From positions 1 through 37,985 of the forward strand of contig JAGYLA010000005.1 in the NCBI GenBank assembly GCA_018401215.1: 37,985 nucleotides of DNA. The letters are read 5' to 3'. This DNA comes from Bacilli bacterium (GTDB taxonomy: Bacteria; Bacillota_I; Bacilli_A; MAG-NZ). Below are positions 1-37,985 of the stretch, in pieces. The notes beneath the pieces were generated by a model, which searched no databases, had not been told where the DNA came from, and worked only from the letters and a program-made list of their open reading frames with translations. The translations under genes and the position numbers were made by a program. The stretch's first letter is position 1, and each line of letters starts with the position of its first letter.

Positions 1-50
1 CTTGTCCTTGTGGAAGTGGCAAAAAATACAAACAATGCCACGGGCGTTAA
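1..50 (+). CDS. secA: SecA, preprotein translocase ATPase (3' end only)
   Basis: Only the last 15 codons and the stop (TAA 48-50) lie in the window. They read CPCGSGKKYKQCHGR, the C-x-C-x8-C-H zinc-binding tail (SEC-C motif) that ends many SecA proteins and binds SecB or ribosomes. SecA drives preproteins through SecYEG with ATP. The next gene is prfB, 3 nt downstream, the same secA-prfB order as in Bacillus subtilis, which supports the call over other SEC-C proteins. The body of the gene is outside the window. Confidence 0.85.
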   Translation, partial: CPCGSGKKYKQCHGR

Positions 51-53
51 GCA

Positions 54-1142
54 ATGGATAAATACGATGTTAATAAACGAATTGCTGCTTGTAAGGTCTC
101 ATTAACAACCATCGAAGCAATTTTTAAACCAACGAAGTTACTTGCTGAGATTGAGGCGTTAGAAACCCAAATGTCCGCGGCTGATTTTTGGAACGATCAA
201 ATCAATGCCAAACAAGTCAGTGCCCAAGCCGCATTGAAGAAAGACCAAGTTCAAACGTGGGAGTCGTTATCGAGCGCCCATCAAGAATTGGTTGACTTTT
301 TAGCGCTGGATGATGAATCGATGGATGATGACATCGAAGCGATGCTTAAGACGCTAGAACGACACCTTGACGCTGTTCAGCTCCAAGTGATGCTTCACGG
401 CAAGTACGACCATTTGAACTGCTTGATTGAAATTCATCCTGGTGCCGGTGGGACTGAGAGTCAAGACTGGGCGAGCATGTTGTTTGAGATGTACATTCGT
501 TATGCGCAAACGCATCAATATGGCTATGAAGTCCTTGAGTATAACGACGGAGAAGAAGCGGGGCTTAAAAGTGCAACGTTATTGATCAAAGGCCGTTATG
601 CTTACGGGTATTTGCGCGGCGAAATGGGCGTCCATCGATTGGTCCGCATTTCCCCCTTTGATTCAGGAGCTCGTCGCCATACGTCGTTTGCTTCGGTGGA
701 AGTCATTCCTGAGCTCGACGATACGATTGAAATTGTGATCAAAGAAGAAGAGTTGCGCGTCGATACGTACCGCGCTTCTGGGGCGGGGGGTCAGCACATC
801 AATACGACGGATTCTGCAGTCCGCATTACTCACTTGCCCACCAATGTGGTTGTGAGTGTGCAAAGTGAACGCAGTCAAATTGCCAATCGAAAACGGGCGA
901 TGGACGTCTTGAAAGCCAAATTGATTCAGTTGCAAGAACTCGAAAACAAAAAACACATCACCGAACTCGCGGGTGAAAAACGAGAGATTAATTTTGGCTC
1001 GCAAATTCGCTCTTACGTGTTGCACCCTTATATGATGGTCAAGGACCACCGAACCAATGTAGAAACCGGACAACCCGACAAAGTCTTTGCGGGTGACCTT
1101 GATATGTTTGTTCAAGCATTTTTGAAGGAGCAAGCAGAATGA
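54..1142 (+). CDS. prfB: Peptide chain release factor 2 (RF2)
   Basis: RF2 reads UAA and UGA stop codons and hydrolyses peptidyl-tRNA on the ribosome. The protein (362 aa) has the SPF tripeptide anticodon typical of RF2 (in RISPFDSGARRH) and the catalytic GGQ in SGAGGQHINTTDSAVRITH. Length is normal. Most RF2 genes need a programmed +1 frameshift at an in-frame UGA near codon 25; here the N-terminal region reads straight through with no CTTTGAC slippery site. The gene starts 3 nt after secA, so translation is probably coupled; I see no strong SD. It ends in TGA, one of its own target codons, inside an ATGA overlap with the next gene. An RF2 gene shows that UGA is a stop here, unlike in Mycoplasma. 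Confidence 0.97.
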   Translation: MDKYDVNKRIAACKVSLTTIEAIFKPTKLLAEIEALETQMSAADFWNDQINAKQVSAQAALKKDQVQTWESLSSAHQELVDFLALDDESMDDDIEAMLKTLERHLDAVQLQVMLHGKYDHLNCLIEIHPGAGGTESQDWASMLFEMYIRYAQTHQYGYEVLEYNDGEEAGLKSATLLIKGRYAYGYLRGEMGVHRLVRISPFDSGARRHTSFASVEVIPELDDTIEIVIKEEELRVDTYRASGAGGQHINTTDSAVRITHLPTNVVVSVQSERSQIANRKRAMDVLKAKLIQLQELENKKHITELAGEKREINFGSQIRSYVLHPYMMVKDHRTNVETGQPDKVFAGDLDMFVQAFLKEQAE

Positions 1143-1993
1143 ATCGACACCACCTATTAGACATAACGTTAATTACGATTGGTATTTTCTTAATGGCCGC
1201 TGGATTTTACTATTTTATGGTTCCCTATAACCTGATTACCGGTGGGGTAGGTGGGGTCTCGATTGTCATTCAAGAACTCTTCCAAATTAATGTATTGATT
1301 TTGGTTTATGCACTGAACGTGAGTTTTTTATTGCTTGGATTCTTGGTGTATGGAACTACGTTCTTTATGAAGACCATTTTAGGAAGTTTACTGTATCCTG
1401 TTGCCTTAACGATTTATGCAGCCTTAGAACTTGAGCTTGCTTTGATCCCACTGACCGATGATTTGTTACTTGCGGTCATCTTTTCCGCCGTCTTAATGGG
1501 GGGTGGATTTGGATTGGTGATTCGTCACGGTGGGACAACAGGTGGCGCAGACATTCCGATCAAAATCATTTATGACTTTTTTAAGATTCCATTTTCCACT
1601 GCCGTCTACATCATTGATGGGTCGATTGTTGTTTTAGGAACGCTTGTCTTTGGCCTAGAAATTGGGATGTATTCGGTGGTAGCGGTCTTTTTGATTGGCT
1701 TTATTAGTGATTACGTGGTGACGGGTGGAACAAAAACAATCAGCATCAATATCATTACAGATCACGCCGATGCCGTTAAAGACTTGATTTATTCACGTAC
1801 CGAACGCGGTGTGTCGATGATTCCCATCACCGGAGGGTATTCCAAATCGAACAAAACAATGTTGTTGTGTGTTGCGTTTAAAAAAGAATATTATCAAGTG
1901 ATTCAAGCAGTCCATGAAATCGATAAAACAGCGTTTGTCTTTGTGAATACTTCCAGTGAAGTGTTGGGTGAAGGTTTTGACGGTCCACATTAA
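1139..1993 (+). CDS. YitT family membrane protein (DUF161 + DUF2179)
   Basis: A 284-aa protein with about five to six hydrophobic segments in the first ~200 residues. These include a glycine-rich stretch (LITGGVGGVSIVI) and HGGTTGGADIPIKIIYDFF, both typical of the YitT family. A soluble C-terminal domain of about 80 residues (SINIITDHADAVKDLIYS onward) fits DUF2179. The family is common in Firmicutes and Mollicutes; its transport substrate or role is not established. The start codon overlaps the prfB stop (ATGA), so it is translated from the prfB message. The 3' end overlaps the recX start. Confidence 0.85.
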   Translation: MNRHHLLDITLITIGIFLMAAGFYYFMVPYNLITGGVGGVSIVIQELFQINVLILVYALNVSFLLLGFLVYGTTFFMKTILGSLLYPVALTIYAALELELALIPLTDDLLLAVIFSAVLMGGGFGLVIRHGGTTGGADIPIKIIYDFFKIPFSTAVYIIDGSIVVLGTLVFGLEIGMYSVVAVFLIGFISDYVVTGGTKTISINIITDHADAVKDLIYSRTERGVSMIPITGGYSKSNKTMLLCVAFKKEYYQVIQAVHEIDKTAFVFVNTSSEVLGEGFDGPH

Positions 1994-2729
1994 ACAAATT
2001 GAAGCGAAAAAAAAGCGCTATGTGGTGCACACCGAAGCGCATCGTTTTGTGCTGGATGAAGAAACCTTATTGAAGTTTCGCTTGGTCGTAGGAAAGGCAT
2101 TGGAAGAAGCAGACATCGAAGCGATTCAAGCCTACGACGATGACATTCGCGGATTGCACCAAGCGTATCATTATTTGTCGTTTAAACCCCGTAGTGTCGC
2201 TCAAATGAAAGAGTATTTGCGCACCAAAGAAGTCCACTCCATTGAGACCGTTATCGCGACCCTTAAAGGCAAAGACTATTTGAACGACGAACAGACTGCA
2301 CAATGGATTGTGGAACAGACCATCATCCAAAAAAAAGGGGCGAACGCCGCCAAGCAAAAATTGATTCAAGCAAAGATTCATCCGTCGATCATTGACCGTG
2401 CACTAAGTGCTTACGGTGTCGATGACGCCCATGCTGCGGCAACCACTAGAGTTTTATCCTGGTGTAAACCCACCAAGAAATCACTAACGGCATTCAAAGC
2501 CTCCTTGCTGCAAAAATTAGTTGGTGCTGGGTTTTCCTTTGACACCGCGCATCAAGTCATGCAAGACCAAGCCTCGTTGATTGAAGCGCAAGTCGATGAA
2601 CCCACAGCAATTGCGCTATGGTTAGATAAGAATCATGGCCTGTCGGCGAATAAAACAATTCAAAAGCTGATGCAACAAGGCTTTGCCTATGCAACCATTC
2701 GCCATGTGTTGGATGAAAGGTCTGATTAA
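1977..2729 (+). CDS. recX: RecX family regulatory protein
   Basis: RecX binds RecA filaments and limits recombination. The protein shows the family pattern: a short N-terminal beta segment (HIKQIEAKKKRYVVH), then three-helix repeats with AYHYLSFKPRSVAQMKEYL and a DYLNDEQTAQWIVEQTI segment matching the conserved Y-(I/V/L)-(N/D)-D motif. The frame is open upstream to a GTG at 1956, but alignment by eye with B. subtilis RecX (MPYITKI) favours the TTG at 1977, which gives MTVHIKQIE. GTG 1968 is also possible. No SD decides between them, and all three starts lie inside the end of the YitT gene. About 250 aa, typical for Firmicutes RecX. Last gene of the secA-prfB run. Confidence 0.88.
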   Translation: MTVHIKQIEAKKKRYVVHTEAHRFVLDEETLLKFRLVVGKALEEADIEAIQAYDDDIRGLHQAYHYLSFKPRSVAQMKEYLRTKEVHSIETVIATLKGKDYLNDEQTAQWIVEQTIIQKKGANAAKQKLIQAKIHPSIIDRALSAYGVDDAHAAATTRVLSWCKPTKKSLTAFKASLLQKLVGAGFSFDTAHQVMQDQASLIEAQVDEPTAIALWLDKNHGLSANKTIQKLMQQGFAYATIRHVLDERSD

Positions 2730-2767
2730 AAAATAAGGTGCTTGGCTACTCGCCAAGCACTTTTTTT
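2728..2767. terminator. Bidirectional intrinsic terminator, recX / HAD phosphatase
   Basis: GTGCTTGGC (2738-2746) pairs with GCCAAGCAC (2752-2760) in a perfect 9-bp stem with a 5-nt loop. A T run (2761-2767) follows on the plus strand and an A-rich run (2728-2733) precedes it, giving U tracts in both directions. The HAD gene's stop codon (2746-2748 on minus) lies inside the hairpin. Confidence 0.9.
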
Positions 2768-3549
2768 ATGTAGTTGATTGCCCCAAGTTCAACGTTGGAC
2801 CCGGTGCGGTCTTTGGCGGCGGCATACACTTCGTCGAATGCCCCGTCCATCGCTGCAGAGTAGGTTGCATACTGCAGCATTTCTATGTCATTGGTACCAT
2901 CACCGACGGTAATGGTATATTGGTGATCAATGCCATAATAATTGCGAATGTGTTCGAGTGCTGTGGCTTTGGAGATCCCGTCAGCATAAATTTCAAGGAC
3001 GTCATATTCTTGGCGGCGTAACGTTCGCCAGTGTCTTGATTTGACGGTACCCAGAGTATCAATGAATTCTTGAATCCGTGGTGTTTGTTCGGGATCAACA
3101 AACAAGACGGCACCAGTAAACGAATCACCAACATCCAATGTGCCAATCACGACGTCTTGGTCCGCAGTCGTTTGAATCCATTCCATGAGTTTGTTTTCGG
3201 CGCGGTAAATATACACGTCATTGCCAACTTCTGCATAGCCATTTAAGACGGCATCCCCAGCAAACGCAATGATTTGGCTTAAAAAGGCTGCTGGAACCGT
3301 GTGATGCAATGGCGGAAAGTTTGTGTCATTGGGGTTGTGAACTTGAGCCCCTGAATGGTTGCTGATTGGCGTGGTTAATGCGAGCGCTTCATAAATGTGT
3401 CTAGAGTTGCGAAAGGGACGACCCGTCACCAACGTAATAATGTGCCCTTGCGACGCCCACTTTTTGATGTGAGCGATCGTTTCAGGATGGAGTTGTCCAT
3501 CGTGGTCCACAATCGTACCATCAATATCTAAGCCAATTAAGAATCTCAT
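2746..3549 (-). CDS. Cof-type HAD-IIB family phosphatase
   Basis: A haloacid dehalogenase phosphatase of 267 aa. Motif I is LDIDGTI near residue 8, with the nucleophile and acid/base aspartates. Motif II is VTGRP. Motif IV is VGDGTNDIEML near the C-terminus. The region between motifs II and III fits a type IIB (Cof) cap. Relatives dephosphorylate sugar phosphates, nucleotides or flavin/pyridoxal phosphates; the substrate here cannot be read from sequence. The ATG at 3549 has a good SD (GGAGG, 4 nt spacer). It is convergent with recX, shares its terminator, and diverges from the ftsK-like gene. Confidence 0.9.
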   Translation of the reverse strand: MRFLIGLDIDGTIVDHDGQLHPETIAHIKKWASQGHIITLVTGRPFRNSRHIYEALALTTPISNHSGAQVHNPNDTNFPPLHHTVPAAFLSQIIAFAGDAVLNGYAEVGNDVYIYRAENKLMEWIQTTADQDVVIGTLDVGDSFTGAVLFVDPEQTPRIQEFIDTLGTVKSRHWRTLRRQEYDVLEIYADGISKATALEHIRNYYGIDHQYTITVGDGTNDIEMLQYATYSAAMDGAFDEVYAAAKDRTGSNVELGAINYIKKVLGE

Positions 3550-3587
3550 AGTGCCTCCAATCGTATCCTATCATACCTTTGGGTTTG

Positions 3588-3616
3588 TTGTCTCAGCTTG
3601 ATTAATATAGTATACT
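3588..3616 (+). promoter_or_regulatory. Sigma-70 type promoter of the ftsK-lepB-rbgA-rnhB run
   Basis: The -35 TTGTCT (3588-3593) and -10 TATACT (3611-3616) are separated by 17 nt. The only gene-proximal start downstream with an SD is the GTG at 3686. Confidence 0.6.
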
Positions 3617-3685
3617 TACTCATGATTTTTTGCCGATAATCGAGGCAAAACCATCTTGCGAGTATTCAACACAAGGAGAGTTATT

Positions 3686-5653
3686 GTGGCGAAGAAAAAA
3701 AGTTTTGTTATTCCTAAAATTGAAGAAAAAACCAAAAAAGAACACACTTTTGTTTCGCCTTTTTTTGGAACCAAAAACAAGGATGATATTATCCTCCCAA
3801 CCAGTACGTTAGAGGGAAATATCAACAAGCGATACGATGATTTTCGCAAAGAAAGCAAGTACGACGAAGACAAAAAAGATCGCTACAAACGAGAATTCAA
3901 TATTTTAGATTCGGATGACATCAAAAATATCATGGGCTCACCGGTGGCAGAACCAACACCACCTCCAGCTAGCAAACCCAAGACCGTTGAGACACCAGAG
4001 GTCGAAGAAGAATTGATCATTCCGTTTGGCTTAGAAGATTCGTTCGAGGAAGAACCAATTTCTGCCGATGAATTGAACGAAGTGTTTGCTGACTATGATG
4101 CGGTGGACCTCGAAGAGGAACCTGTGCCTGAGCCCATCAAGCGTTCACCTGTTTCGCCGATTGCATTTGAGGACGAACCCGTTGAAGCCTTGGTGGATGA
4201 ACCCACTCCTGTTGCGACGTCTGTGAAGAAATCCGATTACGTTCGACCGTCGTTATCACTGCTCAAACAAACCGAACGAGTGGTGTCATCCAGTGAAGAA
4301 GACATCAACCAAATGCGAGAAATCATCAACATGACGTTGACCAACTTTCGCATTGGTGGTGAAGTCATCGATTACACGCACGGACCGACTGTGACGTTGT
4401 TTGAAATTCGTTTGGACCAAGGAGTCATGGTTAACCGAATCAATTCCATTGCCTCCAACTTGAAAATGAACTTGGCCGCGATTGACATTCGCATTGAAGC
4501 GCCAATCCCTGGCAAGCAAACGGTCGGGATTGAAGTACCAAACCCCGTCCGAGAGATTGTTAATTTTGGTAACTTGATCGATGAACAATTTGTGACGTCC
4601 TCCAAACCATTAGAAATCATCCTTGGGGTGAACTTGAGCAACGAGCGAATCATTGCTGACATCAATAAAATGCCGCATGGACTCATTGCCGGAGCGACAG
4701 GTTCGGGAAAGAGTGTTTGCATCGATACGATTTTAATGAGTTTACTCTTAAAAGCATCACCAGAAGAATTAAAACTGATTTTGATTGACCCCAAACGAGT
4801 TGGTCTTGCGGCGTATGCCAAGGTGCCCCATTTGGCAACACCGATCATTCATGATGCCAAAGTGGCGTCTGAAGTGTTACGCTGGGCGGTTGATGAAATG
4901 GAACGCCGTTACGACAAGATGTATGTCTTGGGTGTTCGTGATGTCGTTAGTTACAACGAAAAAATCAAAGGCCGAGAAGACGAAGGATACGAACACATCC
5001 CAACCCTGGTCATCATCATTGAAGAGATGGCCGACTTGATGGCGCAAGCAGGTGCCGATGTTGAGTTAAGTGTTGCCCGCATCGCGCAAAAAGCCAGAGC
5101 GGCCAACATTCACTTGATGATTGCGACCCAGCGACCCAGTGTGGATGTCATCAAAGGAACCATCAAATCCAACATTCCAACCCGCATCGCGATGAAAGTA
5201 TCCAGTTATACCGATTCGATGGTCATCTTGGATTACCAAGGAGCTGAAAGCTTGCTTGGCAATGGAGACATGTTGTTTGTGTATTCAGGAGACCGCGTCA
5301 AACGGTTGCAAGGAGCGTACGTGTCGGAAGCGGAAATTGATGCGGTTACGAGTTACTTGACTCGTTATCCGCAAACGTTCTTGCTGAATCAAGAACAAAT
5401 GATTGATAGCCTTGACCGTAGTGCCTCGATGCAAGAAAAAGACGAGTTGTTTTTGGATGTTGCTGAATATGTGATTGAGATGGATTATGCATCAATCAAT
5501 AAAATCCAGCAACAATTCAATATTGGCTACAACCGTGCGTCTTCGATTTTTGAACAGTTGACTGAGTCTGGCATTGTTTCACCGCAAAATTCCAAAACGC
5601 CACGTAAAGTGTTGATGACGATGGAACAATTCATTCAGACGTATCGATCATGA
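3686..5653 (+). CDS. ftsK: FtsK/SpoIIIE/SftA-type DNA translocase without membrane domain
   Basis: A hexameric ATP-driven DNA pump that clears chromosome ends from the septum. The chosen start is GTG 3686, preceded by AAGGAG at 3673-3678; a TTG 30 nt upstream lacks an SD. The ~655 aa comprise a charged, acidic and proline-rich linker (to ~200), a RecA-like motor with Walker A GATGSGKS (336-343), and a C-terminal winged-helix gamma domain (~590-655, with FNIGYNRASSIFEQL) that in relatives reads polar DNA motifs. Two oddities: there are no N-terminal membrane helices, as in Bacillus SftA and unlike FtsK/SpoIIIE, and the Walker B reads IIIEEMADLM where FtsK and SpoIIIE have a D-E pair. It overlaps lepB by 4 nt. 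The FtsK-like motor is certain; the SftA assignment is inferred from missing helices. Confidence 0.9.
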   Translation: MAKKKSFVIPKIEEKTKKEHTFVSPFFGTKNKDDIILPTSTLEGNINKRYDDFRKESKYDEDKKDRYKREFNILDSDDIKNIMGSPVAEPTPPPASKPKTVETPEVEEELIIPFGLEDSFEEEPISADELNEVFADYDAVDLEEEPVPEPIKRSPVSPIAFEDEPVEALVDEPTPVATSVKKSDYVRPSLSLLKQTERVVSSSEEDINQMREIINMTLTNFRIGGEVIDYTHGPTVTLFEIRLDQGVMVNRINSIASNLKMNLAAIDIRIEAPIPGKQTVGIEVPNPVREIVNFGNLIDEQFVTSSKPLEIILGVNLSNERIIADINKMPHGLIAGATGSGKSVCIDTILMSLLLKASPEELKLILIDPKRVGLAAYAKVPHLATPIIHDAKVASEVLRWAVDEMERRYDKMYVLGVRDVVSYNEKIKGREDEGYEHIPTLVIIIEEMADLMAQAGADVELSVARIAQKARAANIHLMIATQRPSVDVIKGTIKSNIPTRIAMKVSSYTDSMVILDYQGAESLLGNGDMLFVYSGDRVKRLQGAYVSEAEIDAVTSYLTRYPQTFLLNQEQMIDSLDRSASMQEKDELFLDVAEYVIEMDYASINKIQQQFNIGYNRASSIFEQLTESGIVSPQNSKTPRKVLMTMEQFIQTYRS

Positions 5654-6342
5654 TGCAACGCGCTAAACTAATTGGCGTCGTTGTTGTTTTGGGTGTGTTG
5701 CGATTGTTGTTGCCATCGCCAACCGTTACGTCATATGACCCCTTGCTTTTCATTGTTGGTGCTGCTGCCGTCGGGTTGATGTTACTTTATGAATTGACAC
5801 AAGAATCAAGCAAGCTAAATGAGCTTGGGGAGCAAGCGTTTCAAATACTGTATCCCTCGTTTGTGTTCTTTGTCGTGTTGTATGTAATAATCAATGCGAT
5901 TGTCTTTCCTGCCCGCGTTAACGGGGTTTCCATGGTTCCAACTTATGTGTCTGGTGACTTGGTCTTTTTTTTCATGCCAGGAACGGCAGAGCGATATGAT
6001 GTCGTTTTTGTCAACATCACGAAGGAGCGGACCAATCATTTTACTGATGAATTTATGCTCAAACGAATTGTTGGGGTGGCGGGCGACACGTTAGATATTC
6101 AGGACGGTCAATTGGTCGTGAATGGTGATGTGGTGATTGAACCGTATATCAGTTCGCCCATGGCTACGAATAGTTTGCCGTGCTTTTCAACATTGAATTG
6201 TCGCACTATTCCAGAAGGAATGGTGTTTGTGATGGGTGACAACCGCAACGCAAGTGTGGACTCGCGATCGTATGGACTCGTTTTGGAAGAGGATATTATT
6301 GGCCGAGTGGTCTTAAACGTCCGTGAGGTGTGGCCATGGTAA
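5650..6342 (+). CDS. lepB: Signal peptidase I
   Basis: A membrane serine protease that cleaves signal peptides from exported proteins. The 230 aa contain three hydrophobic segments (about 6-22, 30-50, 66-86), so with the N-terminus inside the catalytic domain lies outside. The catalytic Ser is in NGVSMVPT (Ser94) and the general-base Lys in MLKRIVGVAGDT (Lys138). The box E motif is MGDNRNASVDSRSYG. Two cysteines in the ectodomain (LPCFSTLNC) could form a disulfide. ATG 5650 overlaps the ftsK stop; a second ATG follows immediately. The 3' end overlaps rbgA. Confidence 0.95.
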   Translation: MMQRAKLIGVVVVLGVLRLLLPSPTVTSYDPLLFIVGAAAVGLMLLYELTQESSKLNELGEQAFQILYPSFVFFVVLYVIINAIVFPARVNGVSMVPTYVSGDLVFFFMPGTAERYDVVFVNITKERTNHFTDEFMLKRIVGVAGDTLDIQDGQLVVNGDVVIEPYISSPMATNSLPCFSTLNCRTIPEGMVFVMGDNRNASVDSRSYGLVLEEDIIGRVVLNVREVWPW

Positions 6343-7130
6343 TTCAATATTTTCCTGGGCACATGGCGAAAACCATTCGTGAGGTTACAGAGCATGCCTC
6401 ACAAATTGACATCATTTATGAACTTCGCGATGCCCGTGCTCCCATCAGTTCCAAAAACCCAATCATTGAGTCGATGTTAGAAACCAAACCACGGGTTCAA
6501 CTTTGGACGAAGGCCGATTTGGCCGATCGACCATTGACCAATCACTTGGCCAAAGAAGAATCTTCCGTGGTATTGGTGGTTGATTTGCATCATGACCCGG
6601 TCGACCGGTTACTTGCGCAAGCCACCGCTGCGGTGTTGCCAACGCATACGGTAGTGCGTGCGTTGGTTGTTGGGATTCCTAATGTGGGAAAAAGTACATT
6701 GATCAATCGCTTGAGTAGTAAAGCCAAAGTCAATGTGGAAAACCGTCCAGGGGTGACTAGACACTTGCAATGGATTACAATCAATCCACAACTTCGGTTG
6801 CTAGATACACCAGGATTGCTCTGGAAAAAATTTGATGACCAAGGAGCTGCCCTTCGTTTGGCAGCCCTTGGGATGATTCCAAGAACGCATGTTCCTACCG
6901 ATGAAATTTATTTGTTTCTTGCAACCTATTTCTTTCATCATTATCCAGACCGTTTTGCATCCATATACCAATATGAAGGGTCCGATGTGATGGAGTTAAT
7001 GACTGCAGTTGCTAAATCACGCGGCCTACTGCGGGGTACTTCGTTTGACGAAGACCGTGTGTATGAGATTGTGATCCTTGATTTGCAACGTGGCAAACTA
7101 GGCAAGGTAATGATTGATGGACCGCTTTGA
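6336..7130 (+). CDS. rbgA: Ribosome biogenesis GTPase RbgA (YlqF)
   Basis: A circularly permuted GTPase needed for late 50S assembly. The order of motifs shows the permutation: G4 (LWTKADLAD, ~50) comes before G1 (GIPNVGKST, ~110) and G3 (LLDTPG, ~155). The N-terminus MVIQYFPGHMAKT matches the B. subtilis protein (MTIQWFPGHMAKA), so ATG 6336 is preferred over the in-frame GTG at 6330; GAGGTG at 6325-6330 serves as SD. G4 is TKAD rather than the NKAD of B. subtilis RbgA. It overlaps lepB upstream and rnhB downstream, the same ylqF-rnhB pairing as in Bacillus. Confidence 0.95.
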   Translation: MVIQYFPGHMAKTIREVTEHASQIDIIYELRDARAPISSKNPIIESMLETKPRVQLWTKADLADRPLTNHLAKEESSVVLVVDLHHDPVDRLLAQATAAVLPTHTVVRALVVGIPNVGKSTLINRLSSKAKVNVENRPGVTRHLQWITINPQLRLLDTPGLLWKKFDDQGAALRLAALGMIPRTHVPTDEIYLFLATYFFHHYPDRFASIYQYEGSDVMELMTAVAKSRGLLRGTSFDEDRVYEIVILDLQRGKLGKVMIDGPL

Positions 7131-7722
7131 GAAACGCTTATATTCCCAAGGTGCCTCGCGCATTGCGGGAGTGGATGAGGTAGGTCGTGGTGCATTAGCA
7201 GGACCCCTTGTTGTTGCGCTTGTTATTTTAGACCGTCGCCAACCGATTCGCGGCCTCAATGATTCCAAGCAATTGTCAGCGAGTCGACGAGTTGCTCTAA
7301 ATGAACAAATTCAAGCCAAAGCCGTGTATGTCGATCTTGAAGTGATCGATGCACCACGCATCGATCAAATCAACATCTTACAAGCCACCAAAGAAGCGAT
7401 GCATGCACTGTTAGATCGAGCAACCTATGATCATGCATTGATTGATGCGGTTCCTTTACAGCGAGATGATGTGACGTCTATCATCAAAGGTGATACGCTT
7501 TCTAACTCCATCGCTGCGGCAAGCATTGTTGCGAAAGTTGCTCGCGATGCGATGATGGTTGAACTGGCGAACGTATATCCAAACTACTTGTTTGATGCAA
7601 ACAAAGGGTATGGAACGCCCGCACACCTTGAGGCATTAAAAACGCATGGACCACTTCAGGGGATTCACCGGTATTCGTTTGCGCCAGTGGCGAGTGCAAC
7701 GCAAATTCAATTTGATAAGTAG
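7117..7722 (+). CDS. rnhB: Ribonuclease HII
   Basis: Cleaves RNA in RNA-DNA hybrids and at single ribonucleotides in DNA. The signature IAGVDEVGRGALAGPLV carries the first Asp-Glu pair of the active site, followed by LNDSKQLS and the C-terminal GYGTPAHLEAL segment. About 201 aa, normal length. ATG 7117 with AAGG at 7104-7107 is the likely start; a TTG immediately before it is less likely. It overlaps the end of rbgA by 14 nt. ALIDAVPL stands where LIDG is common in the family, a mild change. Confidence 0.95.
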   Translation: MDRFEKRLYSQGASRIAGVDEVGRGALAGPLVVALVILDRRQPIRGLNDSKQLSASRRVALNEQIQAKAVYVDLEVIDAPRIDQINILQATKEAMHALLDRATYDHALIDAVPLQRDDVTSIIKGDTLSNSIAAASIVAKVARDAMMVELANVYPNYLFDANKGYGTPAHLEALKTHGPLQGIHRYSFAPVASATQIQFDK

Positions 7723-7742
7723 CCATAGGCTACTTTTTTTTT
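7717..7742 (+). terminator. Intrinsic terminator after rnhB
   Basis: AAGTAGCC (7717-7724) pairs with GGCTACTT (7728-7735), loop ATA, followed by a run of T to 7742. The rnhB stop codon lies in the left arm. Confidence 0.9.
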
Positions 7743-7755
7743 CAACTTGTTTTAG

Positions 7756-7803
7756 TTGACACTGACAAAACACTCCGTTATAACATAGAGGTGATAACGG
7801 AGG
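7756..7803 (+). promoter_or_regulatory. topA promoter with a 9-bp dyad over the -10 and SD
   Basis: A near-consensus promoter: -35 TTGACA (7756-7761), 17-nt spacer, -10 TATAAC (7779-7784). CTCCGTTAT (7773-7781) is repeated in inverted form as ATAACGGAG (7794-7802), separated by 12 nt. The dyad spans the -10 and the SD GGAGG (7799-7803). The left arm lies upstream of the expected start of transcription (~7791), so it would act as a DNA operator rather than an RNA hairpin. Confidence 0.75.
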
Positions 7804-7807
7804 CCAT

Positions 7808-9841
7808 ATGAATGTCGTTATAGTTGAATCCCCCACCAAAGCATCCACGATTGAAAAATATTTAGGCAAAGACTACAAGGTCTTGTCGAGTGTTGGACAC
7901 ATTCGTGATTTAGCAACCACTGGTAAGGGCGGACTCGGAATTGATGTAGACAATGGCTTTGAGCCGAACTACATTACAATCAAAGGCAAAGAGAGTGTCA
8001 TCAAAGAATTGAAAAAAGCGGCGAAATCTTCTGACCGCGTTTTTTTAGCAACCGACCCCGACCGCGAAGGGGAAGCAATCAGTTGGCACATTGCTGAAGT
8101 GTTAGGGTTGTCAAAACAAGACCGTCACCGAGTCGTTTTTTATGAAATTACCAAAGACTCGGTATTGAAAGCATTCAATGATGTTCGTCCAATCAACGAT
8201 GAATTGGTCGAGTCCCAAGAAACTCGCCGAATGTTGGACCGCATCATGGGATTCAAATTATCTAAACTATTACAAAACAAAATCAAATCCAAATCCGCAG
8301 GCCGGGTTCAAAGTGTTGCGTTGAAGCTTGTGGTTGATTTGGAGCGTGAAATTCAAGCCTTTGAACCGGTTGAATACTGGACATTGCAAGCATTGTTTCC
8401 CGATGTTGCAGAATTAAAGAAAATCAAAGGCAAAAAAGCCGTCATCGAGAACGAAACACAAATGAACGGCATTCTTAAGGGGTTGAAGCCTGAGTATACC
8501 GTTACTGATGTGACAACCAAAGAAAGCAAACAAAAAGCAAAATTACCATTTACCACCTCGACCTTACAACAAGAAGCGTCAAACAAGTTGGGCTATGGAT
8601 CGAAAAAAACAATGATTGGCGCACAAAAACTCTACGAAGGAATCGAACTGAAAAACGAAACCGTGGGGTTAATAACTTACATGCGTACCGACTCGTTTCG
8701 TTTGAGTGATGAATTTACAAGCGTAGCCAAAACCTACATCGAGAAACAATTTGGTGCGAAGTACTACAAAGGCGTACAGTTCATCAAAAACAAAAATGCC
8801 CAAGAGGCGCACGAAGCGATTCGTCCAACAAGTGTTACGCGTACCCCAGAATTGATGCAGCCGTATTTGGGGAACGAAGAATTTAGACTCTACAAATTGA
8901 TTTACGAACGAGCGGTCTCGAGCATGATGAGTGACGCGGTGTTTACGGTAGGCCAAATAACATTGCAAAATGGAGACTATTTGTTTCAAATGGAATCCAG
9001 AGAAATGAAGTTTGCTGGATATCAAGCAGTCTATTCATACGACAACGTCAAAGACAAATCATTGTCGGTACTGAAGGTTGGCGAAACGCTCAAACCAGAA
9101 GAAATCAAACCCGAACAAAAGTTTACCAAACCACCCACCCGATATTCTGAGGCCACGTTAATCAAAGAAATGGAAGAACTAGGGATTGGTCGACCAAGTA
9201 CGTATTCAGCCACCATGGAAACATTAAAAAAACGCAATTACGTGACGATCGAAGACAAACGCTTTATTCCTTCGGAACAAGGCATTGAAACGACCGATAA
9301 ACTCGCCGAATATTTTACTGACTTTATCAACGTTGATTACACCAAAGCGATGGAAGAACACTTGGATGACGTCTCGCAAGGAGAACTGAACGGCAAACAA
9401 GTCCTGAGTGATTTTTATACTCACTTTTCTGAAACCGTCGATACGGCCTATCAAACGATGGAAAAAAAAGCCCCTGTTCCTGTGGGTCGTGATTGTCCAG
9501 AATGTGGACATCCCCTGGTGGAACGCATTGGCAAATACGGAAAATTTGTTTCCTGCCAGAACTATCCGGAATGCAAATTCATCGAAAAAACCAAAAAAGA
9601 AGTCGTTACGACCGGTGTGACTTGTCCCAAATGTAACAAAGGGGAAATGGTTGAACGCGTTGCTGGCAAAGGCCGCAACCGCGGGAAAACCTTTTATGCG
9701 TGCAATCAGTTTCCTAAATGCAAGCACATCGTCAATGACCCACCAACAGGAGAATTGTGCGATTCGTGTGGCATGTTAATGGTCACACATGACGAAGAAA
9801 TCGTTTGCTCCAACAAAGAATGTGCCACCAACACGAACTAA
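7808..9841 (+). CDS. topA: DNA topoisomerase I
   Basis: A type IA topoisomerase that relaxes negative supercoils. The 677 aa begin with a TOPRIM domain (MNVVIVESPTKASTI, with FLATDPDREGEAISWH). The catalytic Tyr is in GLITYMRTDSFRLS (Tyr291). The C-terminus carries three Cys4 zinc-ribbon modules: CPECGHP to NYPEC, CPKCNKG to FPKC, and CDSCGML to NKEC. The gene has its own strong promoter and terminator and is monocistronic. The SD GGAGG sits only 4 nt before the ATG. Confidence 0.97.
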   Translation: MNVVIVESPTKASTIEKYLGKDYKVLSSVGHIRDLATTGKGGLGIDVDNGFEPNYITIKGKESVIKELKKAAKSSDRVFLATDPDREGEAISWHIAEVLGLSKQDRHRVVFYEITKDSVLKAFNDVRPINDELVESQETRRMLDRIMGFKLSKLLQNKIKSKSAGRVQSVALKLVVDLEREIQAFEPVEYWTLQALFPDVAELKKIKGKKAVIENETQMNGILKGLKPEYTVTDVTTKESKQKAKLPFTTSTLQQEASNKLGYGSKKTMIGAQKLYEGIELKNETVGLITYMRTDSFRLSDEFTSVAKTYIEKQFGAKYYKGVQFIKNKNAQEAHEAIRPTSVTRTPELMQPYLGNEEFRLYKLIYERAVSSMMSDAVFTVGQITLQNGDYLFQMESREMKFAGYQAVYSYDNVKDKSLSVLKVGETLKPEEIKPEQKFTKPPTRYSEATLIKEMEELGIGRPSTYSATMETLKKRNYVTIEDKRFIPSEQGIETTDKLAEYFTDFINVDYTKAMEEHLDDVSQGELNGKQVLSDFYTHFSETVDTAYQTMEKKAPVPVGRDCPECGHPLVERIGKYGKFVSCQNYPECKFIEKTKKEVVTTGVTCPKCNKGEMVERVAGKGRNRGKTFYACNQFPKCKHIVNDPPTGELCDSCGMLMVTHDEEIVCSNKECATNTN

Positions 9842-9857
9842 TCGTTCGTGTTTTTTT
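9831..9857 (+). terminator. Intrinsic terminator of topA
   Basis: ACACGAAC (9831-9838) pairs with GTTCGTGT (9844-9851), loop of 5 nt, then T7. The left arm is formed by the last codons of topA. Confidence 0.88.
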
Positions 9858-9878
9858 ATGAAAATTTTTTCATAAACC

Positions 9879-9925
9879 TTTAATTCTTTGAATTCTTGCT
9901 TTATAATTGAATGATAACGTTTACG
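9879..9925 (+). promoter_or_regulatory. Promoter and cre-like operator of the CcpA-like gene
   Basis: The -10 TATAAT (9902-9907) has a weak -35 (TTTAAT, 9879-9884) at 17 nt. TGATAACGTTTACG (9912-9925), centred on the palindrome AACGTT, sits at the start of transcription. It resembles the CcpA/LacI-family cre box (TGWAANCGNTNWCA) with two mismatches, and suggests autorepression. SD CGGAGG at 9928-9933. Confidence 0.6.
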
Positions 9926-9938
9926 GTCGGAGGACGTC

Positions 9939-10937
9939 ATGAAAAAATCCAAAGTAACCATTTATGAAGTAGCGGGCAAAGCAAACGTCTCCTTGGCGAC
10001 GGTGTCCCGCGTCTTAAATTACCCAGAAAAGGTCAAAGCATCGACGCGCGAGCGGGTGATGGGGGTAATCAACGAACTCGGGTATCGCCCGAATGCAATC
10101 GCGCGTGGACTCGCCTCAAGAAAATCCACCTTCATTGGCATCGTCGTGCCGGACTTTTCCCGTGCCTCTGTTGCCGAAGCGGTGAACGGAATTGCCTTAT
10201 TGGCGAACCAATATGGCTATCAAATTTTAGTTTTTCCGGCCGAAGGTGAAAATCGCTCCAGCAAAGACGTCTGGGCAGACGTTGTTGCCTCCCAAGTGGA
10301 CGGTGTGTTGTACCTCAATGATTTGGTGACGGACAAGGACGTCGAATACATGAACACAATGAGTGTTCCTATCGTCATTGCAAATGTCTTACTTGATAAA
10401 GACCAAACGATGCCAACCGTAAACATTGACTATGAACGTGCGGCCTATGAAATCACAAAAAAATTAATCTCACGCGGTCGCAAACAAATCATGCTCGCGC
10501 AAACGCGTCGTGAGTACTCGATGAACAATGCGAAGGAAATCGGTTATTTGCGAGCATTGAAGGAAGCAGGCATTGACCCAATTGTTCTACGCACGTCCGG
10601 CAAACCGCATGTGAATTACCCTGTCGTCACTGACTTTCTTCGCAAAACAACGGTTGATGCAATCATTGGTGTGCGTGACTCGATCGCGGTTGCTTGTTTG
10701 AACGTCGCAATGGATTTGGGACACAATGTGCCAAATGACATTGAAGTGTATGGGTTTCAAAATACTAGAACAGCCTTACTAGCTCGTCCTCAATTGTCGA
10801 CGATTGATGTCCCAACGTTTGAAATTGGGAAACGATCAATGGAAATGTTATCCATCCTAATGAACGACGAACCACTCGACCAAAACGCTGTGATTATTCC
10901 TTATGGGATTGTTGAGCGCGGATCGACCAAACAATAA
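9939..10937 (+). CDS. ccpA: LacI/GalR family regulator, CcpA-like
   Basis: A 332-aa repressor with an N-terminal LacI helix-turn-helix (VTIYEVAGKANVSLATVSRV), the hinge helix NAIARGLASRKS, and a periplasmic-binding-protein-like effector domain. By eye it resembles B. subtilis CcpA throughout: GYRPNAIARGLAS, the NTRTALLARPQLSTIDVPTFEIG segment, and a VERGSTKQ C-terminus compared with LRKSTKS. CcpA with HPr-Ser-P controls carbon catabolite genes. Whether this protein binds HPr-Ser-P cannot be judged here, so another LacI-family role is possible. The upstream box suggests autoregulation, and a similar box lies before gap. It is followed by tyrS after a 40-nt gap holding a strong hairpin. Confidence 0.8.
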   Translation: MKKSKVTIYEVAGKANVSLATVSRVLNYPEKVKASTRERVMGVINELGYRPNAIARGLASRKSTFIGIVVPDFSRASVAEAVNGIALLANQYGYQILVFPAEGENRSSKDVWADVVASQVDGVLYLNDLVTDKDVEYMNTMSVPIVIANVLLDKDQTMPTVNIDYERAAYEITKKLISRGRKQIMLAQTRREYSMNNAKEIGYLRALKEAGIDPIVLRTSGKPHVNYPVVTDFLRKTTVDAIIGVRDSIAVACLNVAMDLGHNVPNDIEVYGFQNTRTALLARPQLSTIDVPTFEIGKRSMEMLSILMNDEPLDQNAVIIPYGIVERGSTKQ

Positions 10938-10944
10938 GAGAGGT

Positions 10945-10973
10945 ACGTCCTAGAATGTGATGTTCTAGGACGT
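10945..10973 (+). promoter_or_regulatory. 11-bp hairpin covering the tyrS ribosome binding site
   Basis: ACGTCCTAGAA (10945-10955) pairs perfectly with TTCTAGGACGT (10963-10973) around a 7-nt loop. The right arm holds AGGA (10967-10970), the only SD-like sequence before the tyrS ATG at 10978. Only three T residues follow, so it is a poor intrinsic terminator. It looks like a translational or processing element. No T-box leader is present. Confidence 0.65.
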
Positions 10974-10977
10974 TTGA

Positions 10978-12225
10978 ATGACAATGAAGTTATACGATGA
11001 ATTACTCGCCCGCGGCGCGGTCGCACAAATTACCGATGATGAACTCATCACGCAACTAAACTCCTCATCGCTGACGTTTTATTTGGGGATTGACCCAACT
11101 GGCGACAGCTTGCATGTGGGTCATTTGTTTGGCTTGATCAATTGCCGTCGTCTGCAGGATGCTGGTCATAAACCAGTGTTGCTTGTCGGTGGTGCAACAG
11201 GGATGATTGGTGACCCCTCTGGCAAAAGCGCAGAACGCAATTTACTCGACCAAGCAGCAATTGACCACAATGTTGCGTCGTTAACTGCTCAAATCACTAA
11301 ACTTATCGACGCCAAAATGGTCAACAATTACGCCTGGACCCAGTCCTACGACGTGATTTCTTTTTTGCGTGACATCGGAAAACACTTTTCGATCAACACG
11401 ATGATTGCCAAAGACAGTGTCAAATCAAGACTAGATAGTGGTATTAGTTATACCGAGTTTTCCTATCAAGTGTTGCAAGCGTTAGATTATTATCATTTAT
11501 ACAAGGATGAAGGCGTTCGCTTGCAAGTCGGTGGCACCGAGCAGTGGGGCAACATTACTGCGGGCCTTGATTTGATTCGCCGCATCTTAGCGCCCAACGA
11601 ACAAGCGTATGGCTTGTGTTGGGAGTTGATCACCAAATCCGATGGCACGAAGTTTGGCAAAACCGAACAAGGGGCGATTTGGTTGGACCCAGAAAAAACA
11701 ACGCCTTATGCGTTTTATCAGTTTTGGTACAACACCGCTGATGAGGATGCAATTCGGTACTTGAAGAAATTTACCTTCTTGAGCCTTGATGAGATTGCAA
11801 CCATCCAGCAACAGATGAACGAAGCCCCGCAAGAACGCGCGGCACAACATCGCTTGGCCGAAGAACTGACGACCTTGATTCATTCCAGTCAAGCAACTGC
11901 TGACGCGATTCGGGTATCTAACGCCTTGTTCAATCAAGACTACGATTCGTTAACCTTAGAAGAAGTTAAAGCAGGATTTCAAGATGTCGCAACCATCACC
12001 ATCCAATCGATGAACATATTGGATGTATTGACTGAGACTGGATTAGCAAGTTCCAAATCAGAGGCTCGCCGCTATGTGGAATCAGGTGGTATCACCTTAA
12101 ATCATCAACGGATTGATTCGATCGATGTAGAGGTGAATCCTTCCACGGCGATACATGGTTCATTCAGTGTTCTTCGCCGGGGAAAAAAACAGTACGCAAT
12201 GATCCTTTTTTCAACCACTATTTAA
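10978..12225 (+). CDS. tyrS: Tyrosyl-tRNA synthetase
   Basis: A class I synthetase that charges tRNA-Tyr. The HIGH-like motif is HVGH (in GDSLHVGHLFGL), the KMSKS-like loop is KFGKT, and GGTEQWGNI lies in the tyrosine-binding region. A C-terminal S4-like RNA-binding domain (TGLASSKSEARRYVESGGI) completes the 415 aa. Two ATGs (10978, 10984) are possible; the first is 7 nt from the AGGA. It has no obvious promoter of its own, so it is probably transcribed with the CcpA-like gene through the intervening hairpin. Confidence 0.96.
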   Translation: MTMKLYDELLARGAVAQITDDELITQLNSSSLTFYLGIDPTGDSLHVGHLFGLINCRRLQDAGHKPVLLVGGATGMIGDPSGKSAERNLLDQAAIDHNVASLTAQITKLIDAKMVNNYAWTQSYDVISFLRDIGKHFSINTMIAKDSVKSRLDSGISYTEFSYQVLQALDYYHLYKDEGVRLQVGGTEQWGNITAGLDLIRRILAPNEQAYGLCWELITKSDGTKFGKTEQGAIWLDPEKTTPYAFYQFWYNTADEDAIRYLKKFTFLSLDEIATIQQQMNEAPQERAAQHRLAEELTTLIHSSQATADAIRVSNALFNQDYDSLTLEEVKAGFQDVATITIQSMNILDVLTETGLASSKSEARRYVESGGITLNHQRIDSIDVEVNPSTAIHGSFSVLRRGKKQYAMILFSTTI

Positions 12226-12242
12226 CCACCCTAAAATCACCT

Positions 12243-12256
12243 TGAAATCGCTTACT
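12243..12256 (+). promoter_or_regulatory. cre-like box between tyrS and oppA
   Basis: TGAAATCGCTTACT matches the CcpA cre consensus TGWAANCGNTNWCA at all but the last base. It lies just upstream of the tyrS terminator and about 66 nt before the oppA -35. It could be chance; the presence of a CcpA-like gene nearby makes it worth listing. Confidence 0.35.
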
Positions 12257-12270
12257 TATAGATAAATTGG

Positions 12271-12299
12271 CCGATTTGTTCAAAAAATCGGTTTTTTTT
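12271..12299 (+). terminator. Intrinsic terminator after tyrS
   Basis: CCGATTT (12271-12277) pairs with AAATCGG (12285-12291) around a 7-nt loop and is followed by T8. Confidence 0.88.
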
Positions 12300-12321
12300 G
12301 TAAAAAATATGTCATTTTTGT

Positions 12322-12349
12322 TTGACAGTGTGCCAAGCATTGTTATAGA
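12322..12349 (+). promoter_or_regulatory. oppA promoter
   Basis: The -35 TTGACA (12322-12327) is consensus and the -10 TATAGA (12344-12349) lies 16 nt away. A TG at 12341-12342 makes it an extended -10. This is one of the strongest-looking promoters in the window, fitting high expression of a binding protein. Confidence 0.75.
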
Positions 12350-12388
12350 CTTGTAAAAAGTTGTTAAACTTTTGTAGGGAGAATATAC

Positions 12389-14755
12389 ATGAAAAAATTA
12401 TTAGCTCTTCTGTTATCAGTGACTCTAGTGTTTACACTAGCAGCGTGTGCAGAAGAAACACCTGAACCTGTCGCTCCAGTCGTTCCTGAAGTGCCGTCAG
12501 AAGTGGAAGAAGTTTTATTTCCAGATTATGACCGCGTTACAGGATTTGTGGACTTCAAGTTTGCAGATGCCGAATTACGTCACACCTTTTTCGCAGCAGC
12601 GGAAAAGTATTTATTAGATGAAATGGTTCCGGGAATTCCCCTTTATGCCAACTCATCATTCAACTTGTATGCTGATCGTCTTCAAACACCGCTTCGCGAG
12701 TACATTCCTGTTATGGGATTTGGTACTGGTTTTAGTACGATGAGTGTGGATGATTCACAAGTTGAGTTTGAACCAGGAGTTACTGGAGTTGCTGGCGAGT
12801 ATACGTACCGCATTGCAACCTCATCGAACCCTGATACATTCAACCAATGGATTTATCAAGATTCAATTTCATCCGATGTCTTATCATCGGCGTTAGCTGC
12901 TTTGTACTATTTTGATTTCAACGATACTCGTGATGGGTATGAAATCAAACCAGACATGGCTTCAGCGTTGCCGACTCCAGTTGAAGCTACAACATTGCCA
13001 ACAGGGGCTGTTGTATCGAACAAATGGCGTGTTCCGATTGCAGATGGATTAGAATTTTTCTTCCATCCAGACAATACGGTTGACATTCCAGCTGGATCCG
13101 AACAAATCACTGCACAAACATTCGTTGATACCTTTGAATTAGCATTGACGAACAAATGGTTCCGTGCCGTTTCTGGTGGTGGATCCTTTATGGGAACTTC
13201 AACCACTGCGATTGTCAGTGCGGAAGAATTCTCAAATGGTCTCGTTCCATTTAGCGATGTAGGAATTAAAGTCGTGAATGGCAATGAAATCGAATTTACC
13301 TTTATTGACTTACAATCCGAATGGAACGTCAAATATTGGTTGTCCAGTTTCGTTATGACACCAATTCATATTCCTTTATATGAAGCATTGGGTGGCGTCG
13401 ATGGTACATACGGTACGACTGCTGAAACTACGTCTTACACCGGTGCACATTATATTAGTGTGTATGAAGCCGACAAAGTAGTACGTTTGGCAGACAACCC
13501 TAACTACCATGCTCCTGACCGTTACTTCTTTACTGGAATCAACTTCTTAATCATTACAGACCCTGCAATTCGTTTCCAAGAATTTGTTGCTGGTCGTTTG
13601 GATGCTGCGGGAGTACCTGCTGCACGATTCGAAGAATTCCAAAATGATCCTCGTATTCGTCCGGTACCAGGTGCAACCACATTCCGTTTGAACTTCAATG
13701 CAACCGGATCTCTTGAAGAAATGGAAGCGCAATGGGAAGTTGCTGGTAAAGGAACCGTTCCTGCAGATGTAGTACCTGAACCAATCTTGGGACAATTAGA
13801 TTTCCGTAAAGCACTCTATTTCGCGGTTGACCGTGAACGTTTAGCCAAAGAAATCTTGAAATCTGCTGAACCACAACAATTATTCTTTACACCTGCTTAC
13901 CTTGTTGAACCAGAACTAGGAATTAACTTCCGTGGTACTTCTCAAGGACTTGGTGTTGCTGCTGAATACTCACCAGCTACATTTGGATATAACTTCGATG
14001 CGGCTCGTGCCTTGTTCGATCAAGCATTGGCTCCACTGGTTGCCGATGGAACGTACAGTAGTGGCGATGTCATTAACTTGACGTATGCAACGAACGCAGG
14101 TAGCGAATTTGACCGTTTGACGTTTGAATTCCTTCAAGATGCATTTGAAACAACCTTCGTTTCTTCGCAGTACAACATCTCTGTTACGTTTGAAAATATT
14201 CCAGCACCATTCCCACAAAACTATTTCAACTACATCATTCCAGGTGTATCTGACTTAGGAGCGGGGGGAATCTCTGGTGGAACCTTGAATGCATCGTCCT
14301 TCTTGTCACAGTATCGTTATGACAATGCGGGAGGATTCACACTCAGCTGGGGTATGGATACTCGTATCGCAAACATTCCAGTTGTGTATGAAATCAATGG
14401 AGTAGAACGCAAAGAAGTGTACAGCTTTGATGCAATCCATAAAATGTTGAATGGACGTGTTTACATCGTTGAAGGTCAAGAATCCTTCTTCCCAGTCGCT
14501 CGTGGCTTCTCTACGGGTGAAGAATTCGTCTCCTTCGAGATTGCTCGATTCTTAGATCCAGCGTATCGTAACATTCGTTATACGATTACGTTAGACGGCG
14601 AACCAGTTGAAGGCTTCAATAACGTTGCTGCTACAAGTCGATTTGTTAACGCATTCGGCCTACAACCAGGAACTGCATATGGTGTAGAGTTGACGTTTGA
14701 ATTGACGGAAGATGGGTCAACGCAAACATCTCCTGCCTCATTCTCTACGAAGTAA
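12389..14755 (+). CDS. oppA: Oligopeptide ABC transporter substrate-binding lipoprotein
   Basis: A surface lipoprotein that captures peptides for OppBCDF. The signal peptide MKKLLALLLSVTLVFTLAAC has the lipobox LAAC, with the acylated Cys at 20, followed by a Pro/Glu linker. The body fits the family 5 binding proteins (SBP_bac_5), with FRKALYFAVDRERLAKEIL typical of the fold. At 788 aa it is longer than the usual ~540-600. The last ~60 residues (LQPGTAYGVELTFELTEDG and on to the end) look like a fibronectin type III domain. It is transcribed alone, with its own promoter and a strong terminator before oppB, so it can be made in excess over the permease. Peptide specificity is inferred from the Opp context. 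Confidence 0.9.
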   Translation: MKKLLALLLSVTLVFTLAACAEETPEPVAPVVPEVPSEVEEVLFPDYDRVTGFVDFKFADAELRHTFFAAAEKYLLDEMVPGIPLYANSSFNLYADRLQTPLREYIPVMGFGTGFSTMSVDDSQVEFEPGVTGVAGEYTYRIATSSNPDTFNQWIYQDSISSDVLSSALAALYYFDFNDTRDGYEIKPDMASALPTPVEATTLPTGAVVSNKWRVPIADGLEFFFHPDNTVDIPAGSEQITAQTFVDTFELALTNKWFRAVSGGGSFMGTSTTAIVSAEEFSNGLVPFSDVGIKVVNGNEIEFTFIDLQSEWNVKYWLSSFVMTPIHIPLYEALGGVDGTYGTTAETTSYTGAHYISVYEADKVVRLADNPNYHAPDRYFFTGINFLIITDPAIRFQEFVAGRLDAAGVPAARFEEFQNDPRIRPVPGATTFRLNFNATGSLEEMEAQWEVAGKGTVPADVVPEPILGQLDFRKALYFAVDRERLAKEILKSAEPQQLFFTPAYLVEPELGINFRGTSQGLGVAAEYSPATFGYNFDAARALFDQALAPLVADGTYSSGDVINLTYATNAGSEFDRLTFEFLQDAFETTFVSSQYNISVTFENIPAPFPQNYFNYIIPGVSDLGAGGISGGTLNASSFLSQYRYDNAGGFTLSWGMDTRIANIPVVYEINGVERKEVYSFDAIHKMLNGRVYIVEGQESFFPVARGFSTGEEFVSFEIARFLDPAYRNIRYTITLDGEPVEGFNNVAATSRFVNAFGLQPGTAYGVELTFELTEDGSTQTSPASFSTK

Positions 14756-14788
14756 AACGATATAATTTCACTGATTCAGTATTGATTA

Positions 14789-14820
14789 AACAAGTTGCGA
14801 TTCGTCGCAACTTGTTTTTT
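14789..14820 (+). terminator. Intrinsic terminator between oppA and oppB (UUCG loop)
   Basis: AACAAGTTGCGA (14789-14800) pairs perfectly with TCGCAACTTGTT (14805-14816) around a TTCG tetraloop, followed by T residues. It separates oppA from the permease genes. Confidence 0.93.
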
Positions 14821-14882
14821 GTTACTTTGCATGAAAAAATAGCAAATTTGACATTTAATCTGTCAGTTTTCTATGGATACTT

Positions 14883-14891
14883 TGATATAAT
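14883..14891 (+). promoter_or_regulatory. Extended -10 promoter of oppBCDF
   Basis: TGATATAAT is a consensus extended -10 (TGnTATAAT). No good -35 lies at 16-18 nt; a TTGACA at 14848-14853 is too far to pair with it. The oppB ATG is 41 nt downstream with SD AGAAGGTG at 14918-14925. Confidence 0.65.
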
Positions 14892-14931
14892 ATACAAATA
14901 ACAAACAAAGATTATCAGAAGGTGAAGCGTT

Positions 14932-16008
14932 ATGATTCGTTATATTATTGTTCGAACAATCTGGGTATTTATTGTTTTGATCTCTGTGCTATCAATCAAC
15001 TTCTCATTGTTGAAGCTAGCACCAGAATACCCGCCAACCGAAGAAGAAGCGCGTGAGATTTATTACGCACGACAAGTATCGGATGGGTATATGGAATTGA
15101 CCGTGATTACCGATCCCGATCGCATTCGTTCGTTGGTTGCTGGTGAAGAAGTGGCGTGTACGCATCCAAAATGCTACATCGTCCGTGGCGAGTCTCGTTG
15201 GCTCGTATACACTCCAGTCCCCATTTCAGTTCAGTATGTGAATTGGGTGCGCAACGTGGTCTTTGATTGGAACTGGGGCGTCTCCACAAGACTATCGGTG
15301 AATACTCCTGCATTTCAAGTGTTGACCGACCGGATTCCCGTAACCCTTCGATTGAATTTAATATCTTTGGCGTTTTATATTCCGATTGGATTTTTACTTG
15401 GTATTTTAGCGGCGCTGAAGAAAAACACCAAAATTGATGATGCCATCTCTCTTGGTGTCATGGTGTTCATCTCGGTACCTAGTTTTGTTACGATGACCGT
15501 CCTTGTTATGGTCTTTGGCTATTGGTTACGCGTTCTACCTGCTCAGTTTCCGGCCAGTGATGCACTGGGAATCGTTCAATACACTGGAATGATTTTGCCT
15601 GTCTTAGGATTATCGTTTGGTGCGATTGCCGGATTAACAAGAACAACGCGAGCAGAACTTGCGGAAGTGTTGACCTCAGAGTTTGTATTGCTTGCTCGTG
15701 CCAAAGGATTAACGTACCGTCAATCCGTCTTGCGACATGCAATGCGTAACTCGATGGTGCCTTTGGTTCCGGACATTATTGGTTCGTTCGTTGGCTTGCT
15801 TTCTGGGTCAGTAATTATTGAGTTGATTTATTCGATTCCCGGAACAGGACGAATCTTCTTGCGTGCTCTTGAAGCAAGTAGTTATGATTACAACGTTATT
15901 TTAGTTACCACTGCCTTTTATACCACCATTGGCTTATTTGCCGTATTGTTGGTTGATTTGTCGTATGGTCTTGTTGACCCACGAATTCGAATGGGAGCGA
16001 AAAAATAA
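14932..16008 (+). CDS. oppB: Oligopeptide ABC transporter permease OppB
   Basis: An inner-membrane permease of 358 aa. It has an N-terminal helix (~5-27), an extracytoplasmic segment (~28-130), and five further helices. The EAA loop that contacts the ATPases reads ELAEVLTSEFVLLARAKGLT. The region before the core matches the family (LTDRIPVTLRLNL). The first extracytoplasmic segment includes a Cys pair (CTHPKC) and an acidic stretch (PPTEEEAREIYYARQ), and looks somewhat longer than in typical OppB. It overlaps oppC by 1 nt (TAATG). Confidence 0.93.
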   Translation: MIRYIIVRTIWVFIVLISVLSINFSLLKLAPEYPPTEEEAREIYYARQVSDGYMELTVITDPDRIRSLVAGEEVACTHPKCYIVRGESRWLVYTPVPISVQYVNWVRNVVFDWNWGVSTRLSVNTPAFQVLTDRIPVTLRLNLISLAFYIPIGFLLGILAALKKNTKIDDAISLGVMVFISVPSFVTMTVLVMVFGYWLRVLPAQFPASDALGIVQYTGMILPVLGLSFGAIAGLTRTTRAELAEVLTSEFVLLARAKGLTYRQSVLRHAMRNSMVPLVPDIIGSFVGLLSGSVIIELIYSIPGTGRIFLRALEASSYDYNVILVTTAFYTTIGLFAVLLVDLSYGLVDPRIRMGAKK

Positions 16009-17906
16009 TGAGTGAAAAAAACACAACCAATATTCCAAAAGAACAATTTGAATTCGTTCAACAAGATTCTAAAATCTTTGACAAGGAATTTGAAACCAAA
16101 CCAATTGGCTACTTTCAAGATGCGATGATCCGCTTTGTTCGTAATAAAACAAACGTGATCGCAACATCAATTCTGTTGGTCATTGTGTTGATGAGTGTAT
16201 TTCAGCCAATTTTGACATCAAAGAATTATGTCAACTTGGAACCTGCTGTGGCATTTTTACCTCCGCGAGTTCCAATCTTAGAAAACTTTGGGATTGCTGA
16301 TGGACTTGGATCTTTCCAAGACCAGCCAGTCATCTTGGACTCCATCAATGAAAGCACTGGATTTGGTGGCAATCCGATTGGCTATAATCCTGAATTTATC
16401 CTTGATGAATCCAGAGAGTATTACACCATTGGATGTAGTGACTTCAATACGTTGTGTCAAGGCGGTGAAGCAGTACTGCGTCTAGACTCAAGCAATCCAG
16501 CAATTACGGTTGCGACAACACAAGTGTTCAATTTCACTGCGGCACAACGCAGTGTGTTATCGATTAATGTGACGGATTTGGATGTTGATGCGAATAAAGT
16601 ATTTGAAGTGTATGTTCGCCCCAATCCAGCAGAACCGTTTGTTTTGATTTCAACGATCAATCAACCTGGATTGAGTGAAATCAATGTGTTTGATGCACTG
16701 GGAGCAGAATCCATCGAATCATTCTCATCTTCGGTTCGTCTGCGCTTTGCTTCCGATGATCGATTTGATTTTGTTGCGATTAGTTCCATTGAGCTAACCC
16801 AAGACGGAAGTGATGCACCGGTTGCCTCCTTGGAAGGTCAACCTCTTGTTATGAATTTGCGCTCCTTGAATTTACCTGGTGAAGGTGGAGCCATTGTTCG
16901 TCAAAACGCAACGATTCAAATGATGAGTTTTGAGTATCGTTCGTATGATGCGGTCTTTGGACTGCGTCCTAGCAATGGATTTCCAATTAGCCAATACAAC
17001 GAGATTGTTGCAGCAAATCCTGCCTGTGTGCGAACTGAAAACCCCACCAATCCGAATGGATGGTTACTCGGGGAAGGTTGTCCGATTGTTGAAGTAATCA
17101 GCGAAAATGCTGGAGTCGTTGTCGGTGGCGTGAGCTTTGGCTCGTACAACGTCGTGATTGATTATGCATTACTCAATGGGTATGACTCGATTCCTTATTT
17201 CTTGTTTGGAACAACCAACGCTGGACGTGATTTGTTCAGTTTGATTTGGGTTGCGACCCGTACGTCCTTATTAATTGGGTTGATTGTTGCCGGCATTAAC
17301 ATTTCGATCGGTGTACTATTTGGATCCATATCGGGCTATTACGGTGGCAACGTTGACATTATCATGCAACGTTTTAGTGAAATCATCGGTCGGATTCCGT
17401 TCTTGGTCATCTTAGCAATCTTTATTGCCTTGCTTGGGGCCGGGATTCAGACCTTGGTGTTCATCCTCATTGTCTCTGGCTGGATTGGGGTCGCGTATGT
17501 GACTCGAACCCAGTTCTACCGGTTCAAAGGGCGAGAGTACGTTTTGGCCTCACGAACACTTGGTGCCAAAGACATGCGTTTGATCTTTCGACACATCTTA
17601 CCAAACGGGATTGGTACCATCATTACTGCATCCATCCTACTAATTCCTGCGACGATTTTTGCCGAATCCACGATCTCATACTTGGGATTTGGGATCGGGC
17701 ATGGAACTAGTTTTAACTTTTTAGGATTTGAGTTCTCAGGTGTGAGTGTCGGAGTCTTACTCGCAGATGGTCGTCAAGAGTTGATTACGCGTCCGTACTT
17801 AACCGTGTACCCAGCCATTGTCATTTCTATACTAATGATTACATTTAATATGTTTGGGAACGCATTACGAGATGCGCTGAATCCATCCTTAAGAGGGTCT
17901 CTGTGA
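16008..17906 (+). CDS. oppC: Oligopeptide ABC transporter permease OppC with large extracytoplasmic insertion
   Basis: At 632 aa this is about twice the usual OppC (~300). The N-terminal OppC segment and first helix (~49-66) are followed by about 330 residues before the conserved core resumes at FGTTNAGRDLFSLIWV (~398). The core has five helices and the EAA loop REYVLASRTLGAKDMRLIF. The inserted part should lie outside the membrane. Residues ~140-265 look like a beta-sandwich (KVFEVYVRPNPAEPFVLIST, SSVRLRFASDDRFDFVAISS). The insertion carries four Cys in two pairs. Base and codon use look like the neighbours. Role of the insertion is unknown; docking of OppA or partial closure of the vestibule is inference only. 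Confidence 0.9.
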   Translation: MSEKNTTNIPKEQFEFVQQDSKIFDKEFETKPIGYFQDAMIRFVRNKTNVIATSILLVIVLMSVFQPILTSKNYVNLEPAVAFLPPRVPILENFGIADGLGSFQDQPVILDSINESTGFGGNPIGYNPEFILDESREYYTIGCSDFNTLCQGGEAVLRLDSSNPAITVATTQVFNFTAAQRSVLSINVTDLDVDANKVFEVYVRPNPAEPFVLISTINQPGLSEINVFDALGAESIESFSSSVRLRFASDDRFDFVAISSIELTQDGSDAPVASLEGQPLVMNLRSLNLPGEGGAIVRQNATIQMMSFEYRSYDAVFGLRPSNGFPISQYNEIVAANPACVRTENPTNPNGWLLGEGCPIVEVISENAGVVVGGVSFGSYNVVIDYALLNGYDSIPYFLFGTTNAGRDLFSLIWVATRTSLLIGLIVAGINISIGVLFGSISGYYGGNVDIIMQRFSEIIGRIPFLVILAIFIALLGAGIQTLVFILIVSGWIGVAYVTRTQFYRFKGREYVLASRTLGAKDMRLIFRHILPNGIGTIITASILLIPATIFAESTISYLGFGIGHGTSFNFLGFEFSGVSVGVLLADGRQELITRPYLTVYPAIVISILMITFNMFGNALRDALNPSLRGSL

Positions 17907-18940
17907 TGATCAAAGATAACGTAAAAATAGCAGTCGAAGATTTGGTCGTACATTTCACGACCAATGCCGGAATGGTGCAAGCCGTTCGTGGCATCTCCTT
18001 TGACTTACACGAAGGTGAAACCCTAGCCATCGTTGGTGAGTCAGGGTCTGGAAAAAGCGTTACCTCAAGAGCGATTATTGGAATCTTAAGTCCCAATGCT
18101 CGTGTCTTGGGTGGTTCGATCATGTACGAAGACAAGAATTTACTAGAGTTTAGTGAAGCAGATTATGCAGGCATTCGGGGCAATAAAATCTCGATGATTT
18201 TTCAAGACCCAATGTCCAGTTTGAATCCAATCATGCGCATCGGGCAACAAATTACCGAGGCAATGGTCGTTAAACTTAAAATCAGCAAAGAAGAAGCCAA
18301 AGAACGAGCAATCAAAATCATGGAAGAAGTGGGGATTGGTGAAGCAGAAAAACGCTATTACCAATATCCATTTCAGTTCTCTGGTGGGATGCGTCAACGC
18401 ATCGTTATTGCGATTGCGTTAGTCACCGAACCAGAAATCTTGATTTGTGATGAGCCAACCACGGCACTTGACGTAACGATTCAAGCGCAAATCCTTGATT
18501 TGATTAACGATTTGAAGGTGACGAAAAACTTATCGGTTATCTTCATTACGCACGACCTTGGGGTTGTTGCAAACATGGCAGACCGCGTTGCGGTCATGTA
18601 TGCTGGTAAAATTGTTGAAATCGGAACGGCTCGTGAGATTTTCTATGATCCGCGTCATCCGTACACCTGGGCACTGCTTTCCAGCATGCCCGACCTTGAT
18701 AGCAAAGAAAAACTCTTTGCGATTCCTGGAACACCACCGGACATGTTGTATCCCCCCAAAGGCGATGCCTTTGCGGACCGCAACTCGTTTGCGATGAAAA
18801 TTGACTTTGAAGAAGAACCACCGTTTTTCAAAATATCTGATTCTCACTATGCAGCGACTTGGTTAGAACATCCTGATGTCGCTGATGTTGAACTGCCACC
18901 AATTTTAAAAGCTCGCTTGAAAGGGAAACAACTCACATGA
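17906..18940 (+). CDS. oppD: Oligopeptide ABC transporter ATP-binding protein OppD
   Basis: A cytoplasmic ATPase of ~344 aa. Walker A is GESGSGKS, the Q-loop is in MIFQDPMSSLNPIM, the signature is FSGGMRQRIVIA, Walker B is ILICDEPTTALDVTIQAQ, and the H-loop is FITHDLGVVA. The C-terminal extension typical of Opp/Dpp ATPases is present (RHPYTWALLSSMP); I do not see an obvious cluster of iron-sulfur cysteines. ATG 17906 follows AGAGGG at 17892-17897; a GTG immediately before it is the alternative. It overlaps oppC and oppF by 1-4 nt. Confidence 0.94.
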   Translation: MIKDNVKIAVEDLVVHFTTNAGMVQAVRGISFDLHEGETLAIVGESGSGKSVTSRAIIGILSPNARVLGGSIMYEDKNLLEFSEADYAGIRGNKISMIFQDPMSSLNPIMRIGQQITEAMVVKLKISKEEAKERAIKIMEEVGIGEAEKRYYQYPFQFSGGMRQRIVIAIALVTEPEILICDEPTTALDVTIQAQILDLINDLKVTKNLSVIFITHDLGVVANMADRVAVMYAGKIVEIGTAREIFYDPRHPYTWALLSSMPDLDSKEKLFAIPGTPPDMLYPPKGDAFADRNSFAMKIDFEEEPPFFKISDSHYAATWLEHPDVADVELPPILKARLKGKQLT

Positions 18941-20067
18941 GCCAAGAACAACCAATCCTAATCATCGAGAACTTACGTCAGTACTTTAAAAGCGGGTTTG
19001 GAAAACGAAAAGTCGTCGTCCAAGCCGTTGATGATGTCTCGTTTCATATTTTCAAAGGCGAAGTATTTGGCTTGGTCGGCGAATCCGGTTGTGGGAAAAC
19101 AACCACAGGCCGCAGCATCATCAAGTTGTATCAACCAGATGGCGGCAAAGTCATTTTCAATGGCAATGTTGTATCTGAAGGTTTTATTGAACAAAAAAAC
19201 CAGCTTGATGCGATCAACGTTCAACTCAAAGACAACGAATTGGCTGTGGAACAAAAAACTGCACTCCAAGAGCAGGCTCGTTCGTTGCGTCAAGACATTT
19301 CTCGCATCAAACGCGAGATGAAAAAAGAGCCAGACCGTAGTGTGATGAACAAGATGCAAATGATCTTTCAAGATCCCATTGCTTCGCTCAATCCACGAAT
19401 GACAGTCAAAGAAATTATTGCTGAAGGATTGCGCATTAACGGTGAAAAAGACAATCAAGTGATTACCGATAAGGTAAACAATGCACTTGAGACGGTTGGA
19501 CTCGTTCGCGAACACGCAAACCGTTATCCGCATGAGTTTTCTGGCGGTCAACGTCAACGCATCGGGGTTGCTCGAGCGATGATTGTTGAACCAGAATTGA
19601 TTATCGCTGATGAACCAATCAGTGCACTGGATGTCTCGATTCAAGCGCAAGTCATCAATTTGTTGAATGAGTTGCGTGAGCGTCTTGGTTTAACGATTTT
19701 GTTCATTGCCCATGACTTGTCGGTGGTCAAATACTTCTCAGACCGCATTGCGGTCATGTATTTTGGTAAAATTGTTGAATTGACAACGTCCGATGAACTC
19801 TTTAAGAATCCGCTTCATCCGTACACCAAGTCCTTGTTGTCAGCGGTACCAAGACCGGATCCGGATTCAGAGAAAGTTCGTAAACGAATTCGCTACAATC
19901 CAGCGGTTGACCACGACTACTCTGTGGAACAACCTAGCATGGTTGAAATTCGACCTGGACATTTTGTTTATGCGTCGCCCTCAGAGATTACCAAGTACAA
20001 AAGTGAACTCAAAGGCACCGTCAATGAGTCAACAAAAGACAGTGTTGCAACATTAAAAACAGCATAA
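18937..20067 (+). CDS. oppF: Oligopeptide ABC transporter ATP-binding protein OppF with coiled-coil insertion
   Basis: The second ATPase of the transporter, 376 aa. Walker A is GESGCGKTT (48-56), the Q-loop is in MIFQDPIASLNPRM, the signature is FSGGQRQRIGVARA, Walker B is LIIADEPISALDVSIQ, and the H-loop is FIAHDLSVV. Between Walker A and the Q-loop it carries an extra ~55 residues (~80-135), charged and helical with heptad-like leucines (LDAINVQLKDNELAVEQ, LQEQARSLRQDISRIKRE), which reads as a coiled coil. The usual OppF has only a short linker there. Last gene of the operon. Confidence 0.93.
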   Translation: MSQEQPILIIENLRQYFKSGFGKRKVVVQAVDDVSFHIFKGEVFGLVGESGCGKTTTGRSIIKLYQPDGGKVIFNGNVVSEGFIEQKNQLDAINVQLKDNELAVEQKTALQEQARSLRQDISRIKREMKKEPDRSVMNKMQMIFQDPIASLNPRMTVKEIIAEGLRINGEKDNQVITDKVNNALETVGLVREHANRYPHEFSGGQRQRIGVARAMIVEPELIIADEPISALDVSIQAQVINLLNELRERLGLTILFIAHDLSVVKYFSDRIAVMYFGKIVELTTSDELFKNPLHPYTKSLLSAVPRPDPDSEKVRKRIRYNPAVDHDYSVEQPSMVEIRPGHFVYASPSEITKYKSELKGTVNESTKDSVATLKTA

Positions 20068-20093
20068 AAAAAACGGTGTATGCCGTTTTTTTT
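20066..20093 (+). terminator. Intrinsic terminator after oppF
   Basis: AAAAAAAACGG (20066-20076) pairs with CCGTTTTTTTT (20083-20093) around TGTATG. The C-G core is only 3 bp and the rest is A-T, but the T run is long. Confidence 0.75.
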
Positions 20094-20109
20094 CCATAAA
20101 GGGGGAGTT

Positions 20110-20469
20110 ATGATTCGTTATGGATTACCACTGTTGATTATGGGAACGGCAACATTGGTCTTGTTTTATTTCATTCAAGATATTGTTGTGTTTCCCATTT
20201 CCGATACGTTATTTTTGTCTGGCCAAGTATTCTTTATTTATGGATTGCTGCGGTTGACCAATGCAAGTGAGATTTTCGCTGGGTTTGGGTATTCGTATCG
20301 TCGCATGTTTGGCCGCCGTAACGGGGTCAATTTTCCACGTTCCTATTTTGAAGTCAAAGAACGTCTTCGAGCCAAAAAAGAAGAACGTGCCAAAGGTGGC
20401 ACGTCCGGATTATTGTATTTGTTAGTGAGTATTGTGATGCTTATCGTTTCGTTGAATATTACCGTTTAA
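20110..20469 (+). CDS. Small membrane protein, DUF3899-like
   Basis: A 119-aa protein with two N-terminal hydrophobic segments (~3-22 and ~33-50), a basic cytoplasmic stretch (YRRMFGRRNGVNFPRSYFEV, then KERLRAKKEERAK), and a C-terminal hydrophobic segment. The layout resembles the uncharacterised DUF3899 family of Firmicutes and Mollicutes; this is recognition by eye. The start is ATG 20110 after a GGGGGA SD. It follows the weak opp terminator by 16 nt, so it may be partly co-transcribed with opp. Its stop overlaps the convergent trpS stop. Confidence 0.65.
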   Translation: MIRYGLPLLIMGTATLVLFYFIQDIVVFPISDTLFLSGQVFFIYGLLRLTNASEIFAGFGYSYRRMFGRRNGVNFPRSYFEVKERLRAKKEERAKGGTSGLLYLLVSIVMLIVSLNITV

Positions 20470-21458
20470 CGCTTGCGACCAAGACCTAAGAGCTGATTGG
20501 CTTTGCGGACTTTTTTGTATGCGATGTCGCTAGCTTTGGCAAGTCCTTCGTCCAATACTTGGTCGACCAGTGGTGACGTGATGATTTCCTTGTATTTCGC
20601 TTGGATAGGAGCGAGTGTTTGTTCGACGACATCGGCCAAGTCTGATTTGAATGCCTGATAGCTCTGTGATGCATATTTGCGTTCTAAGGCCTCAATGGAT
20701 GAGTCGCTAAGCAATGCATAGATTGTTAGCAGGTTTGCGATTCCAGGCTTGTTTTTGACATCATAACGAACAACCGTGTCAGAGTCAGTCACTGCCGATT
20801 TGATTTTATTTTTCGTTCGAGCAAGATCATCCATGAGTAAAATGAATCCTTTGTCGGAGATATCAGATTTGCTCATTTTTTTTGTCGGCTCTTGCAAGTC
20901 CATAATGCGAGCACCAAGGGGCGGAATGATGGGTTCTGGGACCACAAAGAAGTCACCATGTCGATGATTGAAGCGTTCGGCGATGGTGCGAGTCAGTTCA
21001 ACGTGTTGTTTTTGATCGTCACCAACCGGAACAAAGTCTGCGTCATACAGTAAAATGTCGGCCGCCATCAACACAGGATAGGTAAACAAACTAACATGCA
21101 TTGAATCATTGGTGTTTTTTGCGATTTTATCTTTGTATTGGGTCATCCGAGACAATTCTCCGACATACGAGTGACTTTCAAACAAATAACTCATTTGTGA
21201 GTGTGCAGGAATTTCTGATTGGACAAACAACGTGACCTTGTTTGGGTTGAGTCCACATGCTAAGTACATCGCGACGACATCTTTGATGCGTTTGCGTAAC
21301 ACGGTTTTGTTTTGTGGTGTGGTTAGCGCATGCAAGTCTGCAACAAACAAAAAGAGCTCGTAATCGTCTTGAAAACGAACAAAGTTCTGAATCGCGCCCA
21401 AATAGTTGCCTAACGTCAATTCTCCGGTAGGTTTGATGCCAGATACCATGCGTTTCAT
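20466..21458 (-). CDS. trpS: Tryptophanyl-tRNA synthetase
   Basis: A class I synthetase for tRNA-Trp. The protein starts MKRMVSGIKPTGELTLGNYLGA, with the HIGH-like motif TLGN, and has the KMSKS loop as KKMSKSD. About 330 aa, normal length. The start at 21458 has an SD on the minus strand (AGAGGT, ~6 nt spacer); an ATG 18 nt upstream lacks one. No T-box leader is present: the promoter lies just upstream. Its stop overlaps the stop of the DUF3899-like gene. Confidence 0.96.
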   Translation of the reverse strand: MKRMVSGIKPTGELTLGNYLGAIQNFVRFQDDYELFLFVADLHALTTPQNKTVLRKRIKDVVAMYLACGLNPNKVTLFVQSEIPAHSQMSYLFESHSYVGELSRMTQYKDKIAKNTNDSMHVSLFTYPVLMAADILLYDADFVPVGDDQKQHVELTRTIAERFNHRHGDFFVVPEPIIPPLGARIMDLQEPTKKMSKSDISDKGFILLMDDLARTKNKIKSAVTDSDTVVRYDVKNKPGIANLLTIYALLSDSSIEALERKYASQSYQAFKSDLADVVEQTLAPIQAKYKEIITSPLVDQVLDEGLAKASDIAYKKVRKANQLLGLGRKR

Positions 21459-21474
21459 CGTGTACCTCTGTATC

Positions 21475-21503
21475 ATTTTACATGAAAATTTCCAGTGCGT
21501 TAA
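21475..21503 (-). promoter_or_regulatory. trpS promoter
   Basis: On the minus strand, -35 TTAACG (21503-21498) and -10 TAAAAT (21480-21475) are 17 nt apart. The leader would be only about 10 nt. Confidence 0.55.
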
Positions 21504-21532
21504 TTGTTTTCATACCCAATAAGGTATATAAT
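21504..21532 (+). promoter_or_regulatory. spx-nadK promoter
   Basis: The -35 TTGTTT (21504-21509) and the consensus -10 TATAAT (21527-21532) are 17 nt apart. Its -35 directly abuts the -35 of the divergent trpS promoter. Confidence 0.7.
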
Positions 21533-21550
21533 TAGAATTGGAGGAACCCT

Positions 21551-22009
21551 ATGGTTGTGATTTATACAACACCGTCATGTGGGTCTTGTCGCAAAGCGAA
21601 GAAGTGGTTCAAAGAACGAAACATCCCGTTTGTCGAAAAGAATATCTTTAGTGTCAAACTGACAAAAACGGATTTGCAAAACATCTTATCACTGACCGAA
21701 AATGGGGTCACTGATATTATATCAACTCGTTCGAAAGTTTTTATGGACAATAACATCGATTTGGAATCCTTAACGATGTCACAATTGTATGATTTCGTGA
21801 TTGCTAATCCGAGCGTCTTACGACGACCATTGATTATCGATCAACAAAACTTGCAAGTTGGCTACAACGAAGACGACATCCGTGTCTTCATTCCCAAGGA
21901 TCTGCGTCGATTAATGATATGTATCGATTGTAAAAACAATGAAGAATGTGATGTCGTCTTTTCATTAACCGATGAAGAACGCGCAGACATCTTAGGTCGA
22001 AACGCATGA
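21551..22009 (+). CDS. spx: Spx/ArsC-like transcriptional regulator
   Basis: Spx binds the RNA polymerase alpha subunit and redirects transcription under thiol stress. The thioredoxin-like fold has the redox switch CGSC (Cys10, Cys13) and the motif VLRRPLIID. The 152 aa exceed the ~131 of B. subtilis Spx. The extra C-terminal tail contains CIDCKNNEEC, a second CxxC plus a third Cys. SD GGAGG lies before the ATG. It overlaps nadK by 4 nt (ATGA). An ArsC-family reductase is less likely given the CxxC. Confidence 0.87.
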   Translation: MVVIYTTPSCGSCRKAKKWFKERNIPFVEKNIFSVKLTKTDLQNILSLTENGVTDIISTRSKVFMDNNIDLESLTMSQLYDFVIANPSVLRRPLIIDQQNLQVGYNEDDIRVFIPKDLRRLMICIDCKNNEECDVVFSLTDEERADILGRNA

Positions 22010-22770
22010 TTAAAGTTATTCATAAAGATGATGAACTCTCGATTCGCCTGGCCCAAAAGATTTCGTCCCGTGTACCCGACTCTTCAAATGATCAGTTGTT
22101 GATTGTTTGTGTCGGCGGCGATGGGACGATTTTGCGTGCGATTCATGAGCACATCAATGAACTCGATAACGCCGTCTTTTTTGGCGTCAAATCCGGTCAT
22201 CTTGGGTTTTTTGCTGATTACACCGAAGACAACTTGGATGACTTGATTCACGCCTTGACGTCTGCGCAGTATGCGATTACCACCTATGACTTGCTGGAAA
22301 GCTGTGTCACCGCCGATGGCAAAGAACGTCATTACTTTTGTTTGAATGAGTTTCAAATTTTAAGTGGGTCACGTACGATTCACTTGGATGTTGAACTGGA
22401 TGGGCTGTTGTTTGAAAGTTTTCGTGGCAATGGTATGGTCTTTAGTACTCCTGCGGGCTCAACAGGACTCAACAAATCACTTGACGGGGCGATCATTGAC
22501 CCCAGCATTGAAGCGGTTCAAATCACTGAAGTCGCACCGATCAATTCCAATGCCTACCGGACCATTGGTAGTCCAATGGTATTAAACATTCATCGTTCGA
22601 TTGTTGTTAAAACACCAGAACCGACACCGATTGAATTTAGTTTTGACCATGAGATGAAGACGTTTCAAGCGTTTGAACAATTGCGCATCATCGCGTCCAA
22701 GCGAAAAGTGAAAATTGCGCAAATCGACGCGGTTAATTTCTTTGAACGGATCAAAAAAGCTTTTTTATAA
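22006..22770 (+). CDS. nadK: NAD kinase
   Basis: Phosphorylates NAD to NADP. The conserved GGDGT motif (VCVGGDGTILRAI) is near residue 40, followed by GHLGFFADY and the NE motif (CLNEFQIL). The second half has the substrate-binding stretch GNGMVFSTPAGSTG. 254 aa, close to the short Gram-positive enzymes. Translationally coupled to spx, so NADPH supply is linked to a thiol-stress regulator. Confidence 0.95.
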   Translation: MIKVIHKDDELSIRLAQKISSRVPDSSNDQLLIVCVGGDGTILRAIHEHINELDNAVFFGVKSGHLGFFADYTEDNLDDLIHALTSAQYAITTYDLLESCVTADGKERHYFCLNEFQILSGSRTIHLDVELDGLLFESFRGNGMVFSTPAGSTGLNKSLDGAIIDPSIEAVQITEVAPINSNAYRTIGSPMVLNIHRSIVVKTPEPTPIEFSFDHEMKTFQAFEQLRIIASKRKVKIAQIDAVNFFERIKKAFL

Positions 22771-22791
22771 TCGAATGTAGAAACTCCTTGT

Positions 22792-22836
22792 TGATAGCGT
22801 TGTCACATTGAGAGTTTCTTTGTTTTGGACTACAAT
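22792..22836 (+). promoter_or_regulatory. gap promoter with cre-like box
   Basis: The -35 TTGAGA (22808-22813) and -10 TACAAT (22831-22836) have a 17-nt spacer. Just upstream lies TGATAGCGTTGTCA (22792-22805), one mismatch from the cre consensus TGWAANCGNTNWCA and sharing TGATARCGTT with the box before the CcpA-like gene. AGAAACTC (22779-22786) and GAGTTTCT (22812-22819) form an inverted repeat overlapping the -35. Confidence 0.6.
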
Positions 22837-22857
22837 GAAGAGAAAGAAGGTATTCAA

Positions 22858-23862
22858 ATGGCAGTAAAAGTTGCGATCAATGGATTTGGCCGAATCGGTC
22901 GTCTCGCCTTTCGCTTGATGAACGAAGACGCAAACTACGAAGTGGTAGCAATCAACGATTTAACGGATGCGAGAACACTCGCATACTTATTGAAGTATGA
23001 CTCTGCGCAAGGCCGTTACAAAAGTGATTCGATCGATTATGAGGGCGAAGCGATCGTCGTCGATGGACGAAGCATTCAAATTTACGCAGAACGTGACCCT
23101 GAAGGATTGCCTTGGGGAACTCTTGGTATTGATGTCGTTTTGGAATGTACGGGCTTTTTTACCGACAAAGACAAAGCGATGAAACACATCACCGCTGGCG
23201 CGAAAAAAGTAGTAATCTCGGCGCCTGCCAAAGGCGACTTGAAAACCATTTGTTTTAACGTTAACCACAAAGATTTAGATGGCAGTGAACAAGTCATTAG
23301 TGCGGCAAGTTGTACCACCAACTGTTTGGCTCCGATTGCCAAAGTCTTGGATGATTCGTTTGGCATTGTCAAAGGCTATATGACGACCGTTCATGCCTAC
23401 ACCAACGATCAAGCAACACTTGATGCACCACACGGTAAAGACATCAACTCACGTCGTGGTCGTGCTGCGGCTGCAAACATCGTTCCTACGACCACCGGAG
23501 CCGCTGCTGCGGTGGGACTCGTCTTACCGCAATTGAAGGGCCGTATGGATGGAATGGCACTGCGTGTCCCGGTTATAACTGGGTCGGCTGTCGATTTGGT
23601 CGTTGAACTCAAAACCAATGTGACAGTGGACAGTGTCAATGCTGCAATGAAAGCAGCAGCGAATGAAACACTTGGCTACACCGAAGACCCGATTGTCTCA
23701 TCGGACACGATTGGGATGAGTTATGGATCATTGTTTGATTCACAAATGACAAGCGTCATGGAAGTCGATGGCAAACAACTTGTTAAAGTCCTTTCCTGGT
23801 ACGACAACGAAATGAGTTACGTGGCTCAAATGGTTCGTACGATTAAATACTTCGCAAACTAA
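22858..23862 (+). CDS. gap: Glyceraldehyde-3-phosphate dehydrogenase
   Basis: Glycolytic oxidation of glyceraldehyde 3-phosphate to 1,3-bisphosphoglycerate with NAD. The Rossmann start [15 protein letters not shown] and the catalytic [12 protein letters not shown] (Cys152) are clear. ATG 22858 with SD AGAAAGAAGG gives 334 aa, the normal length; a longer in-frame start overlaps the promoter and lacks an SD. IND after the first beta-alpha-beta unit suits NAD rather than NADP. Monocistronic, not clustered with pgk or tpi here. Confidence 0.97.
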
Positions 23863-23867
23863 CATGC

Positions 23868-23894
23868 AAAAGACCACATTCGTGGTCTTTTTTT
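23868..23894 (+). terminator. Intrinsic terminator of gap
   Basis: AAAAGACCAC (23868-23877) pairs perfectly with GTGGTCTTTT (23882-23891) around ATTC, with T residues to 23894. Confidence 0.92.
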
Positions 23895-23926
23895 ATATAC
23901 TTCCCCTTATTTTGAAGTAAAACAAT

Positions 23927-23963
23927 TGATTATGAGAATCATATCATTGTACTATAATTATAG
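23927..23963 (+). promoter_or_regulatory. Fur/PerR-like box and promoter before a broken gene
   Basis: TGATTATGAGAATCA (23927-23941) is a 7-1-7 inverted repeat close to the Fur consensus TGATAATnATTATCA. Downstream, TATAAT (23953-23958) could be a -10 and lies inside the perfect palindrome CTATAATTATAG (23952-23963). No clear -35 at 17 nt. An SD (GGGAGG, 23989-23994) follows. Confidence 0.45.
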
Positions 23964-23998
23964 GAGAAGATTGTTATTATTTGGTATCGGGAGGCGTT

Positions 23999-24174
23999 AT
24001 GAAAAAACCAAAGATTCACTGATTTTACAAAGGTAATCAGTTCTTCCAACTTCACCAAGGAAGAACAAAATCTGTTGATTGCTATTGCTGAAGGTGAAAA
24101 GTCTTGAAAGAGGAAACATTTTAACGATTCAGGAAGTATTTCAGCACCAAAAAAGTATTCCAGAGAATATATAG
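23999..24174 (+). pseudogene. Small gene broken by two apparent frameshifts, unknown function
   Basis: A good SD precedes ATG 23999, but that frame stops after seven codons (TGA 24020-24022). Skipping one A in the A6 run (24002-24007) opens a frame reading MKNQRFTDFTKVISSS and onward to TGA 24105. Skipping one A in the A4 run (24097-24100) then continues through LERGNILTIQEVFQHQ to TAG 24172. The joined product would be 57 aa. I do not recognise it. Both breaks are in A runs, so decay, polymerase slippage or assembly error are all possible. It fills most of the 326 bases between gap and ung, which hold no other gene I can support. Confidence 0.4.
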
Positions 24175-24188
24175 TTAAACACAAACGT

Positions 24189-24818
24189 ATGAGCTATTTC
24201 AGTCCAACAACCCAACAACAGGTCAATGACCTACTTCATGTGATTGAAACAAAGCGAGTAACTACGCGCATTTTTCCTGAGCAATCTAACGTCTTACGTG
24301 CGTTGTCCATGACTCCGTTATCTCAAGTTAAAGTCGTTCTTGTGGGGCAAGACCCGTACCATCAAATCGGCCAAGCCGATGGCCTCGCCTTCTCTTCGCA
24401 AGGGATTCCAAAAAGCTTACAAAATATCTTTCGCGAACTTCAAAGTGACATGGGGTGTGAAGCGCCTGGAACAGGTCGCTTGGATGGCTGGGCCAACCAA
24501 GGGGTCTTGTTACTAAACCGGATTCTAAGTGTGGAAGAAGGGAAACCATTATCCCATCAAGACCTTGGGTGGGAAACCCTCACAGATGAAATCATTCAAA
24601 CCATCTCATCGACTAAGGAATTTGTTGTTTTTGTGTTGTGGGGTGCTTTTGCCCAGAAAGTTGAATCGCTGATTGATTCAAGGCATTTGATCATCAAGGC
24701 AACGCATCCATCGCCGTTATCGGCGTATCGTGGGTTTTTTGGCCATCGTCCATTTTCTCGAGCGAATCAAGCATTGATCGAGAACCATCTTGAACCAATT
24801 GACTGGTCTTTATTGTAA
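24189..24818 (+). CDS. ung: Uracil-DNA glycosylase
   Basis: Removes uracil from DNA. The water-activating motif is VLVGQDPYHQIGQADGLAFS and the C-terminal DNA-intercalation loop is THPSPLSAYRGFFG. 209 aa, slightly shorter at the N-terminus than most family 1 enzymes. No SD precedes ATG 24189; the broken small gene ends 14 nt upstream, so coupling to it may once have helped. The catalytic domain is complete. Confidence 0.95.
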   Translation: MSYFSPTTQQQVNDLLHVIETKRVTTRIFPEQSNVLRALSMTPLSQVKVVLVGQDPYHQIGQADGLAFSSQGIPKSLQNIFRELQSDMGCEAPGTGRLDGWANQGVLLLNRILSVEEGKPLSHQDLGWETLTDEIIQTISSTKEFVVFVLWGAFAQKVESLIDSRHLIIKATHPSPLSAYRGFFGHRPFSRANQALIENHLEPIDWSLL

Positions 24819-24841
24819 AGCAAGTACAAATATGAGATAAC
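24813..24841 (+). promoter_or_regulatory. folT riboswitch promoter
   Basis: The -35 TTGTAA (24813-24818), 17-nt spacer, and extended -10 TGAGATAAC (24833-24841) predict a start near 24848, just before the riboswitch P1 stem. The -35 overlaps the ung stop. Confidence 0.55.
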
Positions 24842-24850
24842 TTAGTCAGT

Positions 24851-24951
24851 CGAGTAATCAACAAGCGTTAAGTGATGTATTGTAGGGAACAATACGTACG
24901 AACTACCCTGTGTAGGCGGTTTGTTGAAAACACCCTTTTTTTGATTACTCG
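24851..24951 (+). ncRNA. Tetrahydrofolate (THF) riboswitch
   Basis: The aptamer core GCGTTAAGTG (24865-24874) is the hallmark of the THF riboswitch. P1 is a perfect 10-bp pairing of CGAGTAATCA (24851-24860) with TGATTACTCG (24942-24951). P2 pairs CAACAA with TTGTTG. A hairpin TATTGT-AGGGA-ACAATA follows, then a CGAAC-like strand and GGCGG. The gene downstream encodes a folate-type ECF S component, the classic target. An AGGAGG SD (24959-24964) starts 7 nt after P1, so translational control is plausible; a T run (24935-24942) inside the element leaves transcriptional control open. Confidence 0.88.
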
Positions 24952-24974
24952 AACCATTAGGAGGAATTCAAAAA

Positions 24975-25466
24975 ATGCGACTATCAACGCGAACCATCGC
25001 GTTCGCAGGGATGTTTACTGCGATTGCCTTTGTGTTACGACTATTATCATTTACGACGCTGGAATACCGGTTTACCTTTGATGACATAGCGATCATGGCC
25101 AGTGCCATCTTTTTTGGCCCATGGGTTGGATTGTTGGTTGGCTTTAGTGCTGATTTCTTATATTCGTTATATATGGGGTTTCCAATCGGTATTTTTACCT
25201 TAGCGTCAATGAGTTGGGGATTGATTGCGGGTGTTTTGCTTTTTAAGAATACTGATAGCATTGCTCGCTTTTCTCTAGGGATTGTCATCACGAGTGTCGT
25301 TGCCTTTGGGATCACCACGTTAGCACTATTTCAATTGTTCAATACAGGGATTCTTCCTGGTTTGCCCGCTCGGTTGATTACGATGGTCATTAAGTGGCCG
25401 GTTCAAGTGTCGGTCTTGTGGATTTTGATACAACGAACCAAACAATTGTTTTTATTTGACCGCTAA
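24975..25466 (+). CDS. folT: Folate ECF transporter S component FolT
   Basis: A 163-aa membrane protein with five to six helices. It captures folate and works with a shared ECF module (EcfA, EcfA', EcfT) not encoded in this window. The N-terminus (MRLSTRTIAFAGMFTAIAF) has the small-residue helix that S components use to dock on EcfT. The layout FDDIAIMASAIFFGPWVGLL is typical of ECF S components. The folate assignment comes chiefly from the THF riboswitch in its leader. The SD AGGAGG is 10 nt before the ATG. Confidence 0.88.
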   Translation: MRLSTRTIAFAGMFTAIAFVLRLLSFTTLEYRFTFDDIAIMASAIFFGPWVGLLVGFSADFLYSLYMGFPIGIFTLASMSWGLIAGVLLFKNTDSIARFSLGIVITSVVAFGITTLALFQLFNTGILPGLPARLITMVIKWPVQVSVLWILIQRTKQLFLFDR

Positions 25467-25490
25467 AAAGAAGCATTGCTTCTTTTTTTT
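25465..25490 (+). terminator. Intrinsic terminator of folT
   Basis: AAAAAGAAGC (25465-25474) pairs with GCTTCTTTTT (25478-25487) around ATT, and the T run extends to 25490. Confidence 0.88.
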
Positions 25491-25493
25491 CGG

Positions 25494-25502
25494 TGCTATA
25501 AT
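25494..25502 (+). promoter_or_regulatory. Extended -10 promoter of the glycosyltransferase gene
   Basis: TGCTATAAT fits TGnTATAAT. The -35 is poor. Transcription would start near 25508-25510, one to three bases before the GTG at 25511, so the mRNA would have almost no leader. Confidence 0.55.
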
Positions 25503-25510
25503 GAACCTGG

Positions 25511-26536
25511 GTGAATCCCTTGAATATACTCTTTATTACCGATACGTGGAAGCCACATGTAAATGGGGTTGTCCGCTCACTAGAACACACGATTAAAGAA
25601 CTAGAAGCTCTTGGTCATCAGACGAAAGTCATTGGACCCAATGATTTTCGTACGCTTCAGGTCCCGCGCTACCCGGACTTGGATGTTGTCTTTCCAGGCG
25701 TGAGAAGATCCCAAATCAAAGCGAAACTAAAAGACTTTACCCCACATCACATTCACATCGCCACCGAAGGATTTTTGGGGATGAGTGGTCGCCGTTATGC
25801 GAAGTACTATAAGATTCCAATCTCAACCGCGTATCACACGCAAATTCCGATGTATTTGAAAAAGTACTTTTACATTCCACAACCGATTTCCTACAAGATT
25901 TTACGTCGCTTTCATAACCCGAAACGTCGACCCCATCCGGTGATGGTCTCGACCTCAACGATGAAAACACAACTGGAATCCCATGGCTTCAAAGACATTC
26001 GCATTCGCTCACTTGGTTTTGATGCCTCGGTCTTTTACCCAAGGCCTCGCAGTGCGAATCCCCGACCGCGATTATTGTTTGCGGGACGCATCGCGATTGA
26101 GAAAAACGTCAAAGCATTTTTGGCGCTTGATCGCTTGAATCTTTATGATTTGGTCGTCGTGGGCGATGGACCAAAGCGAAAAGACTATGCGCTTGAATTT
26201 CCCCGAGTCACGTTTTTAGGGATGAAAGTCCATGAGGAATTAGCACAAGTATATGCAAGCGCTGATGTCTTGGTGTTTCCCTCGTTAACCGATACGTTTG
26301 GGATGGTGATCATTGAAGCGATGGCGTGTGGTACGCCTGTGGCTGCTTATCCCGCACCTGGCCCGATTGACATTATCGAACAAGGCAAAAATGGATACCT
26401 CAGTGCCGATTTGAGTATCGCAGTGCGCGAATGTCTAAGCATCTCAAGGCAAACAACCGCAGCGATTGCCTTACAGAAGTACTCTTGGCGTGAATCCACG
26501 CGTCAGTTCATTGACGTGTTGCATCAACAATTGTAA
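25511..26536 (+). CDS. Glycosyltransferase family 4 (GT-B fold)
   Basis: Transfers a sugar from an activated donor; acceptor unknown. The N-terminal acceptor domain begins NILFITDTWKPHVNGVVRSL. The C-terminal donor domain has LLFAGRIAIEKNV and the E-x7-E type motif in FGMVIIEAMACGTPVAAYP. About 341 aa. The segment FPSLTDTFGMVIIEAMACGT resembles lipid or mannosyl transferases of group 1. Glycolipid synthesis is a reasonable guess in a Mollicutes relative but unproven. GTG 25511 is the longest start; the in-frame TTG 25520 gives the more typical MNILFITDTW. No clear SD serves either. It sits alone between two terminators. Confidence 0.85.
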   Translation: MNPLNILFITDTWKPHVNGVVRSLEHTIKELEALGHQTKVIGPNDFRTLQVPRYPDLDVVFPGVRRSQIKAKLKDFTPHHIHIATEGFLGMSGRRYAKYYKIPISTAYHTQIPMYLKKYFYIPQPISYKILRRFHNPKRRPHPVMVSTSTMKTQLESHGFKDIRIRSLGFDASVFYPRPRSANPRPRLLFAGRIAIEKNVKAFLALDRLNLYDLVVVGDGPKRKDYALEFPRVTFLGMKVHEELAQVYASADVLVFPSLTDTFGMVIIEAMACGTPVAAYPAPGPIDIIEQGKNGYLSADLSIAVRECLSISRQTTAAIALQKYSWRESTRQFIDVLHQQL

Positions 26537-26567
26537 GGAATCGTTTTCACCAAACGGTTCCTTTTTT
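26535..26567 (+). terminator. Intrinsic terminator of the glycosyltransferase gene
   Basis: AAGGAATCGTTT (26535-26546) pairs with AAACGGTTCCTT (26552-26563) with one G-T pair and a TCACC loop; T residues follow to 26567. Confidence 0.88.
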
Positions 26568-26582
26568 CATGTGGTTAGCGAG

Positions 26583-26588
26583 TATAAT
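26583..26588 (+). promoter_or_regulatory. -10 element of the gpmI-eno promoter
   Basis: TATAAT stands 16 nt before the gpmI ATG, with a strong SD (GAGGAGGA) between. I see no convincing -35; a T-rich stretch from the preceding terminator lies at that distance. Confidence 0.45.
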
Positions 26589-26603
26589 AAAAGAGGAGGA
26601 ATC

Positions 26604-29416
<2,813 letters not shown>

Positions 29417-29418
29417 CC

Positions 29419-29449
29419 AAAGCGACTTCCCATGGAAGTCGCTTTATTT
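29419..29449 (+). terminator. Intrinsic terminator of gpmI-eno
   Basis: AAAGCGACTTCC (29419-29430) pairs perfectly with GGAAGTCGCTTT (29434-29445) around CAT. The T tract is short and interrupted (TTTATTT). Confidence 0.8.
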
Positions 29450-29464
29450 GATATAATAACGTTT
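29449..29464 (+). promoter_or_regulatory. Extended -10 promoter of the Na+/Ca2+ exchanger-family gene
   Basis: TGATATAAT (29449-29457) is identical to the oppB promoter core. No good -35. ATAACGTTT (29456-29464) at the start point also occurs in the operator of the CcpA-like gene. Confidence 0.55.
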
Positions 29465-29481
29465 GAAATGAGGCGCATGGT

Positions 29482-30552
29482 GTGGGCATAGCTGGTTTAT
29501 TAATTCAATATGCATTGTTGGCTGTGGTTGTCGTTGTCGCCGCACAAATTGCTGGTGCTTTGGTTGATGAGTTTGATCAACGCACCAAGATTTCTGGTGC
29601 CTTGATTGGTGGGATTTTACTCGCGGCCATTACGAGTTTGCCCGAGTTCATTACCTCGATTGTGTCGACGACTATTTACAATCAACCTGGCCTTGCCTTT
29701 GGGAACATCTTTGGGTCAAATTTCTTTAACTTGGTCATATTGGCCGTACTTGATTTGTATTTTTTACGCAAATACCTCTACAACAAGATTCAAGACTTGA
29801 GTAAAGTGATGAACTTGGTGAACATTACGTATTTTGTTGTATTGTTGCCGTTTGTTTTTAACATCTTTTTGAACACCGATGTGTTTGGGCCGCAACTCGA
29901 CAATCAATTCTTCTTTATCGTCACAAATGCAACCTTGTTAGGCTTTAGTCTCATGTCCGTAACGATTATGGTGTTGTATTTCTTGAGTGCTCGAAGTCTT
30001 CATCTTGGGGGGTCTCAATCCGAAGAAGAAGATGACGATGCAGACGAACCAGGTCGTTTTGGACGGTTGTCACAGCGCGCGCTTGTTGGATTGTTTGCCG
30101 TTACCGCGGTGGTCTTGATTGCGGGGGCGTATTTCTTAACCGGAACAACCAACGACATTGCGATTCAAACCGGACTCAATGCGTCGTTTGTTGGGGCGTT
30201 GTTTTTAGGAATTGCAACGAGTTTACCAGAATTAGCGAGTGTGTATACACTTGTGAAACTTGGAAACTTCAATGCTGCTGCGGGTGGCATCATTGGAAGT
30301 AACATGTTTAACTTCACGATCATCGCAGTCGTCGATGCGTTTGTTGACGTCAACGTCATTAGCTTGATTACTGATGACCCACTTGTCTCATCGAATGCCT
30401 TAACCCTGCTTGTGCTTGGCTTGATCAATGGGATTATCTTACTGCTTGCGATGAACCGCAAAGTTCGTAAGAAACCAACACTGTTTTATGCCGTTCCAAG
30501 TGTCTTGATCATTACCAATTATTTGGCCTACTTGGTATTGTCCTTCGTCTAA
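29482..30552 (+). CDS. Sodium/calcium exchanger family (CaCA) membrane protein
   Basis: A 356-aa antiporter with two inverted alpha repeats. The first is GGILLAAITSLPEFITSI then GNIFGSNFFNL; the second is GIATSLPELASVYTLV then GGIIGSNMFNFTII. These carry the conserved acidic and GSN/GSNxFN residues that bind cations. About ten helices, with an acidic cytoplasmic loop (EEEDDDADEP) in the middle. It resembles YrbG-type bacterial exchangers; the ion could be Ca2+ or another divalent. Start is GTG 29482 with GAGG 8 nt upstream. Confidence 0.9.
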   Translation: MGIAGLLIQYALLAVVVVVAAQIAGALVDEFDQRTKISGALIGGILLAAITSLPEFITSIVSTTIYNQPGLAFGNIFGSNFFNLVILAVLDLYFLRKYLYNKIQDLSKVMNLVNITYFVVLLPFVFNIFLNTDVFGPQLDNQFFFIVTNATLLGFSLMSVTIMVLYFLSARSLHLGGSQSEEEDDDADEPGRFGRLSQRALVGLFAVTAVVLIAGAYFLTGTTNDIAIQTGLNASFVGALFLGIATSLPELASVYTLVKLGNFNAAAGGIIGSNMFNFTIIAVVDAFVDVNVISLITDDPLVSSNALTLLVLGLINGIILLLAMNRKVRKKPTLFYAVPSVLIITNYLAYLVLSFV

Positions 30553-30566
30553 CAACAAACTGCTTC

Positions 30567-30595
30567 ACCACCACGATTCCATCATGGTGGTTTTT
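30567..30595 (+). terminator. Intrinsic terminator after the exchanger gene
   Basis: ACCACCACGA (30567-30576) pairs with TCATGGTGGT (30582-30591) with one internal mismatch, followed by T5. Confidence 0.75.
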
Positions 30596-30636
30596 ATTTG
30601 GGCATGGATTGATTTACACGAACTTAACAGTAAAAT

Positions 30637-30645
30637 TGGTACAAT
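30637..30645 (+). promoter_or_regulatory. Extended -10 promoter of ppx-ppk
   Basis: TGGTACAAT fits TGnTATAAT with one change. The -35 region is poor. SD AGAGGA at 30653-30658 precedes ATG 30663. Confidence 0.5.
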
Positions 30646-30662
30646 GGGGCATAGAGGATATC

Positions 30663-31553
30663 ATGATAGGGATTATTGATTTGGGTTCAAACACAGCAAG
30701 AATGAACATTTATGATTTTGAAAACAAACAACTCTCGTTGGTGTTTTCTGAGAAAAAGACCATCGGACTTGCCTCCTACATCGACCAAGCAAATGTATTA
30801 TCAAATGAAGGAATTGAGCGCGCCGTGTCCGTGATTAAGAAATTCAACAAACTTGCCAAACAGTTTCAACTAGATTCCTTACATGCGATCGCAACGGCAA
30901 GTTTACGCAATGCAGTCAACGCAAGTGAAGCATTAGCGCGTATCAACAACGAAACAAACATCAATATGAAAATTTTAACTGGACAAGAAGAAGCGATTGC
31001 CGACTTGCAAGGTGTGCGGTTGAGCATTCCATTTGATGATGGTGTGTTGCTTGATATTGGTGGTGGTTCGAGTGAACTTGTCGTCTATGCCAACCAAGAA
31101 ATTCAATATGCGGATGCGATTCCAATGGGGAGCTTATCTTCGTATATGCGGTATGTGAAACGCGTTCTTCCCACCGACCAAGAAATGATGGTTATTGAAA
31201 ACGAGATGATGCAGCAGTTACAAGTGATTCCGGTGACGATTCCTTCTGAATTCATGATTTATGGGGTTGGTGGAACGATTCGTGGAGCCAGAAAGCTTTA
31301 CAATCATGTGCATGATTTAGAATCTAGTAATAACTATATGACGAAACATCGAATCGAAGAAATGGTGTCGTTACTATTAAACAATGAAAAATCTACCCAA
31401 GTCGATTTGATTCGAATCATTCCCGAACGAGTCCATACCCTCCTTCCTGGATTGGCCATCTTGCTTGCGGTGATGAAACGCTATGAACTCGAAGAAGTAA
31501 CCGTCAATCATCAAGGGATTCGTGAAGGATATTTGATTCAACAATTAACTTAG
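30663..31553 (+). CDS. ppx: Exopolyphosphatase / guanosine pentaphosphatase family (Ppx/GppA)
   Basis: An ASKHA-fold phosphohydrolase that shortens polyphosphate or removes a phosphate from pppGpp. The N-terminal phosphate-1 loop is IGIIDLGSNTARMNIY and the phosphate-2 loop is LLDIGGGSSELVVYA; YGVGGTIRGARKLY follows. At 296 aa it is the short form without the C-terminal HD-like domain of E. coli Ppx. ATG 30663 is chosen over an upstream in-frame ATG that overlaps the promoter. It lies 12 nt before ppk, so the enzymes that make and break polyphosphate share one message. Confidence 0.9.
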   Translation: MIGIIDLGSNTARMNIYDFENKQLSLVFSEKKTIGLASYIDQANVLSNEGIERAVSVIKKFNKLAKQFQLDSLHAIATASLRNAVNASEALARINNETNINMKILTGQEEAIADLQGVRLSIPFDDGVLLDIGGGSSELVVYANQEIQYADAIPMGSLSSYMRYVKRVLPTDQEMMVIENEMMQQLQVIPVTIPSEFMIYGVGGTIRGARKLYNHVHDLESSNNYMTKHRIEEMVSLLLNNEKSTQVDLIRIIPERVHTLLPGLAILLAVMKRYELEEVTVNHQGIREGYLIQQLT

Positions 31554-31565
31554 AGGTCCTAGACC

Positions 31566-33611
31566 ATGGCAGACAAAACCAAATACGTATTGCCGTATTC
31601 GATCAATCGAGACTTGAGTTGGTTAATGTTCAATCAACGAGTCTTAGATGAAGCGTCCGATCCAAACGTTCCTTTGTTTGAGCGGATTCGCTTTTTGTCG
31701 ATTTGCAAAACGAATTTGGATGAATTTTTTATGATTCGTATCGGTAGTCAGTTTGACATTTTGAACGTCAAACCGGAGGCGATTGATTGGCGAAGTGGTC
31801 GTCCAATCATTGATATGATCCGATTGCTGTATCGTCGTTCGCAGCGGTTACTTGAACACTTGGATGAGGTGTATGTCACCTTGGTGGAAGAATGCAAAGC
31901 AGCGGGTATTCACGTGGCGGAACTCTCCACGTTAAACAAAGAAGAAAAACGTCAACTTCTGGACATCTTTCAGCAACAAATTGCTCCCATCTTGAGTCCA
32001 CAAGTCATTGATGCGATGCATCCGTTTCCCCACATTCAAAACAACAAGATGCATGTAGGATTGGTCTTAAAACGCAAATCACGCCGCGTATTTGGAATCA
32101 TTCCGGTCCCTGATTTGACGTCCAATTATGTAGAACTTTCAGGTTCCACTACCAAGTACGTTGCCTTGGAAGAAGTCGTGTTGTATTATTCTGACCACGT
32201 CTTTCATAACTACGACATTGAAGAACGAACGATCTTCCATTTGTATCGCAACGCGGACATCAACTTTGATGAAGAGTATTACGATGAGACCGTCAACTTG
32301 AAAGTCAAAATGAAACAATTGTTAAAAAAACGCAATCAATTGTTTCCCGTTCGAATTGATGTTTCGATTCCGACTTCTGCGAAGTTTATGCGATTTCTTG
32401 CGGCCAAAGTCAATGCGTCAAATTATCAGTTTTTGAAACGCCAAACCCCGCTTGCGGTTGATCATTTGCTGGAGTTGATTACCAAAGACGTCAAAAATGC
32501 ATTCCCGCAACATCTGTTTGCGCCGGTGACACCGCGCTTGCCAGATTGGTTTGGTTCAACGACCTCAATGACAGAAACGCTGTTGCAACGGGATGTGTTG
32601 TTGCATTTTCCGTATGAATCGATGGAACCCTTCTTGCGACTAATTTATGAATCGGCCATGGACAAAAATGTCTTATCGATCAAGATTACGATTTATCGTT
32701 TGGCAAAAACCGCCAAATTGATTGAATACTTGTCGCTGGCCGCCGAACTTGGTAAAGAAGTGCTTGTAGTGATGGAATTACGAGCTCGATTTGATGAGCA
32801 AAACAACATTGACTGGTCGGAACGTTTGGAGCGTGCCGGCTGTAAAATTGTGTATGGCTTGGATGTCTTTAAGGTCCATTCAAAAATTTGTTTGATTACC
32901 CGCAAAGCCAAACAAGGATTGGTGATGATTACGCAAGTAGGCACTGGGAATTATAACGAGTCGACGGTCAGTCAATATACAGACTTTTCCTTGATGACTT
33001 CGCATTATGAGATTGGCTTAGATGCGGCGAAGTTCTTTACCAACATCTCCATTGGGGCGGCAGAGGGAACCTATAACCATTTGGTGGTTTCTCCGTTTCA
33101 AATCAAACAACAACTCTTACGCTTGATTGATGAACAAATCAAGCGTGGGTCGCAAGGCTACATTCGTTTCAAAATCAATGCGATTACCGACAAAGACTTG
33201 ATTGTTGCGTTGGTCAACGCATCGCAAGCGGGCGTCGTGATTGAGATGATCACACGAAGCATTAGTTGTTTGCGTCCGCATGTGCGCGGTTGGACCGAGT
33301 CGATTCATGTGATTAGCTTAGTTGGTCGCTTTTTGGAACATGCGAGAGTGTACCAATTTGGTCAAGGTGATGAAGCATTACTTTATTTGAGTTCTGCGGA
33401 TTTGATGACGCGCAACATGGAACGTCGAATTGAAGTAGCGATTCCAGTCTATGATTTGGACATCAAACGTCAGATTCAAGAAATCTTAACGTTACAGACT
33501 CTTGATAATGTCAAAGCTCGCTACATCAATTCCAAAGGCAAACACATGCCGGTTCCTTCCACAGCGCCAGCGTTTGATGCGCAAGAATCGTTTTTGCTTG
33601 GTAAGTACTAA
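31566..33611 (+). CDS. ppk: Polyphosphate kinase 1
   Basis: Makes polyphosphate from ATP through a phosphohistidine. The N-terminal domain begins INRDLSWLMFNQRVLDEA, the head domain follows, and two phospholipase-D-like domains form the active site. The autophosphorylated His lies in VFKVHSKICLITRK (His438). The second site is in FLEHARVYQFG. 681 aa, normal length. Pairs with ppx as an operon. Confidence 0.96.
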   Translation: MADKTKYVLPYSINRDLSWLMFNQRVLDEASDPNVPLFERIRFLSICKTNLDEFFMIRIGSQFDILNVKPEAIDWRSGRPIIDMIRLLYRRSQRLLEHLDEVYVTLVEECKAAGIHVAELSTLNKEEKRQLLDIFQQQIAPILSPQVIDAMHPFPHIQNNKMHVGLVLKRKSRRVFGIIPVPDLTSNYVELSGSTTKYVALEEVVLYYSDHVFHNYDIEERTIFHLYRNADINFDEEYYDETVNLKVKMKQLLKKRNQLFPVRIDVSIPTSAKFMRFLAAKVNASNYQFLKRQTPLAVDHLLELITKDVKNAFPQHLFAPVTPRLPDWFGSTTSMTETLLQRDVLLHFPYESMEPFLRLIYESAMDKNVLSIKITIYRLAKTAKLIEYLSLAAELGKEVLVVMELRARFDEQNNIDWSERLERAGCKIVYGLDVFKVHSKICLITRKAKQGLVMITQVGTGNYNESTVSQYTDFSLMTSHYEIGLDAAKFFTNISIGAAEGTYNHLVVSPFQIKQQLLRLIDEQIKRGSQGYIRFKINAITDKDLIVALVNASQAGVVIEMITRSISCLRPHVRGWTESIHVISLVGRFLEHARVYQFGQGDEALLYLSSADLMTRNMERRIEVAIPVYDLDIKRQIQEILTLQTLDNVKARYINSKGKHMPVPSTAPAFDAQESFLLGKY

Positions 33612-33614
33612 ACA

Positions 33615-33643
33615 TTGCATCCAAACGCAAAAGCAAGTATAAT
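33615..33643 (+). promoter_or_regulatory. secG promoter
   Basis: The -35 TTGCAT (33615-33620) and -10 TATAAT (33638-33643) are 17 nt apart. SD AAAGGAG at 33667-33672. Confidence 0.65.
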
Positions 33644-33679
33644 CTATCTATTGACGTTGTCAAAGAAAGGAGTTTGACT

Positions 33680-33928
33680 ATGGCATTTACATGGGCAGAC
33701 ATCTTATTAATTATTGTCTCCATCATATTAATTTCATTGGTCGTGGTGCAAGGGACCAAGGACGATATCGCGCAAGCGTTTAGTGGCGAAAAATCCGAAT
33801 TGTTTTCCAATAAGAAGGAACGAGGCTTTGAATTATGGATGAGCCGAATCACTTATGGAACGACAGGATTGTTCTTGCTGCTGGCATTCCTTGCAGCATT
33901 TATCGTTGACCGCGGATTCTTAAGCTAA
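33680..33928 (+). CDS. secG: Preprotein translocase subunit SecG
   Basis: An 82-aa protein with two hydrophobic segments (~8-26 and ~58-76) joined by a short loop containing SGEKSELFSNKKERG, the usual SecG layout. It assists SecYE-mediated export. Start ATG 33680 after AAAGGAG; a TTG two codons upstream is less likely. Position before rnr-smpB-ssrA is the common Gram-positive order. Its transcript meets a terminator before rnr. Confidence 0.9.
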   Translation: MAFTWADILLIIVSIILISLVVVQGTKDDIAQAFSGEKSELFSNKKERGFELWMSRITYGTTGLFLLLAFLAAFIVDRGFLS

Positions 33929-33930
33929 CC

Positions 33931-33954
33931 AAGCACCTGAAAGGTGCTTTTTTT
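33931..33954 (+). terminator. Intrinsic terminator or attenuator between secG and rnr
   Basis: AAGCACCT (33931-33938) pairs with AGGTGCTT (33942-33949) around GAA, with T residues to 33954. The rnr ATG starts only 6 nt later, so rnr must depend on read-through or on a promoter I cannot see. AAGGTG in and next to the right arm is the nearest SD-like sequence to rnr. Confidence 0.85.
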
Positions 33955-33959
33955 ATCTC

Positions 33960-36062
33960 ATGAATGAGCAATTACGTCGTAAAATCACTGATTACACAAC
34001 CTTAGAAGAACTCAAACAAGAGTTCGTTTTTGACGCGGAGAGCTTAAAAACCTTAATCAAAGACTTGGTGGAACTTGAAGATGCTGGCATCATTGTCCAA
34101 GTCAATGATGGCTATGACATCGCCGCCAATCAAAATGTGTATGCAGGAACGTTATCGATCAATAAAAAAGGCTTTGGCTTTGTCTACATCGAATCATTCG
34201 ATGATGAAGTCTTTATTCCTGAGCGTGAACTGCATGCAAGTTTGGACCGCGACGAAGTCTTGGTTCAACTGGTGATGGAAGAAGGCGTTCGACTCGCTGC
34301 CAAATTCATCAAAACATTAAAACGACCGCACCCGGTGGTGGTGGGGGTTGTCCAAGGTCGCTTTGTCATTCCTGATGTTGGGGTCATACCACGCATCAAA
34401 CTGACGAAGATGGACCATGCCAAAGACAACTTGAAAGTTCAAGTATTGATTACCAATGTCTACTCCCATCGCTTTGAGGGCCATATTACGGAAGTGATTG
34501 GTGAACAAGACGCGATTGGAATGGACATTACGAGTACCGCCGTACGATTCAACTTTCCGCTTCATCATTCCAAGGAAGCGATTGATCAAGCCAATGCCGC
34601 GCGGATGAGTGATCAACCGCATCGCAAAGACATTCGAGCGATGGACTTGGTGACAATTGATGGCGCAGATGCGAAAGACTTTGACGATGCCGTATATGCC
34701 AAAAAACTAGACCACGGATATGAAGTCACGGTGGCGATCGCGGACGTTGCCGAATTTGTCAAAGAACAATCTCCGTTAGACAAAGAAGCGTATGCGCGGG
34801 GCACATCGGTGTACTTGGCCGACCGTGTCATTCCGATGTTACCCGAAGCCTTAAGCAATGAATTATGTAGTTTAAAACCAAGTGAAGACCGCTTTTGTTT
34901 GTGTGTCACGATGACTCTAGACGACAAAGGGTATTTACTTTCTTATGAAACCTACGAAGGCTTGATGAACTCGAGTCGTCGTTTGACCTACCAAGAGGTG
35001 AATCAATGGTTGGACCATCGTCAAACCCTCGATGACCCAGTGATTGAAGCGATGGTCGATGTGTTGGCTGAGGTCGCACAGCGCCGCACAAAAATTCGTC
35101 ATCAACGCGGTGCGTTGTTTTTTTCCACCAACGAAAGCAAGCTTGTTTTAGATGATGCGGGAAAACCAACGAACGTGTATCTCGTTCAGCGTGGTCCAGG
35201 CGAATTATTGGTCGAAGAATTGATGTTGCTTGCGAACGAAACCGTGGCGGAACATTTGACACGACTTCGTATGCCAATCTTATACCGAACGCACGATGAC
35301 CCCGACCCCACGAAGTTAATGACGTTGATTAAATTTATTCGCATGCGTGGCTTTGGTGTCAAAGGCACCAAAGACAAAGTCCATGTCAAAGAACTCCAAC
35401 AAGTCCTGGAACGCATCGCGGACCACCCTGGTGGGGCGGCGATCAGTAGTTTGATGATTCGCTCGATGGCCAAAGCCAAATACGAACCTGTGCACAAGCC
35501 GCATTACGGATTAGCAAGCAAGACGTATGCGCACTTTACTTCGCCGATTCGTCGCTACCCAGATTTGATTGTTCATCGTCATTTGAAGCAAGTACTAAGG
35601 AATGGTGTACCCAATCAAGAAACGATCGAACGGTTGCAAGAAACGCTAGTGAAAACCGGACTACAATCAAGCAAAAAAGAGCGAGATGCGATTTCGTGCG
35701 AACGGGACGTGACGCAAATGAAGATGGCCGAATACATGGAAGGCTTCATTGGCAAACACTACGATGGAGTCATCTCTGGCGTGACGAACTTTGGGATGTT
35801 TGTTGAACTGGCGAATGGGATCGAAGGGTTGGTTCGCAAAGAAGACATGAAAGATGACCAATACCGCTTTGACGGAGAGCGTTTTATGCTTCTCGGACGT
35901 CGTTTAAAAAGAGTGTATACTATTGGTGACAAGGTCAAAGTGACTTGTGTCAATGCGTCCAAGGCGTCATCACGAATTGATTTTGCCTTACGAGTGAAAG
36001 GAGCGTCCAATGCCTCGCCACGGCGAACACATCGTCGCAAGAAACAAAAAGGCACTGCATGA
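33960..36062 (+). CDS. rnr: Ribonuclease R
   Basis: A processive 3'-5' exoribonuclease that degrades structured RNA and, with tmRNA-SmpB, non-stop mRNA. The N-terminal helical domain (MNEQLRRKITDYTTLEELKQ) and cold-shock-like domains (AGTLSINKKGFGFVYIE) precede the RNB catalytic domain (DGADAKDFDDAVY, ~235-247). The C-terminal S1 domain is YDGVISGVTNFGMFVELANG, followed by a basic tail (PRRTHRRKKQK). 700 aa. The start has no SD at normal spacing. The last 53 nt overlap smpB in another frame. Confidence 0.96.
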   Translation: MNEQLRRKITDYTTLEELKQEFVFDAESLKTLIKDLVELEDAGIIVQVNDGYDIAANQNVYAGTLSINKKGFGFVYIESFDDEVFIPERELHASLDRDEVLVQLVMEEGVRLAAKFIKTLKRPHPVVVGVVQGRFVIPDVGVIPRIKLTKMDHAKDNLKVQVLITNVYSHRFEGHITEVIGEQDAIGMDITSTAVRFNFPLHHSKEAIDQANAARMSDQPHRKDIRAMDLVTIDGADAKDFDDAVYAKKLDHGYEVTVAIADVAEFVKEQSPLDKEAYARGTSVYLADRVIPMLPEALSNELCSLKPSEDRFCLCVTMTLDDKGYLLSYETYEGLMNSSRRLTYQEVNQWLDHRQTLDDPVIEAMVDVLAEVAQRRTKIRHQRGALFFSTNESKLVLDDAGKPTNVYLVQRGPGELLVEELMLLANETVAEHLTRLRMPILYRTHDDPDPTKLMTLIKFIRMRGFGVKGTKDKVHVKELQQVLERIADHPGGAAISSLMIRSMAKAKYEPVHKPHYGLASKTYAHFTSPIRRYPDLIVHRHLKQVLRNGVPNQETIERLQETLVKTGLQSSKKERDAISCERDVTQMKMAEYMEGFIGKHYDGVISGVTNFGMFVELANGIEGLVRKEDMKDDQYRFDGERFMLLGRRLKRVYTIGDKVKVTCVNASKASSRIDFALRVKGASNASPRRTHRRKKQKGTA

Positions 36063-36471
36063 TTTCTTCATTGAAGAAACGTTTGAAGCAGGGCTTGTTT
36101 TGCGTGGCACGGAAATCAAGAGCATTCGCTTGGGCAATATTCAGTTAAAAGAGAGCTATGCCCGCATTCGTGATGGAGAATGTTTCATCATCGGGATGCA
36201 TATTTCACCGTTTGAACAAGGCAACATTCACAACCATGACCCCCTTCGGGACAAAAAGGTCTTGTTGCACAAGCAACAAATCCGTAAAATAGAAGCACGC
36301 TTGCAAAAGGAAGGAGTCACACTCGTTCCGTTAAACATCAAACTCAAGGATGGGTTTGCCAAATGCGATTTAGGCATCGCCAAAGGGAAACAACTCCACG
36401 ACAAACGAGAAGACTTGAAACAAAAACAAGCCAAGCGGGAAATGGCATCTGCGTTAAAACACCGATATTAG
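36010..36471 (+). CDS. smpB: SsrA-binding protein SmpB
   Basis: Binds the tRNA-like domain of tmRNA and brings it to stalled ribosomes. The beta-barrel core is recognisable (ALHDFFIEETFEAGLVLRGTE, KSIRLGNIQLKESYARI). The C-terminal basic tail ends KREMASALKHRY. 153 aa, normal. SD AAGGAG (35998-36003) lies inside rnr; the genes overlap by 53 nt. The stop TAG (36469-36471) ends on the first base of tmRNA. Confidence 0.96.
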   Translation: MPRHGEHIVARNKKALHDFFIEETFEAGLVLRGTEIKSIRLGNIQLKESYARIRDGECFIIGMHISPFEQGNIHNHDPLRDKKVLLHKQQIRKIEARLQKEGVTLVPLNIKLKDGFAKCDLGIAKGKQLHDKREDLKQKQAKREMASALKHRY

Positions 36472-36824
36472 GGGTTGTTACGGATTCGACAGAGTCGTTG
36501 AACTTGTAGTAGCATGTCTAGGTTGCGCTAGTCAAAACGCCGAGGATTCCATAACTGGAAACCAAAACTTAAATCCTGTCTACGCTTAATATAAACTAGC
36601 GAGACCCGTTCCTTCTTGGACGCCTATAAAAGAAGTCGAACGAAGCCCATAGGCTAGAGGCGTAATATGCCGCCTGAATGTTGGGCCTTGAAGTTGATCA
36701 GGATCGCGTTGCTTGTTGGCCGTCGTTGCCCAAGAGCATCGTTAAACCAATGCCACGACTAAACATGTAGAAGCTGCTTGAACAATACCTTTGGACGTGG
36801 GTTCGACTCCCACCAACTCCACCA
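36471..36824 (+). ncRNA. ssrA: Transfer-messenger RNA (tmRNA)
   Basis: The 5' end GGGGTTGTTACGGATTCGAC and the 3' end GGTTCGACTCCCACCAACTCC-ACCA are classic. GGGGTTG (36471-36477) pairs with CAACTCC to form the 7-bp acceptor stem, with the G3-U pair that marks alanine charging, and CCA is encoded. The resume codon is best placed at GGA 36557, since it follows ATAACT as in B. subtilis. The tag would be Ala-GNQNLNPVYA, stop TAA at 36587-36589. The middle region should fold into pseudoknots. G1 is also the last base of the smpB stop codon. Confidence 0.95.
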
Positions 36825-36832
36825 GGTCATTC

Positions 36833-36861
36833 AAAGATCATCGATTGGATGATCTTTTTTT
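36833..36861 (+). terminator. Intrinsic terminator of ssrA
   Basis: AAAGATCATC (36833-36842) pairs with GATGATCTTT (36848-36857) around GATTG, then T to 36861. A near copy of this hairpin ends the fic gene. Confidence 0.9.
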
Positions 36862-36873
36862 ATATCATAATGA

Positions 36874-36905
36874 TGGACCTATTATACCGATAACGGTATA
36901 ATAGG
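36874..36905 (+). promoter_or_regulatory. fic promoter within a perfect 12-bp inverted repeat
   Basis: CCTATTATACCG (36878-36889) and CGGTATAATAGG (36894-36905) are perfect inverted repeats with a 4-nt centre. The right arm holds the -10 TATAAT (36897-36902); the -35 TGGACC (36874-36879) lies 17 nt upstream and overlaps the left arm. A repressor bound here would block the promoter. SD GGAGGG at 36910-36915. Confidence 0.8.
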
Positions 36906-36921
36906 TAGTGGAGGGACGCCG

Positions 36922-37842
36922 ATGAAATATCTAACGACGAAAGAAATCGCATCGAAGTGGAATGTGAATGATCGACGAGTTCGCGTGTTGTGTGAAGAAG
37001 GTAGAATCGAAGGCGCCTTCAAAGCAGGAAAGACGTGGATGATTGCTGAGGATGCAACCAAACCCTATGATGCAAGAACATCGATTAAAAAAACGTACCT
37101 TGGATTGGCGTATGACTTTTCTGACATCGACCGGTTGAAACAAGAGATTGATCAACATCGACCTCTAACGGCCCATGTTACAAGGTCCCTTCGTGAAAAA
37201 CTAATTGTTGATTGGACGTATCATTCCAATGCCATTGAGGGAAACACGTTAACGTTAACGGAAACGAAGGTCGTCTTAGAAGGGATTACCATTGGTGGGA
37301 AAAGTGTGATTGAACACTTGGAAGCGATCAATCACAAGCATGCGATTGAATACATCGAGAGCATCATCCATCAAGACATCGACATTACACCAAACGTGCT
37401 TCGAAGCATCCATCGATTGATTTTAAAAGACATCGACGATGACAATGCGGGCTCATACCGCAAGGCAAACGTCATCATTAGTGGAGCAACCCATATTCCC
37501 CCAAACCATCTCCTTGTTCCCGATTTCATGCAGAAGATGTTTGCGGAGTATACAAAAGAATGGAGCCAGTATCATCCAGTGATTCAAGCTTGTCTTTTGC
37601 ATGGTGAATTTGTCAAGGTTCATCCCTTTATTGATGGTAATGGGCGAACGGCGAGACTGCTTCTCAATCTTGCATTGATGAAACATGGCTATCCACCGAT
37701 TGTGATCACAAAACACAGTCGATTGGACTATTATGACGCACTCGATACAGCGCATACGACGTTGGATTATTCGAAATTTATCAAACTAGTCTCAAGCTTT
37801 CTTGTTGAATCTGAATTACTGTGGCTGCAAATCATTGGCTGA
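36922..37842 (+). CDS. Fic-domain protein with N-terminal helix-turn-helix
   Basis: A 306-aa two-part protein. Residues 1-50 form an excisionase/MerR-like DNA-binding fold (YLTTKEIASKWNVNDRRVRV, then EGRIEGAFKAGKTWMI). The rest is a Fic domain with the full active motif HPFIDGNGRTAR (His234 catalytic), which in relatives moves AMP from ATP onto a Ser, Thr or Tyr. The inhibitory motif SNAIEGN (102-108, Glu106) lies N-terminal to it, so it is an autoinhibited class II Fic. ATG 36922 has SD GGAGGG. It lies between ssrA and a degenerate copy of the ssrA tail, with its own operator and terminator; the HTH probably binds the palindrome. Target unknown. Confidence 0.9.
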   Translation: MKYLTTKEIASKWNVNDRRVRVLCEEGRIEGAFKAGKTWMIAEDATKPYDARTSIKKTYLGLAYDFSDIDRLKQEIDQHRPLTAHVTRSLREKLIVDWTYHSNAIEGNTLTLTETKVVLEGITIGGKSVIEHLEAINHKHAIEYIESIIHQDIDITPNVLRSIHRLILKDIDDDNAGSYRKANVIISGATHIPPNHLLVPDFMQKMFAEYTKEWSQYHPVIQACLLHGEFVKVHPFIDGNGRTARLLLNLALMKHGYPPIVITKHSRLDYYDALDTAHTTLDYSKFIKLVSSFLVESELLWLQIIG

Positions 37843-37847
37843 CATTT

Positions 37848-37916
37848 CCATTGGACGTGGGGTCGACTCCGTCCACCAAGGACCATTCAAAGATCATCCA
37901 TCGGATGATCTTTTTA
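37848..37916 (+). repeat. Degenerate copy of the ssrA 3' end and terminator (att-like)
   Basis: CC-A-TTGGACGTGGG-G-TCGACTCC resembles the T-arm end of tmRNA (36788 onward), and the similarity continues through CATTCAAAGATCATC and the hairpin. Differences include the T-loop (TTCGACT became GTCGACT), loss of the perfect T-stem, and a shortened CCA region, so it is not a working tmRNA end. It starts six bases after the fic stop. It looks like a decayed attachment-site duplication flanking the fic cassette. Confidence 0.7.
37889..37915 (+). terminator. Intrinsic terminator of fic (copy of the ssrA terminator)
   Basis: AAAGATCATCC (37889-37899) pairs with GGATGATCTTT (37903-37913) around ATC, T5 follows. 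The remaining 70 bases to the window end hold no gene I can support; TATAGT near 37938 could be a -10 for a gene outside. Confidence 0.85.
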
Positions 37917-37985
37917 AATACCATCGATATACCTTGTTATAGTAGTAGCATTTAACGGTTTGTGAATGAACACTGTGTTTCCAAG

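What the first reader, a model, noticed from the sequence alone, without database searches (positions are those of the whole stretch)
36788..37916. Fic gene cassette bounded by ssrA and a decayed copy of the ssrA tail
The tmRNA 3' end is a well-known target for site-specific integrases. Here about 1.06 kb after the true end a degraded copy of the T-arm, CCA region and terminator recurs, and the only gene between the two copies is a Fic protein with its own operator. This fits a small integrated unit, or the stump of a larger island that lost its integrase, leaving one self-regulated gene behind. Alternatively, several elements may have stacked at this site and more copies lie to the right.
Basis: partly seen in the sequence, partly recalled or inferred. 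Interest (0 to 1): 0.65.

Follow-up and report, generated by a model that had tools for sequence, protein, structure and literature searches.

The report
One-gene Fic unit inserted behind ssrA
Right behind this bacterium's tmRNA gene sits a one-gene DNA unit, framed by two copies of the tmRNA gene's tail, whose relatives have moved between distantly related bacteria as a single self-regulated Fic gene without a recombinase of their own; it is a very small member of a mobile-DNA hot spot whose principle is already known elsewhere.

Summary
The ssrA tail plus terminator (36782-36868) recurs at 37842-37924 (about 80% identity, E 2.5e-16; shuffles never approach the score). The only gene between is fic (36922-37842): excisionase-type HTH plus class II Fic domain, with a palindromic operator found upstream of 52 of 63 relatives. 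The interpretation largely holds. Comparable fic units of about 1.1 kb lie behind ssrA in four other genera of two other families (G303, G090, G014, G248). Fic identities and tree contradict species relationships, so the unit moved horizontally. ssrA 3' ends in this class are a stacking hot spot: the window's own family (G002) carries a 28-kb element with a tyrosine integrase there, and relatives carry arrays of small units, most without a recombinase. Many units, with or without fic, share a conserved end. So fic is best read as a non-autonomous (cis-mobilizable) cassette, less well as a stump that lost its integrase here. Closest known: Dehalococcoides ssrA-specific islands (CcrB-like recombinase DsiB; about half lack integration genes). 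Mobilisation in trans, circular forms and Fic's job are inferred. The contig ends 61 bp after the second copy, so further stacking here cannot be seen; no strict empty site was found.

The parts
36471..36824 (+). ssrA (tmRNA), tag GNQNLNPVYA; its 3' end is the insertion target and stays intact
   Evidence: ARAGORN, Rfam RF00023 144.6 bits
36782..36868 (+). left copy of the repeat: end of ssrA (T-arm, acceptor, CCA) plus terminator
   Evidence: 79.5% to 37842-37924 over 88 columns, E 2.5e-16; shuffles
36833..36861 (+). left terminator hairpin AAAGATCATCGATTGGATGATCTTTTTTT
   Evidence: sequence, fold
36878..36905 (.). palindromic operator CCTATTATACCGATAACGGTATAATAGG in front of fic, overlapping a -10-like TATAAT
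   Evidence: inverted self-match; CCGN4CGG in 52 of 63 relatives versus 1.1% background
36922..37842 (+). fic, 306 aa: excisionase-type HTH plus class II Fic domain (SNAIEGN, HPFIDGNGR)
37842..37924 (+). right copy of the repeat: tail with shortened acceptor stem, plus terminator
37888..37916 (+). right terminator hairpin AAAGATCATCCATCGGATGATCTTTTT

Best explanation
A non-autonomous, single-gene cassette (about 1.06 kb) inserted at the 3' end of ssrA, a hot spot where site-specific recombinases stack elements. The unit is [tail core - terminator - operator/promoter - fic - tail copy]. Integration keeps a working ssrA tail and terminator on the left and leaves a displaced tail copy on the right. 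The cassette carries no recombinase, so its movement must use one supplied in trans (Xer-like tyrosine integrases or CcrB/DsiB-like serine recombinases, both found at this site in relatives), or co-excision with a neighbouring element (accretion), or homologous recombination between tail copies. The cargo is a class II, self-inhibited Fic AMP-transferase that probably represses its own promoter through its HTH and the palindromic operator, which would make it safe to carry alone, without a separate antitoxin. Shown: the repeats, comparable units in other families, horizontal movement of the gene, the hot spot, absence of a recombinase in the unit, the conserved operator. Inferred: recombinase in trans, circular intermediate, autorepression, AMPylation. 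In the window's own genome the unit may no longer be mobile (right core damaged, no candidate recombinase found in the assembled part).
For: Repeat far above chance. Units with fic behind ssrA in G303 and G090 (first gene), G014 and G248 (inside arrays), most with tail copies or unit ends on both sides. Fic 73% window-G303 versus SmpB 48% and RNase R 35%; G014-G248 92% versus SmpB 64%; G014-G053 88% across families; one supported clade mixing families f1, f9, f12, f22, with f12 or f22 held together rejected. Hot spot in the window's family: G002 tyrosine integrase behind ssrA and a matching tail copy 28.45 kb on. Recombinase-free units in G047, G131, G036, G248, G303, G118, G090, G234. Same flank with different array contents in G303/G118 and G014/G047. 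Shared end motif in units with and without fic.
Against: No excision, circle or transfer shown. The G000 assembly (78.6%) holds no PF07508 recombinase and only one tyrosine recombinase, of housekeeping Xer length. The two terminators beside fic resemble each other within a host but differ between hosts, which a simple circle from a distant donor does not predict; local duplication, gene conversion or homologous recombination could be involved. The window's right end keeps a T-arm copy instead of the arm seen beside other fics. No strict empty site found.
Confidence: 0.62

Rival explanations
1. Stump of a larger ssrA island: a full element with an integrase inserted here and later lost everything but fic and the right end.
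For: Larger islands with the same right end exist (G166 22 kb, G118 13 kb); decay of the right core; no recombinase left in the assembly.
Against: A near-identical minimal unit in five genera of three families would need the same erosion each time; in G014 and G248 it sits as its own unit inside arrays.
Confidence: 0.2
2. Homologous recombination only: foreign DNA holding fic next to an ssrA tail was built in through tail and terminator homology, without any site-specific recombinase.
For: Left and right terminators are alike within each host (window, G090, G014); no recombinase in the unit.
Against: Element-specific end arms, inverse to the arm right of the core, speak for a recombinase site; integrases are found at this very site.
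Confidence: 0.12
3. Old vertically inherited ssrA-fic arrangement with a chance or gene-conversion repeat.
For: Present in three families of one class; the right copy in the window is partly damaged.
Against: Not seen behind ssrA in the window's family members G001 and G002 nor in most loci surveyed; Fic identities and tree conflict with families.
Confidence: 0.05

Closest known systems
Dehalococcoides ssrA-specific genomic islands (ssrA-GIs; PMC3146451)
   Same: Insertion at the ssrA 3' end, direct repeats of the ssrA tail, tandem stacking, an element-specific motif just before each repeat; 15 of 31 islands lack integration genes and are proposed to be cis-mobilizable; CcrB-like serine recombinases are also found in two of the relatives here.
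   Different: Other phylum; this unit is one gene of about 1 kb rather than many kb; no recombinase of that kind is found in the window's genome; the TTCAG of the motif lies at a different distance from the tail; relatives also have tyrosine integrases at the site.
SCC elements of Staphylococcus and their ccr-less remnants (from own knowledge)
   Same: Ccr-type recombinase logic, target in the end of a single-copy essential gene, tandem and recombinase-less members.
   Different: Target is ssrA, not rlmH; recombinases in relatives score far below the curated Ccr cut-offs.
Integron gene cassettes (from own knowledge)
   Same: One- or two-gene units with unrelated cargo, each with a recombination site and a hairpin, and no recombinase in most units.
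   Different: No IntI found; sites derive from the ssrA tail and terminator; G014's enzyme is Xer-like.
Class II Fic AMP-transferases (FICD, SoFic, PADLOC PDC-S04)
   Same: HPFIDGNGR active motif and N-terminal SxxxE(G/N) inhibitory motif; best solved relatives are FICD (E 1.8e-37); PADLOC models PDC-S04 and SoFic match.
   Different: Carries an N-terminal excisionase-type HTH and a matching operator; target unknown.

Membership tests
[quoted passage not shown]
ssrA-specific island / cis-mobilizable element (Dehalococcoides type) | Absent or replaced at the same site in related genomes | tested here: inconclusive
   Different contents at the same flank in G303/G118 and G014/G047; no congener of the window's organism is held, no strict empty site
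ssrA-specific island / cis-mobilizable element (Dehalococcoides type) | Horizontal acquisition | tested here: met
ssrA-specific island (full, DsiB type) | Integration module with CcrB-like serine recombinase | tested here: not met
   none in the unit or the assembled genome
cis-mobilizable element | att sites still recombine, mobilised by another element | not testable with these tools
   needs an experiment
Integron cassette array | IntI-type integrase with attI | tested here: not met
   only one Xer-like tyrosine recombinase in G000; the G014 enzyme scores far better with Xer models than with the integron model
Class II Fic AMP-transferase | Fic domain with HPFx[DE]GNGR and N-terminal [ST]xxxE[GN] | tested here: met
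Class II Fic AMP-transferase | AMPylation activity held back by the inhibitory glutamate | not testable with these tools
   needs an assay
Two-gene toxin-antitoxin module | Adjacent separate antitoxin gene | tested here: not met
   No other gene between the repeats

The most novel reading that the evidence does not exclude
An integron-like system built on tmRNA: in these relatives of Bacilli the ssrA 3' end works as the entry site of arrays of one- or two-gene cassettes, each carrying its own tail-plus-terminator recombination site, moved in trans by occasional Xer- or CcrB-like recombinases; the HTH-Fic cassette is its most widely shared member seen here.
Probability: 0.2. Interest if true: 0.75.

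Novelty: new variant of a known kind. Interest (0 to 1): 0.5.

Why it matters
It shows that mobile units at the tmRNA gene can be as small as a single self-regulated gene and still spread between families, and it extends the ssrA stacking hot spot known from Dehalococcoides to a group of Firmicutes-related bacteria with small genomes. The recombinase-poor arrays give a testable case of cassette capture without integrons, and the Fic unit offers a clean system to ask why a probably self-inhibited AMP-transferase is repeatedly carried alone between attachment sites.

Tried and rejected
Chance repeat: rejected by shuffles. Vertical inheritance: rejected by identities and tree tests. Phage or plasmid cargo: no confirmed relative in the viral-contig scan; phage records hold only Fics under 60% identity and plasmid records nearly so. 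Fic-specific right-end motif: rejected, since units without fic share it. Same motif as the Dehalococcoides TTCAGRSMGMRKCCA: TTCAG is shared but its spacing to the tail differs; left open. Strict empty sites in g71 (G289) and g76 (G104): flanks did not align, so not proven. Serine recombinases elsewhere in G047 and G248 have no tail site beside them. The repeat flagged around window 18336-19013 falls in two neighbouring, similar ABC-transporter ATPase genes, ordinary. No paper in the held library was found that describes Fic as a unit at tmRNA.

Full report
OBSERVATION. ARAGORN places ssrA at 36471-36824. The last 43 nt of ssrA and the next 44 nt (terminator) recur at 37842-37924 with 79.5% identity over 88 columns (E 2.5e-16); the alignment can be drawn out to 37941. 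Against 500 dinucleotide-preserving shuffles the local score is 49 versus a maximum of 20, and the tail without the terminator still stands out (21 versus 15). Between the copies is one intact gene, fic (36922-37842), whose stop codon touches the second copy. The palindromic operator at 36878-36905 is real. The window is the complete contig C45 of a 796-kb, 78.6%-complete assembly, so it ends 61 bp after the second copy; the terminator pattern occurs nowhere else in the assembly.

THE GENE. Fic domain (Pfam E 4e-22) with an N-terminal HTH_17-like stretch; one of the PHROG families matching the HTH part is an excisionase. The protein has the active motif HPFIDGNGR and the class II inhibitory motif SNAIEGN; the nearest solved structures are FICD; PADLOC matches PDC-S04 and SoFic. 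A CCGN4CGG palindrome stands within 150 bp upstream of fic in 52 of 63 HTH-Fic loci against 1.1% of background stretches, usually between -35-like and -10-like sequences. Autorepression by the HTH is an inference from this.

COMPARABLE UNITS ELSEWHERE. In G014 the homologue (67%) is the last unit of an array behind ssrA and is bounded on both sides by tail copies. In G303 (73%) and G090 (72%) fic is the first gene behind ssrA, with a unit end or a tail copy after it; in G303 an IS3-type element seems to interrupt the right core. In G248 (67%) it is the second unit of an array. L083, L084, L134 and G053 carry fic without ssrA in view or away from it, but keep the same right end after its stop codon.

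HORIZONTAL MOVEMENT. Window and G303 share 73% in Fic but 48% in SmpB and 35% in RNase R; G014 and G248 92% versus 64% in SmpB; G014 and G053, of different families, 88% in Fic. The nine unit-type fics form one supported clade that mixes families f1, f9, f12 and f22, and trees holding f12 or f22 together are rejected. G001 and G002, of the window's own family, lack a close fic. An old duplication cannot be excluded by the tree alone; the high cross-family identities argue against it as the whole story.

THE SITE. ssrA 3' ends in this class are an integration hot spot. In G002 (window's family, one contig) a tyrosine integrase lies directly behind ssrA and a matching tail copy lies 28.45 kb on, followed by what looks like a native terminator; further decayed copies and recombinase remnants follow. 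G014 has two near-identical tyrosine-integrase units. G166 has a 22-kb island with two CcrB-like serine recombinases and genes that look like a type III restriction system. G047, G131, G036, G248, G303, G118, G090 and G234 have arrays or units without PF00589 or PF07508 genes; where tested, cargo is unrelated between units (kinase-like, SnoaL-like, AAA/DUF4143, unknown). The same chromosomal flank follows different contents in G303/G118 and in G014/G047.

THE ENDS. Many units, with or without fic, end in sequences like GTGGACGCGGATAAGTTTCAGGGACCC plus CTCAACTCCACCA, and g13 genomes in GGGACGTGGATACTAACCGGAACG plus CCCCATCTCCACCA. Right of the core, array units begin ATAGTACCCGCGTCC and a hairpin terminator. 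GGACGCGGRTA and TAYCCGCGTCC are inverse to each other around the tail core, so the reconstructed site is an imperfect palindrome of about 52 bp, a form and length that fit a large serine recombinase; that a CcrB-like enzyme uses it is inferred from such genes inside the G166 island and beside the G046 one. The motif is rare: 3 places in 395 class genomes at up to 3 mismatches, two of them beside fic. The window's right end instead keeps a T-arm copy, as tyrosine-integrase units do, so which enzyme moved this copy is open.

BACKGROUND TEST. Within 700 bp, direct repeats at E 1e-6 or better flank 11 of 85 fic genes and 11 of 533 other genes of similar length in the same loci (the window itself was too close to the contig end to be counted). 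So Fic genes in general are enriched between repeats; some of these repeats are other things, such as CRISPR-like repeats or ends of coding genes.

VERDICT. A single-gene, non-autonomous unit at the ssrA tail, of a horizontally spread kind, most like the recombinase-less members of the Dehalococcoides ssrA islands (PMC3146451). The principle is known; the one-gene size, the repeated use of a self-regulated Fic, and the recombinase-poor arrays in these bacteria are new detail as far as the searches here show. Excision, enzyme and biological role remain to be shown.

Noticed in passing
L189 (G047), ssrA end to +8373: Array of four small units behind ssrA, each closed by a tail copy and opened by ATAGTACCCGCGTCC plus a terminator hairpin, with unrelated cargo and no recombinase.
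   Followed up: partly
L266 (G234), +163 to +1485 after ssrA: A cassette with a 258-aa SnoaL-like gene is joined to the 3' part of a fic gene at a core-like CAACTCCACGA, so fic is cut; the congener G090 has ssrA-fic intact.
   Followed up: partly
L140 and L151 (Cohnella), around 10001-10720: Fic genes without HTH flanked by CRISPR-like repeats (GTCGCTCCCTACGCGGGAGCGTGGATTGAAAC).
   Followed up: no
L099 3876-4075 and 5374-5570: HTH-Fic gene of a Clostridia MAG between 200-bp direct repeats (69%) that contain a tRNA-like tail and a terminator.
   Followed up: partly
L106 9426-10001 (Fusibacter bizertensis): Several inverted, decayed copies of the tmRNA tail lie between the tmRNA gene and an HTH-Fic gene.
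   Followed up: no
L098 and L111, flanks of fic: Direct repeats beside fic look like duplicated 3' ends of protein-coding genes rather than of RNA genes.
   Followed up: no
L084 (contig filed as Methanosarcinaceae archaeon): Carries a fic unit 73% identical to the window's with the same right end and tail; the contig is probably mis-binned bacterial DNA.
   Followed up: no
L066 12545-15008 (G013): 2.45-kb unit behind ssrA holding an IS3-type transposase pair and a Fic without HTH that points towards ssrA.
   Followed up: no
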